A stretch of DNA of 56,988 bases from a virus, in the IMG/VR virus record IMGVR_UViG_3300009788_000017, positions 1 through 56,988 of that record. One strand, given 5' to 3'. Position 1 is the first letter of the stretch. The number at the start of each line of letters is the position of its first letter. The notes under the pieces were generated by a model, which was given only the letters and a program-made list of their open reading frames with translations, was not told the DNA's origin and did not search any database. Positions 1 to 56,988 of the stretch are shown here, one piece after another. Made by a program: the position numbers and the translations under genes.

Positions 1-123
1 AAAAATCGCGATTTTTCGAGCGCCTATTTAGCTGTTTTGTATACAATGTGCTGCGGGTTCGGTGTGCATATTCTTGTCTTTTGGTGTGCAGCGCCGACAC
101 AATCGGTATGGTGTGCATCTTAA
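1..123. repeat. Left copy of the 123-bp direct terminal repeat
   Basis: These bases are identical to 56866-56988. The repeat opens with a 16-bp perfect palindrome (AAAAATCGCGATTTTT, 1-16), contains a 10-bp palindrome TTGTATACAA (37-46) and three direct copies of GGTGTGCA (61-68, 83-90, 110-117). It is either a real packaging repeat or an overlap left by assembling a circular or permuted molecule; sequence alone cannot decide. No gene is convincing here. Confidence 0.95.
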
Positions 124-498
124 AGCCTCGGAACATGCACCGTATTCATGGTGACCGCTCGGCCTTCAGCTATCTAAGCCACGCCGATCCACCTGGCCCA
201 CCACCTCAACCGGTGCCAGCCTCCTACATTTGGGGGCACATATGGGGGCATCTCGCCGCCAGGTCCTACCACCTACCTTATACATCAATGACTTAGTTGC
301 ACTATTCGGTAGATGGTAGAGCACACGAACCGGGGTCGGCGGCTACTCGGCGGCTACTCGGTGCACCCCTAGGAAAAAGCGAAAGTACCGTTAAGGAAAA
401 AGTTTTCCGGGTTTCGGATTTCAGATTCTGATTCCAGGTTCGGGGGGTTTAGGCATTATATCTACATACCGGGACCGCTTGTGCAACGACCCAAAAAT
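124..498. other. Non-coding leader between terminal repeat and rightward promoter
   Basis: No credible gene. The only open frame (48-296, +) begins inside the terminal repeat, has no ribosome-binding site and no recognisable composition. The stretch holds two near-copies of TGGGGGCA (about 228-250) and an 11-bp tandem duplication GGCGGCTACTC (338-348, 349-359). Together with the last 620 bases of the window it forms the divergent control region. Confidence 0.5.
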
Positions 499-527
499 TT
501 GAAAAACGCAATCGCGTAATATATAGT
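499..527 (+). promoter_or_regulatory. Sigma-70-like promoter for the rightward (structural) operon
   Basis: TTGAAA (499-504), a 17-bp spacer and TATAGT (522-527) match a host sigma-70 promoter well. It lies about 70 bases upstream of the first rightward gene at 597, and no terminator is seen between them. Confidence 0.6.
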
Positions 528-596
528 ACATTTTATCCCATACTCAAAGCTCCTAAGATCACTGAACGTAGAGGCCTCAACCAGAGAATCCAAGCC

Positions 597-1025
597 ATGC
601 AAACGTACATCAACTCCAGAACAGGCGACGAAGTTAAAGCAGGTCGGATCAGATCGACCGCAAACAGGCCTGAGACCTACGAGCTAAACGTCATCCTGGA
701 GAGTGGTGAGCCGCACATGCTACTTCTTCAAGGCCGGGAGTACTCAGTAGTTCGGGTAACTGACTTCGATAAGCACTTCACCCTAAAGTCGGCGAGGCTA
801 CCCTCCAATGATGGAGCACCCAAGATCGCAACCCTAAGCCAACCAGCGCCTGAAGTCAGCGAAGCGTTAATCGCCATGCTGTCCCAAGTCGCATACTGCG
901 CCGATGGTATGTTCACTGCGGAGGGAGACAATAACATGGGAGACGCGGCAGATTGGAAGCGTCAACTACAGCTGGCCACTGATAAATACTACGACCACAA
1001 ATTCAGCGAGGAATCCAAGCCATGA
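597..1025 (+). CDS. Hypothetical protein, first gene of the rightward operon
   Basis: A 142-residue acidic soluble protein with no signal peptide or membrane segment; I do not recognise a family. The first third is beta-rich (residues ~20-65), the last third mostly helical with a charged end. The ATG lies about 70 bases after the promoter at 499-527. Its stop overlaps the next start as ATGA, so the two genes are translationally coupled. The position ahead of the packaging genes suggests an accessory or packaging-related role, which is inference only. Confidence 0.7.
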   Translation: MQTYINSRTGDEVKAGRIRSTANRPETYELNVILESGEPHMLLLQGREYSVVRVTDFDKHFTLKSARLPSNDGAPKIATLSQPAPEVSEALIAMLSQVAYCADGMFTAEGDNNMGDAADWKRQLQLATDKYYDHKFSEESKP

Positions 1026-1402
1026 CACAGCCTAAACCCTCAGCACTCACCATCGACAAGCCGTGGGAGTTCAATGTCACTCAGGTCATCACTATCCGAG
1101 ACAAGCGGTACACCACGCACGATGCGATCAGGCTGGCTGAGGATCTACCGGTTCGATCAGTCCCATTAATGGATTTCAACATCAGCGGCTCCGCCCCGTG
1201 CGACAACCAGATGAGAGACTTCGTGGCGCACATGCAAGCTACGCTGGATGCCGACCTCAGCTACCCGATCATTTTGAATCAAGATGGCGCAATCATTGAC
1301 GGGCGGCACCGCCTGGCCAAGGCACTGTTGGAGAAGCGGACACATATCGACGTCAAGCGGTTTGAGACAGATCCCGGGCAGATCTGGGAGTGGGACAACT
1401 AA
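1022..1402 (+). CDS. ParB/sulfiredoxin-fold (ParB-like nuclease) domain protein
   Basis: A 126-residue protein whose C-terminal half has the ParB-N/sulfiredoxin-fold signature: a YPIILNQDG strand-turn followed by IIDGRHRLAKALLE (residues ~85-110), where the DG-x-HR box is the nucleotide-binding motif of this superfamily. Phage members often act as small DNA-binding or nuclease proteins near terminase genes. It overlaps the upstream gene as ATGA and the downstream gene as TAATG. There is no separate DNA-binding HTH, so it is not a full partition protein. The fold is fairly secure, the role is inferred. Confidence 0.72.
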   Translation: MTQPKPSALTIDKPWEFNVTQVITIRDKRYTTHDAIRLAEDLPVRSVPLMDFNISGSAPCDNQMRDFVAHMQATLDADLSYPIILNQDGAIIDGRHRLAKALLEKRTHIDVKRFETDPGQIWEWDN

Positions 1403-2145
1403 TGGCAGCGTTCAAAACAACCAGGCCTATCATTGATTACATCGACATGGACGAGCTGGGTATTGACCGGTCGCACATGCCGACGATGCAAGACTTCAAT
1501 AGTCAGTGGGCCGGCCTGGATATCGCCGACAAGTCGACCGTCAAGGCCCTGCTGACCAGCACCACGTTCAAGGACTTCTTTAAGGCGACAGGCACGACCA
1601 GCCACAACGCGTCGCTGGCGATGATGACCAGGCCTGCAATGATCGCGTTTTATTTCGGGGTGGTGTGCCGGCAGGAGACTGACTCAGCCCGCGCCGTCCT
1701 CATACGCCAGATCATGGAGAAGACGTCGCTGGCGGCGATAACTCACAAGCACATCGAAGAGCTGGTGATGTCGGACAAGGGTCACCTGCAGCAGCTGGCC
1801 GACCGGCTCAGGGTCGATGGTGATGGCAAGCGTGGGATACTCAAGGAGCTCGTGGCCTACGGGATGCAGTCAAAGAAGATGGAGGCGGCCCAGCTCGACG
1901 AGCATGGTGAGGTCATCGCCCCCGCGGTCTACGGCCTGGCGGACCCCAAGGTTGCGTTCGGCGCCGTGCAGGAGTTGAATAAGATGGATCACGAGTACGG
2001 CGAGAACGACAAGGCCACCAGCTCTATCGAGTCACAGGCCGCCCGGGTCCGGCGCCTCGCCAGCCAGATGGACTCCGCAGCTAAGAAGCAAGCTGAAAAA
2101 CGTGGCGGCATCGCCAAAGCAATCACCCCAAGGGATATTATGTGA
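1402..2145 (+). CDS. Hypothetical protein, candidate small terminase subunit
   Basis: A 247-residue, mostly helical, charged protein. The ATG at 1402 overlaps the upstream TAA (TAATG), so I prefer it to the in-frame ATG at 1390. The middle (residues ~75-150) looks like an alpha-helical, possibly HTH-containing region, and the C-terminus is Lys/Arg/Gln-rich, as in many DNA-packaging proteins. It lies about 0.6 kb upstream of terL, where a small terminase is usually found, but I see no diagnostic motif. The small-terminase call rests on position and composition only. Confidence 0.5.
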   Translation: MAAFKTTRPIIDYIDMDELGIDRSHMPTMQDFNSQWAGLDIADKSTVKALLTSTTFKDFFKATGTTSHNASLAMMTRPAMIAFYFGVVCRQETDSARAVLIRQIMEKTSLAAITHKHIEELVMSDKGHLQQLADRLRVDGDGKRGILKELVAYGMQSKKMEAAQLDEHGEVIAPAVYGLADPKVAFGAVQELNKMDHEYGENDKATSSIESQAARVRRLASQMDSAAKKQAEKRGGIAKAITPRDIM

Positions 2146-2261
2146 TGAGCGTATACAGGCTACTCGGGATCTACTACGCGACCAAGGCTGCACATAGCGT
2201 ATGGTGTCAGCAGTCACCGGCGGCAACTCATTTGATTTGGCGATTTTGGATAGCAAACTAG
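2145..2261 (+). CDS. Small hypothetical protein (38 aa)
   Basis: A 38-residue open frame starting MSVYRLLGIYYATKAAHS and ending WRFWIAN. Its ATG overlaps the stop of the preceding gene (TGATG), which suggests translational coupling. It is rich in aromatic residues but has no clear membrane segment. Without relatives to compare it could be a chance frame; the tight coupling is the only support. Confidence 0.4.
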   Translation: MSVYRLLGIYYATKAAHSVWCQQSPAATHLIWRFWIAN

Positions 2262-2277
2262 GTAGGAGATCCAAGCA

Positions 2278-2535
2278 ATGCGAGTAGCTACTCATCCAGT
2301 TCAAACACCGTGGTATTACTCCAAGCCGTCCGCGGTCGCCCCTCAAGTGGTGACGATGAAGGCGTACGAGGTCTACTGCCATGTCTACGGCGAGCAGGAG
2401 TCGATGGTGACGGACGGGTGCCGCGGCGGCTTCAGTGCCGGTGAGCTGATAGCGTTTCTGTACGCGAGCAGTTTCCCTAAGAGTGAATGGCGCCAACGGG
2501 TCGACGAGGCGTTCAAAGGGATGGAGAGTCTATGA
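2278..2535 (+). CDS. Hypothetical protein (85 aa)
   Basis: An 85-residue soluble protein preceded by a good Shine-Dalgarno (TAGGAGATCCAAGC-ATG). I do not recognise a family. The C-terminal half is helical. Its stop overlaps the following ATG (ATGA), coupling it to the zinc-binding gene at 2532. Confidence 0.6.
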   Translation: MRVATHPVQTPWYYSKPSAVAPQVVTMKAYEVYCHVYGEQESMVTDGCRGGFSAGELIAFLYASSFPKSEWRQRVDEAFKGMESL

Positions 2536-2735
2536 TGGGAATGGCGATGCCAGAGACTGTTGAAACTCCGAGACCCAAGTACCAAGGCACTGTCGTATGC
2601 AGTAACTGTCACGCCGAGTACAAGCCTACACAATGGGTGCACGGCTACTCGGATAGTGGCACTGCAGACCACTTCACCGGCGTCATGGTTACGAGCTGCG
2701 ACACCTGCCCAGTGTGCAAAACTAAAGCGAATTGA
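2532..2735 (+). CDS. Small zinc-ribbon-like protein (67 aa)
   Basis: A 67-residue protein with two cysteine pairs: CSNC in the N-terminal half and CDTCPVC near the end, an arrangement typical of a zinc ribbon or treble-clef knuckle. The start at 2532 is preferred over the upstream ATG at 2487 because it overlaps the previous stop (ATGA). It lies directly before terL. Metal binding is inferred from the cysteine spacing; function is unknown. Confidence 0.6.
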   Translation: MMGMAMPETVETPRPKYQGTVVCSNCHAEYKPTQWVHGYSDSGTADHFTGVMVTSCDTCPVCKTKAN

Positions 2736-2739
2736 GTCT

Positions 2740-4461
2740 ATGAGCCTGCCGATCCCACCCCCGCCACCCCCGCCACCCAAAGCAGTAACGCCTCCACCAC
2801 CCCCCGCCCCGCCGGCCGTGATCACCGCGCCTGAGGAGCTCGAGGGCCTGCTCGACATCCCGATGGAGGACGCACTCGTCCATGAGGGTGAGGACGACGC
2901 AGCTAAAGCACGCCGGCATCAGACGACAATCGATACGTTCGTGATCAAGTGCTTGAAAAGTTTTGAGTATTTCGCCAAGGCCTGCCTGAAGATCAAGACG
3001 AAAACTAACGGTGTGCAGCCGCTGGAGTTCAACGACGCGCAGCGGTACCTGGACTCGGTGGCATCACTGATGCTGGCTGAGCATGGGATGATCCGGATCA
3101 TTATCGTAAAGGGCCGGCAGCAAGGCCTGAGCACGTGGGTTGAAGGACGTGGATATTGGAAAACGTCGCAGACGCCCGGGACCAACGCCTACATCTTGGC
3201 GCACGAGGCCGACGCCACGAAGAACTTGTTCAACATGGCCAAGAGGTACCACGACCACTGCCCGGCTGAGCTGAAGCCGATCATTAAGAAGTCGAACTCG
3301 AAAGAGCTGATCTTCAGTGAGATGGAGTCGGAGTACGCAGTCGGCACGGCGAAGACCGGGGACACCGGCCGGGGCCAGACGATACACTTCTTCCACGGAT
3401 CGGAAGTTGGATACTGGGCGTCGGCCGAGGAGATCAGTGACGGCGTCATGGAGGGCGTGCCTGAAGGGGAGGGAACCGAGATCTATCTGGAGTCCACGGC
3501 CAAGGGCGTCGGCAACTATTTCCACTCGATGTGGGAGGGGGCATGCTACGCCGACGACACACCACCGGCTAACTGGAACGGGTACTGGCGTGTATTCGTG
3601 CCTTGGTTCTGGGAGCCCGGGTACCGACGCAAGCCTGCAGCTGACTTTGAGTTAAGTGATGCAGAGCAGGAGGTTGCTGACCTCTATAATCTGGACGACC
3701 AGCAGATGGCGTGGCGCCGGCATAAGATCGCAACCAAGCATGGCGGTGTGACCCAGTTCCAGCGTGAGTACCCGGCTAACCCCGCGGAGGCGTTTAACGC
3801 GGACCTTAACAACGCACTCGTGACGCCGGAGGTTGTTCTTCGGGCGATGCGGGCCGGTCGGGAGCAGGTGTTCATACCGGTCGGTCGGACGATACTCGGG
3901 GTGGACGTGGCGCGTGAAGGTGATGATGACACCACGCTAGTGCTGCGCCAGGGCCGAGTAATCTTGTGGTATCGCCGGCTGAGTAAGCTGAAGACACTCG
4001 AGGTGGCCAACGAGATAATCATGGCGCTGCGAGAGCACCACATCGACCACGTCTGCATCGATGCGACCGGGGGCTACGGCGCTGGGGTGTATGATGTGCT
4101 GGTGGGGTATGGGTTCGGGGAGCGGATAACGCCGGTAGGGTTCGCTGAGAAGGCGATCGAGCGGGACAGGTACAAGAACCGGCGCACTGAGATGTACTGG
4201 CTGCTCAAAGAGTGGCTGGAGGCCGGGGCTGCAATACCCGATCGGGATGAGTGGCTGACTGAGCTCTGCGCGATAACCTACATGCATGACCGGTCGACAG
4301 ATCAGCTGCAGCTGGAGTCAAAGGCTGAGATCAAGAAGCGGATCAAGAAGTCCACAGACATCACGGATGGGGCGGCGTTGACGTTCTGCATGCCATCAAC
4401 GACAATTGCAGGAGGCTCCGAGAGCAGCTTTGACCCATACAGTGAGTACGGGCACATCTAG
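2740..4461 (+). CDS. terL: Terminase large subunit (packaging ATPase-nuclease)
   Basis: The 573-residue motor protein that pumps DNA into the procapsid and cuts the concatemer. I start it at ATG 2740; an in-frame extension to 2560 would overlap the zinc-ribbon gene. The N-terminus carries two polyproline runs (residues ~5-25). The ATPase has a Walker-A variant, KGRQQGLST (residues 124-132), and an acidic Walker-B-like segment, IHFFHGSEVGYW. The C-terminal RNase-H-fold nuclease shows three spaced acidic residues: Asp389 in GVDVAREGDDD, Asp441 in CIDATGG and Asp543 in DITDGAALTF. The length is normal for TerL; the proline-rich N-terminus is unusual. Confidence 0.92.
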   Translation: MSLPIPPPPPPPPKAVTPPPPPAPPAVITAPEELEGLLDIPMEDALVHEGEDDAAKARRHQTTIDTFVIKCLKSFEYFAKACLKIKTKTNGVQPLEFNDAQRYLDSVASLMLAEHGMIRIIIVKGRQQGLSTWVEGRGYWKTSQTPGTNAYILAHEADATKNLFNMAKRYHDHCPAELKPIIKKSNSKELIFSEMESEYAVGTAKTGDTGRGQTIHFFHGSEVGYWASAEEISDGVMEGVPEGEGTEIYLESTAKGVGNYFHSMWEGACYADDTPPANWNGYWRVFVPWFWEPGYRRKPAADFELSDAEQEVADLYNLDDQQMAWRRHKIATKHGGVTQFQREYPANPAEAFNADLNNALVTPEVVLRAMRAGREQVFIPVGRTILGVDVAREGDDDTTLVLRQGRVILWYRRLSKLKTLEVANEIIMALREHHIDHVCIDATGGYGAGVYDVLVGYGFGERITPVGFAEKAIERDRYKNRRTEMYWLLKEWLEAGAAIPDRDEWLTELCAITYMHDRSTDQLQLESKAEIKKRIKKSTDITDGAALTFCMPSTTIAGGSESSFDPYSEYGHI

Positions 4462-4472
4462 GGGATCGACCT

Positions 4473-4655
4473 ATGGCTAATAGACCTTTGACTAAACGCG
4501 TGTCGTTCAAGAAGCTGAACGGCCGGGCGATCGTAAACCAACTCGATGGCCGGGAGCGTGACTATCCGGCGTACAGGTTCGGCGGTCGCAACTTCTTTGA
4601 GCGCCCTGAAGTTCCGGGCCAGACGTACCGACGATACCAGGACATTGTGGAGTAA
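4473..4655 (+). CDS. Small basic hypothetical protein (60 aa)
   Basis: A 60-residue, Arg-rich protein (MANRPLTKRVSFKKLNGR...), 11 bases after terL and 2 bases before the next gene. No recognised family, no membrane segment. The aromatic, basic C-terminus (YRFGGRNFFERP, YRRYQDIVE) might bind nucleic acid, which is speculative. Confidence 0.6.
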   Translation: MANRPLTKRVSFKKLNGRAIVNQLDGRERDYPAYRFGGRNFFERPEVPGQTYRRYQDIVE

Positions 4656-4657
4656 TC

Positions 4658-5098
4658 ATGCTGCCTAGCTACGCACTATCACGTAAGCGACGCCTGAACC
4701 GCGAGAAGGCTGAAGCCAAAAAGGCTAGCAGTGAGAAGGCTGCGATCGAGCTCTCGATGGTGCAGACGCCGGAAGAGGCGATCGCCGCGGTCAAGGATAC
4801 CGAGATCGCAGGAATGATCGGCAACGAGATCGTCCGGCAGTACCCGGGCCACGGGTGGCAGGTTGTATCTGACATCCAGAATGGGATCGTCAAGATCTAC
4901 AACGCCCACATCTCAGGACAGATCGGTTGGATCTGGAAGATGGACGAGATGAACCCGGGCACGTTCGAGCGGGACGTTCGGCGGATTGGCGGTGAGATGC
5001 TGGAGCGCAGTGGCCTGAGCCGGACGGTGTTCAGTGAGGAAGCGATCATGGAGATTCAGCGAACTATTAACGGTGAAGCGAGGATAGACCTGTCGTGA
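4658..5098 (+). CDS. Hypothetical protein between terminase and portal (146 aa)
   Basis: A 146-residue protein with a strongly charged Lys/Glu/Ala N-terminal helix (residues ~8-35, probably coiled coil) followed by a mixed alpha/beta domain (WQVVSDIQNGIVKIYNAHIS). The stop overlaps the GTG start of the portal gene (GTGA). Its place suggests a head-assembly or packaging accessory role, but no family is recognised. Confidence 0.6.
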   Translation: MLPSYALSRKRRLNREKAEAKKASSEKAAIELSMVQTPEEAIAAVKDTEIAGMIGNEIVRQYPGHGWQVVSDIQNGIVKIYNAHISGQIGWIWKMDEMNPGTFERDVRRIGGEMLERSGLSRTVFSEEAIMEIQRTINGEARIDLS

Positions 5099-7227
5099 CT
5101 AAGATAAATCCCGAAGATACAGACTATGTCATCGAAGGTGCCGGGGCCGGTGATGAACTGGCATCAGTGCCGAAAACTGTCGGCGGCCACGATGACCAAT
5201 TCTGGATCGGGCTCGCCACGGTTAATCTCGCCACCGGTCAGAACTATCAGAACGCTGCGCTGACAAACCAGTGGGAGCGCAATGCTGATCACTTCAACAA
5301 TAAGCACTATCGCCGGTCTGCTTATACCTCAAAGTTGTATGCCGGGCGTAGTCGGCTGTTTCGGCCGCTGACTCGATCGGTTGAGCGCTCAGGTGCGGCT
5401 CAGTTCGCTGCTGCTATGTTCTCGAACCTGGAGATCATCGACATCACACCTGAGAACGGCGGTGACCCTGAGCAGCTCGCCAGCGCGCGGATGATAAAGC
5501 ACATCATGAAGTACCGCCTGGAGAAGACTATCCCGTGGTACCTAACCGCGCTCGGCGCCTGGCAGGATACCCGCGTCTATGGGCCATGCGCCACGTATAC
5601 CACATGGGAGTATCGAGAGCAGAAGGTCAAGGCTGAAGCCGGCGAGAAGACTGAGTTTGAGGAAGCAGAGGTGCTATCGGACAAGCCGGTGATCGAGATG
5701 ATCCCGCCCGAAGGCCTGCTGGTAGACCCAGCGTGCGACTGGCGCGACCCGATCAACTCGAGCCCCTATGTGCTGCGGCTGGTGCCGATGTATGTGGTGG
5801 ACGTCGAGGATCGGATGAAGGACTCGGATGAGTCGGATGCCGAGCCGTGGATAAACCTGACCCGTGAGCAGATTCTTTCGGCGGGCACCGACCGATACAA
5901 CCAGGTTCGCCAGGCGCGTGAGGGCGACAACCGCCCGGATAAGTTCGACTCACAGGACCGTCCTGAGTTTAAGATCGTCATGGCGATCGAGAACTTCGTC
6001 AGGCTTGATGGCAAAGAGTGGGTGTACTGGACGCTCGGGTCGTATCTGCTATCGAAGCCGATACCGCTGAAGCAAGCGTACGTAGTAGGCCGCCGTCCGA
6101 TCACATACGGGTTCAGTGTCGTCGAGGCGCACAAGTTCTCGCCTAGCTCTCCGACCGAGCTGATCTCGCAACTGCAGATGGCGATCAACGACACTGCCAA
6201 CCTGCGGATGGATAACGTCAGACTAGCACTCAACAAACGCTACATCCTGCGCCGGGGCTCGGCGATCGATCTGGATGCGCTGATGGCGAGCGTACCTGGC
6301 GGTGGTATCTACACAAACGACCCGGAGCGAGACGTCAAGGTCGTCACGACCAGCGACGTCACAGGCTCCAGCTACAAGGAGCAGGAGCGTCTCGAGACAG
6401 AGAGCAACGACATCACCGGGTCATTCACCGGCGCATCGATCCAGAATAACCGCGCGTTGAATGAGACGGTCGGCGGGATGGAGATGCTGGCCGAGGGCAG
6501 CAACGCGATCAGTGAGTTTGACATCCGGACGTTCGCCGAGACGTTCATGAAGCCTCAGCTCGAACTGCTGATGGCCTATATCCGGATGAATGAGACCGAC
6601 GACGTGCTGCTGAACATGGCGTTCCAGGAGGCTCGCAAAGTCGCAGGATTCGAAGCTCCTGGAGGTGAGGATGAGGAGGACACCAAGAAGCGGCTCATCG
6701 AGCGGATGCGTAAAGATGCGATGACGCTGCGAGTCAACGTCGGCCTCGGTGCGACCAGCCCTCAACGGAAGTCGGACACTCTATCCCGGACAGTAGGGAT
6801 CATCTCGCAGAACCCTGACCAGGCTAAACGGATCGACTGGGATGAGGTAACTCTCGAACAGTTCGCAGCTAACGGCTACGGCGACGGCAAGCGGTTCCTT
6901 CTTCAAGACGAGGAGGGTGAGTCAGGCCCAACTGAGGAGGACCTGCAGGCTGCCTACGAGCAGGGGCAGTCAGAAGGTGCTGATCAAGCCAAGATGGCGG
7001 ATGTCGAGGCACGTAGAGAGATTGCCATGGCCAAGCTCGACCTTGACCGAGAGCTCGGGTTCGCCAAGATCGCGCTCACTGAAGGCATCACGATGGCTCA
7101 GCTCCAGACCAAGTTGGATGTCGAAACGAAGAAGGACGCCACACGTCGAGATACCGCGGCGATGCAGGCACAGTCCACAACCAACGAGCTTGAGTTCAAG
7201 CGCACAACAGGGAAGCCAGGCGTATGA
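5095..7227 (+). CDS. Portal protein
   Basis: A 710-residue protein forming the dodecameric vertex through which DNA passes and to which the tail attaches. The size, the place right after terL and before the scaffold and capsid genes, and the composition fit a podovirus-type portal: a helical wing region, a central VEAHKFSPSSPTELISQLQMAI segment (cited by position, residues ~340-370, truncated here) and a long helical, charged C-terminal barrel (residues ~600-700, Gln/Ala/Lys/Asp-rich). It starts with GTG overlapping the previous stop (GTGA) and its own stop overlaps the next ATG (ATGA). Confidence 0.85.
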   Translation: MTKINPEDTDYVIEGAGAGDELASVPKTVGGHDDQFWIGLATVNLATGQNYQNAALTNQWERNADHFNNKHYRRSAYTSKLYAGRSRLFRPLTRSVERSGAAQFAAAMFSNLEIIDITPENGGDPEQLASARMIKHIMKYRLEKTIPWYLTALGAWQDTRVYGPCATYTTWEYREQKVKAEAGEKTEFEEAEVLSDKPVIEMIPPEGLLVDPACDWRDPINSSPYVLRLVPMYVVDVEDRMKDSDESDAEPWINLTREQILSAGTDRYNQVRQAREGDNRPDKFDSQDRPEFKIVMAIENFVRLDGKEWVYWTLGSYLLSKPIPLKQAYVVGRRPITYGFSVVEAHKFSPSSPTELISQLQMAINDTANLRMDNVRLALNKRYILRRGSAIDLDALMASVPGGGIYTNDPERDVKVVTTSDVTGSSYKEQERLETESNDITGSFTGASIQNNRALNETVGGMEMLAEGSNAISEFDIRTFAETFMKPQLELLMAYIRMNETDDVLLNMAFQEARKVAGFEAPGGEDEEDTKKRLIERMRKDAMTLRVNVGLGATSPQRKSDTLSRTVGIISQNPDQAKRIDWDEVTLEQFAANGYGDGKRFLLQDEEGESGPTEEDLQAAYEQGQSEGADQAKMADVEARREIAMAKLDLDRELGFAKIALTEGITMAQLQTKLDVETKKDATRRDTAAMQAQSTTNELEFKRTTGKPGV

Positions 7228-7589
7228 CCGATGTCGATGATGCAGCGTATACGGGCAATGATGAGCTAACTGAGGACGCGCGGATCGCCGTCGATGCACG
7301 CCAGTCCGCGATGACTGCCGACCTAGAGCGGATCGTCCAGGCGTCAGAGGGCGCCAAAGAATGGCTCCGGCAGCCCCTCGGCAAAGAGTTCAAGCAGGCG
7401 ATCGCAGCAAACAAACTCGATGCGATGACTCGAGCAGCTACAGCTCAAAATCCTGAAGCAGTTAAAGAGGCCCAGTTCGACTTTGCGGTATGGAGTCGGA
7501 TCGAGACAGTCATAGGGCAGGTCATCGTTGGTGGCCCTGAAGCACTCAAACATTTAGAAGCGATTCACGCGGAGCCTAACAATGCCTAA
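7224..7589 (+). CDS. Hypothetical head-module protein (121 aa)
   Basis: A 121-residue acidic, almost wholly helical protein between portal and scaffold, coupled to both neighbours by overlapping start and stop codons (ATGA at 7224; next ATG at 7582 inside its last codons). No family recognised. A small head-assembly accessory protein is the simplest reading from context. Confidence 0.6.
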   Translation: MTDVDDAAYTGNDELTEDARIAVDARQSAMTADLERIVQASEGAKEWLRQPLGKEFKQAIAANKLDAMTRAATAQNPEAVKEAQFDFAVWSRIETVIGQVIVGGPEALKHLEAIHAEPNNA

Positions 7590-8568
7590 GCCTAATCCTG
7601 ACGAAGCAACACCTGATCTGAATCCACGTAGTGCTGCTATGGATGCGATTGCTGCGTCCGCCCGCCAGCGTCGAGATGATGAGCTTGGCGATGATCTCAC
7701 GATCGAAGAGATCGCGGGTGTCGCACCTGCTCCTGGGCCAGATGACGAAGTTGTAGTCGTTGATGAACTTGACAACGACCCACCTGCACCCGATACTGGG
7801 CTTATTGAGCGCGAAGGTCAGCAGTATTTACAGCTCAAAGTCAACGGTGAAGATCGAGAACTTTCGGTCGCAGATGCGGTTGAAGCCCTGCAAAAAGGGC
7901 AGAATGCAGATGTGCAGACCAAGGCGGCAGTTGAAGCCCGCCAGCGGTACGAAGCACTTACAGAAGAACTGGCGATCCAGCCGCCTCCATCTACCCAGCC
8001 GGATGATGCAGAGGCACGGAGAGCTGAAACAAAGCAGGCTGTAACAGCCGCGCTTAATACGCTGTACGAAGATGGAGATGTTGATAAGTCGTCAGAGGCT
8101 CTGACTGATCTGATCGCTGGACTGACCGCACCTGCAGCTCCGCAGGCCCCGACCACAGTCGACGAAGCTGCAATTGAGCGAGTCGTAGCGAAACGAGAAG
8201 ACAAGCAAACTCTTAAAGCGGCATATGATAACTTTGCGGGAGAAGAGCGGTACAAGCGTATCGTAGATGACCCCGACCTGCTGACTCTGCTGGACATGCA
8301 GACCGACAGACTTCAGGATGACACCGCGTTCATGGCGACGAATCCGAGTTATCACGACACATTTGTAAAGGCTGGGGAAGCAGTTCTGACTAAGCTAGGT
8401 GTACCGCCTGAAAAGTCAGAGTCTGAAAAGATCGTTGACCTGAAACGTCGACAAACATCCACTCCCTCCCGCACTTCCAGACGTGCCGCCCCCGCTCCAG
8501 AGCAGCCTAAGACTACTTCCGACATCGTCGCCGATATCGCAAGACAACGTGGCCAGACGAGCCACTAA
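7582..8568 (+). CDS. Capsid scaffolding protein
   Basis: A 328-residue, very acidic, low-complexity protein rich in Asp, Glu, Ala and Pro in its N-terminal half and with long helical stretches, ending in a basic Lys/Arg-rich tail (KRRQTSTPSRTSRRAAPA region, residues ~285-305). Scaffolds have this acidic coiled-coil body and basic capsid-binding C-terminus and lie directly upstream of the capsid gene, as here. It would be lost from the capsid on maturation. Confidence 0.78.
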   Translation: MPKPNPDEATPDLNPRSAAMDAIAASARQRRDDELGDDLTIEEIAGVAPAPGPDDEVVVVDELDNDPPAPDTGLIEREGQQYLQLKVNGEDRELSVADAVEALQKGQNADVQTKAAVEARQRYEALTEELAIQPPPSTQPDDAEARRAETKQAVTAALNTLYEDGDVDKSSEALTDLIAGLTAPAAPQAPTTVDEAAIERVVAKREDKQTLKAAYDNFAGEERYKRIVDDPDLLTLLDMQTDRLQDDTAFMATNPSYHDTFVKAGEAVLTKLGVPPEKSESEKIVDLKRRQTSTPSRTSRRAAPAPEQPKTTSDIVADIARQRGQTSH

Positions 8569-8583
8569 ACTGGAGTACGACTT

Positions 8584-9525
8584 ATGTCCGGACAATTATG
8601 GAGTGTTAATAACCTGGGTGGCTTCATGTATTCGGACGAGTTGTCCGATTACTTGCGCACCGAACTGCAGCCCATGAGCCGCTTCCGTCAATTCTGTGAC
8701 GTGAAGGAAGGCAAAGGGAAAGAGAAAGGCGAGCTGTTCAACTGGAACGTCTACTCCGATGTGCAGGACGACGGCGGTACGGTTCTTGAGACCGACGTCA
8801 CCCCTGAAACCAACTTCACCATCACCCAAGGACAGCTGACTGTAACGGAATTCACCAACTCGGTGCCGTACACCAAGAAGCTGGACGACCTGAGCCGGCA
8901 TCCGGTCAAGGAAGTCATTCAGAAGGTGCTGAAAAACGACGCCCGCAAAACCCTGGACCGAGCAGCTCATGAGCAGTTCGACGCCACTGTGGTCACGGTC
9001 ACCCCCACCGGCGGTAACTCCGCCACGGCAGTAACTGTCGAGGTCGGCGGCGCGACGATCACCAACAACATCGCGATGAACAAAGAGCACATCAAGGCGA
9101 TCGCCGACATCATGAAAGAGCGGGAAATCTCGCCTTACATGCAGGACGATTACTTCGCGATTGCTCGTCCGACCACCCTGCGTACGTTCAAAAACGAGCT
9201 GGAGTCTATTCACCAGAACGTCGAGTCCGGCATGCAGCTGATCTTCAACGGTGAGGTAGGCCGCTACGAAGGCATTCGGTTCGTAGAGCAGACCAACATC
9301 GCCTCTGAAGCCTGGACCAACGGTCTGTCTGACGCGGTGTTCTTCTTCGGCGCCGATACCGTCGCTGAAGCGATCGTTGAGCCTGAACAGATCAGGGGTA
9401 AGATCCCCACAGATTACGGCCGATCGCGCGGAATCGCCTGGTACTATTTGGGCGGATTCGGCATCGTCCACAACGCTGCAGATGGCTTGCAGAACCGAAT
9501 CATCAAGTGGGATACCGCAGCTTAA
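8584..9525 (+). CDS. Major capsid protein (HK97-type)
   Basis: A 313-residue protein directly after the scaffold, with Shine-Dalgarno GGAG ahead of the ATG. Length, position and the beta/alpha pattern fit an HK97-fold capsid subunit: an N-terminal helix (SDELSDYLRTELQPMSRF), an E-loop-like strand pair (residues ~45-85), and a P/A-domain with the aromatic DYFAIARPTTLR motif. Codon use looks optimised compared with neighbours, as expected for the most abundant virion protein. No N-terminal protease domain or delta-domain precursor is evident. Confidence 0.85.
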   Translation: MSGQLWSVNNLGGFMYSDELSDYLRTELQPMSRFRQFCDVKEGKGKEKGELFNWNVYSDVQDDGGTVLETDVTPETNFTITQGQLTVTEFTNSVPYTKKLDDLSRHPVKEVIQKVLKNDARKTLDRAAHEQFDATVVTVTPTGGNSATAVTVEVGGATITNNIAMNKEHIKAIADIMKEREISPYMQDDYFAIARPTTLRTFKNELESIHQNVESGMQLIFNGEVGRYEGIRFVEQTNIASEAWTNGLSDAVFFFGADTVAEAIVEPEQIRGKIPTDYGRSRGIAWYYLGGFGIVHNAADGLQNRIIKWDTAA

Positions 9526-9539
9526 TCGAGGGCTAGATC

Positions 9540-9806
9540 ATGGAAACTAAAATGTACGGCGGGAAAGGTGGGAGCTACAGTCACAACATGTCTGACTATA
9601 GCCCCAACGCTGGCGAGAATCAGGAGCACTACGACGCCAGCGCTTCGCGTTCGAGCACCACTGGCATCGCCGATATGGCCGGTGTCGAGTACGGCTTGAG
9701 CATGGTAGAGGGGACTGAGGTCAAGAACGCCGAGATGGTGACTGACAATCAACGCCCTGAAGGTCGTCGCGATAGCGCCGGCGATGGCTTTGTGATCGGA
9801 TGCTGA
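9540..9806 (+). CDS. Hypothetical virion-region protein (88 aa)
   Basis: An 88-residue acidic, Gly/Ser-rich, probably disordered protein (MYGGKGGSYSHNMSDYSP...), 14 bases after the capsid gene. No family recognised. It may be a minor head component because it sits between the capsid protein and a decoration-like protein; that is inference. Confidence 0.6.
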   Translation: METKMYGGKGGSYSHNMSDYSPNAGENQEHYDASASRSSTTGIADMAGVEYGLSMVEGTEVKNAEMVTDNQRPEGRRDSAGDGFVIGC

Positions 9807-9817
9807 GGAGCTGACTT

Positions 9818-10198
9818 ATGGCAATTATTAAACCAACAGCCACGTATGATGATCCACTAAAGATCTCGTACATCCTTCCAGCCTCGGCGATCGACACTGC
9901 TGGTGTCAAGCTAGGCATGGTCGGACCTGCAGGAATGCAAGGCCGGGTCGAGTCGATGGAGGCGCTGGTCACTGCTGATGTCACTGTAGCTGCGGCTATC
10001 GTCAGTATTGGCAGTGCTGCGGATGCAGACGCGTACGCATCGCTCACCGTTGCTGTAGGTGTTGCGGATACGTTCGCAAACGCCCCAGTCGACGGTGTGA
10101 CCGCGCTACTTCCAGCAGATACCCTGTTCGAGATCTCGTCTGACGGCGGGGCGACGGCAGGCGATGCTAACATCGTCGTGACCATCGCCTGGTTCTAA
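9818..10198 (+). CDS. Putative capsid decoration / head-fibre-like protein (126 aa)
   Basis: A 126-residue, Ala/Val/Thr-rich, beta-strand-rich protein with hardly any basic residues. Small beta-rich proteins one or two genes after the major capsid protein are commonly decoration or head-fibre proteins. It is the last gene before the intrinsic terminator at 10216-10256, so capsid and decoration proteins may be made in excess over the tail genes beyond. No specific family recognised. Confidence 0.5.
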   Translation: MAIIKPTATYDDPLKISYILPASAIDTAGVKLGMVGPAGMQGRVESMEALVTADVTVAAAIVSIGSAADADAYASLTVAVGVADTFANAPVDGVTALLPADTLFEISSDGGATAGDANIVVTIAWF

Positions 10199-10215
10199 GG
10201 CACTAGCTGGACAAA

Positions 10216-10256
10216 AAGGCGCACCTCCGATACCCTTGGATGTGCGCCTTCTCTAT
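10216..10256 (+). terminator. Rho-independent terminator after the capsid genes
   Basis: A 13-bp stem with one mismatch (AAGGCGCACCTCC, 10216-10228, with GGATGTGCGCCTT, 10238-10250), a 9-base loop and a pyrimidine/T-rich tail (CTCTATTT). Because tail genes continue in the same direction, it probably terminates only partially and sets head:tail expression. Confidence 0.75.
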
Positions 10257-10271
10257 TTAAGGTACTAAATT

Positions 10272-10508
10272 ATGCCGTATCTAAACGACTACCGGAACAA
10301 TACGGATCACGTCGCCAATCGTGACACGCGAGTCGCCCAAGGTGACTTCCCTGTCAAGGTCCGCACCAGACCCACTCGAGAAGATACACTCTATGGGGAA
10401 GAGTACCTGGAAGGGAGCATCACTGAAGGTGTATCGACTGCGCACAGCATCTACGTAGACGGCCATCAGCCCATGGAGGGCGACAACTATGTCATTCAAC
10501 TCGGATAA
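10272..10508 (+). CDS. Hypothetical protein (78 aa)
   Basis: A 78-residue charged protein, the first gene after the terminator. Its last 20 bases overlap the next gene. No family recognised; position between head and tail genes only suggests a connector-region or accessory role. Confidence 0.55.
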   Translation: MPYLNDYRNNTDHVANRDTRVAQGDFPVKVRTRPTREDTLYGEEYLEGSITEGVSTAHSIYVDGHQPMEGDNYVIQLG

Positions 10509-10911
10509 GCCGTACGGGACGATCCATGGACTACTAGCCGAGTGCCCTCAAGCGCGGTATGAGCAAGGCGGGAAGCTGTTCGACAACCGGTTTCGAGAGG
10601 TTAGCCCTGGGGATCTGGTACAGGCGGCACCTGCTCCGGCGCCAGTAGCCCCGGCACCCTCTCCGACTCCATCGCCAGTAGCCCCGGCTCCTACCCCGGC
10701 TCCTACCCCGGCTCCGGCAGCACCTGTCGCCCCCCAAGCCACACAGCATGTACCTGTCCCAGATCCTGAGGCCGATGCGCTTGCAGCTGAAGTCACTGAA
10801 CTCAAGGTCAAGCTGACAGAAGCTGAAGTCAAAGCTAAGGCCAGCCCAACGCCTACCAACCGCGCTGCGGTGACACGCCTGACCAACAAGTTGAAGAAGT
10901 TAGAAGACTAA
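10489..10911 (+). CDS. Pro/Ala-rich linker protein with C-terminal coiled coil (140 aa)
   Basis: A 140-residue three-part protein: an N-terminal folded segment of ~45 residues, a Pro-Ala-Pro/Pro-Thr low-complexity linker (residues ~45-90), and a charged heptad-like helix at the C-terminus (AEVTELKVKLTEAEVKAK). No family recognised. It sits immediately before the head-tail adaptor gene. Confidence 0.6.
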   Translation: MSFNSDKPYGTIHGLLAECPQARYEQGGKLFDNRFREVSPGDLVQAAPAPAPVAPAPSPTPSPVAPAPTPAPTPAPAAPVAPQATQHVPVPDPEADALAAEVTELKVKLTEAEVKAKASPTPTNRAAVTRLTNKLKKLED

Positions 10912-10927
10912 TTTACTGAGGTGACCG

Positions 10928-11629
10928 ATGCAGGTACGAACCTTCCTGGATCTCTGCCAGCAGCTAATCTCAGATGCAGGGATTTCAGGCACAATCACGA
11001 ACACCGAAGGCCAGGTAGGCGAGTTGGGCCGTGTAGTTAATTGGGTGTCCCGAGCTACGACTGAAGTCGAAGGGCTGTGGTTTGACTGGGACTTCTTACA
11101 TGAGTTTCACACGTTCCCGACCATCCAGGGCGTACGCGACTACCCACCACCCCCAGACCTGAATCTGTGGGATGATAAGACCTTCTCGATTACAGACTTC
11201 GAGCAAGAGTTGGTACCCACTCCATGGGCAGAGCATAAACGCAGCCCGATAGCCCCTCAAAGCGGTGACCCATTCACCTTCGTCATCCTGCCCGACAACG
11301 GTGTCAGGTTCCTGGATACTCCGACTCGGGTGCTTACGATCGCAGCTCAGTATTTCAGAACGGCGACCGAGCTCATTGCAAACGCTGATACGCCTGCGAT
11401 CCCTGTCCAGTTCAGGGATATCATCGTCTACAAGGCGCTGCAGTACTACGCCAACTACGAAGGTGCAGACGAGTCCAAGCTGGCAGGCCTTGAGCAGTAC
11501 GCTCCACGCCTCAGGCAGTTGGAGTCCAGCGAACTTCCATCGAATCGTGCATCTGGATCGGTCTATACAGGCACTGAGATCCAAGTCATTACGCCTGGAA
11601 TCGACGACTACTCAGGCGAGAACTTCTAA
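10928..11629 (+). CDS. Head-tail adaptor (tail tubular A-like)
   Basis: A 233-residue protein of the podovirus adaptor family that binds beneath the portal and joins it to the tail nozzle. Sequence features fit: an N-terminal helix (TFLDLCQQLISDAG), the VVNWVSRATTEVEGLW segment and a C-terminal helical stretch with repeated Tyr (VYKALQYYANYEGADES). The length is typical and it is followed directly by the nozzle gene, overlapping as TAATG. Confidence 0.82.
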   Translation: MQVRTFLDLCQQLISDAGISGTITNTEGQVGELGRVVNWVSRATTEVEGLWFDWDFLHEFHTFPTIQGVRDYPPPPDLNLWDDKTFSITDFEQELVPTPWAEHKRSPIAPQSGDPFTFVILPDNGVRFLDTPTRVLTIAAQYFRTATELIANADTPAIPVQFRDIIVYKALQYYANYEGADESKLAGLEQYAPRLRQLESSELPSNRASGSVYTGTEIQVITPGIDDYSGENF

Positions 11630-13686
11630 TGGCTAGGCAGACCCAGCCACAGCGAAAGCAGTATGTGATCTTCGGCGGTGGCCTGGACCTAGTCACACCG
11701 CCACTACAGGTAGATCCAGGACGTGTGATCAACGCCAAGAACTTCGAGGCTGACGTCAGCGGTGGATATCGCATGATGCGCGGGTTCGAGAGAGCTGATG
11801 GTCGAGAGTCCCCAACTCGGAGCTCTTGGCACGTGATTACCGTCGTCGACGGATCTACGTTCGTCATCGGAGAGCTAGTACTTGGTGAAGAGTCCGGCGC
11901 CTGCGGCATATTGATCGCGTCCACGACGAACGCACTTTATATGGTCTCTGTCATCGGAGACTTCGTCGCAGGTGAGTCGCTGAAGGCCACGAGCGCAGAG
12001 ACTACATCGACGTCCACAGCGTTCCAGAATGCCACAGTCGACGACGCTGTAACGAGCGCAGCTGTTCGGTTTGCTAAAGAAGAGTACTTCAAGGCATTTA
12101 TCGAGGCCGTACCTGGCACAGGCCCGGTACGTGGGGTGCATCGCCACTTTGACAAGCTCTACGCCATGCGCGATATCGACGGGACCGAGTGCGGCGTCTA
12201 TGAGGCTACAGCAGCCGGCTGGGTCCGTGTGCCGTTCGGAGACATCATGTTCTTCGACACCGGACTCGCAGCGATTACTGCTAATGATACACCTGGCACT
12301 GTGATCAACGATGGGGCCGCCAACACAGCCACTATTGAAGCGGTGGTATATGAGACGATCGCGTCCACAACAGGGTACATAGTCGTATCAGGTTACACGG
12401 CCGGCTTCTCAGCCACTGATCCAATCTTGCAGGGAGCGACACCGCTCGCCACTGTGAGCGAGTCAGCCATACCGTTTGTTCAGAAGCCTGCAGGTCGGTA
12501 CGAGTCGTTCTCGCATAACTTCTTCAGCAGTGCAGCTACATCGCAAGTCCACTCTGTGGACGGAGTGAATCCAGCATTTATAATTGACCCTGATCGGAGC
12601 CACGCCCACCCGGTTTACACAGATCAGACGAATCGATCCACAGATACACCCACGTTCTCAGCACCTTACAAGAGCCACTGGTTCGTCGGGTACGCTCGAG
12701 GCCTGCTCCGAAACAGTGAGCCGAACAACCCAGAGTTGTGGGATGCCGCAAGCGGTTCACTGGAGATCGCAGTAGGCGCGGCTGTGACAGGGTTCGACAC
12801 AACCCCTAGCTCTCTTACAGTCGCCACACGTCGGATAACGTACGTCCTGACCGGCACCACGATCGACGACTTTCTATTCGATGTCTCTAGCGCCAAGACC
12901 GGGGGAGCGCCGTACACGCTGCAGCACATCGGAACTACATACATGCTCGACGATCGAGGCGTGATCGAATTGAGTCGTGTACTGGCGTTCGGTAACTTCG
13001 AGAACGCCACAGTATCTCGCAAGATCACACCACTGCTGAATCGGCTGCGATCATCAATCGTAGCGTCGACAGTGTCCAGGGCGAACAATGTCTACCGTCT
13101 AATCACCAGCGACGGACGTGGGCTATCGATGACCCTCCAAGAGGAGGGCATCATTGGGTTCACTGAGTTCGACGTTCAGCGCGGAGTTAGCTGTGCATCG
13201 AACCAAGAGGATGAGGCAGGTGAAGAGCGGAGTTACTTCGGAAGTACAGACGGATTCGTCTATGAGTGGGACCTTGGCCAGTCGTATGATGGCGATGCTA
13301 TCGAGCGGTGGCTCCAGCCTGTAAACCACTTCCTTGAATCTCCAACCACCCTCAAAAGGTTCTACCGTGCATTCATTGACACAGTGCTGGATGGACGAGC
13401 AACAATTCAGATCTACGCCGAGCTGGCCTCAGGCGCGGCCTCAAAACAGCCGATCCTGACCCAGACCAAATCACTCGCAGGGTTGGAGTCAGGGTGGGAC
13501 GTAGGGCTGTGGGATGAGGCTATATTCGACGCCAACATCACCACTGGTGCAGAGATCGACCTGACCGGCAGTGGTGACTCGATAAGCCTGATCTTCTACA
13601 ATACCTCAGCGACCGACGATCCTGTAACCTTAAAGGACGTAGTCTACCACTACAAGCCACGACGGATGATCAGGGGATCACGATGA
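11629..13686 (+). CDS. Tail nozzle protein (tail tubular B-like)
   Basis: A 685-residue beta-rich protein forming the distal tail tube or nozzle of short-tailed phages. The N-terminus has the typical FGGGLDLVTPPLQVDPGR start followed by GGYRMMRGFERADGRESPT, which this family shows. The ATG overlaps the adaptor stop, and its own stop overlaps the tailspike ATG (ATGA), so adaptor, nozzle and spike are coupled. Confidence 0.82.
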   Translation: MARQTQPQRKQYVIFGGGLDLVTPPLQVDPGRVINAKNFEADVSGGYRMMRGFERADGRESPTRSSWHVITVVDGSTFVIGELVLGEESGACGILIASTTNALYMVSVIGDFVAGESLKATSAETTSTSTAFQNATVDDAVTSAAVRFAKEEYFKAFIEAVPGTGPVRGVHRHFDKLYAMRDIDGTECGVYEATAAGWVRVPFGDIMFFDTGLAAITANDTPGTVINDGAANTATIEAVVYETIASTTGYIVVSGYTAGFSATDPILQGATPLATVSESAIPFVQKPAGRYESFSHNFFSSAATSQVHSVDGVNPAFIIDPDRSHAHPVYTDQTNRSTDTPTFSAPYKSHWFVGYARGLLRNSEPNNPELWDAASGSLEIAVGAAVTGFDTTPSSLTVATRRITYVLTGTTIDDFLFDVSSAKTGGAPYTLQHIGTTYMLDDRGVIELSRVLAFGNFENATVSRKITPLLNRLRSSIVASTVSRANNVYRLITSDGRGLSMTLQEEGIIGFTEFDVQRGVSCASNQEDEAGEERSYFGSTDGFVYEWDLGQSYDGDAIERWLQPVNHFLESPTTLKRFYRAFIDTVLDGRATIQIYAELASGAASKQPILTQTKSLAGLESGWDVGLWDEAIFDANITTGAEIDLTGSGDSISLIFYNTSATDDPVTLKDVVYHYKPRRMIRGSR

Positions 13687-15881
13687 GTAATGATTTTTAC
13701 AGCAAGCCTGCATCACCTGCACTGCCTCTGGCCACGGTTCGATCCGCGCAGTTCAACACTAATAACGAGGCCGTGGAGGCAGGGTTCGACAAGCTGCCGA
13801 CAGAAGATGACGTAAAGCGAATTCAATACGGCACAGATGGAAGCGCGACAGCGGCACTTTATGAAGTGACAGTCCCGTACCTAGTAGGTGGTACATACCG
13901 AGAAGGCCTGGAGGTGACATTCAAGGCCATCTTCGAGAATACAGGCCCAGCTAACATCTCAGTCAACGGCGGTACAAACGAGCCGATCATCGATGGCACT
14001 GGAGCAGCGCTCGTTGCAGGAAGTATTAAAGCAGGTCAGACGATCTCGCTGATCCGAGAGCCAGGAGCGGCAGGCACAGGGTTTCAACTATTATCGACAG
14101 TACTGCTGCAATCGGATGTCGCGGCAGCTGTTGCGGCGGCGGCAGCGTCAGAAGCATCCGCGACTGACTCCGCTAATTCAGCGACTGACTCCGCTAATTC
14201 CGCAGCCAGCATTAGCGATCCTCGGTTCGATAACAGGTACTCCCCTAAATTCGCCACAGTAGCAGCAATGGTATCAGCAACTCCTGTTGCACTTGATGGG
14301 GTTTCTGTCACTCCAGTTGTCGGCATGGTCGTCGCTATTGACGACTACGCCACAGGCAATAGATCGGGATTAATGTTTGGTCGAATAGTAGCGGCTGCGA
14401 CAGGAACAGTTGACGGCGGTTCATACATTGATTTGGCTAGTGGGCTGCAGTTTGAGCAGAACTTCCCTCGTCTGATAACTGCTAAGTTATTTGGTGCAAC
14501 AGGACTAGGTGTGGCTGATGAGACTACTAAGCTTCAAGCGTTTTCTGACTTCTTTTTAGACATATCAGGCAGAGATGTTAGATATCGCGCCTTGATCGAT
14601 CCCGGTACATACAAATTTACAAGCTTGACTATCGACGATGCAGGTACAGAGACCGGAGGTACAAACGGCAGGTCTGTTATCTCTGGGGCTGGCAGGATCA
14701 ATACTCAACTGGTATGCACTTCAGCTACAGCGGACGCTATTACGTTGACTGCGGGAAGAATCGATCTATCTGAGTTCACTTTAACATCTGACGGAGTTAA
14801 CCGGGCCAAGGCTATTGGTGCAGGTAACGGGCTTGTTATCGATAAGAATGCTGGCGCTCCAGATACTGTAACTATTGCCAAGTTCTCACTTACAAACATT
14901 CAGATTCTGGAGCAGCCTGGCCATGGTTTCCAAGGCATTAATCCAGAGCTTATGCACCTCAAAGGTGTAACTTCTGAAAGTAACGGCGGCGATGGGTTCT
15001 TCCTTGACGGTGCCAATGGAGGTTCGCCGTTAGGTATCGGCAATCTATTGGAGAATACACGCGCCAGGTTAAATACTGGGCGAGGGTATACTATTGATGG
15101 TGTCGATTACACAACCCTAATAAATCCTCAAGCCTTAAACAATGATGCCTCTTCAGAGATCTGGAGTAGTGGCAAAGGCACAATCATTATCAACCCCGAT
15201 GTGGAGTCTGATACTGCAGCGTCACATGCCGTTGGTATCACACTAAGTGGGCTTAGGAGCAAGGTCCTCGGCGGTCTAGTGTTTGGCACCACGATTGGTA
15301 TAGACCTGAATGGTGACGGGGAATCGGTAGACGGAACACACTTCACTAACTTTAGCCTCGCCTACGATATGACTCAGGCGGTTGATACAACTGGTGCGAC
15401 GAACTATAACGTTGACATAGCAGACGCTGACGCTGCGCTCAAAGTATTGAAAGGTGTACAGCCACTATCTCCACATGATGGCGGTGTCCAGATCATAGGG
15501 CCATACCATGAAACCGCAACCAGCGTTGGCCAGGTCAAAGAGTTCACAGTAACTTCAGACGCAGCTTTTCCACTGGGAGACGACGGAGAAGCAGGTGGGG
15601 GTCTTGTAAAGGTTTCTGCGTACTATATAACCCTCACGTCAGGGGCGACTATTCAGCCGCCACTGATCACTAGGGAAGGCCAGGAGTTTGATATTATCTT
15701 CAAACAGGATGCCACAGGAGGCCGGGCTGTATCCTTTTCAGGAGCTAATTGGAGAAGTAGTTTCTCGAATACCGGCAACACAGCTAATACTACGTCAACC
15801 GTTAGATTCCGTCGTCACTTTGACAGCTCAGATTCTTCAACCAGGTACATCCAAATTGGTGCACAAATGCCCTGGGTGTGA
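13683..15881 (+). CDS. Tailspike / tail fibre with beta-helix domain
   Basis: A 732-residue receptor-binding protein. Residues ~1-150 form the probable tail-attachment part. A 21-bp DNA tandem (14160-14180, 14181-14201) encodes ATDSANS-ATDSANS, a trimeric coiled-coil-like neck. Residues ~260 onward begin with KLFGATGLGVADETTKLQAF, the usual entry of pectate-lyase-type right-handed beta-helix spikes, and continue as a repetitive Gly/Asn/Thr-rich solenoid to about residue 580. A beta-sandwich-like tail closes the protein. It likely binds or degrades surface polysaccharide; catalytic residues cannot be assigned by eye. Confidence 0.8.
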   Translation: MSNDFYSKPASPALPLATVRSAQFNTNNEAVEAGFDKLPTEDDVKRIQYGTDGSATAALYEVTVPYLVGGTYREGLEVTFKAIFENTGPANISVNGGTNEPIIDGTGAALVAGSIKAGQTISLIREPGAAGTGFQLLSTVLLQSDVAAAVAAAAASEASATDSANSATDSANSAASISDPRFDNRYSPKFATVAAMVSATPVALDGVSVTPVVGMVVAIDDYATGNRSGLMFGRIVAAATGTVDGGSYIDLASGLQFEQNFPRLITAKLFGATGLGVADETTKLQAFSDFFLDISGRDVRYRALIDPGTYKFTSLTIDDAGTETGGTNGRSVISGAGRINTQLVCTSATADAITLTAGRIDLSEFTLTSDGVNRAKAIGAGNGLVIDKNAGAPDTVTIAKFSLTNIQILEQPGHGFQGINPELMHLKGVTSESNGGDGFFLDGANGGSPLGIGNLLENTRARLNTGRGYTIDGVDYTTLINPQALNNDASSEIWSSGKGTIIINPDVESDTAASHAVGITLSGLRSKVLGGLVFGTTIGIDLNGDGESVDGTHFTNFSLAYDMTQAVDTTGATNYNVDIADADAALKVLKGVQPLSPHDGGVQIIGPYHETATSVGQVKEFTVTSDAAFPLGDDGEAGGGLVKVSAYYITLTSGATIQPPLITREGQEFDIIFKQDATGGRAVSFSGANWRSSFSNTGNTANTTSTVRFRRHFDSSDSSTRYIQIGAQMPWV

Positions 15882-15896
15882 CAATAGGTGATAGCT

Positions 15897-16079
15897 ATGA
15901 GTAAAGAAACAGCAGAAGCAACAGCAGAAGCAACAGCAGAAGCAACAGCAGAAGCAACAGCAGAAGCAACAGCAGAAGCAACAGCAGAAGCAACAGCAGA
16001 AGGTAACGTAAAATACTCTGACGCTACCCTTGAAGCACTAGAGCGATTGGGTCACCCTCACCCTGACTACCAAGGATAG
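15897..16079 (+). CDS. Small protein made largely of eight TAEA repeats (60 aa)
   Basis: A ~60-residue protein: MSKE, then eight TAEA/TAEG units (residues 5-36), then a 24-residue tail. I choose ATG 15897 over 15888 as closer to a normal spacing. The Thr-Ala-Glu-Ala repeat would form an acidic, very regular helix. The gene lies between the tailspike and the lysis cassette. No family recognised. The repeat number is likely to vary by slippage. Confidence 0.55.
   Translation: MSKETAEATAEATAEATAEATAEATAEATAEATAEGNVKYSDATLEALERLGHPHPDYQG
15909..16004 (+). repeat. 12-bp tandem repeat, eight units
   Basis: Eight in-frame copies of ACAGCAGAAGCA, seven of them identical and the last ending AAGGT. 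The near-perfect identity points to recent expansion by slippage or selection for copy number. Frame is kept because the unit is 12 bp. Confidence 0.95.
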
Positions 16080-16088
16080 TGTGAAGTA

Positions 16089-16550
16089 ATGATTATCACA
16101 GTCAGACGGATGCTGTCGACCGCCGACGCAACGCTATCAGAAGTACTGGTCGACGGTGTGCGCCAATGCTTCGGACTCGAGGATGAGTACCGCGATCAGA
16201 AGATCGCCGGCGAAACTCGCATCCCTGCAGGGGCTTACAAAATCGGCATCAGAGCTGAGGGCGGCTTCCACAACCGCTACTGTGAGAGGTTCGCAGGCTT
16301 CCACCAAGGCATGCTGCAAGTACTAGATGTGCCGGGGTTCGAGTTCATCCTGATCCACGTAGGCAACACTGACGAGGACACTGCTGGGTGCCTGCTGGTA
16401 GGGCAGAGCTGCACTGCGGCCAATGGCACGGCCATAGTCGGGTCATCGGCGGCTGCGTACCGAGAGCTGTACCAGAAGGTCATAGCTGCTGCGATCGCAG
16501 AAGACCTGGTGATCCACTACATAGACGGAGACCGACATGCCGACGATTAA
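16089..16550 (+). CDS. DUF5675-family protein, probable lysis/cell-wall gene
   Basis: A 153-residue protein with the conserved features of the DUF5675 family: G-E-TRIPAGAYKIG (residues ~40-52), HNRY, FILIHVGNTDEDTAGCLLVG (residues ~88-107; quoted to 20) with His, Asp and Cys resembling an active site. The family occurs in phage lysis regions and is often thought to act on peptidoglycan; activity is not proven. It is followed by membrane-protein genes, and no other endolysin candidate is visible here, so it may be the lytic enzyme or an accessory. Confidence 0.7.
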   Translation: MIITVRRMLSTADATLSEVLVDGVRQCFGLEDEYRDQKIAGETRIPAGAYKIGIRAEGGFHNRYCERFAGFHQGMLQVLDVPGFEFILIHVGNTDEDTAGCLLVGQSCTAANGTAIVGSSAAAYRELYQKVIAAAIAEDLVIHYIDGDRHADD

Positions 16551-16803
16551 GTGGCTCCGAGACAACTGGTTCTTGCTGGCGTTCGTGTTCGCTTCTGGCA
16601 GCGCCTACGCCTGGCAAGAAGTACAGCGCCAAGAGTTGTCCAAGGTGGTCGTAGAGCAGCATCAGATACTTAAGGACCAACGCCGCGTCGGTGAAGCCGT
16701 GATCAGGCTACAGGCGCAGCAGGGCGCTATGGCAGTCACTCAGGGCGACATCAAAAAGAAGTTGGATCTGCTAATCGAGCTGCAGTTAAAGAGGACTAGG
16801 TGA
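16537..16803 (+). CDS. Small membrane-anchored coiled-coil protein, possible inner-membrane spanin
   Basis: An 88-residue protein with one N-terminal membrane segment (NWFLLAFVFASGSAYAW, residues ~10-26) followed by a long charged, heptad-like helix to the end. That architecture fits an Rz-type inner-membrane spanin or a related lysis accessory. No outer-membrane lipoprotein partner was found within it. It overlaps the DUF5675 gene by 14 bases. Confidence 0.5.
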   Translation: MPTIKWLRDNWFLLAFVFASGSAYAWQEVQRQELSKVVVEQHQILKDQRRVGEAVIRLQAQQGAMAVTQGDIKKKLDLLIELQLKRTR

Positions 16804-16826
16804 TCCACTACGTAGACGGAGACCGA
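16801..16826 (+). repeat. 26-bp duplication carrying a ribosome-binding site
   Basis: This block differs by one base from 16510-16535. The first copy encodes the end of the DUF5675 protein and supplies GGAGA to the gene at 16537; the second is untranslated and supplies GGAGA to the holin at 16831. A short duplication reused as a translation signal. Confidence 0.85.
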
Positions 16827-16830
16827 TGAC

Positions 16831-17199
16831 ATGTTTGGGATACTAGGTAAAGTTTTTAGTGGCTCCGGCGTCGTCGGGTCAATCGAGCGCATTGCGAGCG
16901 AGTTCATTGAAACAGATATGGAGTCGGCCGAGGCTAAGTCTCTAATGATCAAGACGCTCGACCCGAATGGTTTGATGCGTCGGAATCTATCCCAATTCGC
17001 CTGCTGGGCGTATGGGTTTTATCTCGTGGTGACTTCCGTCCTCGTCCTGGTTCACGCATTTGGCATCGGCGAGGCAGCTCAATCCAAAGAAGCCATCGAC
17101 GCGATGACTGAACTGTTCCTCCCCATCACCGCATCTTGGGGTGCAATCGTCTCGGCGTCCTTCGGTGTGAATGCAACGAACTCGATCAAAGGTAAGTAA
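16831..17199 (+). CDS. Putative holin, GTA-type (two to three membrane segments)
   Basis: A 122-residue protein with an amphipathic N-terminus, a membrane segment at residues ~55-80 (CWAYGFYLVVTSVLVLVHAF) and a second hydrophobic segment at ~95-115. The DPNGLMRRNLSQ motif just before the first segment is typical of the '3TM holin for gene-transfer release' family. It would form the membrane lesion that starts lysis. It has a Shine-Dalgarno inside a duplicated 26-bp block (see 16801-16826). Confidence 0.65.
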   Translation: MFGILGKVFSGSGVVGSIERIASEFIETDMESAEAKSLMIKTLDPNGLMRRNLSQFACWAYGFYLVVTSVLVLVHAFGIGEAAQSKEAIDAMTELFLPITASWGAIVSASFGVNATNSIKGK

Positions 17200-17207
17200 G
17201 GACACCC

Positions 17208-17537
17208 ATGGCATTGCTAGATTACATCATCATCTGCATGCAGCTGGTGATCATCTACCGCCTTGGTACGTCCCCGATCTGGCGGACTGACCGACACGCT
17301 GTAGAGTGCCTAAAGGTAATCTATTTCAGCATTGGCGCAGTCGCTGTGATGACGATCTGCGCCGTCATCGCCGTAGGTGTGCTAGAACTTCTCAGAGGGA
17401 CTCCCAAGCACGTGTACTTAGGAGCTCTCGCCATATTAACGCTGCACTCTCTGATCGCGTACCATGTAGTCTATACCATTGATACAAGTCGTATAATAAG
17501 GAGATTACATGCCACTCGGCGACCCGGAGGTATATAG
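17208..17537 (+). CDS. Three-segment membrane protein (109 aa)
   Basis: A 109-residue protein with three hydrophobic segments (residues ~4-20, ~40-62, ~70-92) and a basic C-terminus. No family recognised. Its place between two holin-like genes suggests a lysis-timing or membrane role. It overlaps the next gene by 29 bases. Confidence 0.55.
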   Translation: MALLDYIIICMQLVIIYRLGTSPIWRTDRHAVECLKVIYFSIGAVAVMTICAVIAVGVLELLRGTPKHVYLGALAILTLHSLIAYHVVYTIDTSRIIRRLHATRRPGGI

Positions 17538-17805
17538 GCACTTCGCAGGGATGGCGATCTCCGGGCTCTTAGGGATTATCGGAGGGATCGCTACTTTCTT
17601 CTACGAGGTCGACAACGGCAAACGGCGATTCACATGGTTCGGGATGTTGTCGATGTCCATCGTGGCATGCGTGATGGGGATGATAGCCGGAGAGTTCGTA
17701 CCTGATGGTGAGAACTACTACGGAGTGACGCTGGCGGTAGGTCTGAACGCCTACCCATTTTTTGGGTTCGTACAGAGGAAGTTCAGAAAGCGCATCGACA
17801 AGTGA
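17509..17805 (+). CDS. Putative second holin (LydA-like, three membrane segments)
   Basis: A 98-residue protein with three hydrophobic segments (residues ~12-32, ~42-62, ~72-88), a short charged hinge (EVDNGKRRFTW) and a basic C-terminal tail (QRKFRKRIDK), the pattern of LydA-type phage holins. It starts after a good GGAG leader inside the previous gene. Two holin-like genes in one cassette could act as holin and antiholin or pinholin; which is which cannot be told from sequence. Confidence 0.55.
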   Translation: MPLGDPEVYRHFAGMAISGLLGIIGGIATFFYEVDNGKRRFTWFGMLSMSIVACVMGMIAGEFVPDGENYYGVTLAVGLNAYPFFGFVQRKFRKRIDK

Positions 17806-17873
17806 CCCAACTGGCGCACCGATCAGCCTGCTGGTACACTTCGAGGATACATTAAAGCCAGAGGAGCGGATCA

Positions 17874-19037
17874 GTGGCACTCCCTACTGAGACTGACATC
17901 ACGACTACATCACCCACTCCGCTCCGTATGGAGGCGGTAGCCCCGGGGCCGCCCGTAGCTACGCAGCAGATCGAACCGCCGGTTGCAGCCGCACCGCAGC
18001 CAGGTGACCAGATCCCTCCTGCAGAGCAAGCACCTGCACCTCAGCCTGACGTCACTCCTCCCGCAGCGCCGGCAGAGCTAAGCCCCTACGAGCCTACGCC
18101 TGAGTCACTTCCTAGAATTCAGAAAGGCCTAGTGTCTATGCTGTCGGAGGAGAATGAGCTCCGTGAGCTTGCTGCAGCTAAAGGCATGCGCATCGGCAGC
18201 CGACGCGGCCTAGGAGCTTCGTCGTTCGCAGCGCGAGCAGGGGTCGGAGCAGAGCTGGATTATGTCACTCCGATCGTAACCCAGGCTGAGCAGTTCGACG
18301 TTCAGAAGGAGCTACAGGCACAGGCGCACCTTGCCAATAAGTACCAGCAGGATGCGGACATTGAGTTCCAACGCTGGGCTAAAGAGGCAGACCTGAGCCA
18401 CCTGCAACTGCTGGAGGGCAACCGAAGCGCAGCAACCGCCGGGCAGAATTACTCGAGTCAGTTGGCCAACATCTATGCCGACCCTGCTACGACGACCCTG
18501 CAGAAGCAGGAGGCAGCTCGGCTACTGTCTAACACATTCACACAGAACCTGGAGTTGATAGAAGCAACATCGAAGATCGATCTCTCCAAGTTCCTTCCAG
18601 ACTTCGTAGCGCAGCAGACAGAGCGACAGCAGAGGCAATCGGACCCGCTACAGGCGGAGTTAGACGATACAATCACGTCAGCAGGGTGGGCAGTGAGCGC
18701 TCCAGGCACCGGCGACTTTGACGTTGGCGGTTACGGCGTAACTGACACTACAGGCACTGGCCGCTCGCTCGCTGATCTTGGCGCTGCAGTAGGCCCAGCA
18801 CTGTCGAAATACGCAGGAACATTCACAGCGGGTTCAATGCTCGGAGGTCCAGCAGTCGGCGCAGTGGCCGTCGCTGCTCGCGCAGCGTACGACGCATACA
18901 CCGGAGGCTCCGGATCGACCGCCGGCGGACCAGACATCTCGAGAGGGTACGGCGAAGGACCCAGTGGCGGCGATGGCGGAGTGGGAGGCCCTGGGGAAGC
19001 TGGCGGCGTAGGTATGGGCGGAGGCATTGGCTTGTGA
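17874..19037 (+). CDS. Internal virion protein candidate, Pro-rich N-terminus (387 aa)
   Basis: A 387-residue protein starting with GTG (GAGGAG leader). Residues 1-75 are Pro/Ala/Thr-rich and disordered; residues ~80-230 are helical and Gln/Glu/Ala-rich; the C-terminus ends in a Gly-rich tail (GGPGEAGGVGMGGGIGL). No family recognised. It opens a run of five coupled genes that leads to the polyvalent protein, where short-tailed phages keep ejection proteins. Confidence 0.6.
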   Translation: MALPTETDITTTSPTPLRMEAVAPGPPVATQQIEPPVAAAPQPGDQIPPAEQAPAPQPDVTPPAAPAELSPYEPTPESLPRIQKGLVSMLSEENELRELAAAKGMRIGSRRGLGASSFAARAGVGAELDYVTPIVTQAEQFDVQKELQAQAHLANKYQQDADIEFQRWAKEADLSHLQLLEGNRSAATAGQNYSSQLANIYADPATTTLQKQEAARLLSNTFTQNLELIEATSKIDLSKFLPDFVAQQTERQQRQSDPLQAELDDTITSAGWAVSAPGTGDFDVGGYGVTDTTGTGRSLADLGAAVGPALSKYAGTFTAGSMLGGPAVGAVAVAARAAYDAYTGGSGSTAGGPDISRGYGEGPSGGDGGVGGPGEAGGVGMGGGIGL

Positions 19038-19444
19038 CACCCACTGACAAAGTAGTCACATGGGTTGCAGATAACATGCCATGGCTCGTAGCATCCAAGG
19101 AGCGAGCAGCTCAGCTGGTTAGAGAGTGTCAGTCATCCGCAACCGGGTACATGGCTGAAACTGAGACCGGGATCATCATGGCGTTCGACCGACCCACGCT
19201 ATGGGCTGAGAAGCGCAATACTCAGATCGTAGCCCTCTCCGCCGCAACAATTGCAGACGCTGAGGACTTGATCGAAGGACTCATGGCGTGGCAGGAGAAG
19301 CGACGTGGCAGCTTGCTGGTGTGCTACACCGCACCGTTCTACTCCCTGGCTGAGGACGCGCTGCTTAACGCCGGATTCTCACAGCAAGGCACGATGCTCG
19401 TAAAGCGTCGCTACGATGAAGATGAATACAGAGAGGCAGGCTAA
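19034..19444 (+). CDS. GNAT-like small virion-region protein (136 aa)
   Basis: A 136-residue protein with an acetyltransferase-like outline: beta strands around TGIIMAFDRP and SLLVCYTAPF, and a C-terminal AEDALLNAGFSQQGTMLVKRRY that resembles the last helix-strand of GNAT folds. Phages often carry such a gene beside internal virion proteins. The canonical acetyl-CoA loop is not obvious. GTG start overlaps the previous stop (GTGA), and the TAATG at the end couples it to the next gene. Confidence 0.5.
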   Translation: MTPTDKVVTWVADNMPWLVASKERAAQLVRECQSSATGYMAETETGIIMAFDRPTLWAEKRNTQIVALSAATIADAEDLIEGLMAWQEKRRGSLLVCYTAPFYSLAEDALLNAGFSQQGTMLVKRRYDEDEYREAG

Positions 19445-20151
19445 TGGGACTCCTAAGCAAGATCGTCAAAGGTGCAAAGAATCTCTTCAAAGGTGCAGCG
19501 AAGGTATTCAAGCGAGCAGTCAAAGAGGTCAAGCGGTTCGTGACCTCGGACTTAGGCAAGGCACTCGTAGCATCAGCTGCCATTTTTTATGGGGGTCAGG
19601 CGCTTGGGGCGTGGGGCACGGGCACGACGGTTGCGGCTCCAGGTGCAATCCCAGGAGTCGGGGCAGGTACGGCAGCCGCAGCCCCTGCGACTACTGCGGT
19701 ACCATTCGAGCTAGGTGGTGAAGGGCTTGCCGCAGCTACACCGGCAGCACCATTCGAGCTAGGTGGTGAAGGGCTTGCCGCAGCTGCACCGGCAGCAACT
19801 CAAGCGGTTGCGGCTCAGGCACCAGGAGCGTTGGAGTCCATCCAAGGTGCAGCGACCGGGGTTATAGATAAAGTCAGCGCCGGAGCCAAGGCCTATGAGG
19901 CTTGGGCTAAGGCCAACCCGCTAACATCCAAGGTCGTAGGGAAGGCACTGGCGTCCTTAACCGCCACCCCTAAGACGAACGAAGCGCTTGAACTTGCGAA
20001 GTGGCAACGGGCCAACAGGAATGTAGCAGGCGTAGACGTCGGAGGCGCAGGGGCTGGATCATTGAGCTTGCCACAGCTCCAGCGAACTACACGCTACGTC
20101 GATCCGCAGCAGAGAGGCGGGCTAGTGTCACGCCTTAACAGGAGCACCTAA
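19444..20151 (+). CDS. Ala/Gly-rich putative ejection protein (235 aa)
   Basis: A 235-residue protein with a basic amphipathic N-terminal helix (residues 1-36, repeated K-x-K-x-F/V), a hydrophobic segment (residues ~38-60), then Ala/Gly/Thr-rich low complexity. Residues ~87-118 are a 16-residue unit repeated twice (PFELGGEGLAAATPAA and PFELGGEGLAAAAPAA). Composition suggests a membrane-interacting ejection protein; no family recognised. Confidence 0.55.
   Translation: MGLLSKIVKGAKNLFKGAAKVFKRAVKEVKRFVTSDLGKALVASAAIFYGGQALGAWGTGTTVAAPGAIPGVGAGTAAAAPATTAVPFELGGEGLAAATPAAPFELGGEGLAAAAPAATQAVAAQAPGALESIQGAATGVIDKVSAGAKAYEAWAKANPLTSKVVGKALASLTATPKTNEALELAKWQRANRNVAGVDVGGAGAGSLSLPQLQRTTRYVDPQQRGGLVSRLNRST
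19701..19796 (+). repeat. 48-bp in-frame tandem duplication
   Basis: Units 19701-19748 and 19749-19796 differ at one base (GCTACA versus GCTGCA). The duplication keeps frame and adds one 16-residue unit to the ejection-protein candidate, so it is likely recent. Confidence 0.9.
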
Positions 20152-20153
20152 CG

Positions 20154-20636
20154 ATGGCCGGATTAGTAACCCAAGCAACTACGCCTGAGGCGGCACCAGC
20201 TACCGGTGAGGCGGCTTCGGCTGATGAGCAGGAAGCCTACGACTCAGCGCTGAAGATGGCCGGCGAGATGTTATATGGCGACGACACATCCAGCGATAAA
20301 TTCATGGGGATGCTGTCCGAAGGTGAACCTGTACAAGCTGTAGCAGGGATCGTGACGTTCATCATCGACGCGATCGAAGACGTATTCCAAGGGCAGCTAC
20401 CTGAGGCGGTAATCGTTCCAGCGTCCGATGAAATCACCGACATGGTGCTGGAGATGGCCGAACAGGCAGGCGTGATCCCGGAAGTCACCGAGGATATCGC
20501 GGTCCAGGTCAAAGGCGCGGTCATGCAGTCTCTGGTAGAGACCTACGGTGCTGATCCCGAGGCGTTCGCTGAAGCGGTCCAAGGCACCGACGATGCAACG
20601 ATGCAGCAAGCTCAACAAGTATTTGGAGGCGTGTGA
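20154..20636 (+). CDS. Acidic internal virion protein candidate (160 aa)
   Basis: A 160-residue, strongly acidic, helical protein. Residues ~60-85 (VQAVAGIVTFIIDAIEDVF) form a moderately hydrophobic helix. It follows the Ala-rich ejection candidate by two bases and its stop overlaps the next ATG. No family recognised; the virion role is inferred from context. Confidence 0.55.
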   Translation: MAGLVTQATTPEAAPATGEAASADEQEAYDSALKMAGEMLYGDDTSSDKFMGMLSEGEPVQAVAGIVTFIIDAIEDVFQGQLPEAVIVPASDEITDMVLEMAEQAGVIPEVTEDIAVQVKGAVMQSLVETYGADPEAFAEAVQGTDDATMQQAQQVFGGV

Positions 20637-21421
20637 TGGCTGGACTACTCAAGCAATTGGCAGGGGCCGCCGGCAGCGTCATGGTAGAGCAGGCCGACGC
20701 TACGCTCGCCGAGCAACGCACGGCACGCCTGGCCAAGCTCAAGGAAGGTATGAGCATCGCCGCTGAGGGCCGAGCCGAGACACGAGCTATCGGAGCTGAG
20801 GGTCGTCGAGAGACTCGTGATGTTGAAGCGGCCAGAGTGAAGCAGGAAGGCGCTGTTGAAATCGCAAAGATCCGGGCCCAAGCCACGGTCGATAACCTCA
20901 AGACAGGTCCGAAAAGCAAGACCGAGGTCAAGGACGATAACGGCAACGTCATCCGTACTGTGCTGCACAACTATGACGGCACCTCCACAGTAGTGGACCA
21001 TATCGAAGGCACCAAACAAGACTTTGAGACATGGGGCGCCGCGCAGAAGCAGGAAAAGCGCAACGTCAAAGAGGATGAGACCGCATCCGAATGGGTCGAC
21101 CTACTCATGCCGAAAGGACTGATTGATGCCAAGACCGAAGACATGATCGAGGAGATGTTCGGAGGCGACGACGCAGCGGCGAAGAAAGCAGCGCAGGCAG
21201 CTATCCGCAAGCGCATCTCTGCAGGCCAGACGTTTGATGAGGTTCACAAGGCCGTACTGGATGGGACTCTCCGCAGTGAGGCGGCCCCAGCAACAGCCGC
21301 CCCTCAGGTAGATCCGACTAGTAAGCTCCCCGACCCTGCAACCAAGAAAGGCAAGATCCTCACAGACCCTACATCTAAGCGTCGCTACATCTCGGACGGA
21401 GTGACTTGGAAGGAAGTATAA
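20636..21421 (+). CDS. Coiled-coil internal virion protein candidate (261 aa)
   Basis: A 261-residue protein: a long charged coiled coil with repeated AEGRAETRAIGAEGRRETRD units (residues ~40-85), then an acidic middle and a C-terminal part ending DPTSKRRYISDGVTWKEV. I prefer ATG 20636 (TGATG overlap, better Shine-Dalgarno spacing) to GTG 20633. It directly precedes the polyvalent protein with no gap. Probable ejection or internal core protein, by position. Confidence 0.6.
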   Translation: MAGLLKQLAGAAGSVMVEQADATLAEQRTARLAKLKEGMSIAAEGRAETRAIGAEGRRETRDVEAARVKQEGAVEIAKIRAQATVDNLKTGPKSKTEVKDDNGNVIRTVLHNYDGTSTVVDHIEGTKQDFETWGAAQKQEKRNVKEDETASEWVDLLMPKGLIDAKTEDMIEEMFGGDDAAAKKAAQAAIRKRISAGQTFDEVHKAVLDGTLRSEAAPATAAPQVDPTSKLPDPATKKGKILTDPTSKRRYISDGVTWKEV

Positions 21422-24400
21422 ATGGCACAGCAGGACGAGATCCAATGGGTTGAGGAGGAGGCCACTCCAGATGAGCTGGCTCAAATACAGTGGGTCGAGG
21501 AGGATGCACCCGCCCCAGCACAGGTAGCGACCCCCGCGTCTGAGGAGCCAGTCGGAGATCCCAGCATTGCTGCTGATATCGGCCGAGAGATTGGCGCCGG
21601 TGCCGTCGCTGCTACAGGCTACGCACTTGAAGGTTTCGGCGAGGCATCCCGACGCGCAGCTGCCCCGATCGCAGCAGGCCTGAACTGGGCGTTCGACACC
21701 AACTTCTTCCGATCAGAGAACGTACTCTCCGGCGCATCCAAGGCCACTGATAAGTACAGTAAGGACATCGAGGCCGAGCAGAGCGCTGAATGGCGCAAGG
21801 CTAAGGCCGGGGCTCAGATCACTGGTGATCTGACCGACCCATCAACATGGAGCTGGGGCAAAGATCCGTCGCTCAAGGGGTTCGCAGCGCAGACCCTCAA
21901 CGTACTGGGGCAGGCAGGCCCGATGGCTGCACTGGCGGTGGCAACACGTGGGCAAGGGCTGCTACCTCAGCTGACGGCCACAGGTATAGTAGGAGCAGCC
22001 ACGACTGTCGGCGCCGGTCGATCAGAGATCCGCACCGAAGTAGAGAGTATGAGCCCTCAGCAGCTCCAGTCGGAGTCTGCGCTGTATCGTGATCGAATCT
22101 CCCAAGGTGATACATCTGTCGAGGCCCGGCAGAAAGTCATAGACACTGTATCCGACGACTCGTTCTGGAAGCTGGCCGGCATCGGCGGGCTGGGTGGCTT
22201 CGCTACCGGCTATGTGCTGGGCGGAGCAGCCAAGAAGCTAGGCGCCAACGCGGTAGCCCGGGCAGGTATGGAAGGCCTCGGTGAGGGAACAGAGGAACTC
22301 CTGGAAGGCGTCGCCAAGAACGATGCGTTCGGAGCCGCAGGCATCAAGAAGGATCTGATGGAGGGCTCGTTCGGGAACCTGGTTATGGGCGCCGCGGGCG
22401 GAGCGACTACCGCGGGGGCGTTAGCTGTCGCCGGGCGTGAGGTTGAGAGAGTCCGAGATCTAACCAGTCGGACAGAAACTCGACGCCAAGAGGCCGCCGA
22501 GGCAGGTGAGGATGCGCTGTCCCAAGAATTGGCTGCCGGAACTGGCCAGGCTGAGGACATCAATGAGGATGCTGCACGCCCCGCTCCTGAGAGTCCTGAA
22601 GATCGAGAGGCTGCCGTCCGTCAGATCCAAGCACGTAACGACCTGATCGAGCGGGTGGCTGGAGGCGCTGAGCCTTCGATCGCGGAGGCTGCACCAGAGG
22701 CACCCCTGCCACCAGCTGCTGCGACTGAAGCTGCTGCTGCGCTTGAGATGGTCAAGCTGCCGGATCTGGACCCTACGAAAGAACCAGGCATGGTGCAGAT
22801 AGCTGCCGAGCTGGACCCTGACGCCCTTGATCTGGCAGAGATCCCCGGTGAGATAGCCACGGAGCAGATAACTGCAGAGGACGTCACCGATGCATTGGAG
22901 AGAGGCCGCCCCGAGAGAGCAGAGCAATTTGCTGAGCTATCCCAGCGCTATGCGGATCAGCTGCCTGAAGGCGAGGCGAGGCATAAAGCTCAAGCTGTAG
23001 CTGCCGTAGCCAAAGCTGCCGTAGAGCCGACCCCAGAAGTACCTACGAAACCGGAAAAAGTAGATACGTTGCCAGAACCTGTAAAGGAAACGGCAGAACC
23101 TATACAGGTCGAGCCTACAACAGCGGCCACGCCACTGCCGCATACTGAGCGAGACTCAGCTCCAGTAGACTCATGGGTAGAACTGGACGACACAGATATG
23201 CGCGGCAAGCCTGTCGCTCAGATCCGCGAGGTTCCTATCGACGAGCTCTACATGCCAGAGCTGGACGAGACGGGCAGACTACAACCTGAGAAGCGCAAGT
23301 TCGAGCAGCAGTACGCTGACAGGCTAGAAGCAGGTGAAGTCGCACCTCGTATCGATGTGATCGAGATGGAGGATGGTCGCCTACGCGTTGTCGACGGCCA
23401 TCGCCGAGCAGCAGCTGCGAAGCTAGCAGGCCAAGATACTATCGAAGCTGTGGTGTCGCCGCTGATCGACCTGCCAGGTGAGGGCAAGGTCACGCTGACT
23501 AAAGAGATCGCACCCAAGCAACCAGCCATGGAGGCCAAGAAGGCGGAGCGTGCGGAGGCTGCGATCGAGGTACCACTAGCCCCTAAAGCAGAGCCAACTC
23601 CCGTAAAGGTCCCGACAACTCCAGTCGCCAAGGCTCGGTTCGAGGAGCGGGCCAAGGCGGATAAGCGCGTAGCTGCCCTCAAAACAAAGCAGCAAGCCTC
23701 CAAAGAGAAGGCAGCCGAGCGAGCCCAAGCTAAGGTCGAGAAAGGTAAGGAAGCCAAGGTGGCAAAGAAGGAAGCAGCCATGGCGGCCAAGCGGGCCACG
23801 CTGCTCAAGAAGCAGGAGATCGATGCAGCCGCAGCTGAAGCGCAGACCAGCCCCGACAACGACCTACCTGCGCCGACCGAGGATCAGATCAAAGCAGGCA
23901 CGTACAAGAAGGGGCATGTCAGCCTGCATGGGTTGGACATTACGATTGAGAATCCCAAAGGGTCGCTACGTACAGGCAAGAGCGCTGACGGCCGCCGTTG
24001 GTCCACGCGGATCAAAGACCATTACGGCTACATCAAGCGCACTGAAGGCGCAGATGGAGACCATGTCGATGTATTCCTTGGGCCTAACATAGAGTCCGAT
24101 CGCGTCTACGTCGTTGACCAGGTGAATCCTAAGTCAGGTAAGTTCGACGAGCACAAAGTCATCATGGGGGCCAAGACCTCAAAGCAAGCGCTGGCCATCT
24201 ACAAGCGCAACTACGCTCGTGGGTGGAAGGGCAGTCGGCAGATAACCCCGATGACGTTGGATGAATTCAAGACATGGCTGAAGGAAGGCGACACCACCAA
24301 GGCTGTCAAGCCGCTGAAGGTGGATAAGGCACCGCCCAAGCCGCCGGTCGCCAAGGCCCCACCGGCACCTCCTGCACCTAAGGCCGAGCCTGCGTTCGAG

Positions 24401-27103
24401 GCTCCGACTGAGAAGTTTACCGACTACATCCGTCGTCGGCTCCAGGATAAGATGCACCCGCTCCGCCAGACCCAAGCTGAGATCGCCAAGGGGCGCGGTG
24501 TCGAGGCGCTGCCTGATGAGCTGGACGCGCTACAGGCCGAGGAGTCGTTCTACGGCAAGGCCGAGGAGCACCTGCGCAAACTCAAGGACAACCTGGTACG
24601 CCCTCTGACTGAGCAGATGGCCAGCCGCAACATCTCACAGGCGGAGTTGGATCTGTACCTGATGGCCCAGCACGCCGAAGAGCGCAACGAGGCGATCGCC
24701 GAGATCAACCCGGATATGCCGGACGGCGGCTCAGGTATGACCACGGCTCAGGCCGACGCCATCCTTGACCGGATCGAAATAGATAACCGCACTGCTGATT
24801 TCGAGGCCACGTCACAATACGTCTACGATATCCTGCAGGCCCAACGCGACACTCTTAAAGAGGCCGGCCTTGAAGTAGGGGACATGGTCGAAGTCTGGGA
24901 GGCTAAGTATGAAAACTATGTACCATTAAAAGGCCATGCTCAAGGTGAGCCAGACGCCAAGGGCTCCACTCGCCGTGCAGGTAGTGGCTTCGACATCCGA
25001 GGCAAGGAGACGCTCCGAGCACTGGGCCGCCGGTCGCTAGCCGAGTCACCGATGATCAACTCCATCATCGACAGCACCGCGGCGATCACCCGGGCCGAGA
25101 AGAACAAAGTCGGCAACGTCTTCCTGAGGATGGTAGAGCAGAACCCGAACCCCGAGTACTGGGAGGTCTTCACTGCATCAAAGCCAGACGTTAAACGTGG
25201 AGTCAAACTGGTCGACGGGGCTGAGACAGTTGCTCTGAATAAAGTCGTGAACATGGGCTCAGATAAGTACTTCTCCACCAAGCTGGAGGGTGTGGAGTAC
25301 AAGGTCAAGATCAACGACGAGCGGCTGCTGCGAGCTATGCAAAACCTTGGGCCTGAGCCACTGGGCCCGGTGCTTAAGCATCTCGGTTCGGTTACCCGGT
25401 TCCTGAGCTCCATGCACACCACATACAACCCTGAGTTCGTGATCTCGAACGTGGCGCGTGACGTCCAGACCGCGGTGCTCAACGTACTGGCAGAGCAGGA
25501 CATCCCTGGCGGTCGGATCAAACACGAGAAGATTGCAGGCAAGATGGTCAAGGGCATCCCGGTTGCGGTCCGCGCGATCAACGCATCTCTTCACGGTAAG
25601 CCACTGACTGGCAAGGCCGCTAAGTGGCAGAAAGTCTACGAGCAGTTCAGAGAGTCCGGCGCCCAGACAGGATGGTTCGACCAGAAGGACTTCGAGGGCC
25701 AGGCCAAGGAGCTGCAGTCAATGCTGACTGAGGCTCAAGGTGGCGTCAAAGGTAACGCCAAGAAGTTCGGACGTACTGTCGCAGACGTGGTCCACCACTT
25801 CAACACAGCGATCGAGAACGGCGTCAGGCTCTCAGCCTTCAAGGCTGCGATCGAAGCTGGAGTCAGTGAGCAGAAAGCGGCATCCATGGCCAAGAACCTG
25901 ACCGTCAACTTCAACCGCAAGGGTGAGTGGGGGAATATCCTCAACACGGCATTTATGTTTGCCAACGCTTCGATTCAAGGCACGGCCACGTTCCTTAGAG
26001 CCATGGCTACGATGAGCAAGGACATTGATACTGGAAAGCGCAAGATAAACCCCGCTCAGAAGGTTGCCGCTGGCATGGCTGCTGCATCATTCGGCCTAGC
26101 CACACTGAACCGGATGATGGCTGGAGAGGACGAGGACGACGTCAACTGGTACGACAAGGTCCCGCAGCACGTACGGGAGCGTAACATCGTCATGATGAAG
26201 TCCACCTTCGGCGGCGAGGAGGGGGAGTACTATACGTTCCCACTGCCATATGCGTACAACATATTCCATGTGTTAGGTGACCAGGCAGAGAGCGTAGTCA
26301 GCGGCGCCAAGGAGCCGACTGATGCAGCACTGAACATCACAGCGTCACTGCTTGGATCGTTCTCACCGATCGGGATCAACCTATCTGACGAGCCTGAGAA
26401 GGGCGTAGCTCGCACGATTACCCCTACAGTGCTATCACCGGTGATGCAGCTGGCGATCAACGAGAACTTCTTCGGGTCGGCCATTTATCGCGAGAACATG
26501 GCGTTCGGAGCTCAGTACCCAGACAGTGCCCTCGGCAAGCCCAAGACTGCCGAGCATTGGAAGGCCGTGTCTAAGTGGCTGAATCAAGCTTTCGGAGGCG
26601 GCGAAGAGTTCATTCCCGGAACATTCGACGTCAACCCAGACTCTCTGAAATTTCTGGCTGAGTTTGTCGGGGGTGGTGCCGGAGCGTTCGTTGTGCGGTC
26701 AGGTGACCTGGCCCAGAAGATGTTCACCGGCCAGGAGGTGGAGCCTCACGAGATCCCATTCAAGCGCAAACTCATGGGCAAGGTGCGGCCGTTCGAGGAT
26801 CTGAACAAGTTCTACGAGCGCCGGGTCGAGATCGGCCAGCACGAGCTCCAGGCTGACAGCTACCAGTCGAAGATGGAGCAGCGCAAGTACCGCCGTGAGA
26901 ACGAAGGCATCTTAGGTATGAAGGGCCTGGCCAAGCGAACCGGCAAGAAGCTGAGCCACCTGCGCAAACGCCGCCTTAAGATCAGAGGCAACGATCGGCT
27001 GACTGAGGTGGAGCGTGACAAGCAGATCAAGCAGCTGGATCGTGAGGCTAAGGGCGCCGTGGATAAGTTCAACAAGGCCTACGACGCAGCGACCAAGAAA
27101 TAA
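21422..27103 (+). CDS. 1893-residue polyvalent virion protein (ParB-like, InPase-like and LPD38-like regions)
   Basis: The largest gene, last of the rightward operon. In order: two IQWVEE motifs at the start; glycine/alanine hydrophobic stretches (residues ~150-200, ~250-340); an acidic Pro/Ala/Glu linker to ~590; a ParB-like nuclease domain (~598-690, with VVDGHRRAAAAKLAG); a Lys/Ala coiled linker; a domain like the inorganic-pyrophosphatase-type fold of polyvalent proteins (~829-956, with KGSLRTGKSADGRRWSTRIK near its start and GDHVDVFLGP); then a long helical region with HTTYNPEFVISNVARDVQTA (~1332), which resembles the large-polyvalent-protein-associated domain 38. The C-terminus is basic. 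Such proteins are packed in the head and injected with DNA to act in the new host. The LPD38 name is from memory and is the least certain. Confidence 0.75.
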   Translation: MAQQDEIQWVEEEATPDELAQIQWVEEDAPAPAQVATPASEEPVGDPSIAADIGREIGAGAVAATGYALEGFGEASRRAAAPIAAGLNWAFDTNFFRSENVLSGASKATDKYSKDIEAEQSAEWRKAKAGAQITGDLTDPSTWSWGKDPSLKGFAAQTLNVLGQAGPMAALAVATRGQGLLPQLTATGIVGAATTVGAGRSEIRTEVESMSPQQLQSESALYRDRISQGDTSVEARQKVIDTVSDDSFWKLAGIGGLGGFATGYVLGGAAKKLGANAVARAGMEGLGEGTEELLEGVAKNDAFGAAGIKKDLMEGSFGNLVMGAAGGATTAGALAVAGREVERVRDLTSRTETRRQEAAEAGEDALSQELAAGTGQAEDINEDAARPAPESPEDREAAVRQIQARNDLIERVAGGAEPSIAEAAPEAPLPPAAATEAAAALEMVKLPDLDPTKEPGMVQIAAELDPDALDLAEIPGEIATEQITAEDVTDALERGRPERAEQFAELSQRYADQLPEGEARHKAQAVAAVAKAAVEPTPEVPTKPEKVDTLPEPVKETAEPIQVEPTTAATPLPHTERDSAPVDSWVELDDTDMRGKPVAQIREVPIDELYMPELDETGRLQPEKRKFEQQYADRLEAGEVAPRIDVIEMEDGRLRVVDGHRRAAAAKLAGQDTIEAVVSPLIDLPGEGKVTLTKEIAPKQPAMEAKKAERAEAAIEVPLAPKAEPTPVKVPTTPVAKARFEERAKADKRVAALKTKQQASKEKAAERAQAKVEKGKEAKVAKKEAAMAAKRATLLKKQEIDAAAAEAQTSPDNDLPAPTEDQIKAGTYKKGHVSLHGLDITIENPKGSLRTGKSADGRRWSTRIKDHYGYIKRTEGADGDHVDVFLGPNIESDRVYVVDQVNPKSGKFDEHKVIMGAKTSKQALAIYKRNYARGWKGSRQITPMTLDEFKTWLKEGDTTKAVKPLKVDKAPPKPPVAKAPPAPPAPKAEPAFEAPTEKFTDYIRRRLQDKMHPLRQTQAEIAKGRGVEALPDELDALQAEESFYGKAEEHLRKLKDNLVRPLTEQMASRNISQAELDLYLMAQHAEERNEAIAEINPDMPDGGSGMTTAQADAILDRIEIDNRTADFEATSQYVYDILQAQRDTLKEAGLEVGDMVEVWEAKYENYVPLKGHAQGEPDAKGSTRRAGSGFDIRGKETLRALGRRSLAESPMINSIIDSTAAITRAEKNKVGNVFLRMVEQNPNPEYWEVFTASKPDVKRGVKLVDGAETVALNKVVNMGSDKYFSTKLEGVEYKVKINDERLLRAMQNLGPEPLGPVLKHLGSVTRFLSSMHTTYNPEFVISNVARDVQTAVLNVLAEQDIPGGRIKHEKIAGKMVKGIPVAVRAINASLHGKPLTGKAAKWQKVYEQFRESGAQTGWFDQKDFEGQAKELQSMLTEAQGGVKGNAKKFGRTVADVVHHFNTAIENGVRLSAFKAAIEAGVSEQKAASMAKNLTVNFNRKGEWGNILNTAFMFANASIQGTATFLRAMATMSKDIDTGKRKINPAQKVAAGMAAASFGLATLNRMMAGEDEDDVNWYDKVPQHVRERNIVMMKSTFGGEEGEYYTFPLPYAYNIFHVLGDQAESVVSGAKEPTDAALNITASLLGSFSPIGINLSDEPEKGVARTITPTVLSPVMQLAINENFFGSAIYRENMAFGAQYPDSALGKPKTAEHWKAVSKWLNQAFGGGEEFIPGTFDVNPDSLKFLAEFVGGGAGAFVVRSGDLAQKMFTGQEVEPHEIPFKRKLMGKVRPFEDLNKFYERRVEIGQHELQADSYQSKMEQRKYRRENEGILGMKGLAKRTGKKLSHLRKRRLKIRGNDRLTEVERDKQIKQLDREAKGAVDKFNKAYDAATKK

Positions 27104-27127
27104 AAAGCCCGGTCGTAATGCCGGGCT
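27101..27127 (-). terminator. Terminator of the leftward operon, in the convergent gap
   Basis: Read on the minus strand: stem AGCCCGG/CCGGGCT, loop of 8 bases, then TTTTTA. The T-run is the complement of the AAAAA next to the TAA of the rightward operon's last gene. On the plus strand no T-run follows the hairpin, so it mainly stops leftward transcription, though it may slow the opposing polymerase. Confidence 0.8.
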
Positions 27128-27146
27128 GGTTGATGTAGCTGAATGG

Positions 27147-27560
27147 TTAAGTCTTTCTCAAACCTGCTGAGGCGAACTTGGCGTGTGCTGCTAGATCCTT
27201 CAATGGTATTGAAAGATCATCCTGTGTGATCCCCAGTTCTGCCCGAGTCTCGTCGAGCCTGGAGATGAGATCGTTGCGGTACCTCACCAGCTCCTCGATT
27301 ACCTCGTCATGCTGGTGGGTCACCACCGGCAGTAGCTTCGATGCTAGCCCGTAGTCCACAACAGCCAGCGCAACCTGGACGCTTCTATCTACGTCCGTTG
27401 AGAGCGCACTGCCGCCACCTGTCAAGTTGGAGCGAAGGACTGAGTAGGTGGACTCGGAGGTCCCCATAAATAGCTGGGACACCTCGCGAGCAGTTAGACC
27501 ACAAAGACGGCGCAGCAACTCCAGCAACTTAAAAGTCTTGTAGGAAGTTGACAGCACCAT
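27147..27560 (-). CDS. Putative HTH DNA-binding regulator (137 aa)
   Basis: A 137-residue helical protein. Residues ~12-45 (LLELLRRLCGLTAREVSQLF then STYSVLRSNL) look like a helix-turn-helix; the C-terminal half is a charged coiled coil ending in a basic tail. It is the last gene of the leftward operon, ending at the terminator. A late regulator or DNA-binding protein is plausible; the specific family is not recognised. Confidence 0.5.
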   Translation of the reverse strand: MVLSTSYKTFKLLELLRRLCGLTAREVSQLFMGTSESTYSVLRSNLTGGGSALSTDVDRSVQVALAVVDYGLASKLLPVVTHQHDEVIEELVRYRNDLISRLDETRAELGITQDDLSIPLKDLAAHAKFASAGLRKT

Positions 27561-27563
27561 GAC

Positions 27564-28493
27564 TTACGACCCCTTATTCCAAGACTTGATGATGTCGGCC
27601 AGCTCAGCGTCACCCTCTACAACTGCACCGTCCGTGGCTGCTTCGGTCGGAGCCGCCGGTGCGCCAAGAGGCGGCGCAGTAGGAGCAGCAATAGCGGCGT
27701 CCACTGCGGCACTTAAAGCACTCGGAGCAGGGGCAGTCGGTGCAGTTGGAGCTACGGGAGCTACCTTCGCACCGCCACGGCGCTTCTTGAACACGCCTTT
27801 GCCGGTCACCGGAGGCACGTCAGAGGATGCCGACTTGGCGTGCTTGTCCTCGCTCCAGACTTCACCGGCAGAGTCGACCCAATCACCCTCATGTTGCCGT
27901 GGCCACTCAGTTGCAGCCGGTGCTGCAGGGGTCGATGGGACTTCAGGAGTAGCTGGCGCGGCCTTGGCCGGCATCTCCATGTAGCCATGCTCGACAAGCT
28001 GATCGTCGGTCCAGCCAGTATCCAAGAACTGCTGCCGTGTAGCCCCGGCGGCCTTGGCAGTCATGACAGGCTCGGGCTCTGCTACAGCTTCAGGAGTGGC
28101 CGGCGCCACAGGTGTTACCGGCGCCACAGGTGCCACAGGAGCGGCCGGTGCTTCAGGCTCAGGAGTGGGCGCAACGACAACCGGTTCGACCAGCTTGGCG
28201 TGGCCCTCGCTAACCATCTGATCGTGGCTCCAGCCTGCGTCCAGAAGCTGCTGGATGGTATAGCTGCCAGTGGCCTCGTACTCAGGCTCAGACGCTACGA
28301 CCGGCGCCGCGGTAACTACTTCAGCTTCAGCCATCTCGGCAGCGGTAACCGCACCGCCGAAGAACGCCTGCTCAGAATCCACGAACAAATCGATGGATGG
28401 CTCAGGGCCGTCGACTGCGACGACGAACATGTCGATCGCGACCTCACGGATCAGGTCTTGGGTCTTTGAATTTTTCACGTTGATTTTAATCAT
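27564..28493 (-). CDS. Ala/Pro-rich protein with two GW mini-repeats (309 aa)
   Basis: A 309-residue low-complexity protein rich in Ala, Pro, Val and Glu. Two ~20-residue mini-domains stand out: LLDAGWSHDQMVSEGHAKLV and FLDTGWTDDQLVEHGYMEM, each following an Ala/Pro linker; the same unit recurs twice in the next gene upstream. The C-terminus is basic (FKKRRGGAK) then acidic (AELADIIKSW). It may partner the probable ssDNA-associated protein encoded at 28578; that is inferred from the shared repeat. Confidence 0.55.
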   Translation of the reverse strand: MIKINVKNSKTQDLIREVAIDMFVVAVDGPEPSIDLFVDSEQAFFGGAVTAAEMAEAEVVTAAPVVASEPEYEATGSYTIQQLLDAGWSHDQMVSEGHAKLVEPVVVAPTPEPEAPAAPVAPVAPVTPVAPATPEAVAEPEPVMTAKAAGATRQQFLDTGWTDDQLVEHGYMEMPAKAAPATPEVPSTPAAPAATEWPRQHEGDWVDSAGEVWSEDKHAKSASSDVPPVTGKGVFKKRRGGAKVAPVAPTAPTAPAPSALSAAVDAAIAAPTAPPLGAPAAPTEAATDGAVVEGDAELADIIKSWNKGS

Positions 28494-28525
28494 CTTTCTA
28501 TTGCTCCGATATTATACGGTAGAGG

Positions 28526-28591
28526 CTATGCGCTTACGCAATGTAGGTTATGCGCTTACGCAATGTAGGTTACGCGCTTACGCAATGTAGC
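28526..28591 (-). repeat. Three 22-bp tandem repeats, each with a short palindrome
   Basis: Units start at 28526, 28548 and 28570. Each contains CGCTTACGCAATGTAGG (last unit ends GC), with TGCG-CTTA-CGCA as an imperfect dyad; the third unit has CGCG. The repeat overlaps the stop codon and last codons of the upstream gene (28578-29669) and lies before the start at 28493. It could be a regulatory or translation-delay element, or a slippage product. Confidence 0.85.
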
Positions 28592-29669
28592 CATGGATCT
28601 TTAGGGTCTCGTCGGTCCAGCCCTGCGCGATGAACTCATCGTACGCCACACCGTTGGCCTTGGCAGTCATCAGCGGCTTGGTGGGCTCGGGCGACGGGGC
28701 AGGTGGAGTGAGTGCTGCTTCAGGAGTTGGAGGCGGCGCGACTGCTGCGGTCTTAGGTGCAGGCACGGCTGGAGTCGGCTCGACCAGCTTGGCGTGCCCA
28801 GCTTCAACCATCTGCTCATGGCTCCAGCCCGCGTCCAGAAGCTCCTGGACCGAGTGAGTGCCTGTCGCCTCATATTTCGCAGGGGCAGCCAGTGCAGGGG
28901 CGCCGCCAGCAGGGAGCGCAGGAGTGGCAGAGGGGTCCGCTGCAACGCCACGGTTATTAGACGGCTTCATGGAGTTCAGCTCGTCGGATTTGCCCCGAGC
29001 GATCATACGGGCGGCAGCTTCAGCTTCCAGCCAGGACTCACCGCGGAACGCCAGCTGCGGGTGCTCGTCGCTGGTGAAGGTCATCTCGGTAATCAGTGCC
29101 TGCATCGGAGCGCCGTGCTTGATTAACTCCTGGCCGTAGGCACTCAACGCCTTGAGGCTGGTGGCTGGGACGCGCAGTACTGCGACATCACCATCCAACT
29201 GGTCGAACGGCACGACGAACAGGTTCTTATGGTCGCCACACAGTTTGCCCTTAGTGGGCTGACCCGCTGCGTCCTTGCCGGACCCAAACACGTTGTGAGG
29301 GCATTCAGTGCAGGACCGTGATACCGGCGCCGAGACGAAGCCATCCGGTGTGAGGCCATCGGACGAGAAGCAGTCAGGGGCGTCGACCGAACCAGGTGTG
29401 TACGCACCGACGTAGAACGACTTGGCGCAGCCCTTGGGCGGATCCATGCCGAGGATCACAGCCTTGAACGGCTGACCGGCGGGGAACGGCGTCTCTTCGC
29501 CATCCTTCACAAACCGGAACTGCTTGCCCTTGATGGAGATGGAGGGCAGCGACAGGAAGCTGGTCACCAGGCCTGCGGCTTCAGCGGCATCGACAGCGTA
29601 CTGCTGAAGGTGAGCTGGCAGTCCGGTCGAGCCCTGGCCCAGTACTGACGGTACGTTTGGAGTAGTCAT
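28578..29669 (-). CDS. Probable ssDNA-binding/replication protein with cysteine cluster and GW repeats (363 aa)
   Basis: A 363-residue protein in the replication operon. Residues ~40-130 are beta-rich (IKGKQFRFVKDGEETPFP...) and hold four cysteines (DCFSS, SCTEC, LCGDH) that suggest a zinc site. The C-terminal third is an Ala/Pro linker with LLDAGWSHEQMVEAGHAKLV and FIAQGWTDETLKIHGYIA, matching the mini-domains of the 27564 gene. ssDNA binding is inferred from the operon and general similarity to phage replication proteins of this layout; no OB-fold motif is proven by eye. Confidence 0.5.
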   Translation of the reverse strand: MTTPNVPSVLGQGSTGLPAHLQQYAVDAAEAAGLVTSFLSLPSISIKGKQFRFVKDGEETPFPAGQPFKAVILGMDPPKGCAKSFYVGAYTPGSVDAPDCFSSDGLTPDGFVSAPVSRSCTECPHNVFGSGKDAAGQPTKGKLCGDHKNLFVVPFDQLDGDVAVLRVPATSLKALSAYGQELIKHGAPMQALITEMTFTSDEHPQLAFRGESWLEAEAAARMIARGKSDELNSMKPSNNRGVAADPSATPALPAGGAPALAAPAKYEATGTHSVQELLDAGWSHEQMVEAGHAKLVEPTPAVPAPKTAAVAPPPTPEAALTPPAPSPEPTKPLMTAKANGVAYDEFIAQGWTDETLKIHGYIA

Positions 29670-29673
29670 TGAC

Positions 29674-30138
29674 TTAGTTTCCTTTTCGGATTTGGACGAC
29701 GTCTTCTTTGAAGTAGCCGACCCCGTCGGGCATCAGCCCTTCGTGATCAGCCATGTATGATTTGCAGTTGGTCTTGTTGGCGCTCAGCGTCAACAGGTCG
29801 AACGACTCAGCGCTGCTGATAGCCTCGGCGAATCCAACAGCTGAGTCAGCCTCAACCAGGCCCAGCTCAACGAGCGTGGCAGCCATGCCGGTGGCGATGG
29901 TCAGCTTGAACTCAGGCTTGTCATCGATCTTGACGCTGTCCTTGGTGGTGCGGAACGCGGTGTGGCCAGCAGCCTTGACCGAGTCGGTGCCCATTTCGAG
30001 CATGGTCTTCTTGAGGTAGGCCTCCAGCTTGCCCATCTGCTCCTTCTTGCCTTTCTTAGACTCCTCGAACTCCCGGCTCTCCTTGGCAATGTCATCACGG
30101 ATGTTGATGTACGCGGTCAGGACTTCACTCAGCTGCAT
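29674..30138 (-). CDS. Conserved phage replication-operon protein of unknown function (154 aa)
   Basis: A 154-residue protein with an N-terminal coiled-coil (residues ~8-48, REFEESKKGKKEQMGKLEAY) followed by a beta/alpha part with DSVKAAGHTAFRTTKDSVKI. This pattern (short coiled coil, then a KTxxGTAYRTTKxSV-like segment) recurs in many phage proteins near DNA polymerase genes whose role is not settled. Start is ATG after AAGGAGAAAGATC. It lies 4 bases upstream of the 28578 gene in the same operon. Confidence 0.6.
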   Translation of the reverse strand: MQLSEVLTAYINIRDDIAKESREFEESKKGKKEQMGKLEAYLKKTMLEMGTDSVKAAGHTAFRTTKDSVKIDDKPEFKLTIATGMAATLVELGLVEADSAVGFAEAISSAESFDLLTLSANKTNCKSYMADHEGLMPDGVGYFKEDVVQIRKGN

Positions 30139-30180
30139 GATCTTTCTCCTTCAGTCAGATAACTTGATAGCAATAGTAAG

Positions 30181-31743
30181 TTAATTTCTAAACATGTCAA
30201 GTAATAAGCCTTGAGTATTCTCTTTATTTTTAAGTCGTTTGTACACAGCCTTCTCGATGGGCGTGCAGATGAGGTGCTTGATATACTGGTGGCGCTCCTG
30301 GCCAGGTCGTGTGATCCGACCAATAGCCTGCTCGTAGATCTCATAGTTGTCGACCGGGCCCCAGAACAGGATGGTGTTCGAGGCGGTCAGCGTCAGGCCG
30401 TGAGCCATCGCCGCCGGGTGCGCCACGATCACGTTGAGCTCCCCGTCCTGGAATCCAGTGAAGATCTCGTCCCTCTTCTTGGCACCGACGCCTCCATTGA
30501 CCACGCCGTAGGTCAGACCTTCATGCTTCGTATCGAAGTGCTCGGTGACCCGGTTGATCGCGTTCTTGTACGGCATGAAGATGATCAGCTTGTCGCCGAC
30601 CTCCTCCAGTATGTTGTCCAGCTCCTGGAGCTTGGGCGTCACGTCGATAACATGGTTCTCACCGGCGCCGTCGTAAATGGCGCCGCACGCCACCTGCAGC
30701 AGCTTGCCCAGCTTGACGCCTTCGTTCACCGCGGTAATAGTGCCATCGTTGAACTCAGCCACGAAGTTGTCATTCATGTCCTTGTACGCCTTCTCCTGCT
30801 GCTTGGACATCTTGACCTCGTGGTCGACGAACATCGCAGGCGGCAGATCCAAGCACTCAGAACGCTGGAATCGGATGGCTGGCTTGAGGCTGGAGTACAC
30901 CGTATCCTCCCATCCTCTCTTGGGTACCCACTTGAACTGGGTGATCTTGAACATGGTCTGGTCCCGGAACCGTGAGAAGTACCCGGGTACCGTCTTAGGG
31001 TTGACGATCCGGGCCTGAGCCCACGCATCGGTCGGAGCCTTGGGCATCGGCGACCCAGTCATCCACCACACACCACGTTTCGACTCAGGGCCACACACAG
31101 CGTTGGCAGCCTTCCACAGCTGAGTGCTCTGGTTCCGCATGCGGGCACCTTCGTCCATGATGACGTGGGTGATGTCGTGGCGCTGGGCCAGTTCGTCCTT
31201 CAGCATCTTCAGGCCTTCGTGGTTGACGATGTAGAAATCAACGTCGTCTCGGAGCCGGGAGCGCCGGGTTGCCTGTGATCCATGCAGGATCGCATACTTG
31301 CGGTGCATCAGGTGTGTGAAAATCTCAGCCCCCCAGACTCGATGCAGCGTGGAGAGCGTGGAGCAGATCAGCACCCGTCCCATCTCCTTGCGGTTCATCA
31401 TGTAGTCGGCGGCCCACAGTGCGGTCAAAGACTTCGAGGTGCCGATGTCGTTGAAACAGAAGCTGCGAGGGTTGCGGACCATGAAGTCAGCAGTGGTGCG
31501 CTGATGATCGAACGGGGACGGGTACTTGCTGGGCCAGTGGTAGTCACGGAGGATGCCACTCTTGATGTTGATGCCGACGCCAGCTAGCCGCCGGCACGCC
31601 TCGTCTGAGTGCTCCACGATCACGTAGGGCTCCAGCCTATAGAAGATCTGCTGGAACCTCAGGCCTCCGAAGTTGAGGCCCGTCACCTTGCGGGTCGGGA
31701 CCAGGATCGCGTTGAAAGTCGGGAGTGAGATCACGTCAGACAA
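30181..31743 (-). CDS. SNF2-like DEAD/H helicase (520 aa)
   Basis: A 520-residue superfamily-2 helicase, probably for DNA translocation or replication restart. Motifs: a divergent Walker A, NDIGTSKSLTALWA (the usual G-K-T/S box reads G-T-S-K-S), DEGA in place of DEAH/DEGH (MDEGARMRN), WWMTGSPMPKAP (motif III), and QAIGRITRPGQERHQY (motif VI). Start appears to be TTG 31743 preceded by GAGGAAACGATT; no ATG is suitable. It overlaps the VRR-NUC gene by 13 bases. Confidence 0.82.
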   Translation of the reverse strand: MSDVISLPTFNAILVPTRKVTGLNFGGLRFQQIFYRLEPYVIVEHSDEACRRLAGVGINIKSGILRDYHWPSKYPSPFDHQRTTADFMVRNPRSFCFNDIGTSKSLTALWAADYMMNRKEMGRVLICSTLSTLHRVWGAEIFTHLMHRKYAILHGSQATRRSRLRDDVDFYIVNHEGLKMLKDELAQRHDITHVIMDEGARMRNQSTQLWKAANAVCGPESKRGVWWMTGSPMPKAPTDAWAQARIVNPKTVPGYFSRFRDQTMFKITQFKWVPKRGWEDTVYSSLKPAIRFQRSECLDLPPAMFVDHEVKMSKQQEKAYKDMNDNFVAEFNDGTITAVNEGVKLGKLLQVACGAIYDGAGENHVIDVTPKLQELDNILEEVGDKLIIFMPYKNAINRVTEHFDTKHEGLTYGVVNGGVGAKKRDEIFTGFQDGELNVIVAHPAAMAHGLTLTASNTILFWGPVDNYEIYEQAIGRITRPGQERHQYIKHLICTPIEKAVYKRLKNKENTQGLLLDMFRN

Positions 31744-32084
31744 AATCGTTTCCTCAGTTTCTCGGAGAGCTCGGGCACACCTTCAGTACCAGAGCATATC
31801 GCTGCGAACCCGGACGCCTTGGTGATGGCCGCGAGCTGCTGATACTGGAGCGGGCGGGCCTTCTTGACGCCGGAGCGCTTAGCCTCGACGCCAACGAGCA
31901 TCCCATATGTCTGGCCCACCATCTCCTGAGTAATCACCACAGGGACACCGGCCAGATGGTCCGGGACACCGCCCTGGCCGAACCCATTGGGGACGACCAT
32001 CAGGTGCCAGGCGTCAGGCCAGATCGCTAGGATCTCGGCCTTGATCGCCTTCTTGGCGTCGGCTTCGATTTCAGGCTGGGCCAT
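31731..32084 (-). CDS. VRR-NUC nuclease (117 aa)
   Basis: A 117-residue single-domain nuclease of the VRR-NUC branch of the PD-(D/E)XK fold. Visible motifs: an N-terminal Glu (EIEADAKKAIKAEI), VVPNGFGQGGVPD with the Asp, LVGVEAKRSG (E-x-K) and a downstream QYQQL. Phage homologues cleave Holliday junction-like DNA. Its start overlaps the stop of the DEDDh exonuclease gene (TGATG). Confidence 0.85.
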   Translation of the reverse strand: MAQPEIEADAKKAIKAEILAIWPDAWHLMVVPNGFGQGGVPDHLAGVPVVITQEMVGQTYGMLVGVEAKRSGVKKARPLQYQQLAAITKASGFAAICSGTEGVPELSEKLRKRFCLT

Positions 32085-32743
32085 CAGGCTTCCAGCTCAT
32101 CTATAAGTACGTCAAGAGCCTTCCCAAGGGCTTCAACTCCGCCGTGCTCTTCCGCGAAGGCTTCATACCTAAGCGCCATACGGTAGTCACTGGCGGCTTG
32201 CCACATACGCTCAGTCCGATCGACCCGACTACGACACTCCATCAGCTGGCGGTGCTGGTTCTGGCAGTCATCCAACGCGTTGTGGCTGATGTTGTCGTGC
32301 TTCGAGACGCTGCACTCCTTCATCATGGTGCGCAGGTCTCGTGGCATGAAGTACTTCCAAGGCACTGCAACACCGTACTGCTCGCAGGCGTGCTCCAGCA
32401 GGTTGAAGTCGAACGAGCCCTTGGCCCACACTGCGTCTAGCTTGTGCTCGTTGAGGTAACTCCAGAGGCGCTTCAACGCTACGCCTATCGGCACGGCGTC
32501 CTTCGAGGTCAGCGCTTTGTGCGCCACGCCTGAGATCTTCGGGTTGAGCCAGAACGCCAACGTGCTGGCGCTGACGGTGCGAGGCTCGTACACTCCCGCC
32601 TTTTCAAGTTGGGTACTCACCTGGATGTCAAGGCAGAACTCCTCAAGCACCTTGGGCCCATCGAAGATCACAACTCCGATCTGGAAGATTACAGCTGAGT
32701 TCGCAGTGTCCAGGGTTTCGATGTCGATCATTGCTTCAGTCAT
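32084..32743 (-). CDS. DEDDh 3'-5' exonuclease (219 aa)
   Basis: A 219-residue exonuclease of the DnaQ/DEDDh type, close in outline to phage DexA/Rv2179c-type 3'-5' exonucleases. Acidic residues: Asp and Glu in MIDIETLDT (residues ~6-12), KGSFDFNLLE, and HNALDD (His and Asp of the last motif). I set the start at ATG 32743 (GGAG leader) rather than the far-upstream frame start at 32833. It is coupled to VRR-NUC downstream and may trim DNA or RNA ends during recombination. Confidence 0.82.
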   Translation of the reverse strand: MTEAMIDIETLDTANSAVIFQIGVVIFDGPKVLEEFCLDIQVSTQLEKAGVYEPRTVSASTLAFWLNPKISGVAHKALTSKDAVPIGVALKRLWSYLNEHKLDAVWAKGSFDFNLLEHACEQYGVAVPWKYFMPRDLRTMMKECSVSKHDNISHNALDDCQNQHRQLMECRSRVDRTERMWQAASDYRMALRYEAFAEEHGGVEALGKALDVLIDELEA

Positions 32744-32744
32744 T

Positions 32745-33047
32745 TTAATGCTCCAACTTATCAGTGATTTCAGTGTCCAGCGTGGAGATGATGTCAGCCA
32801 CCCACGCCTCAAGGTCGTCGATCTCGGCGCCATGGCTCAGCTCAGTCAGAACGCTGAACTGGTATGTGCTGCCATCGTGCTCCACGAACACGATGGTCTC
32901 GACGACGACAGACTCGTCAGTGGCTCGGCACGTCATCACGACGCCCTCACCGAAGTTGTTGCGAAGTTCTTTGAGTACGGTGCTTAGTTCTTTGAACATG
33001 GTTGGCTTCCTCAGCAAATCTGGATAGTCATCGATATCGTTGAACAT
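32745..33047 (-). CDS. Hypothetical protein (100 aa)
   Basis: A 100-residue acidic protein preceded by AAGGAGAAACC-ATG. Residues ~35-80 look beta-rich (VVMTCRATDESVVVETIVFV), the rest helical. No family recognised. It sits between the ligase and the exonuclease in the replication operon. Confidence 0.55.
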   Translation of the reverse strand: MFNDIDDYPDLLRKPTMFKELSTVLKELRNNFGEGVVMTCRATDESVVVETIVFVEHDGSTYQFSVLTELSHGAEIDDLEAWVADIISTLDTEITDKLEH

Positions 33048-33056
33048 GGTTTCTCC

Positions 33057-34205
33057 TTAAACTAACGGCTGGCCGGTGTCGTCACATTGACGAGGCCCCA
33101 GCCCAATTGCGAACGATGGCAGCCCAGTGACGGTAAGCGACTGGTACTTCACCTTCCACCACTCGCCTACCAGCTGCGACTTCTGGAGTAGCATCGCCTT
33201 GCGCTCGTCATGGGATTTCTTCGGCGTGCAGTTGAACAGCTTCTTTTCAGGGCCGAACTCACATTGCAGCATGGCGTTGCCGTTCTTATCTGGCCAGACG
33301 TTCACCACCTTGCACTCGCAGTCGATGAATGGTTTGCACTTAAACAGACCACTGGACCGCTGCCCGACTGCGTACTCCGAGCCTATATGGCGGAGCATCA
33401 CGCCCTCTAGCCTGTGCTGCATGAATCTGTCCCGAAGCTTAAGCATGTCAGCCTCAGAGCTACATGGATGGCAGAGCACTAGCTTCAATAGGTTGCCGTA
33501 CTTCGGGGCGATCATCTCCATGGCTGCCGTCAGTACGCGGTGTCGCTCCTCGAACGGCATATCAGGTACGACGATGTCGAATAGGTAGAACTCCAGTTCC
33601 GCCGTATCGTCTTGAAGTCGCTCGGCCGCTGACAGTATATGAGAGCAGAGCCAGCCATGGCGGTAGACCTCACCATCTATAATCCGACATGGGTCAGGTC
33701 CTTCCAGGTCTGCTCCAAGTAACTCATTGACCTTCCACAGCAGGTCATCAGCAGCGTCGTCCAGGTGTGGGAGATCGTAAGCTAGGCCGGTGCGGCTGAG
33801 GAACTCCTGCTTGGATGAGGTAGCTCGGAGCCGCCCGTAGCCTAGCCGCAGACCGTCGAGCTTGGCCTGGGCCACCGTCCGAGTCCAGTCCACCTGGTGT
33901 GGCACCTTGAGGTAGTCCTGAGCCAGCATCGGCCGGAACTGGAGACCAGCCTGCTCAATGTCCTCGTGGTAGTCTTCACGCTCAATCTGGATGCGGTGCT
34001 TGGCCTCAGCCTCAAGGACTGCCTGCTGCCTGGCCGTGGTCTCATTGGCCTTGCCGACGTTCTTAGGGTGGGCCTCGGTGATCTGGCTGACCAGCTTCCC
34101 ATCCGTTAGGCCGAAGGTCACATGGACGTGGGATGCGACTGTCGTGACAGACCACTGCCGGGCCCGGCCTTTGCTATCGCGTTTGTAGAGAGTCGGGAGG
34201 CTCAT
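33057..34205 (-). CDS. ATP-dependent DNA ligase (382 aa)
   Basis: A 382-residue DNA ligase that seals nicks. Motif I is AQAKLDGLR with the adenylated Lys115; others are FLSRTG, IIDGEVYRHG, FYLFDIV, LEGVMLR and LFKCKP, ending in an OB-like C-terminus. About 90 N-terminal residues precede motif I (beta-rich, ...QWSVTTVASHVHVTFGLTDG), a WGR-like or phage-specific extension. Its ATG overlaps the stop of a tiny upstream frame (ATGA). Confidence 0.9.
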   Translation of the reverse strand: MSLPTLYKRDSKGRARQWSVTTVASHVHVTFGLTDGKLVSQITEAHPKNVGKANETTARQQAVLEAEAKHRIQIEREDYHEDIEQAGLQFRPMLAQDYLKVPHQVDWTRTVAQAKLDGLRLGYGRLRATSSKQEFLSRTGLAYDLPHLDDAADDLLWKVNELLGADLEGPDPCRIIDGEVYRHGWLCSHILSAAERLQDDTAELEFYLFDIVVPDMPFEERHRVLTAAMEMIAPKYGNLLKLVLCHPCSSEADMLKLRDRFMQHRLEGVMLRHIGSEYAVGQRSSGLFKCKPFIDCECKVVNVWPDKNGNAMLQCEFGPEKKLFNCTPKKSHDERKAMLLQKSQLVGEWWKVKYQSLTVTGLPSFAIGLGPRQCDDTGQPLV

Positions 34206-34303
34206 GAGTCAGACACCATTACTGTTAGCAGGACGAGTCCACCCATGGCCAGCCATACCGCAGCCGTCCACATCCAGTCGTGCTTGCCTTTGGTGTAGCT
34301 CAT
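34202..34303 (-). CDS. Tiny membrane protein (33 aa)
   Basis: A 33-residue frame: MSYTKGKHDWMW, then a hydrophobic segment (TAAVWLAMGGLVLLTVMV), then SDS. Its stop overlaps the ligase start (ATGA), a normal arrangement for coupled genes, which makes a real gene more likely than chance. Role unknown. Confidence 0.55.
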   Translation of the reverse strand: MSYTKGKHDWMWTAAVWLAMGGLVLLTVMVSDS

Positions 34304-34304
34304 A

Positions 34305-34835
34305 TCAATACCCCTGTTGCAGTTCTTTATGGAGGCACTTAGCTAGCTCGCCTGCGATCCGCTCAACGCCGCCATGCCAAAGGGCTTCACGCGACCCACG
34401 CCACGCAGCACACTGGTTCGCCACGCCACGGTGCTGCAGCTGCACTTCAAAGTGAACCGCGTCGCGGAACTCGTTACTGTCTCGAAGCTCCGCCTCCAGC
34501 TCGTATAGCGGGATGCGTGTGAAGTCGATGGCTTTGGGAGGCTCGTTTGGAGCTGACACATCCAGCATGATCAGAGGCTCCGTACGCTTTGCGATCCAAT
34601 GGTCTTCATGGATCACAGTGGCTGCACTCAGAGCGATCGAATCAGGGTTGATAGAGCGCACCACCTCCACGACCCGCTTCGCTGATGTGATCGACTGTGC
34701 GAAGTCCTGCTCAAGCTGGTCTGCTCGGGCAGCCTCTCGCGCCAGGCTGGCGTAGCAGTTCCAGTAGTTGGCCTTCACTGCTGCAAGTTCAGCCTGCATC
34801 GCCCGCTTCTGATTCCTTCCGAATCGTTTGCTCAT
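34305..34835 (-). CDS. Hypothetical protein (176 aa)
   Basis: A 176-residue protein with a basic N-terminus (MSKRFGRNQKRAMQAEL) and a long helix to residue ~65, then an alpha/beta C-terminal part. The start at 34835 has a strong leader (GGAGAAGGGAA). It overlaps the next gene upstream (ATGA). No family recognised. Confidence 0.6.
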   Translation of the reverse strand: MSKRFGRNQKRAMQAELAAVKANYWNCYASLAREAARADQLEQDFAQSITSAKRVVEVVRSINPDSIALSAATVIHEDHWIAKRTEPLIMLDVSAPNEPPKAIDFTRIPLYELEAELRDSNEFRDAVHFEVQLQHRGVANQCAAWRGSREALWHGGVERIAGELAKCLHKELQQGY

Positions 34836-35140
34836 TTCCCTTCTCCCCAGATCCATGAATAGATGACAAACCATGCTGGGCGGCGCGTCATCCTTAATTT
34901 ATTGAGCTCAAACCGCAGGCTGTGGAGCTCATCCTCCTTAGGTCCGATCACTATGACCGGAGTCTGATCCGCCTTGGCAGCCTCGAGCTCCTGCAGCAGC
35001 TTGGCGTAGTTGACCTTATGGGACTCTAGCGTAGCCTGCAACTTCGTCCCTGCGCGCCCACTTTGCAAGAGTCGCAGCTCAGCAGCTTGGTTCTTCGCAC
35101 GCTCCAGTAGCTGAGCGTATGTCAGTGATTCGAGCTGCAT
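34832..35140 (-). CDS. Hypothetical coiled-coil protein (102 aa)
   Basis: A 102-residue protein, mostly a heptad-like helix (residues ~5-60 and ~70-85), ending WFVIYSWIWGEGK. Coupled to genes on both sides by overlapping codons (ATGA and TGATG). No family recognised. Confidence 0.6.
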   Translation of the reverse strand: MQLESLTYAQLLERAKNQAAELRLLQSGRAGTKLQATLESHKVNYAKLLQELEAAKADQTPVIVIGPKEDELHSLRFELNKLRMTRRPAWFVIYSWIWGEGK

Positions 35141-35349
35141 CAGAAAGGCTCCTCTTCATCTAGCGGCTCTAGCCGGTCAGGGTCGTCAGGGTTTACGACC
35201 TCGGCAACCTCATCCAGGCTAAGGATGCCCTTGCTGTGGAGCAGTTCGGTAAGACGTCCGGTGACTTCTCCAGTGGCTCGCTTGCCGACGTACTCAGAGA
35301 GTGTCGTCTCCTCGACATCGCAGCGGCCAGTCCATGCTCGAATATCCAT
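35140..35349 (-). CDS. Small acidic hypothetical protein (69 aa)
   Basis: A 69-residue acidic protein (MDIRAWTGRCDVEETTLSEY...), ending DRLEPLDEEEPF. The start at ATG 35349 follows GCGAGGATGAT; the upstream alternative is a TTG. It begins two bases after the duplicated nuclease tail frame. No family recognised. Confidence 0.55.
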   Translation of the reverse strand: MDIRAWTGRCDVEETTLSEYVGKRATGEVTGRLTELLHSKGILSLDEVAEVVNPDDPDRLEPLDEEEPF

Positions 35350-35350
35350 A

Positions 35351-35461
35351 TCATCCTCGCTTCGCTTCAAAGACCCGGCGCTTTTCTTTCAGCTCGGGCG
35401 TCATTTGTGAGCACTGCCCCACTTCAGCCGGACAGAACATGCACTTGTAGGTTGGCTTCAT
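35351..35461 (-). pseudogene. Duplicated 3' end of the Cas4-like nuclease gene (36 aa)
   Basis: This frame encodes the last 35 residues of the neighbouring Cas4-like nuclease with 32 identical, including the three C-terminal cysteines (KCMFCPAEVGQC). The DNA is only about three-quarters identical to the in-gene copy, so it diverged some time ago or came from a relative. It starts with ATG overlapping the HNH stop (ATGA) and lies exactly on the other side of the HNH gene from the intact copy. Most simply, a leftover of an HNH-driven recombination; a free-standing Fe-S peptide is possible. Confidence 0.75.
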
Positions 35462-35976
35462 ATCACTCTCTTTCCGTGGTTAGGATGGAACTCTAGGTCT
35501 ACTTCTGCGGACTTCCTAGAGTTTGCGGCAGCTTCAAACTCGTCGAAGTACCCAAGAAATTTAACCTTGCCGTATGTCTTTATCTCGGCCTTCCACTTGC
35601 TTCGCGACTTCACCCAGTACACACCTACACACCCTGACGTATTGGCAGAAGTGAGCATGTAGTTGCGATGGTTCTGAGAGCAGCTGACATCACGTAAGTT
35701 AGCTATGTGATTATCGTCGCGATCTCCGTTGATGTGATCTATCTGTGCTGCAGGCTCAGCGCCTGTATGGTATATCCATATAAGTCGGTGCGCTTTATAC
35801 TGTCGCCTGCCAATACTTATATGCCGGTAGCCGTCCTGCAGTACACTACCAGCTTCACAGCCTCTTAGCTGTGGACGGCGAAGCGGCGGTGACTTCCAAA
35901 TCAACTTACCATCTACATACTCAAACAGCTCATGTAGGTCGTCTTTCGAAAGTGTAATGTGTCTCGACGCAACCAT
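35458..35976 (-). mobile_element. HNH homing endonuclease with AP2 domain (172 aa)
   Basis: A 172-residue free-standing homing endonuclease. The HNH core is AQIDHINGDRDDNHIANLRD (residues ~77-96), followed by an SCSQNHRNY zinc/bba segment and a C-terminal AP2 DNA-binding domain (SGCVGVYWVKSRSKWKAEIK; LGYFD). It begins 2 bases after the nuclease stop and is followed by a second copy of that gene's 3' end, so it most likely sits in or next to its own homing site. Confidence 0.88.
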
Positions 35977-35978
35977 TG

Positions 35979-36695
35979 CTAGCCCCTCTTGTTCTCGAAC
36001 TTACGCCGTTTCTCTTTAAGTTCAGGCGTCATTTGCGAGCACTGGCCAATCTCAGCCGGGCAGAACATACACTTATAGGTTGGCTTCTCAGGCCAGTTGC
36101 CAGACTCGTTGGCTAGCTGGATCAGCTCAGATCGGTCACCGAATTCCTGCCAGATAGCTTCCAGCTGATCCCGTGTGTACTCTACATATACCATCGGAGC
36201 TGTAGGATGGTCAACAAATACGTACGCGGTCGTTACTTTCTGAGCCTTGGGGTGCATGTCGAACACACCGGCCGTGAACATCCGCAGCTGGTCCGTGGAG
36301 TCCGTACGCACCTTGCCGGTCTTCCAGTCAATCATGACGATGTGCTCTTCACCACTGGCGCAGATCAAATCGAAGATCATCCGGCACCATGCCTGCTTGT
36401 CGAACCATGAGCACATCTTGCGCCGGGCGTTGAAGCAGACCTGGAGCTCGGCCTTGATCATGCTGCTGGCGCGGATCTTCTCGATCACCGGCGCGATCCA
36501 CTGGCGGCTGGGATGAAGAGGTGTGCCCTTGCCGATCGCATCCTCCAGCTCCTTGTGGACGTCCTTACCGCGCTGCAGGTGAGGCGAGTTGAAGTTCTCC
36601 TTCGGGAAGTCCTTCAGGATGTACTTGCCCTGGAACATCCGAGGGCACTGCTCAAAATCATTAAGTCGTGAGAACGACCAGGCTATGCGTGACAT
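35979..36695 (-). CDS. Cas4/AddB-like Fe-S nuclease, PD-(D/E)XK (238 aa)
   Basis: A 238-residue single-stranded DNA nuclease of the RecB/Cas4 family, presumably processing ends in recombination. Visible: SRLNDFEQCPR with Cys17, VHKEL with His47, RMIFDL (Asp109), MIDWKTGK (Asp123, Lys125), DQLRMF, and a C-terminal KCMFCPAEIGQC (Cys209, Cys212, Cys219). Cys17 plus the three C-terminal cysteines form the iron-sulfur ligand set of Cas4 and AddB. There is no Cas1/Cas2 or array nearby, so it is a stand-alone phage recombination nuclease. Driven by a promoter at 36722-36750. Confidence 0.88.
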   Translation of the reverse strand: MSRIAWSFSRLNDFEQCPRMFQGKYILKDFPKENFNSPHLQRGKDVHKELEDAIGKGTPLHPSRQWIAPVIEKIRASSMIKAELQVCFNARRKMCSWFDKQAWCRMIFDLICASGEEHIVMIDWKTGKVRTDSTDQLRMFTAGVFDMHPKAQKVTTAYVFVDHPTAPMVYVEYTRDQLEAIWQEFGDRSELIQLANESGNWPEKPTYKCMFCPAEIGQCSQMTPELKEKRRKFENKRG

Positions 36696-36721
36696 TGTGT
36701 ATCGTCTTTGAACTTACTAAG

Positions 36722-36750
36722 ACTATAAAATTACTTTCTACGTTCGTCAA
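36722..36750 (-). promoter_or_regulatory. Sigma-70-like promoter for the Cas4-like nuclease
   Basis: On the minus strand TTGACG (36745-36750), a 17-bp spacer and TATAGT (36722-36727), 27 bases before the ATG at 36695. It lies in the 58-base gap between polymerase and nuclease and would add transcription to the distal half of the operon. Confidence 0.65.
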
Positions 36751-36753
36751 GTA

Positions 36754-38652
36754 TTAAAGTTCTTTTAGTTGAGGCCAGTTAGCTCCGACCGATGCATCCC
36801 ACTTCAACGGCACCTCAAGATCCACACCCCATGCAGCCTTGTAGTCCATGGCGTTGAGCATGGCTCGAGCCTCCAAGATCTTCGACTCAGGGTAGTCCTC
36901 GGGTACGAGGTAGTGCAGGCCATCGTGGAGCGAGAACCAGAACAGCTGCTCCGGGAAGTGCTCACTCATCTGCTGGAGTCCAAGATCTGACATGTCAGCA
37001 CCGGACCCCTGGATCGGGAACATCAGCGCCGATGACTCGGACGACCATCGCATATCTGGGGACCAGTCATCGATAGCGAACCGGCGGCCGCCCAACGTCT
37101 CAGCGTACCCGACTGCTTTGGCAGTGGCGATGGCGTTGGACCAGTAGATCTTGATCCCGGGGAACATACGCTTGAATGTATCCTGCCAGTCTTTGGTCTT
37201 CAGGAAGTCCACGTTAAGTCCGTACTGCACGCGGGCTTGTATCCTCATTTTCCGTACGCCTACTCTGAAATTTTGGCTCAGGTTGATAAATTTCGCTGCA
37301 TACCTATAGCCATGTTCGCCGACGATGGCTATGTTGCCTGCCTCCTTGCCTTTCATAAATGCTTCGTAGCTCATGCCACTGATGGCGGCGCCGGTGAACG
37401 AGTGGAAGTCCATGTTCTTGGTGAATACGTTGCGCATCGCGATGTCACCTGACTTCTCCGCCATTAGCCGAGACTCCTGGCCGGCTGCGTCATACTCGAC
37501 GTGCTTATATCCGGCCGGCGGCTTGAGTAGCGCACGGAGCTGCTTGTTCCGAGGCCATTGGTGCAGCGCCACGCCGGTCTGGTATTTCTTTTTGGTCTTG
37601 GAGCTGTACGTTTTTCGACCAGTGTAGGTGCCGAACATCTTAGGCGATGGGTGCATGGTGTCACTGCCAAGATAGGTGCGTGCTTTCTTAGGGGCTTCAA
37701 TGTACTTCGACAGCTGAGTGTTGAGCTCGCGCCACCGTAGGATCTCCAACGCCCGGTCGTCATCGTCAGCCAGGTATGTCAGCGCAGCCTTGTCGGTGCT
37801 CGGCTCGCCGGTCTTGTCCGAGAAGTTCTTGGCGATCAGCTTCCACTTACCATAGAGCAGGGCGCCTAGTTGCTTTGGAGACCGGAGGATCTTACTGGGT
37901 GTCCAGAACGCGGTGTCCTCCATGACGCGTTTGGCTGCGGGCCCGGCATAGTTGCTGACGCCGAGCGAGAACTCGATATCGCGCATCTCAGTTACGATCG
38001 CAGGGCGGATGGAGTCAAGCAGCGAGAAGTCGATCGGCACGCCCATGAGCCAGCTCCGGGCCACCTCTGGGATCGACGAGCACTCGATCATGGCGGAGCT
38101 GATCTGCCGGTCTGTGAGTAGTGGGATGACCTGCTCTACGATCTTAGCGGTGATGATCGCATCCAGCTTGGCACGGGTCTCCCAGTACAACGCGCTACCA
38201 CCAGGCGTGTGCTCCTCCTTTTTCATCTGGAGGAACGCCTCAAGCCAAGGCTCGTCAGCGCAGAACTTCTTGGCGCCGTCAGCCAGTGACCACTTCGGGA
38301 TGCGCTCCTTGCGCTGGGAGTTGGCGTACCACTTCCAGAGCAGCATGGCGTCGACCCACTTGATGGCCTTAACTTCCTGCCAGTGTCCGGAGGCGATCAG
38401 CCAGGCCACGTCGAAGATGCCGTTCCAGGTGGTGACATACTCACCCTCGAGTCCTTGGAGCAGGCCACGCCAGTCTGACTGCTCCAGCAAGGAGCGGCCG
38501 TCAGCCTTGGCGATAGAGATGCAGTCGATCTGAGCCTTGCCCTCGGTGCCCCGCCACGGCTGCAGGGCGTACTCGCTGGGCTGATCGACCGCGGGCCCGG
38601 TCTCGATGTCGAGCGCGGTGGCGCCGAGGAGTTGGGTTCGTAGGTCAGTCAT
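36754..38652 (-). CDS. Family A DNA polymerase with 3'-5' exonuclease domain (632 aa)
   Basis: The 632-residue replicative polymerase. Exonuclease motifs: ALDIETGP (residues ~12-20), WNGIFDVAWL, and a later Tyr/Asp pair. Polymerase motif A is EYDAAGQESR with Asp388 and Glu393, T7-like in having Gly where E. coli has Gln708. Motif B reads R450-x3-K454 then FINLSQNFRVG: Leu458 lies where E. coli Pol I has Phe762, and the usual Y-G is F-R. Motif C is LHDG (Asp577, Gly578), lacking the usual Glu. No 5' nuclease domain. Confidence 0.92.
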   Translation of the reverse strand: MTDLRTQLLGATALDIETGPAVDQPSEYALQPWRGTEGKAQIDCISIAKADGRSLLEQSDWRGLLQGLEGEYVTTWNGIFDVAWLIASGHWQEVKAIKWVDAMLLWKWYANSQRKERIPKWSLADGAKKFCADEPWLEAFLQMKKEEHTPGGSALYWETRAKLDAIITAKIVEQVIPLLTDRQISSAMIECSSIPEVARSWLMGVPIDFSLLDSIRPAIVTEMRDIEFSLGVSNYAGPAAKRVMEDTAFWTPSKILRSPKQLGALLYGKWKLIAKNFSDKTGEPSTDKAALTYLADDDDRALEILRWRELNTQLSKYIEAPKKARTYLGSDTMHPSPKMFGTYTGRKTYSSKTKKKYQTGVALHQWPRNKQLRALLKPPAGYKHVEYDAAGQESRLMAEKSGDIAMRNVFTKNMDFHSFTGAAISGMSYEAFMKGKEAGNIAIVGEHGYRYAAKFINLSQNFRVGVRKMRIQARVQYGLNVDFLKTKDWQDTFKRMFPGIKIYWSNAIATAKAVGYAETLGGRRFAIDDWSPDMRWSSESSALMFPIQGSGADMSDLGLQQMSEHFPEQLFWFSLHDGLHYLVPEDYPESKILEARAMLNAMDYKAAWGVDLEVPLKWDASVGANWPQLKEL

Positions 38653-38896
38653 CCTTGGACGCCTTTTGAAAGTCCTTCAGCCACTGGAGTCCCGACTCGA
38701 TGCTACCTGCCACGTCAGCCAGTTGGTGTTCAAGGCACTGCACATGCCCTACAGGGATCACGGCGTACTTATCAGGATCGACATGGCTGCGCTTTAGGCC
38801 AGGGAGGTGTAGGGATTCAAGCGACGCAATACGCCTAGACATCTCACGTCGTGTCATGCCGCTATTGAATAGCTCGTTAGCTCGATCATCGTTCAT
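38645..38896 (-). CDS. Hypothetical protein (83 aa)
   Basis: An 83-residue charged helical protein (MNDDRANELFNSGMTRREMSRRI...). The motif resembles a short HTH-like or coiled region but is not assigned. It overlaps the polymerase gene by 8 bases and the primase-helicase gene as ATGA, so it is co-translated with the replication enzymes. Confidence 0.55.
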   Translation of the reverse strand: MNDDRANELFNSGMTRREMSRRIASLESLHLPGLKRSHVDPDKYAVIPVGHVQCLEHQLADVAGSIESGLQWLKDFQKASKDD

Positions 38897-41226
38897 TTCA
38901 CTTTCTCCAGGCCTGGGGCCAGCACGTCGTTAGGGGTTAGCAGCATCTGAGCTGCGCGGGTGGCCTCGTGCCCGACCATCTTGACGGTGGAGCCGGTCCA
39001 GTACTCGTGGTTGCGGATGCATCGCACGCGGACTTGACGAGAGTCGCCGATCTTGAGGGTGACGCGCGACAATTTCTTGGGTAGCGTCTTGGACACCTTG
39101 GCCCAGATGGGTCGGAGCTGAGACTCACATCGAACTGCCGCGGCGTCGCCGAGGCGGCTAGCCACGAACGCCTGGACAGTGTCGAAGCTCACGATGTCAG
39201 CAGCGAACGGACCCTCGTGGCACTCAACCGCGTCTTCGATGAGGATCTCAACGCGGGTCTTGCTGGCGTCGATCATCTCTCGCTTAGCGTCAGTCATCGG
39301 TGGGTGGGCTGCGTACTTGAAGCCCTTGATGTCGTAGTCCACGAACCAGCGCAGTAGGTGCGGCAGGTTGCCGTCATCTCGGAACCACTCCCAGAGCTCA
39401 TCGAAGTGCTCTTGAGATTGGACCCCGGCGATCTTGTAAATCCAGAACCGGCGGTCTCCCTTCTCCACGAACGCAGCATTGTCATGGTTGGTAAAGATGA
39501 TGAAATTGGCGTAGACCTTGGCCTGCCTCTCGGCGATACCCTTGACGTTGATCTCCAGCGTCGGCTCGGAGATGAGGTTCTTCAGCTTGTCGCTGACACC
39601 GAACCGGGTGCTGAACTTCATCTCGTCCAGACAGACCAACGTGGAGTTGGCCATGAATCCATTGAACTGGTTCTCCAGTCGCTCGGGGTTAATCATGGCG
39701 CAGTTGTGCTCGCCCATCATCTTCGCCATGACCTGGAATATAAACCCCTTACCTGCTCCCGGCTCTGAGACTAGCAGCGGCGCCCACGGTATCCGGACTT
39801 CAGGCTTGGTCACAGTCATCACGACCCAGTCCATGAAGATCTTACGGTCAATGTCATTCGGGAATAGCGCCTTGATGTGGCGGATGAACGGCGCGACTGC
39901 TGAGAGCTGGCAGTTATCTGCAGGCTTCATGTCACCCGGGCAGTGCCGGTTCCACATCTTGACGCCCTGCATCTTGACTATCTTTTCCGGGATCGGCGCA
40001 TAGATGGTGGATCGAACATCCTGCCTGAGTGGGTTCGCCATCCATCGGTTGAAAAGTTTAGCTTGCGACCCGACGAAAACATTGGAGTACTTGCGTTGGA
40101 AATCCTGGTACTGGTAAATGGCGTGCTCTCCAGACCTCGTACGGTCTGCGATCTTGCTTCCTTCTTCGATGAACAGAAATCGATCTACCCAGGCGTCCAG
40201 GGTATGCACCTCCGTGTTGCTGTCTGGCTGCATCGCGGCGTCGTATGGCGCCGGTACATCAGAGGGTGGGGGCGGTGGCACTCTCGGCGCCGGTGGTGCC
40301 TCAGGGACGTGCCCGCGCATCTCAGCTGCCCGCGTCTCTGCGAACCGGCTGACAGCACCGAGCACCTCAGCCTGGAGCTGGTCCTCAGTGATTGGCTCAG
40401 CGCCTTGGGGGCAGAGGTCCACGTTCATCCGGCGGATCTCGTCGCACACGTACTCAGCACTGAACCCCTGACTGATCAAGTAGCCTGCGTGAGATACGAG
40501 CTTGTGCGTGCGGTCACCAGGTGCCAGAACAACAGGTGCCTCGTACGCTGGCATTAGGTTCAGCCCGAACGCGTCAGTGACTGGCTGGTCCTTGCCAGGT
40601 GCTGGCGCCTTACCTGGCAGTGCAGGGGCCGCCATGACTGGAGCGTTGCTGGCAGCCTTTACCAGCTTCAGCGTCTGGTGCTGGGCGCCTGACTTATCCA
40701 TCAGCGTGACCAGGACAGGGTCCGACTTGCGGTGGCTGAAGCCTGGTATCCGCATGACTCGGTCCAAGTTGGCAACGCTGGCATCTCCGCCGAACGTCAC
40801 GGCGAGGCTGCGCTGTAGGATCTTAAACTTGTCGACAGGGCAGTCATTGACGAGCCAGTACAGGTGGAGCTTGTAAGGGCTCGACTGCACCACGATCGAT
40901 GGTCGAGGTAGATGAGCAGAGAGGCTAGCAACTGAGTGCTCTAGTGTCTCAGGCTGATCCAGGTCGATGAACAGGGCGCGGATGCCAGTGATTGCCTTGG
41001 CGGCTCGCATATTGCCTGCGTTGACCTGCATGAAGATCCCAGCGCCTTGCTCGTTGAGCTTGGCCAGTGCGGCCTCGTGCTTCTCGAACGTGCCGATCAT
41101 GACCCGGGCCAGTGGATCGCGGGGTTGCTTCTTGCGAATTTCTTTATTGTCGGTGAACGTCTGAAAGACGAATGGACCTTCACCGAGCGCCGTCAGAAAC
41201 TGCCGGGCTTGCATCAAATCAATCAT
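38893..41226 (-). CDS. PrimPol-SF3 primase-helicase (777 aa)
   Basis: A 777-residue replication initiator fusing an archaeo-eukaryotic-type primase with a superfamily-3 helicase. The primase part has IDLD (Asp88, Asp90), SSPYKLHLYWLV (His121) and NLDRVMRIPGFSHRK (Asp155), as in RepB-type primases. A Pro-rich linker follows (residues ~195-320). The helicase has SEPGAGKG (Lys493), TLVCLDEMKF and FIIFTNHD with an arginine-finger segment GDRRFW. It can make its own primers and unwind, so no host DnaG or DnaB is needed. Gene lies directly after the RHH gene. Confidence 0.88.
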   Translation of the reverse strand: MIDLMQARQFLTALGEGPFVFQTFTDNKEIRKKQPRDPLARVMIGTFEKHEAALAKLNEQGAGIFMQVNAGNMRAAKAITGIRALFIDLDQPETLEHSVASLSAHLPRPSIVVQSSPYKLHLYWLVNDCPVDKFKILQRSLAVTFGGDASVANLDRVMRIPGFSHRKSDPVLVTLMDKSGAQHQTLKLVKAASNAPVMAAPALPGKAPAPGKDQPVTDAFGLNLMPAYEAPVVLAPGDRTHKLVSHAGYLISQGFSAEYVCDEIRRMNVDLCPQGAEPITEDQLQAEVLGAVSRFAETRAAEMRGHVPEAPPAPRVPPPPPSDVPAPYDAAMQPDSNTEVHTLDAWVDRFLFIEEGSKIADRTRSGEHAIYQYQDFQRKYSNVFVGSQAKLFNRWMANPLRQDVRSTIYAPIPEKIVKMQGVKMWNRHCPGDMKPADNCQLSAVAPFIRHIKALFPNDIDRKIFMDWVVMTVTKPEVRIPWAPLLVSEPGAGKGFIFQVMAKMMGEHNCAMINPERLENQFNGFMANSTLVCLDEMKFSTRFGVSDKLKNLISEPTLEINVKGIAERQAKVYANFIIFTNHDNAAFVEKGDRRFWIYKIAGVQSQEHFDELWEWFRDDGNLPHLLRWFVDYDIKGFKYAAHPPMTDAKREMIDASKTRVEILIEDAVECHEGPFAADIVSFDTVQAFVASRLGDAAAVRCESQLRPIWAKVSKTLPKKLSRVTLKIGDSRQVRVRCIRNHEYWTGSTVKMVGHEATRAAQMLLTPNDVLAPGLEKVK

Positions 41227-41249
41227 ATTCGATACTCACTACAGGGGCG

Positions 41250-41459
41250 CTATTTCGCGGGGATATTCAGCCTGTCCATAGACTCAGTGAGCAGCTGATC
41301 GATGATGTTGCTTCTGTTCTTCTTGGGGTTCTTGGCCTTGACCGCGTCCACCAGTCGGTCGAGTCGGTCAGATGTGCTGGTCTTGATGGTGATGCTCAGC
41401 GCAACACAGGCGTCGGCTTGAGTGCCGGCCAGGTCTTCGAGTGACGATGTTGTAGCCAT
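41250..41459 (-). CDS. Ribbon-helix-helix regulator (69 aa)
   Basis: A 69-residue protein with the CopG-like ribbon-helix-helix outline: a beta strand (ALSITIKTSTS) then two helices (DRLDRLVDAVKAKN and RSNIIDQLLTESMDRL). I start it at ATG 41459, just downstream of the palindrome at 41461-41492 and the promoter at 41494-41522, rather than at the upstream frame. It is the first gene of the replication operon and is placed to repress its own promoter. Confidence 0.68.
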   Translation of the reverse strand: MATTSSLEDLAGTQADACVALSITIKTSTSDRLDRLVDAVKAKNPKKNRSNIIDQLLTESMDRLNIPAK

Positions 41460-41460
41460 C

Positions 41461-41492
41461 GGATCTATCCTAGTTGTGAATGGTATAGATCC
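41461..41492 (-). promoter_or_regulatory. Operator palindrome at the replication-operon promoter
   Basis: GGATCTAT (41461-41468) and ATAGATCC (41485-41492) form a perfect inverted repeat across a 16-base centre, between the -10 box and the RHH start codon. The same TATAGATCCTA-x-TATA core covers the promoter at 45 kb. Likely bound by the RHH protein or another repressor of both promoters. Confidence 0.68.
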
Positions 41493-41493
41493 T

Positions 41494-41522
41494 AATATAA
41501 TTCGTGAGATTAGTGCTGTCAA
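41494..41522 (-). promoter_or_regulatory. Strong sigma-70 promoter of the replication operon
   Basis: Minus-strand TTGACA (41517-41522), perfect consensus, a 17-bp spacer and TATATT (41494-41499). It drives the leftward operon from the RHH gene toward 27.15 kb and is followed directly by the operator palindrome. Confidence 0.8.
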
Positions 41523-41531
41523 CACGCAGGC

Positions 41532-41560
41532 ATAAAAAAGCCCGCGAAGGAGGGCGGGCT
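41532..41560 (-). terminator. Rho-independent terminator before the replication promoter
   Basis: Minus strand: AGCCCGC stem with GCGGGCT, an 8-base loop, then TTTTTT. It ends the transcript carrying the secreted-protein gene at 41597 and insulates the replication promoter from readthrough. Confidence 0.82.
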
Positions 41561-41596
41561 AAATACTTCAAGTCTTTAAACCGAAGGCTTGCAGGT

Positions 41597-41908
41597 TTAT
41601 GAGCTTCGCCAACCAACTTCGAGAGGGCCGTCACCCTGGTTAGCGATGGAGTCGTAGTTACCTGGCATGTCATCATTGCTGCGCATTGAGGGCGTGCTCG
41701 CCAAAATTACAGCTGCTTCCAGCTGCGGCACTGTTCGGGTGTCGATCACTGCGGGTACTTCCGCAATCATGGTTACCGGCTGGGCCTGATCCACTTCGAA
41801 CTGAAAGAACAGAGCCGGTTGCGCCATCAAAAGATTGGAGTCGGCCTGTGTGATCATCGGAGCAGTCAGAGCAGCGGCAATGGCAAGAGCGATAAAACCT
41901 TTGCGCAT
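41597..41908 (-). CDS. Secreted/periplasmic protein with signal peptide (103 aa)
   Basis: A 103-residue protein with a typical Sec signal: MRKG, a hydrophobic core (FIALAIAAALTAPMI) and a likely cleavage after TQA (residue ~22). The mature ~80 residues are acidic and have no cysteines. It is the last gene before the terminator at 41532-41560. Phage-encoded exported proteins can alter the envelope or block superinfection; the function here is unknown. A small palindrome (TTGAAC-TC-GTTCAA, 41927-41940) lies in its leader. Confidence 0.6.
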   Translation of the reverse strand: MRKGFIALAIAAALTAPMITQADSNLLMAQPALFFQFEVDQAQPVTMIAEVPAVIDTRTVPQLEAAVILASTPSMRSNDDMPGNYDSIANQGDGPLEVGWRSS

Positions 41909-41980
41909 TGTGACTCCTCTCGTTGGTTGAACTCGTTCAAAAGAGCTTTAACCTTAGCCGACCCAGTCGGTCAGATCAAG

Positions 41981-42238
41981 CTAGACTCGACCACGATCCA
42001 CACGTATAAGGTGGAATTCATCGCCAGCTTCCAAGCTGACTTGGATACTCTCGCCTTGTCCGATGACCATCACCCCGTTTTCGGACGCCGTAATAGTACC
42101 GTCTGTGTCAGTGGAAAATGCCGACTCTTCAGGCATCTTGCTCTGGATCAGGATCGGGCCTGTGGATACGACGGCCTTGAACTTGTACGTGCCGGGCGGG
42201 TACTCCAGCGGGTCGAGATCGGCTAATTTAGTCGCCAT
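41981..42238 (-). CDS. Small beta-rich protein beside the adhesin gene (85 aa)
   Basis: An 85-residue beta-rich acidic protein (GTYKFKAVVSTGPILIQSK..., TASENGVMVIGQGES). It has no signal peptide. It lies directly downstream of the adhesin-like gene at 42259 and may be a chaperone, cap or decoration partner. No family recognised. Confidence 0.5.
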   Translation of the reverse strand: MATKLADLDPLEYPPGTYKFKAVVSTGPILIQSKMPEESAFSTDTDGTITASENGVMVIGQGESIQVSLEAGDEFHLIRVDRGRV

Positions 42239-42258
42239 CTATTTATCCTCTATGTTGA

Positions 42259-43524
42259 TCATGTCAGGTTCGCCATGAAGCTGTCACTCTTGGCTTCATT
42301 TACTATCTTCAGAGATTCTACCGCTTGGAATGATGGGTTTATTTCTATAGTGGTTAGCAGAGTTGACCAGTCAGTTGGCGCATCTCCAGTGGCAATAGTG
42401 ACTTTTGAGAGTGCGTCTACCCACATACTAATCCCATCAGTTCCAGCGCGCACCCTTACATTTAATTGCTGACCAAAAACATAATTCAGGGCTGCTGCGG
42501 ATGTAGACACAATCACTTCCGTCCCTGCTGCTATCCGTTTCTTTAGGTGTATCTGATCATTTGTCTGATCGTATGTGGCCCGCAAATAATTGTTTGATGT
42601 GCCGTCACTGAAGTCGAATATAAGCGCATCACTGCCTTTGTCGTCAGTGGCGTCAAACTGAACAGTAGGCTTTACTTGAGCACTGATGCCGTTAGCCGGG
42701 AAGGGCCGGGCTCGCGTTTGTGATGTAGCGGCTCTGATTACAGTGCTGCCTGCGGTTGAGATATAACTGGTTGCGAAATCATTATCCTCTGGCTGTAGCC
42801 CCCAGATAAACACAGTAGTGGTTGAAGCGTTGTTCCAGTCCGGTCTTAGGTCTACATTCCTGCTCCCACCACCAGCTGTTGGCGTTACTGTTAGCTCAAC
42901 CCTCCAAATACCTGTTGAACCAAGCTGCTCTATCTTTGTTGTCGCCGTGCCTAGCGTAGAGGTTTGCGCGGTGCCCTCGGTCGGCACATTTGCAATCCAG
43001 TCGAATTGCTGCGTGTAGTGCGTGACATTGGTTGTGTCGTTAACGCGAAACAGAAATTTGTCACTGGTGCCCTCGCTGACAAAGAGGCTCACCGTAAACG
43101 GGACGGCTGCAGAGAATGTGCCGCCTATTACTTTGGCTAGATTGGGGAACGCTGATATTCCATCGCCTTGCATACTATAGGCGGTCGTTGTTCCATCTGG
43201 AGCTGTGGCGGCTGCTGGAGTTACTGACATGCCAACAGCTGTATAACTGGCATCATCGAACAATTCAGAGAACGTGGCTAGGTTCTCAGCCGTATCCTCA
43301 AGCAATACGCCATCGCCTGATGCGAATGCTGGATTGTTGGCTGTAGAAGTAACCAAAACACCAGAGCTATTTATCCCAGTCTGATCTCCGGCGCGGGTGA
43401 ATGTGAAGTCTGCAACCGACGTTAGAAACACCCACTGATTCAAAAGCACTTGCTGAACGAACGATCCGATCTGAATAGACCGGCGGAAGGATGAGTGTAC
43501 TATGCTGCGGAAGATGCTTGTCAT
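42259..43524 (-). CDS. Adhesin-like virion protein with lectin-type beta-sandwich domains (421 aa)
   Basis: A 421-residue, Thr/Ser/Ala-rich beta protein without a signal peptide. Residues ~75-260 read like a concanavalin/CBM-type phage appendage domain (NLATFSELFDDASYTAVGMS, then PDGTTTAYSMQGDG); residues ~280-410 form a second similar domain. Such modules lie on tail fibres or head fibres and bind sugars. It is on the strand opposite to the structural operon. Confidence 0.58.
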   Translation of the reverse strand: MTSIFRSIVHSSFRRSIQIGSFVQQVLLNQWVFLTSVADFTFTRAGDQTGINSSGVLVTSTANNPAFASGDGVLLEDTAENLATFSELFDDASYTAVGMSVTPAAATAPDGTTTAYSMQGDGISAFPNLAKVIGGTFSAAVPFTVSLFVSEGTSDKFLFRVNDTTNVTHYTQQFDWIANVPTEGTAQTSTLGTATTKIEQLGSTGIWRVELTVTPTAGGGSRNVDLRPDWNNASTTTVFIWGLQPEDNDFATSYISTAGSTVIRAATSQTRARPFPANGISAQVKPTVQFDATDDKGSDALIFDFSDGTSNNYLRATYDQTNDQIHLKKRIAAGTEVIVSTSAAALNYVFGQQLNVRVRAGTDGISMWVDALSKVTIATGDAPTDWSTLLTTIEINPSFQAVESLKIVNEAKSDSFMANLT

Positions 43525-43528
43525 GCGG

Positions 43529-43558
43529 CTCGGCCACTAAGTTACCTTAATGGCCGAG
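43529..43558 (-). promoter_or_regulatory. Leader hairpin at the adhesin start
   Basis: CTCGGCCA (43529-43536) and TGGCCGAG (43551-43558) make a perfect 8-bp stem around a 14-base loop. On the transcript it ends 4 bases before the ATG at 43524 and puts the AAGG Shine-Dalgarno in the loop. It may control translation. No T-run follows, so it is not an intrinsic terminator. Confidence 0.55.
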
Positions 43559-43582
43559 TATAGCTGACCTACTAAGGGAAGG

Positions 43583-44302
43583 CTATCGGTGTAAATCCTT
43601 GGCGATGGCTGCCAGAACTGGCTTGAGCCGGGCGTCCAGCATCCGCTCCAAGTCAGTCAGCAGGTCGAGCTTAAGTTCAAGGTCCTCAACCGGTGGGCGC
43701 CCGGCCAGCTGCTGCTCCAGGTCCTTCAGTGCGCCGTCGATGTCAGTCCGGCAGAACGTAGCCTCGACTGCTTTTAGCTCTTGGGCTGTAGGCCTGCTGA
43801 CGTACTCTTCAGCATTAGCCGGAGCATCGTAGTGATCGCAGCCAGGTCGTACGCAGTGCCCCTGCGGCTCCCCGTGCTCGCAGTACGCGACAGCAGGTGC
43901 CGGGTCAATCGCTTTAATCGCAGCATCGGAGTTGTCGGTGCGTGCTGGGATCTTAGTTGCCTTCTTGTCAGCCTTGTGCTGCGCTGGCAATCGCATCGGC
44001 GTAGCTTCCATCTTAGACACTCCTTTGATTGGGTCGGGAGCCTTGGCGCCACCGGCGTTGGCCTCGTCGATCAACTTCTGATTGTATTCTGGTGGGGCTG
44101 TGCGGAGTTGGTATCCGCCTGAACTCAGTGTGATCGCGCCTCGTTTCTTGAGGACGTGAAGCGCGTTGTCCAAATGTCCATCGGTCCAGTCGTCAGGAGC
44201 TATCCGCTTAATGGTTCCTCGGGATATCCTGTCCGGGTATGCCTCTCCTAGCAAGTTGACAATGTAGTTGCGGCGATCCACGCCTGTAAGGTCCTCTGAC
44301 AT
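43583..44302 (-). CDS. Winged-helix and zinc-finger-like DNA-binding protein (239 aa)
   Basis: A 239-residue protein. Residues ~8-65 look like a winged helix (NYIVNLLGEAYP, then RGTIKRIAPDDW and LKKRGAITLSSGGYQLR). After a basic linker comes a small metal-site candidate, YCEHGEPQGHCVRPGCDHYD (residues ~138-157), with three Cys and several His. The C-terminus is a coiled coil. A DNA-binding regulator or packaging-type protein is plausible; family not recognised. Confidence 0.55.
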   Translation of the reverse strand: MSEDLTGVDRRNYIVNLLGEAYPDRISRGTIKRIAPDDWTDGHLDNALHVLKKRGAITLSSGGYQLRTAPPEYNQKLIDEANAGGAKAPDPIKGVSKMEATPMRLPAQHKADKKATKIPARTDNSDAAIKAIDPAPAVAYCEHGEPQGHCVRPGCDHYDAPANAEEYVSRPTAQELKAVEATFCRTDIDGALKDLEQQLAGRPPVEDLELKLDLLTDLERMLDARLKPVLAAIAKDLHR

Positions 44303-44312
44303 TACTCAATCC

Positions 44313-44660
44313 TCAAAATGGGCATGGCTCGTCGGCGTCCATGCGTGTGATGTTCGGGCTGTGCTTCGACGCCTTGATAGAGGACTGCAGTTTCCAGTCA
44401 TCATAGTGGCGGCAGCCGAAACTGTCGTACCTGTGCAGTTTTTCAGGCGGCCAGGGTATCCGCGCGTCATGCATGCAGGCGTCGTAGCAGAGCGGTGCCC
44501 TGTCCTTCTCGCCTTTACGCAGCCTGTACTCGTCGACATACATCTTGCCGTCGCACCCAGCCATGTTGCACGTGGGCCATCGGACGTAGTGCTCGGGGCG
44601 TTTGCTCAGGTTGCGACGGGTCTGGCAGTTGCGCTTGTTGCAACGGGCTGGGACCTTCAT
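44313..44660 (-). CDS. Cys/His-rich zinc-binding protein (115 aa)
   Basis: A 115-residue protein with eight cysteines and several histidines: CNKRNC, CNMAGC, CYDAC, and GCRHYDD. Two zinc knuckles are likely. The HNH gene upstream overlaps it as ATGA, which suggests they work as a pair. No family recognised. Confidence 0.58.
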   Translation of the reverse strand: MKVPARCNKRNCQTRRNLSKRPEHYVRWPTCNMAGCDGKMYVDEYRLRKGEKDRAPLCYDACMHDARIPWPPEKLHRYDSFGCRHYDDWKLQSSIKASKHSPNITRMDADEPCPF

Positions 44661-45040
44661 GCGAACAAGTCCCGCTGCTGGAACGGGTGGTTATCCCACC
44701 ACTTGTTGGACTTGGACAGGTTGACCTTAGCCGGGAGCACCTGCAAGTTCCAAGGTACATGGAGCCCACAGACCAGCTCGTTCTTCAGTGGGACCTGGTG
44801 GTCGACGTGATCGTCAGGCCCGACTGACTCGTAGATTGCAGCCATCTCGGCGAGCTGCCCCTCGTCAAGCCATGGAGGGGTGGCCCAGTAGAGCTTCGTC
44901 CAGTACGTGTAACTGATCCGCAGGTTATATTTGGCGTACTCGATGACGCGTCCGTGTCTCAGCCAGTGCGGCGGCGCAGGGCGTGTAAATTTATCAGGGC
45001 AGAGGTCGTGTCGGTATGCCAGTCTGAATCTGTCAGCCAT
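44657..45040 (-). CDS. HNH endonuclease (127 aa)
   Basis: A 127-residue phage HNH nuclease without an AP2 domain. The core is DDHVDHQVPLKNELVCGLHV followed by PWNLQVLPAKVNLSKSNKW (residues ~78-116), the standard H-N-H pattern of this group. I prefer ATG 45040 over the GTG at 45043. It is the first gene after the promoter at 45073-45100 and is coupled to a zinc-binding gene. Confidence 0.78.
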   Translation of the reverse strand: MADRFRLAYRHDLCPDKFTRPAPPHWLRHGRVIEYAKYNLRISYTYWTKLYWATPPWLDEGQLAEMAAIYESVGPDDHVDHQVPLKNELVCGLHVPWNLQVLPAKVNLSKSNKWWDNHPFQQRDLFA

Positions 45041-45072
45041 CACTTAGTCCTATAAAGTATCTTATAGATCCT

Positions 45073-45100
45073 ACTATAGCGTGATGGTCTTAGATGTCAA
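45073..45100 (-). promoter_or_regulatory. Sigma-70 promoter of the HNH/zinc-finger operon, with shared operator core
   Basis: Minus-strand TTGACA (45095-45100), a 16-bp spacer and TATAGT (45073-45078). Just downstream, 45063-45071 reads TATAGATCC on the plus strand, the same element as at 41484-41492, and the plus-strand core TATAGATCCTA-x-TATA is common to both. A common repressor is likely. Confidence 0.75.
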
Positions 45101-45110
45101 CTCGAGATTA

Positions 45111-45437
45111 CTACTCCAGCACGTCAATGAACGCCCGGTTGGAGATGAACTCTTTAGGTGTGACGTCCTTGTATATGCCGAAGAACTGCCACTTACCCTT
45201 GATGTCGATCTCACCAGCAGCAGTGGTGTACTGGAAGTACTCGTTGGCCACGAGCGGTGGGGTGGTGGTTGCGTCGGACACGGCCGGAGCTGTGACGGCG
45301 GTTGATGTGAACGCAGTGGTCCCATCAGGGCGGATGCCTACGACGCTGAGCGGTGGGGCCCCATCAGCTCCGGACAGATCGAACCCCGTCACCAGATTGA
45401 TCTTCTTGCCGACCTCGCCTACGTGCAGTACTGACAT
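45111..45437 (-). CDS. Beta-rich virion-associated candidate (108 aa)
   Basis: A 108-residue protein, mostly beta strands with Thr/Ala/Val, ending in a charged helix-like tail (DVTPKEFISNRAFIDVLE). It is the last of three coupled genes that starts with the large appendage protein at 45709. No family recognised; the shared operon suggests a partner of that protein. Confidence 0.5.
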   Translation of the reverse strand: MSVLHVGEVGKKINLVTGFDLSGADGAPPLSVVGIRPDGTTAFTSTAVTAPAVSDATTTPPLVANEYFQYTTAAGEIDIKGKWQFFGIYKDVTPKEFISNRAFIDVLE

Positions 45438-45709
45438 TATTGTATCCTCGCTTCTAATATGAACTCGCTATCGTCGATCGTCGACTTCAGCGTCATGACC
45501 TCACCGATGAGCGACGCTGCGGTTGTGTCGGATGGGTCGATCGTCGCCTGCGCCGTGAGCACCGGGGTGATCGTGCTCTGCAGCACTGCGTCTCCCGGGT
45601 CGATCAACGACAGCAGCGTACACTCGGCGTCTGCCGTGAGCAGGTTACCTACTGCAGGCCAATACCGCTTGGCCCAGTACCGCGGGGAGAAGTATCTGGA
45701 TGCAAACAT
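45437..45709 (-). CDS. Small protein between the appendage genes (90 aa)
   Basis: A 90-residue protein with an aromatic, basic start (MFASRYFSPRYWAKRYWPAV) and an acidic beta-rich remainder. Its ATG overlaps the large appendage gene's stop (TGATG) and its stop overlaps the next ATG (TAATG). No family recognised; coupling suggests an assembly or adaptor role. Confidence 0.5.
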   Translation of the reverse strand: MFASRYFSPRYWAKRYWPAVGNLLTADAECTLLSLIDPGDAVLQSTITPVLTAQATIDPSDTTAASLIGEVMTLKSTIDDSEFILEARIQ

Positions 45710-48066
45710 CAGCCAGCCGCGTCCTTGGTAACTATCGTCCGGTTACCGTCAGCGTCCACCGTCGCAGTCAGCCTGGTCCTGCTACCATCCGCAGCCTTGA
45801 TCGTGATCGAGTTGGTTGCGGCGCCGGCCAATATACCTACATCGGCAGCCAGCATGAGTTTGAGTGCCTCCTCCAGCGTGAACCCATCTACATCACCACC
45901 AGCAAACATCGCTGCCGCAGTCTCATCAATCGCGGAGAGTGACGTGGGTAGCATGACGTACGCCGATGTTGAGTCTGGGTTGGTGCCCCACGCCACGCTC
46001 AATGTCGCTATTTTGGTCGTGCCGTCGTAGTCGGTCACCAGCCGGGCCTGGTCGTCGCCGGTGCCTGACCTGATGAGTATAGTCTGCCCATTATAGGCGT
46101 CGTCTATTGCGGAGGCCAAGGTGTTCAGAGTGATCGTAGTTGCAGTGCTGGCCTGGACTAGCCCCTCGTTGACGTGCTCCCGGCCCGGGTCAGCGACGAT
46201 ATTGAACACGCTGGTCGCGTCAGGGTTGACCTTCCAGTTCCGATCTACTGTGGCAGTCTTGGTTGTGCCGTCATACTGCAGTACCAGCCTGGCCTGGCCG
46301 GCGCCGGTGCCTGACATAATAGCTATGACCGCTGGGTCATAGGCCCCATCAGTCGCTGAGGCTGCCGCGTCGAGCTGGATCTGATTGTTGCCGGTGCCTG
46401 AACCTTGGGCTGTGTTGTTGCGGATGACTCCAGCTGCACGAGAGATCTGATCCTGGTCATAGCGAGCCGTCTCCGTCAGCACTACCGCTCCGCCTGAGTT
46501 GTCGGTCTTGTCGAAGTGACCCGAGACACGCATGGTGCCACCCGTGCAGTTAGCGTTCAGGACGTACTGGCCATGACCTTCGAGGCTGACTGTATCTGTG
46601 CCTAGCTGACCCATGTTTTTGAATTCGATACCACCTGCGTAGCCTCGGAAGTTGACGTTCTGGTTGGCGTTAGCCGCTCCAAAATCAAAGCTCGGCGTAG
46701 CTGACCCGGCAACTAAAGAGTGGCACCGAATGAAGTGGTAGTCACCTACAGCGCTGGCGATGAAGTCACCGCTCAGGCAGCACGCCAATAGCTCAACGGG
46801 AGGGAGAGTGACGTCGCCCATCAGGCATGATTGGAACCGTGGCAAGGTGCCTCCGTTGGCGCCGACGCCAGTGACTGAGTTGGCTCCTTGGACGAAGATT
46901 CCATTGATGTCTTGGCCGCCCAACGCAAGGCTCCAGTTGTCTCCGACGAGTGCATAATTGTCAGACACTCCTGTCAGAGCGATCGCTGATCCGTTAACGA
47001 ACCTGAACCGAGTCAGACCGACCAAGCCTGAGAGTGTCAACGCGTCTGCCCAAGTCAGGACAGCGTTGTCAGCTACACCGTTGACGAACGGCACTGTGCC
47101 TGCGGTACCGTTGCCCGTATCGACCCAGATCGCACCGTCTGCATACCCGACCGACTGCGATACAACGGCATATGATGTGATGATCCGGTCGATCAAGAGG
47201 GTGGCAGTCGTCAGGCCGGTCTCCTCGAACCGAATCCGAACCTTGCCGAGGTTGGCCCCGGTCCCGGTGTGGCGGATCAGGAGGTCCGGAGATAGGACTG
47301 AGTCAATTGAGCCGTTGGTCCCTGCGAGGAAGTCGATCTGATCCCACGTGGCGCCGTCCCAGTCGAAGGCGTACACAGTGATGGAGTCATTGGCACCATT
47401 GATCCTCAGGTCGATCTGCGCGCTTGACGCGGTGCCGTTGCCGGTCACGTCGAATTGATAATAAAGATCGATCACACCCGCAGTATCTGTGTGTTCGTGA
47501 TGGACGTCATCTACTGTGGCAGTATCTGCGAACGTGCCGCTGGACTGGACGCCGGTAGTCAGGACGTAGGACTCGGCCTGGATGCTGATGGATGACGATC
47601 CTACCGAAATCCCTCCGACCTGCGCCTGCGTAGACGGGAATGTATCGCCGGTGATGCCTGTGGTGTCGTACTGCAGCTCCAGGTTGTCAGCTGCCGTGGT
47701 GTCACCGCTGATCGATACGACGTCGGCTGACGCGACAGCGGAGTCCAGATCGAACGCGTGCTGTGCTGAGGCGTTGCCGTAGGTCTCGATCGCAACTGAC
47801 AGGTCGATCCAGGCTTTTGGTCCGGTCTGGTCCACGAGGTAGAGCTTGACCCGGGCGGCCTGCATCTCTGTGGCGGTGAGGACGATTGAGTAGCCGGTGC
47901 CCTCGTCGGTGGGGAGGTTGGTGGTATTCACCTCCGCCCCTTCGTCCTTCATGATGACAACATCACCGGCTGCGAATGGTGCAGCCGGCTCAAAGTCATC
48001 TCCGCCGGGCTGGAATAAGGTGAACAAGATGGTTGCGGATTCACCGTATTTCCGTAGCTCGGACAT
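45709..48066 (-). CDS. Large appendage/baseplate-like protein with BppU-like N-terminus and twin repeats (785 aa)
   Basis: A ~785-residue beta-rich, acidic protein. Residues ~1-95 resemble the N-terminal domain of phage upper-baseplate proteins (KYGESATILFTLFQPGGDDF). Two ~60-residue repeats near residues ~560-680 share TxxDGAYD/GQTI, GTGxGQARLVxxYDGTTKxATV and xWxxNPDxTSxY. The C-terminus has a short coiled part. I start it at ATG 48066 rather than GTG 48075. Encoded against the structural operon, it may be an alternative receptor-binding or head-fibre protein, or a carried module from another phage. Confidence 0.6.
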   Translation of the reverse strand: MSELRKYGESATILFTLFQPGGDDFEPAAPFAAGDVVIMKDEGAEVNTTNLPTDEGTGYSIVLTATEMQAARVKLYLVDQTGPKAWIDLSVAIETYGNASAQHAFDLDSAVASADVVSISGDTTAADNLELQYDTTGITGDTFPSTQAQVGGISVGSSSISIQAESYVLTTGVQSSGTFADTATVDDVHHEHTDTAGVIDLYYQFDVTGNGTASSAQIDLRINGANDSITVYAFDWDGATWDQIDFLAGTNGSIDSVLSPDLLIRHTGTGANLGKVRIRFEETGLTTATLLIDRIITSYAVVSQSVGYADGAIWVDTGNGTAGTVPFVNGVADNAVLTWADALTLSGLVGLTRFRFVNGSAIALTGVSDNYALVGDNWSLALGGQDINGIFVQGANSVTGVGANGGTLPRFQSCLMGDVTLPPVELLACCLSGDFIASAVGDYHFIRCHSLVAGSATPSFDFGAANANQNVNFRGYAGGIEFKNMGQLGTDTVSLEGHGQYVLNANCTGGTMRVSGHFDKTDNSGGAVVLTETARYDQDQISRAAGVIRNNTAQGSGTGNNQIQLDAAASATDGAYDPAVIAIMSGTGAGQARLVLQYDGTTKTATVDRNWKVNPDATSVFNIVADPGREHVNEGLVQASTATTITLNTLASAIDDAYNGQTILIRSGTGDDQARLVTDYDGTTKIATLSVAWGTNPDSTSAYVMLPTSLSAIDETAAAMFAGGDVDGFTLEEALKLMLAADVGILAGAATNSITIKAADGSRTRLTATVDADGNRTIVTKDAAG

Positions 48067-48077
48067 GCTCGACACCT

Positions 48078-48096
48078 GTAATTGAATATCAATTAC
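48078..48096. promoter_or_regulatory. Palindrome GTAATTGA-ATA-TCAATTAC upstream of the appendage operon
   Basis: A perfect 8-bp dyad with a 3-base centre, ending about 10 bases from the start of the appendage gene. A second palindrome, GGTTACGTAACC (48130-48141), is nearby in the same 68-base gap. A weak -10-like TAAGAT lies between them. Probably operator sites for a regulator; no strong promoter is visible. Confidence 0.5.
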
Positions 48097-48143
48097 TCTA
48101 TCTTAGCCGATGCCGATGTGATAAGGAATGGTTACGTAACCTC

Positions 48144-48362
48144 CTAGACTTCACCGCAGCCAATCCTGGCACATAGTGCCTTGTGTTTTGCCATGGCCAC
48201 GTCGGCAGGCACACGATAAGGCTCAAACATACCCTTGGTCACGATCGTCCGCAGGGCATAGGCTTTACGGATGAAGTCAGCTATGTGAGCTTCCGTCAGG
48301 GTCTTTGCAGCTTCCGTGGCAGCCCAGACTGGTACGTACGGTAAAATCTTGAGCTCACTCAT
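48144..48362 (-). CDS. Hypothetical protein (72 aa)
   Basis: A 72-residue helical protein starting MSELKILPYVPVWAATEAAK. The start at 48362 overlaps the upstream stop (ATGA). Last gene of the operon begun at 49846; no family recognised. Confidence 0.55.
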   Translation of the reverse strand: MSELKILPYVPVWAATEAAKTLTEAHIADFIRKAYALRTIVTKGMFEPYRVPADVAMAKHKALCARIGCGEV

Positions 48363-48799
48363 ATCACCTCCTTGCAGTGTTTGATCATCTGCTGGCCGTA
48401 CCACATGGCCTTCCTGATCGACTCCAGGCCGCCCTTGAACCGCTCCCGCCATTCGTACTTGATCATGTTGCCTTTGCAGTAGCCTCGGAACTCCTCCTCG
48501 GTCAGCGCTGCACGTATGGCGTCAATGCACTCAATCTCACCGGCATTATAGTGCGGAGGCTCGTTGACCATGTCTGCCTTGGGGGTCAGGACGATGCGGT
48601 CAGACAGTGGCTTCTCACGAATCTGCTGCCTAACGTCCTGGATCGCCAGAATATGAGGCAGTTCTTCGATATTGAACAGGTCCTTCCGACATCCAGGTAG
48701 AGGCTCGTCTCGGAGGTAGAAAACTAAGGAGACGACGCCAGGCCCGGAGTGGTGCAGTGTGAAGTATTCGGCGGTTGGTGGTACCCATGGCTTACTCAT
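48359..48799 (-). CDS. DUF3310-family protein (146 aa)
   Basis: A 146-residue protein whose C-terminal half is the DUF3310 domain: NEPPHYNAGEIECIDAIRAA and EFRGYCKGNMIKYEWRERFK, then KGGLESIRKAMWYGQQMI (residues ~75-140). DUF3310 occurs in phage early regions, with proposed nucleotide-metabolism or regulatory roles. The start is set at ATG 48799 (GGTGGTGGTGAT leader), coupled to the upstream short gene. Confidence 0.78.
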   Translation of the reverse strand: MSKPWVPPTAEYFTLHHSGPGVVSLVFYLRDEPLPGCRKDLFNIEELPHILAIQDVRQQIREKPLSDRIVLTPKADMVNEPPHYNAGEIECIDAIRAALTEEEFRGYCKGNMIKYEWRERFKGGLESIRKAMWYGQQMIKHCKEVI

Positions 48800-48963
48800 A
48801 TCACCACCACCTCGAACTTCGCCTCGCCGTACCAACGACGATCACCCTGGTCGTTCTCCACTTGGTAGCTGGAGCCGCCGTTGCCGATCAATGCGACCGG
48901 ATAGGTCTGGCCTTCGGTCAGCTGGTCTTCGAACCCTGCTTCATCCACACATAATACATGCAT
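48796..48963 (-). CDS. Small conserved-looking beta protein (55 aa)
   Basis: A 55-residue frame (MHVLCVDEAGFEDQLTEGQT...) with a beta-rich outline and a C-terminal EAKFEVVVI. It overlaps the DUF3310 start as ATGA and follows the next gene closely, so it is likely real. Similar tiny phage proteins with ...VENDxGxxxWYGEAKFE are common; role unknown. Confidence 0.6.
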   Translation of the reverse strand: MHVLCVDEAGFEDQLTEGQTYPVALIGNGGSSYQVENDQGDRRWYGEAKFEVVVI

Positions 48964-48965
48964 CT

Positions 48966-49262
48966 TTATAGCTCCTGTGCTGCTTTGATTGTATTAAATA
49001 ACGTATTCCCCATGCCTAGCAACTGCTGACTTTCGATCGGCGGGATGCGATCGTCTCTTGACAGTTGATTAGCCAAGGCTCTGCTTAGATCGCGCTTACT
49101 GACATAGATCGTCGGCGCGGCTGGCTCAACAACCCGGTGCTTGACCACCGTCGACACCGGGATCTTGAGCTGGTCGATCGCATCTCCTGCGTTCGCGTAG
49201 GCGTTGGTTGTGATCGTACCGCCGGAGTTTAGCGTCAGCTCGATCGTTGGATTATCAGTCAT
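48966..49262 (-). CDS. Hypothetical protein (98 aa)
   Basis: A 98-residue protein. The start at 49262 overlaps the upstream stop (ATGA). Residues ~5-30 are beta-rich (IELTLNSGGTITTNAYANAG), residues ~50-90 helical. No family recognised. Confidence 0.55.
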   Translation of the reverse strand: MTDNPTIELTLNSGGTITTNAYANAGDAIDQLKIPVSTVVKHRVVEPAAPTIYVSKRDLSRALANQLSRDDRIPPIESQQLLGMGNTLFNTIKAAQEL

Positions 49263-49846
49263 GACTTGATCCCCAGCAATCGCTTCATCTCGGTCTGGAT
49301 CTCCTGGCGAGTGCTGTGGACCGCCCGGTCGTGGACCTCCTGCATCTGGCTGGATATCACACCCATCAGCCACTCGTGGGAGTCCTCTTCGACATTACGG
49401 ACCGTGAAGCTGTAGCGGTGATCCGCGATAGTAACCTCAAGCACTGGGTTGCTCTCGTCGTAGCGAGTGATCCGCGCCTCAGGCGTCTCGGCACAGATCG
49501 GCTCGAACTTGATGTGGTCTGGGAGCTCCCACGGCTCACTGCTGAGGTCGGCTGCGATCGCACGGTTGAGGTGTTCGAGCTGGTGCCGCACTCGGCCAAG
49601 GCTGTCAACCTCGTCGCGACAATACAGATGCCGAGTCATGGCCTCAGCGGCAGTCACCGACGCGCTCCGGAGCCGCTCGTAGCCCCCGGACAGCCGGGTC
49701 TGGCGTAGCTTGACCTCTCGCAGCACTTCAGTGAGTAGCTGTTCCCCAAGGAATGACTCCTGGACCTGCTTGACGGTGATCGGCGAGCTGATAACTCCAG
49801 TCTCCATGCCGAGCTCGTTGATGGCGCTGTACATTAATGGGCTCAT
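49259..49846 (-). CDS. Hypothetical coiled-coil protein (195 aa)
   Basis: A 195-residue protein, charged and largely helical (EQLLTEVLREVKLRQTRLSG), with a beta-like centre (VLEVTIADHRYSFTVRN). A good leader (ATAGGAGAAGATC-ATG) and the promoter at 49874-49900 precede it. No family recognised. Confidence 0.6.
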   Translation of the reverse strand: MSPLMYSAINELGMETGVISSPITVKQVQESFLGEQLLTEVLREVKLRQTRLSGGYERLRSASVTAAEAMTRHLYCRDEVDSLGRVRHQLEHLNRAIAADLSSEPWELPDHIKFEPICAETPEARITRYDESNPVLEVTIADHRYSFTVRNVEEDSHEWLMGVISSQMQEVHDRAVHSTRQEIQTEMKRLLGIKS

Positions 49847-49873
49847 GATCTTCTCCTATGATTTGTACGATAG

Positions 49874-49900
49874 ATTATAGCATGGCTGAGCGGTTATCAA
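49874..49900 (-). promoter_or_regulatory. Sigma-70-like promoter upstream of the 49846 operon
   Basis: Minus-strand TTGATA (49895-49900) and TATAAT (49874-49879) with a short 15-bp spacer. The -10 is a consensus match. The gene it would drive starts 28 bases on. The spacer makes it weaker than the other leftward promoters. Confidence 0.5.
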
Positions 49901-50609
49901 GCGCCAACTCACCCGCATCTCGAAAAAATCCCTTGAGCTCGTGGTACTTCCACAAATACACGCGGCTGCGGTCGATAAGCTCCTTCATGCCGGTCGGGTC
50001 GTAGGGCCTGGCGAAGAGCTCGAAGGCCAGCTTCTCCAGGCCGCACTGCAGACTGAACGGGTCCTGGAGCGCCACGCACACCGAGTACGCCGGTACCAGG
50101 GTCTTGGTGTAGTACCTCATATCTGTGGGTCCGAACATCATCTCAAACACGCCGGACCATGTGTGCTCGGCGTCTAAGGTGCGCGGCCAGAACTTCTCGA
50201 TCGTCTCGTTGGTGACCTCAACGCGTTGGCGGCTGATGGCCCGGTGGAGTATCGACTGGATCAGGAAGACCTTGACCACGCGGTACTCCTCACACGCCGG
50301 GCCCAGATGGATCTTGTAGCGAGCCTTGCGACCTTTGACGCCCTGCCTCTCCTTGACCGTCTTAAAGTCGTGGACCCTGGCCAGCAGTGCGTGGTCCGGG
50401 GTGGGGATCTGCACCGAGCGAGCGACGTCTCGCCACAGTAGCTGCGTCGGTCGGTCGTCTGGCAGCACGCAGAGCGTAGTATTAGTTATGATGGCAGCAT
50501 CCTCGATTTCGTTTGTTCCAGTCCGCTCGTCCACGACCTCGGCCCTTGCCGCCACGTTGGCTGTAGTCGGGCAGTTCGGCCTCAGGCTCTGGGATCTCCT
50601 CACGTGCAC
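49875..50609 (-). CDS. Hypothetical protein, start uncertain (244 aa)
   Basis: A 244-residue protein, mainly helical, with no recognised domain (VHDFKTVKERQGVKGRKARY, then LFIQSILHRAI-like helix). The longest start (GTG 50609, GGAGATTC leader) overlaps the upstream gene by 128 bases, which is unusual; a shorter start near 50480 is possible but lacks a good leader. Its 3' end overlaps the promoter at 49874. Confidence 0.55.
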   Translation of the reverse strand: MHVRRSQSLRPNCPTTANVAARAEVVDERTGTNEIEDAAIITNTTLCVLPDDRPTQLLWRDVARSVQIPTPDHALLARVHDFKTVKERQGVKGRKARYKIHLGPACEEYRVVKVFLIQSILHRAISRQRVEVTNETIEKFWPRTLDAEHTWSGVFEMMFGPTDMRYYTKTLVPAYSVCVALQDPFSLQCGLEKLAFELFARPYDPTGMKELIDRSRVYLWKYHELKGFFRDAGELALDNRSAML

Positions 50610-50772
50610 GAATCTCCAGCGCCTCCCCGGTTCTGAGCTCTTGCAGCTCCGCTAGAGAGTCCACCACGATCACCTCAGCGTCGAGTTCTTGCATTATCGT
50701 AGCTGCCATGCTCCGTGCAGTGGCCGAGGTGAGCACGATCAGGCCTCTAGGCTCTTGAGGTTCAGAATCCAT
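50482..50772 (-). CDS. Hypothetical protein with basic tail (96 aa)
   Basis: A 96-residue protein: an alpha/beta N-terminal part (LIVLTSATARSMAATIMQEL), an acidic middle and a Gly/Arg-rich tail (RGGKGRGRGRADWNKRNRGC). No family recognised. The last 128 bases overlap the next gene in another frame. Confidence 0.5.
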   Translation of the reverse strand: MDSEPQEPRGLIVLTSATARSMAATIMQELDAEVIVVDSLAELQELRTGEALEIRAREEIPEPEAELPDYSQRGGKGRGRGRADWNKRNRGCCHHN

Positions 50773-51049
50773 ACGTAGCTCCTAGGCCTTGAGGCGGTGC
50801 TGCAGCGCGTCGCTTCAGTTCGGCCATCAACGATGGGTGGACGAACAGGCCTCTCGGCGTCTGCAAGATGCATGGCTTCTTCTCAAAGCCCCAGCGCTTT
50901 ATCCACTTCTTCTGCACTCGGGCATAGTAGCGAGTGCCTGACATCCAGCGCTTGGGCTCTAGCGTGCGGGTCGGCCCTACGGTCTCCAACGCGTTCATAT
51001 CCTCAAAGACTCGGAGTCCGGCGAAAGGATTGAATTGGTTCGGATACAC
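50762..51049 (-). CDS. Hypothetical basic protein (95 aa)
   Basis: A 95-residue basic protein with a GTG start (GGAGATCACC leader). Aromatic/basic centre (RYYARVQKKWIKRWGFEKK). It lies directly after the Rrf2-type regulator. No family recognised. Confidence 0.55.
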   Translation of the reverse strand: MYPNQFNPFAGLRVFEDMNALETVGPTRTLEPKRWMSGTRYYARVQKKWIKRWGFEKKPCILQTPRGLFVHPSLMAELKRRAAAPPQGLGATYGF

Positions 51050-51058
51050 GGTGATCTC

Positions 51059-51409
51059 CTAGACCAGCAGGTCGCGTAGTGTGACGTTGAGGCTCTCACC
51101 TACTCGGGTCGCCACGGTCGCCCAGCCATCGGACTGCGCTGGTGGCTGCTCGTGCACGGCGTTGACGATCTGGGCGACCGTGGTATCCAAGCTGGTGACG
51201 CAGTAGCCGCCACTGGGGCCGCGCGTGCTGGTCACCAGGTTCTCTTTGCGGAGGTCTGCGAAGATCTGCTCCAGGTAGGAGACCGAGGCGTGCTGACGTG
51301 CTGAGAGCTCTGAAAGCGAGGTGGGGGTGGGGGTGCCGTGGATGGCACCGAGGTGCGCCAGGTTGATCATGGCGATCACTGCGTGCTTTGACTTGAGTCC
51401 TATTAACAT
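51059..51409 (-). CDS. Rrf2/IscR-family transcription regulator (116 aa)
   Basis: A 116-residue Rrf2-type winged-helix regulator. The family pattern is clear: SKHAVIAMINLAHLG, then SLSELSARQHASVSYLEQIF and LRKENLVTSTRGPSGGYCV (residues ~8-75). Unlike IscR or NsrR it has no C-terminal trio of cysteines; its only Cys is in GGYCV, so it should not carry an Fe-S cluster in the usual way. A palindrome surrounds its promoter (51420-51468), so it likely represses itself. Phage-borne Rrf2 proteins are rare. Confidence 0.8.
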   Translation of the reverse strand: MLIGLKSKHAVIAMINLAHLGAIHGTPTPTSLSELSARQHASVSYLEQIFADLRKENLVTSTRGPSGGYCVTSLDTTVAQIVNAVHEQPPAQSDGWATVATRVGESLNVTLRDLLV

Positions 51410-51419
51410 TCTAATTCTC

Positions 51420-51468
51420 CTTAGGATTATAGGTGCTTAAAGTATAGCACTATAATCCTAAGGGTCAA
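51420..51468 (-). promoter_or_regulatory. Promoter with flanking 13-bp inverted repeat (probable Rrf2 operator)
   Basis: Minus-strand TTGACC (51463-51468), a 16-bp spacer and TATACT (51441-51446). A perfect inverted repeat, CTTAGGATTATAG (51420-51432) and CTATAATCCTAAG (51450-51462), sits on both sides of the -10: one arm in the spacer, the other near the start point, about 30 bp apart centre to centre. The core resembles the TAGGATCTATA elements of the 41 and 45 kb promoters. Confidence 0.78.
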
Positions 51469-51474
51469 TGAGGT

Positions 51475-51993
51475 TTAAAGTAATCGGTCAGATCCGTGAT
51501 TTACATGGTAGCCGTGTTTAATTTCAGCTTCCTTTCTTGCTGTGATGGCGTCGTCAATACTGACGAAATAGCCGATGTGCTTCAACTTTCCGTCAATGCA
51601 TATTCGCGCGACCCATTTCTTGGTGAGCTTATTCAAGTGGACTCCGCAAGTACCTGAGGTGTTATCTGAGTGGAGCCTTTGGTTCCTCATATTCTCCGAG
51701 GCTGTTGCAGTCCTGATGTTGCTGAGCCTGTTGTCGACCCCATCGCCATTGATGTGATCGGTTTGGTCCTCAGGGAATTGGCCATACGTGTAGAGCCAAG
51801 CGAGTCTATGAGCCATGTAATTCCTGCCGGCTATCATGATTCGTCGGTAGGATTTTCCGGTGCGAGTCGTGTGAGTGATGCCGGCATTGTCGCCCGCTTT
51901 AGCCCCTCCTCGGGCCACTAGCCACGTAAAGACGCCAGTATCTGGATCGTAATGGAGTAGTTCTTGGAGTCTTGCTTGGGAGAGTGTGTTCAT
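51475..51993 (-). mobile_element. HNH homing endonuclease with AP2 domain (172 aa)
   Basis: A 172-residue free-standing homing endonuclease. The HNH core is EDQTDHINGDGVDNRLSNIR, followed by a zinc/helix segment and an AP2 DNA-binding domain (TSGTCGVHLNKLTKKWVARI, IGYFVSIDDA). It sits upstream of the Rrf2 promoter. The paralogues at 35458 and 55745 share the same domain order. Confidence 0.88.
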
Positions 51994-52115
51994 GAGACCT
52001 CACCATTGGTCTGCACCGTTTGAAGATTTGCGCCACGCTGATCGGTGTATCAGCTATTCCCCCGCTAAAGGTAGGCGCCACTCGATAGTAGCGCTGCACC
52101 TTCATGCGGTCAACG
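51994..52115 (-). other. Intergenic interval with a possible truncated gene start
   Basis: A minus-strand frame starting MKVQRYYRVAPTFSGGIADT at 52104 stays open through this interval and beyond the HNH start in another frame. Its first ~40 residues look protein-like; the rest is HNH shadow. It may be the 5' remnant of a gene cut by the HNH insertion. There is no good ribosome-binding site, so it may also be nothing. Confidence 0.35.
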
Positions 52116-52451
52116 TCATTTCTCCTTCGGCCGCTCCACCACAGTCGCCTTGACGAGCGTCCAGGTAGCTTTGCCCCGGTATGCCTTGCCGTAGATCGTC
52201 TGGGTGGATAGTTTGTTGGTGCCACGAGCGCCCAGCGCCGCTATGTGCAGCGACGCCTCGCTGGCCCTGACACCCTCCTTGACCTGGTAGATCACCCACG
52301 TCCCCACCGGTGCGTTAGCTAGCACGCGCATCGGGACGGCACCCATGATGAACTTGGTCTCGTAGTTCGCCAAGTGCGGCCACTGGGAACCTGAGCCCGG
52401 CACCGCCACATCATCCAGCAACGCGTCTATACGGTCTGCGTCTGTGGTCAT
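52116..52451 (-). CDS. Hypothetical protein (111 aa)
   Basis: A 111-residue protein with a beta-rich centre (FIMGAVPMRVLANAPVGTWV). The last residues are basic (VVERPKEK). It starts 5 bases after the 52457 gene's stop, so the two are one operon. No family recognised. Confidence 0.55.
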   Translation of the reverse strand: MTTDADRIDALLDDVAVPGSGSQWPHLANYETKFIMGAVPMRVLANAPVGTWVIYQVKEGVRASEASLHIAALGARGTNKLSTQTIYGKAYRGKATWTLVKATVVERPKEK

Positions 52452-52456
52452 TTTAG

Positions 52457-52855
52457 TCAGGCCTCCAGTTCACTGCGTCCGGCATCGACCGTAGGTCCGT
52501 CTGCTGTCAGCAGTGGCAATAAGTCCACCAGCTGCCGACCAGGGTGGTTGGATCTCGCCGCTACGGCCATGGAGCTGACCGCCAGTAGCTGTCGGGCAGT
52601 TAGGAGGACCATAGGGGTAGGTTTGTCCACTTCAGCTCGTAGGAGGGCTGTCATGAGGTTCTGGCAATCGCGCATATTCGCGCGTCGGGCCCGGTAGTCG
52701 TCCGGGTCAGTGCGGTAGAACCCCTGCAGCTTGGAGCGCGACAGCGGTAAGCACGCGCGTTTGTGTAGCTCTAGGATGAGTTTGTCCCGGTCGGTGCCGG
52801 GCTGGTTGCTTCGGACCACCTTGGCGATGGCCTTATAAATTTCGTTTGTATCCAT
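52457..52855 (-). CDS. Hypothetical protein (132 aa)
   Basis: A 132-residue mostly helical protein (MDTNEIYKAIAKVVRSNQPG...). Its leader, AACTACTGGAGATTAAATC, belongs to the group shared by the small genes up to 55.7 kb. No family recognised. Confidence 0.55.
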   Translation of the reverse strand: MDTNEIYKAIAKVVRSNQPGTDRDKLILELHKRACLPLSRSKLQGFYRTDPDDYRARRANMRDCQNLMTALLRAEVDKPTPMVLLTARQLLAVSSMAVAARSNHPGRQLVDLLPLLTADGPTVDAGRSELEA

Positions 52856-52880
52856 GATTTAATCTCCAGTAGTTGGCACC

Positions 52881-52904
52881 CAAAAGCCCGCAATTAAGCG
52901 GGCT
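52881..52904 (-). terminator. Rho-independent terminator in the accessory block
   Basis: Minus strand: AGCCCGC (52898-52904 side) and GCGGGCT with a 6-base loop TTAATT, then TTTTG. A clean 7-bp GC stem with a short T-run. It ends the transcript coming from 53.2 kb and beyond. The remaining bases to 53000 hold no gene I can support. Confidence 0.72.
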
Positions 52905-52999
52905 GGCGGGCATTACCCCTGCGGTTGCATAATTAATCCCTCGGTTGAGTTATAGCGTTTTATGTAATTTGGTGGGGCTTCCCGTTTACTTTGGCGGCC

Positions 53000-53185
53000 T
53001 CATAGGATGTCATCGTCATCCTGGCTGGCCATGCTGAGCGCTGCGAACCTGCCGAAAGCCAGGCTAGCAGCAATCGACACGCAGCATAGTGTTAGTATGC
53101 TCAGCGCGACTCGCCAGCCATAATCATGCGTCCCGAAAAACAGCTCAAGGGCAGCCAGTACCCCAATTAAAATTATCCACTTCAT
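53000..53185 (-). CDS. Small two-segment membrane protein (61 aa)
   Basis: A 61-residue protein with two hydrophobic segments (residues ~2-15, ~24-48) and an acidic tail (SQDDDDIL). The ATG at 53185 follows the shared leader AACTAACGGAGTTAAAACC. Role unknown; a small phage membrane protein in an accessory block. Confidence 0.6.
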   Translation of the reverse strand: MKWIILIGVLAALELFFGTHDYGWRVALSILTLCCVSIAASLAFGRFAALSMASQDDDDIL

Positions 53186-53222
53186 GGTTTTAACTCCGTT
53201 AGTTTTGGGTTGGATTCTTTGG

Positions 53223-53287
53223 AAGTCGCCCCGGCACTCGATACTAAACAACGTTGTCCAGACGTTGACAGTAAACCGAGGCGACTT
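53223..53287. repeat. Inverted repeat in the 53186-53322 gap
   Basis: AAGTCGCCCCGG (53223-53234) pairs with CCGAGGCGACTT (53276-53287), one mismatch, around a 41-base loop containing CAACGTTG. Strong enough for a long hairpin in RNA. It could be an attenuator, a processing site or an unannotated small RNA; no function shown. Confidence 0.55.
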
Positions 53288-53291
53288 ACAA

Positions 53292-53316
53292 AGGCCACTC
53301 GTTAGAATGGCCAGGC
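53292..53316. repeat. 25-bp direct repeat, copy 1
   Basis: GCCACTCGTTAGAATGGCC followed by AGGCGG, also present exactly at 55188-55212. Each copy lies just past a gene's stop codon in the minus direction (53323 and 55219). It can fold GGCCA with TGGCC and in this copy is followed by TTT. Confidence 0.85.
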
Positions 53317-53322
53317 GGGTAC

Positions 53323-53727
53323 CTATTCGCCTATATAGGCGTATATCTCGCCATTAGCCCCTTCGAACAACTGTCCGCCTGTCGTACCCTCCTCGCTTAA
53401 CTGTTCGTATTCCTTCCAGTCCCAACTATCACTTTCTGCTATGCCTTGATAGTCGCGCATATCACCCGCTATAAACTGAATCAATAGAGCATTCAATTCG
53501 GTATCAGACCAGCCCGCTATTTCATCATCAGACCACGCGCCAAACGTGGCGAAGTAATCGCGCGTGGTTTGCCTTTGCTCCTCGCTGGTCAGTAGCTGGT
53601 ATTCCTCGCTATCGTCAACGGCAGCGCGCCACGTATCAGGACCGGCATTACTCCCAATCTCCGCCACGCTTGCCGAGTAATCCATAGGAGCGGCATTGTT
53701 GAAAAACTCAGTGATTTTAATTTCCAT
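53323..53727 (-). CDS. Plasmid/ICE-type hypothetical protein (134 aa)
   Basis: A 134-residue acidic protein (MEIKITEFFNNAAPMDYSAS...) with Trp/Asp-rich helical C-terminus. It matches my memory of a protein type carried by proteobacterial plasmids, integrative elements and phages, role unknown. The ATG at 53727 follows CAATTCAGGAGTGCTGACC, a variant of the shared leader. It overlaps nothing and ends at the 25-bp repeat. Confidence 0.55.
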   Translation of the reverse strand: MEIKITEFFNNAAPMDYSASVAEIGSNAGPDTWRAAVDDSEEYQLLTSEEQRQTTRDYFATFGAWSDDEIAGWSDTELNALLIQFIAGDMRDYQGIAESDSWDWKEYEQLSEEGTTGGQLFEGANGEIYAYIGE

Positions 53728-53729
53728 GG

Positions 53730-53984
53730 TCAGCACTCCTGAATTGTTACAACGGTTTTGACGCCGGCGATATTGACCCAATGCGTGGCCGCGTTGCTCC
53801 AGCAGACGGCGTAAACACGACGCCAGCGGTTGAGATGCTTGATCATGTAGGGCGTCGGTAGCTTCGATCCGTAGCCCGTGCGGCTGTAGTTCAGCGGTGT
53901 GTCGGTTGTTTTGATTTCTGCCGACTCGGTTAGATACGGGCCGCCCCATTTGCCATGCTGGATGAAGGCTTGTAGGTTTCGCAT
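53730..53984 (-). CDS. Hypothetical protein (84 aa)
   Basis: An 84-residue basic, aromatic protein (MRNLQAFIQHGKWGGPYLTE...). I set the start at 53984 with the shared leader AACTAACGGAGTTAAAACT; an upstream in-frame extension to 54044 has no such leader. The 54025-54066 hairpins lie in its 5' region. No family recognised. Confidence 0.58.
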   Translation of the reverse strand: MRNLQAFIQHGKWGGPYLTESAEIKTTDTPLNYSRTGYGSKLPTPYMIKHLNRWRRVYAVCWSNAATHWVNIAGVKTVVTIQEC

Positions 53985-54024
53985 AGTTTTAACTCCGTTA
54001 GTTATTGAGCTTGTAGCGCTCCGG

Positions 54025-54066
54025 GGCTGCACCCTGGTACTCAAGGTGCAGCCGGTAGGCTACCGG
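54025..54066. promoter_or_regulatory. Two adjacent hairpins in the 53984 gene's leader region
   Basis: GGCTGCACC (54025-54033) with GGTGCAGCC (54045-54053), a perfect 9-bp stem and 11-base loop, then CCGGTA-GGC-TACCGG (54052-54066). Neither has a T-run, so neither is a simple terminator. Together they fill most of the gap between the 53730 and 54107 genes, and may act in RNA stability or attenuation. Confidence 0.5.
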
Positions 54067-54106
54067 GCCGTAGCGTTAGCGGACGGCTCTGGTGCGTTGC
54101 AAGGGG

Positions 54107-54301
54107 CTAGCGGTAGGCGTTCAGCGTGCGCATTCCAATCTGTTCGATTTTTTGCTGGCACGCTTCACAGGTAGGCGTCTCCGAGTGAGTTAGTCTATAC
54201 CCTGGCTCACCGTTGCCACAGATGGCGGCCTCGCTGAAGTCTCCGGTTGACTGCTTCAAACGGCGCTGTTGTTTTTGGTTGGCGATATAGTGCGTAATCA
54301 T
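54107..54301 (-). CDS. Small cysteine-containing hypothetical protein (64 aa)
   Basis: A 64-residue protein with Cys residues at ICGNG and TCEACQ, a possible metal or redox site. Start ATG 54301 follows CCTACTAGGAGTGGAGTCC, a variant of the shared leader. No family recognised. Confidence 0.55.
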   Translation of the reverse strand: MITHYIANQKQQRRLKQSTGDFSEAAICGNGEPGYRLTHSETPTCEACQQKIEQIGMRTLNAYR

Positions 54302-54312
54302 GGACTCCACTC

Positions 54313-55122
54313 CTAGTAGGTTAGGCCGAGCGATTCAACCGCCGCCTTGAATTCGATCATCAACGCCGACAGCCGGGCCGTTAGTGCGGACTCTGTGAAG
54401 TCGGATAGCTCTGCGTCTGGCCACACTGCGCAACTCCGGGCCCCTTCAAGGTTTGACTCACCGCCAAGGCTCCATGCGGTGGCTACTTTCTCAATTTCAA
54501 ACGGTGTGGTCTGCAGCGCTTCCAATAGCTCGAATGCTTCGCGCTCGCTGTCAAACGGGCACTCATGCCAGAGCTCCGCAGGATAGCCAAATACTGTATA
54601 TTTTGGCTTGAACGTCTCCGGGTCGCTGGCATGCGCTATCGGATAGACTTCAAGGTTGAAAGTCTCCATTGTCTCAACCCATTCGCGCAGCTTCTTGGTT
54701 AGGGGGTACCGAATTGGGAACCCTTCAAACTTCAGAAAGTATTCAAACCGAGACGGCTCGCCAGCGCGTCGACCGTGGCAGTCTGTGTCCCGTGCATGGT
54801 ACAGAGAATTAGCCAGATAGTGCATAGGGCCGTCAGTGCTCGTTAGGTGCCATTTGATGAGCGGGGCCAACTCTGGGGCGTGCTCCGCTATGATGTCGTG
54901 AATGCATCCACCAGTTAGGTACGCCCAATCACTACGACGGCCCGCTTTGTACACGCTGCCGGTGATAGCGAACGAATTATGCCCGTTTCCACAGCAGTCA
55001 TCATGGCGCACTTCAATCACTAAATCACAGGGTTCTCCGTCAAATGTGATCTGTGTGGTGGTGGTCTGCTTCTGGTTTTTAACTAGCGTCGAAATTGGCA
55101 GCGCGTTATTTAAAGTTTTCAT
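54313..55122 (-). CDS. Plasmid/phage-type hypothetical protein (269 aa)
   Basis: A 269-residue protein. Its centre, VRHDDCCGNGHNSFAITGSV and then IKWHLTSTDGPMHYLANSLY, matches a protein type I recall from many Gram-negative plasmids, integrative elements and phages, with no settled function. There is no signal peptide or membrane segment. Leader AACTACTGGAGTTCAAATC. It is the largest gene of the accessory block. Confidence 0.65.
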   Translation of the reverse strand: MKTLNNALPISTLVKNQKQTTTTQITFDGEPCDLVIEVRHDDCCGNGHNSFAITGSVYKAGRRSDWAYLTGGCIHDIIAEHAPELAPLIKWHLTSTDGPMHYLANSLYHARDTDCHGRRAGEPSRFEYFLKFEGFPIRYPLTKKLREWVETMETFNLEVYPIAHASDPETFKPKYTVFGYPAELWHECPFDSEREAFELLEALQTTPFEIEKVATAWSLGGESNLEGARSCAVWPDAELSDFTESALTARLSALMIEFKAAVESLGLTY

Positions 55123-55187
55123 GATTTGAACTCCAGTAGTTATACTTTTGCGCCCGCGGCGCTGGTTTTGGATTGTATCCCGTGCCT

Positions 55188-55212
55188 AGCCACTCGTTAG
55201 AATGGCCAGGCG
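55188..55212. repeat. 25-bp direct repeat, copy 2
   Basis: Identical to 53292-53316. It lies 6 bases past the stop of the secreted-peptide gene at 55219. The pair flanks about 1.9 kb holding the 53323-55122 genes, so it could mark a duplicated or movable segment. Confidence 0.85.
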
Positions 55213-55218
55213 GCATAC

Positions 55219-55389
55219 TCAAAAGGTTAGCGGTTGGGCCGGCTGCGCTGCGGTGACGTGCGACGCTGTTGCCAGGCCCTGGTGATGCTTAGCGGATACT
55301 TCAGCGACTCCAGACACCAGCTCAACCGGATCGAAGCCGGTTAAAATCAGGGCTGTGAAAAGTGCGGCTGCTTTGAGGTAGTTGATCAT
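55219..55389 (-). CDS. Small secreted or membrane-anchored protein (56 aa)
   Basis: A 56-residue frame with an N-terminal hydrophobic stretch (NYLKAAALFTALILTGF) typical of a signal peptide or anchor, then a Ala/His/Thr-rich tail. Shared leader GACTAACGGAGTCGACACC before ATG 55389. Function unknown. The leader is the main reason to believe it. Confidence 0.58.
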   Translation of the reverse strand: MINYLKAAALFTALILTGFDPVELVSGVAEVSAKHHQGLATASHVTAAQPAQPLTF

Positions 55390-55422
55390 GGTGTCGACTC
55401 CGTTAGTCGTTTGTGTGTGTGT

Positions 55423-55653
55423 TTAGTAGACAAATCCAGCGACGCGCATGCTAGCCACGTTGCACATAATTGCGTGGTGTTTGGCGGTGTCAACCAGGTC
55501 AACTAGTTTAGCGTAGGCCTTGAACGCTGGCAGCTCCTCTGCAGCCCATGGGCCGAACGCCTTGGAGTCTGCGTCCAGTTGAACCATGCCGCCTTGATAG
55601 TTGAGTGTATCGGCTGCAATCTTGATGTGTTGGAGGGTAGTTGTATTTTTCAT
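55423..55653 (-). CDS. Hypothetical protein (76 aa)
   Basis: A 76-residue helical protein (MKNTTTLQHIKIAADTLNYQ...). Leader GACTAACGGAGTCAACACC before ATG 55653 is nearly identical to that at 55389. No family recognised. With the 55745 gene it begins the accessory block. Confidence 0.58.
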   Translation of the reverse strand: MKNTTTLQHIKIAADTLNYQGGMVQLDADSKAFGPWAAEELPAFKAYAKLVDLVDTAKHHAIMCNVASMRVAGFVY

Positions 55654-55744
55654 GGTGTTGACTCCGTTAGTCGTTTGTTGATGTGATGAAGCTTAAACCC
55701 ACAGGACTACGATGGCAAATAAAAGTTTCTTATGGTTAATTGGA

Positions 55745-56236
55745 TCACCATAAGGGTTCTGGAGGTGCGGGGATTTGGCGCTCCACCTCCGCTGCTTTTC
55801 GAGCCTTGACCGCGTCGCCATGGTCAACGAATACGCCTAGGTACTTGAGTTTGCCCTTTATTACGATCCCGGCCAGCCACTTGTTATCGCGCGGACTCCA
55901 GCGGACTCCCGGGCATTTAACGACATCAGGCGGCTGTCTAGTGACTCGCCTAGGTTGCAAGCGTAGGTTTTCAATGCGGTTATCTAGCAGGCTATCCGGG
56001 GCTATGTGAAACACAGCACCTTTTGGGAGCTCGCCATAGACGTAGAGCCATGCCAGCCGGTGCGCTTCGTACATCTGACCGTTCAACACTATCTGGAGCC
56101 GGCCGGTCGAGGCGCAGCCGGCCCGGTCGCCTGCTTTGACAGGCCCTCGATCCAAGCGCCAGAAGAACTCACCTGTATCGCGGCGGTACCACAGTACGTC
56201 CTGGAGTTGTTGTTGCGTAAGTTCCTGCTTTGACAT
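55745..56236 (-). mobile_element. HNH-AP2 homing endonuclease paralogue, degenerate HNH (163 aa)
   Basis: A 163-residue protein of the same type as those at 35458 and 51475. The AP2 domain is intact (CPGVRWSPRDNKWLAGIVIK, LGVFVD), but the HNH core reads GAVFHIAPDSLLDNRIENLR, where the active paralogues have DHINGD; the second His/Asp pattern is altered, so nuclease activity may be lost. Start is ATG 56236 (GGAGCAATGGTC leader) over 56242. It is the first leftward gene after the control region. Confidence 0.78.
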
Positions 56237-56242
56237 GACCAT

Positions 56243-56440
56243 TGCTCCGAGGTCTGCGCTCTTGAGATGTTGCGCCGGCTGATGAGCTGTCAGCTTTTCG
56301 GGTTCGATGCCCTAGGCGCACGCTAATTATATGCTTGCAGTTGCAGGAAGTCATATTCAGTTTGGTGATGTTTAGGTTTTTGCTATTCATTTTCGTGATA
56401 GTCCTCGTAAGTGGTTGATTCATATGGAGATTCTTCGATT
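56243..56440. other. Start of the leftward control region, no gene supported
   Basis: No credible gene in either strand; open frames here have no leader. The stretch precedes the TGTCTAA cluster. I see no clear promoter for the HNH-AP2 gene at 56236, so its transcription may start within the repeats beyond. Confidence 0.45.
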
Positions 56441-56717
56441 TTAGACAGTAATTTTAGACAGCGGTTTTTTGTCTAATTTTTGTGACTAGGCTGGAGGCCC
56501 CATGGTTGCTGCGTCTGCGCTCCATTTTAGTTACTAGTCTCTCTTTTATTATTATTGATAGATATATATATAAAGTAATAGAAAGAAAGGAGAGGACTAG
56601 TGTGGAGCGCAGGGAGTAACGGAACCGGCGCTTTTTGTGTCTTTGTGTCTAAACTCGTTGGAGGGCACGTGGGACTAAGGCCGTAGCCGATTCAGTCAGT
56701 GTCTAATTGGTGTCTAA
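56441..56717. promoter_or_regulatory. Six TGTCTAA/TTAGACA sites
   Basis: TTAGACA at 56441-56447 and 56454-56460; TGTCTAA at 56470-56476, 56646-56652, 56700-56706 and 56711-56717. The first pair is 13 bp apart and the last pair 11 bp apart. Sites 2 and 3 form a dyad with a 9-base centre. Chance would give far fewer in this length. Likely sites for a phage regulator or initiator protein. Confidence 0.78.
56517..56610. repeat. Imperfect inverted repeat with AT-rich centre (origin candidate)
   Basis: Arms 56517-56548 and 56580-56610 share GCGCTCCA with TGGAGCGC and ACTAGT with ACTAGT, plus purine/pyrimidine complement, with gaps. The centre (56549-56579) is almost all A/T, with ATATATATA. It lies between groups of TGTCTAA sites. 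Candidate duplex-opening element or strong stem-loop; no function proved. Confidence 0.6.
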
Positions 56718-56761
56718 TTTTAGGGGTTTTCGATTCGGCGAAATGGGCGCTTTCAAAGGTC

Positions 56762-56850
56762 GGAAAGCTACTTGCTGAAGTTGGAAAGCTACTTGCTAAG
56801 ATTATGTTAGTAAGTTACTTGCTAAGGCTACTAAGGGGCTGCTTGCTAAG
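56762..56850 (+). repeat. Four iteron-like copies around CTTGCTAAG
   Basis: GGAAAGCTACTTGCT occurs exactly at 56762-56776 and 56783-56797. Degenerate copies with CTTGCTAAG lie at 56818-56826 and 56842-56850. Spacings are 21, 26 and 24 bases, close to two or more helical turns. Iterons of this type bind initiators at origins. They lie 16 bases or more before the terminal repeat. Confidence 0.65.
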
Positions 56851-56865
56851 GTTAGAAAGCACCTC

Positions 56866-56988
56866 AAAAATCGCGATTTTTCGAGCGCCTATTTAGCTGT
56901 TTTGTATACAATGTGCTGCGGGTTCGGTGTGCATATTCTTGTCTTTTGGTGTGCAGCGCCGACACAATCGGTATGGTGTGCATCTTAA
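56866..56988. repeat. Right copy of the 123-bp direct terminal repeat
   Basis: Identical to 1-123, starting with the palindrome AAAAATCGCGATTTTT at 56866-56881. The base before it (C, 56865) ends the identity, so the repeat is exactly 123 bp within this window. Confidence 0.95.

Follow-up and report, generated by a model that had tools for sequence, protein, structure and literature searches.

How does the end of a phage exonuclease gene come to be present twice, once on either side of a gene for an HNH endonuclease? The question is raised by a locus on the minus strand of a viral genome of 56,988 nucleotides (IMG/VR record IMGVR_UViG_3300009788_000017; the whole of this stretch is referred to here as the window). 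In this locus the exonuclease gene is followed, after 2 nt, by the HNH gene, then by a short open reading frame (ORF) that repeats the exonuclease end and, after 1 nt, by the next gene:

36695-35979, minus strand: PD-(D/E)XK (Cas4/RecB-like) exonuclease, the host gene of the insertion, 238 amino acids, stop TAG (PF12705, phrog_69, invariant cysteines)
35979-36086, minus strand: tail A, the in-frame end of the exonuclease, last 35 codons plus stop (pairwise match to tail B)
35976-35458, minus strand: HNH endonuclease gene, 172 amino acids, predicted free-standing homing endonuclease, stop TGA (PF13392, phrog_99, I-HmuI profile match)
35461-35351, minus strand: tail B, a 36-codon ORF (MKPTYKCMFC...AKRG*), stop TGA (repeat of the last 35 residues of the exonuclease)
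35140-35349, minus strand: gene downstream of tail B (junction GAGGATGATATGG)

The first-pass annotation of this DNA had placed the HNH gene exactly between the two tails, and so it proved: the exonuclease TAG and the HNH ATG (35976) are 2 nt apart on one side, and on the other the HNH stop and the start of tail B share an ATGA overlap. The ATG of the next gene, at 35349, lies one base past the tail B stop, and an AGGA motif is found within tail B ahead of that gene. Similarly, AAGAGGGG in tail A, immediately upstream of the HNH start, is a possible ribosome-binding site for the HNH gene. The gene at 35140-35349 is probably the ancestral downstream neighbour of the exonuclease. (Note that a homologue of this gene was sought among relatives to fix the ancestral synteny, and none was found there.) The neighbours of the exonuclease are genes for DNA polymerase A and a primase-helicase.

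Consistent with the diverged second copy that had been noticed across the HNH gene, tail A and tail B are identical at 32 of 35 residues and at 80 of 108 bases, and a tblastx E-value of ~1e-22 for the match argues that this similarity is not due to chance. Elsewhere in the genome the exonuclease matches tail B alone (E=9.7e-18). The duplication begins abruptly at AAGCCAACCTA and extends to both stops, the duplicated part being the complete exonuclease end from codon ~204 through the stop. Identity at codon positions 1, 2 and 3 is 32, 33 and 15 of 36, respectively, pN is 0.08, and synonymous sites are saturated; saturation of this kind, together with conservation of the protein, indicates that the tails most likely diverged as the ends of working nucleases. 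Selective over-recoding of a tail was ruled out, since 17 of the 30 conserved degenerate codons differ between the tails where independent coding would be expected to yield 15.2, which is no excess. Base composition was uninformative as a marker of a foreign tail (GC3 of 0.67 in tail A and 0.64 in tail B).

The host gene matches PF12705 (E=1.2e-14) and the exonuclease family phrog_69, and has a weak PDB match to a solved Cas4 structure (8d3l). Four cysteines (C17, C209, C212 and C219) are invariant across seven relatives of the exonuclease, and three of the four lie within the tail. With a PDDEXK core and four conserved cysteines, the features shared by Cas4, the other PDDEXK-Fe-S nucleases and phrog_69, the protein is consistent with a Cas4-type Fe-S nuclease, in line with the first-pass annotation of a Cas4-like nuclease with three Fe-S cysteines in its tail; it differs from Cas4 in being a phage replication-module exonuclease whose sequence match to Cas4 is distant.

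A search for close relatives of the phage found none, whether by distant blastn or with tight patterns for the nuclease and polymerase proteins; a degenerate pattern for the tail DNA returned three matches, all unrelated. More distant relatives of the locus proved informative. In Acinetobacter phage HHU4 the 3′ end of the orthologous exonuclease gene contains the ATG of a related HNH gene, and the same site is without an HNH gene in phages MD-2021a and Effie, so that HHU4 differs from these sisters by a presence/absence polymorphism. HHU4 and MD-2021a are ~96% identical overall, yet their exonuclease genes differ at 15 of 62 positions in the tail as against 35 of 652 in the body (p=5e-6), the sharp divergence of HHU4 from its HNH-less sisters being confined to the last ~60 nt. 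MD-2021a and Effie, which are ~90% alike elsewhere, differ at only 4 of 62 positions in the exonuclease tail. From this divergence of the tail alone, seen while the two HNH-less tails agree, the HHU4 exonuclease tail most likely arrived together with the HNH gene of that phage; HHU4 retains no displaced tail. Among 80 IMG/VR viral relatives of the exonuclease, one (L015) has an HNH gene of the window's family near the exonuclease gene, located just upstream of its start (4462-4974); both ends of the exonuclease gene may thus be targeted by HNH genes.

The complete arrangement, with a divergent in-frame tail, the HNH gene and a displaced tail, recurs at the gene for the Rz spanin in a Pantoea conspicua prophage (L335) and in Cronobacter phage ES2 (L402). 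In Pantoea the Rz gene ends in ARQNYFRLREQLATSEKQIRGLQDYIRKVVFDEKGESNQ, and the sequence past the HNH gene is VNSAQRDYFTLRERIETAGKQIAGLQQYIREQCLK. It is the displaced copy that matches unoccupied alleles: 30 of 31 HNH-less Rz alleles are nearer to it than to the in-frame tail. The other HNH-occupied allele, that of ES2, has a tail of the in-frame type, identical to that of Pantoea at 30 of 38 positions, and has its own displaced Rz tail directly after the HNH gene. (In the ES2 record, JF314845.1, this displaced tail, at 1766-1867 of L402, is unannotated and the HNH gene is annotated as hypothetical.) The HNH proteins of Pantoea and ES2 are 83% identical and the Rz bodies are identical at 60 of 125 positions; the Pantoea Rz body is nearer to that of an HNH-less allele (L370). 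Because in-frame tails and HNH proteins are alike despite divergent Rz bodies, the Rz in-frame tail and the HNH gene appear to travel together, the displaced copy being apparently the recipient's own.

By analogy with HHU4 and the Rz loci, we favour intronless homing with replacement of the end of the target gene, tail A having arrived together with the HNH gene and tail B being native, and we put the probability of this reading at roughly 0.8. The HNH enzyme is predicted to cut exonuclease genes that lack the HNH insertion, at a site close to codon 204 within the conserved Fe-S tail, and repair would then copy in a cassette comprising the re-coded last 35 codons, a stop, the possible ribosome-binding site and the HNH gene. 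Mere interruption of the 3′ end by an HNH gene would disable the exonuclease, so the re-coded tail would repair the frame, restoring the nuclease ORF as a hybrid; it would also probably no longer match the cut site, and would thereby confer immunity. The HNH gene would be translated from the 3′ end of tail A, and the recipient's own tail would persist as a downstream remnant that keeps its junction with the next gene. Each tail may therefore serve the gene after it, tail A through AAGAGGGG for the HNH gene and tail B through its AGGA and one-base junction for the next gene. Some remnants, tail B among them, may be kept as translational relays of this sort; the ATGA overlap could be without significance, or could help ribosomes pass on to the next gene. 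For the window phage we infer the cutting, the position of the cut site, the immunity of the re-coded tail and the direction of transfer. Thus homing that brings in a foreign or rebuilt tail, as suggested in the first-pass annotation, finds support in the locally divergent tail of HHU4 and in the native-type displaced copies of the two Rz loci. That annotation had put the insertion next to the gene; in the favoured reading it falls within the gene, at its 3′ end.

The roles of the two tails could instead be exchanged, tail A being native and the HNH gene having landed just past the exonuclease stop, bringing tail B with it from the exonuclease of another phage. Tail A continues the exonuclease body without a break and in its reading frame, and its composition is compatible with a native origin. 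We nevertheless consider this arrangement unlikely, since in the Rz loci the displaced copy belongs to the common, native type and the HNH gene travels with the in-frame tail, and in HHU4 the anomalous tail is the in-frame one.

Still less probable is a local duplication of the 3′ end within the phage, with the HNH gene dropped between the copies before they diverged and tail B kept as a small, translated, Cys-rich peptide. The ATG of tail B does overlap the HNH stop, and its frame has stayed open. Synonymous saturation with 32 of 35 residues kept would, however, require long selection on a 36-amino-acid fragment that lacks the nuclease core. Moreover, no relative was found with two tails and no HNH gene, the case that had been named in advance as speaking against homing; a second tail copy is present in 0 of the 80 viral exonuclease relatives. 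The displaced Rz and portal remnants (the latter described below) have no coupled in-frame ATG. Translation of the extra copy, raised as a possibility in the first-pass annotation, is therefore not supported as a general rule, although a NinG remnant, like tail B, has a coupled in-frame ATG.

The HNH protein has an HNH_3 domain at residues 60-104 and an AP2-like domain at 116-151, and thus the catalytic and DNA-binding parts of a free-standing HNH homing endonuclease. It matches PF13392 (E=1.2e-14) and phrog_99 (E=1e-61), the AP2 match being weak and below the cut-off, and its nearest solved relative is I-HmuI (1u3e; profile match, E=5.5e-9). GC3 of the HNH gene is 0.51, against ~0.70 in other genes. 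Homing endonucleases of ICP1 have been grouped with I-HmuI in the HNH_3 + AP2 family (PMC10448857). The window protein shares with that family the catalytic domain and an AP2-like DNA-binding C-terminus, whereas I-HmuI is intron-encoded and the window HNH gene, which has its own start and stop codons and no match to an intron family, lies outside any intron or intein. Enzymes of the I-HmuI family are often intron-borne, and an exonuclease message spliced to tail B, with tail A and the HNH gene removed in the manner of an intron or intein, could be imagined. We regard this as highly improbable, given that the exonuclease ORF is already complete with tail A, that the HNH gene abuts both tails and leaves no space for intron RNA, and that Rfam searches detected no intron, either in 34800-37000 at E<=1 (a chance lncRNA match aside) or across the whole window at gathering thresholds.

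An assembly artefact joining two related phage genomes, a concern raised by the uncultivated source of the record, can be dismissed as scarcely credible, since the joints are sharp and biologically meaningful, the same architecture occurs in the isolated phage ES2 and in bacterial genomes, and identical 123-bp ends suggest one complete molecule. (These ends are at 1-123 and 56866-56988; judged by them, the record is probably a complete genome, circularly closed or terminally redundant.)

Gene-end duplications of this kind were surveyed by scanning non-redundant HNH loci of the same family, from viral and bacterial contigs and with the window itself excluded, for coding duplications across the HNH gene at E<=1e-4. 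They were found at 6 of ~295 HNH loci, compared with 3 of 867 control ORFs in the same loci (p=0.011), and at 0 of 703 mispaired flanks taken as a control at the survey cut-off. The duplicated ends are as follows.

L335 and L402: Rz spanin, tail type (named from phage annotation of homologues)
L233: portal protein, tail type (Pfam)
L214: NinG, tail type (Pfam)
L195: integrase, head type (Pfam)
L192: DUF968 nuclease, head type (Pfam)
L293/L309: predicted tail-fibre-like gene, head type (no Pfam match)

Three of the six are thus duplications of a gene head and not of a gene tail. Inspection of the three control matches showed no displaced gene tail: at L172 two integrase heads are paired, at L195 the copies are tRNA-like and on the other strand, and at L290 the match is to an antisense frame. 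Weak duplication matches at L174, L236 and L124 were set aside, being put down to chance or low complexity. The excess over control ORFs is modest, and the cases are few. For the portal gene a single distant relative was found, and for the integrase of L195 there are relatives of up to 73% identity, which gave no clear assignment of the head copies. At L192 (2441-3037) an in-frame fusion joins the HNH protein to a duplicate of the initial 20 residues of the DUF968 gene that follows it, so that the start of the host gene may also serve the HNH gene. At L172 (454-1693) an unrelated ORF lies between two integrase starts, one of them truncated, an arrangement that resembles a gene-head duplication without an HNH gene.

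The chances seem to us evenly balanced that HNH homing genes of phages in general travel as cassettes with a re-coded host-gene end, whether tail or head, in this way entering conserved regions of essential genes with no need of an intron, leaving footprint ends and transferring gene ends between distant phages. Intronless homing endonucleases of phages, such as SegF, MobE and SegB of T4 and F-CphI of a cyanophage, are known to sit between genes or to split a gene. Like the window locus, these have no intron, lie beside their presumed targets and have acquired foreign flanking DNA; what appears to set the window locus apart from them is the displaced end with its re-coded replacement. No phage or HNH case of such a displaced end was found in the literature, of which subscription journals were thinly covered.

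A closer parallel is provided by mobile ORFs of fungal mitochondria, in which LAGLIDADG or GIY-YIG genes carry a foreign host-gene C-terminus and hybrid transcripts have been demonstrated (Glomus atp6, atp9, cox2 and nad3; PMC3630166, where an Allomyces atp6 mobile ORF is cited as a further fungal case, Paquin 1994). The order of parts is the same, with the host-gene body followed by an inserted divergent C-terminus, the endonuclease ORF and the displaced native C-terminus, and divergence is likewise high at synonymous sites and low in amino acids. In the window, too, an endonuclease gene has a divergent in-frame C-terminus on one side and another copy of that C-terminus on the other, but the enzyme is of the HNH_3 type and not LAGLIDADG or GIY-YIG, which makes the mechanism analogous and the element family different. 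The phage and prophage cases also differ from the fungal ones in using HNH_3/AP2 enzymes, in residing in double-stranded DNA phages and prophages, in having smaller, tightly packed loci with overlapping start and stop codons, and in including gene-head versions. These comparisons would extend to phages a mechanism known in fungal mitochondria, and suggest a way for homing genes without introns to enter conserved, essential coding sequence while sparing the host gene, namely by carrying a re-spelled gene end. Duplicated gene ends offer a searchable footprint, the hybrid genes can mislead phylogenies, and the tight start/stop overlaps of some phage HNH genes may find an explanation here; HHU4 with MD-2021a, and ES2 with HNH-less Rz phages, are clean pairs of occupied and empty sites.

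Other repeats were observed in the window. Short tandem repeats with near-identical copies lie at 15904-16002 and 19701-19797. The adjacent ORFs 27564-28493 and 28578-29669, both partial matches to phrog_7011 (Gp2.5-like ssDNA-binding), have in common a motif of ~25 residues, LLDAGWSH.QMV..GHAKLVEP, whose DNA is repeated at 28182-28255 and 28776-28849.
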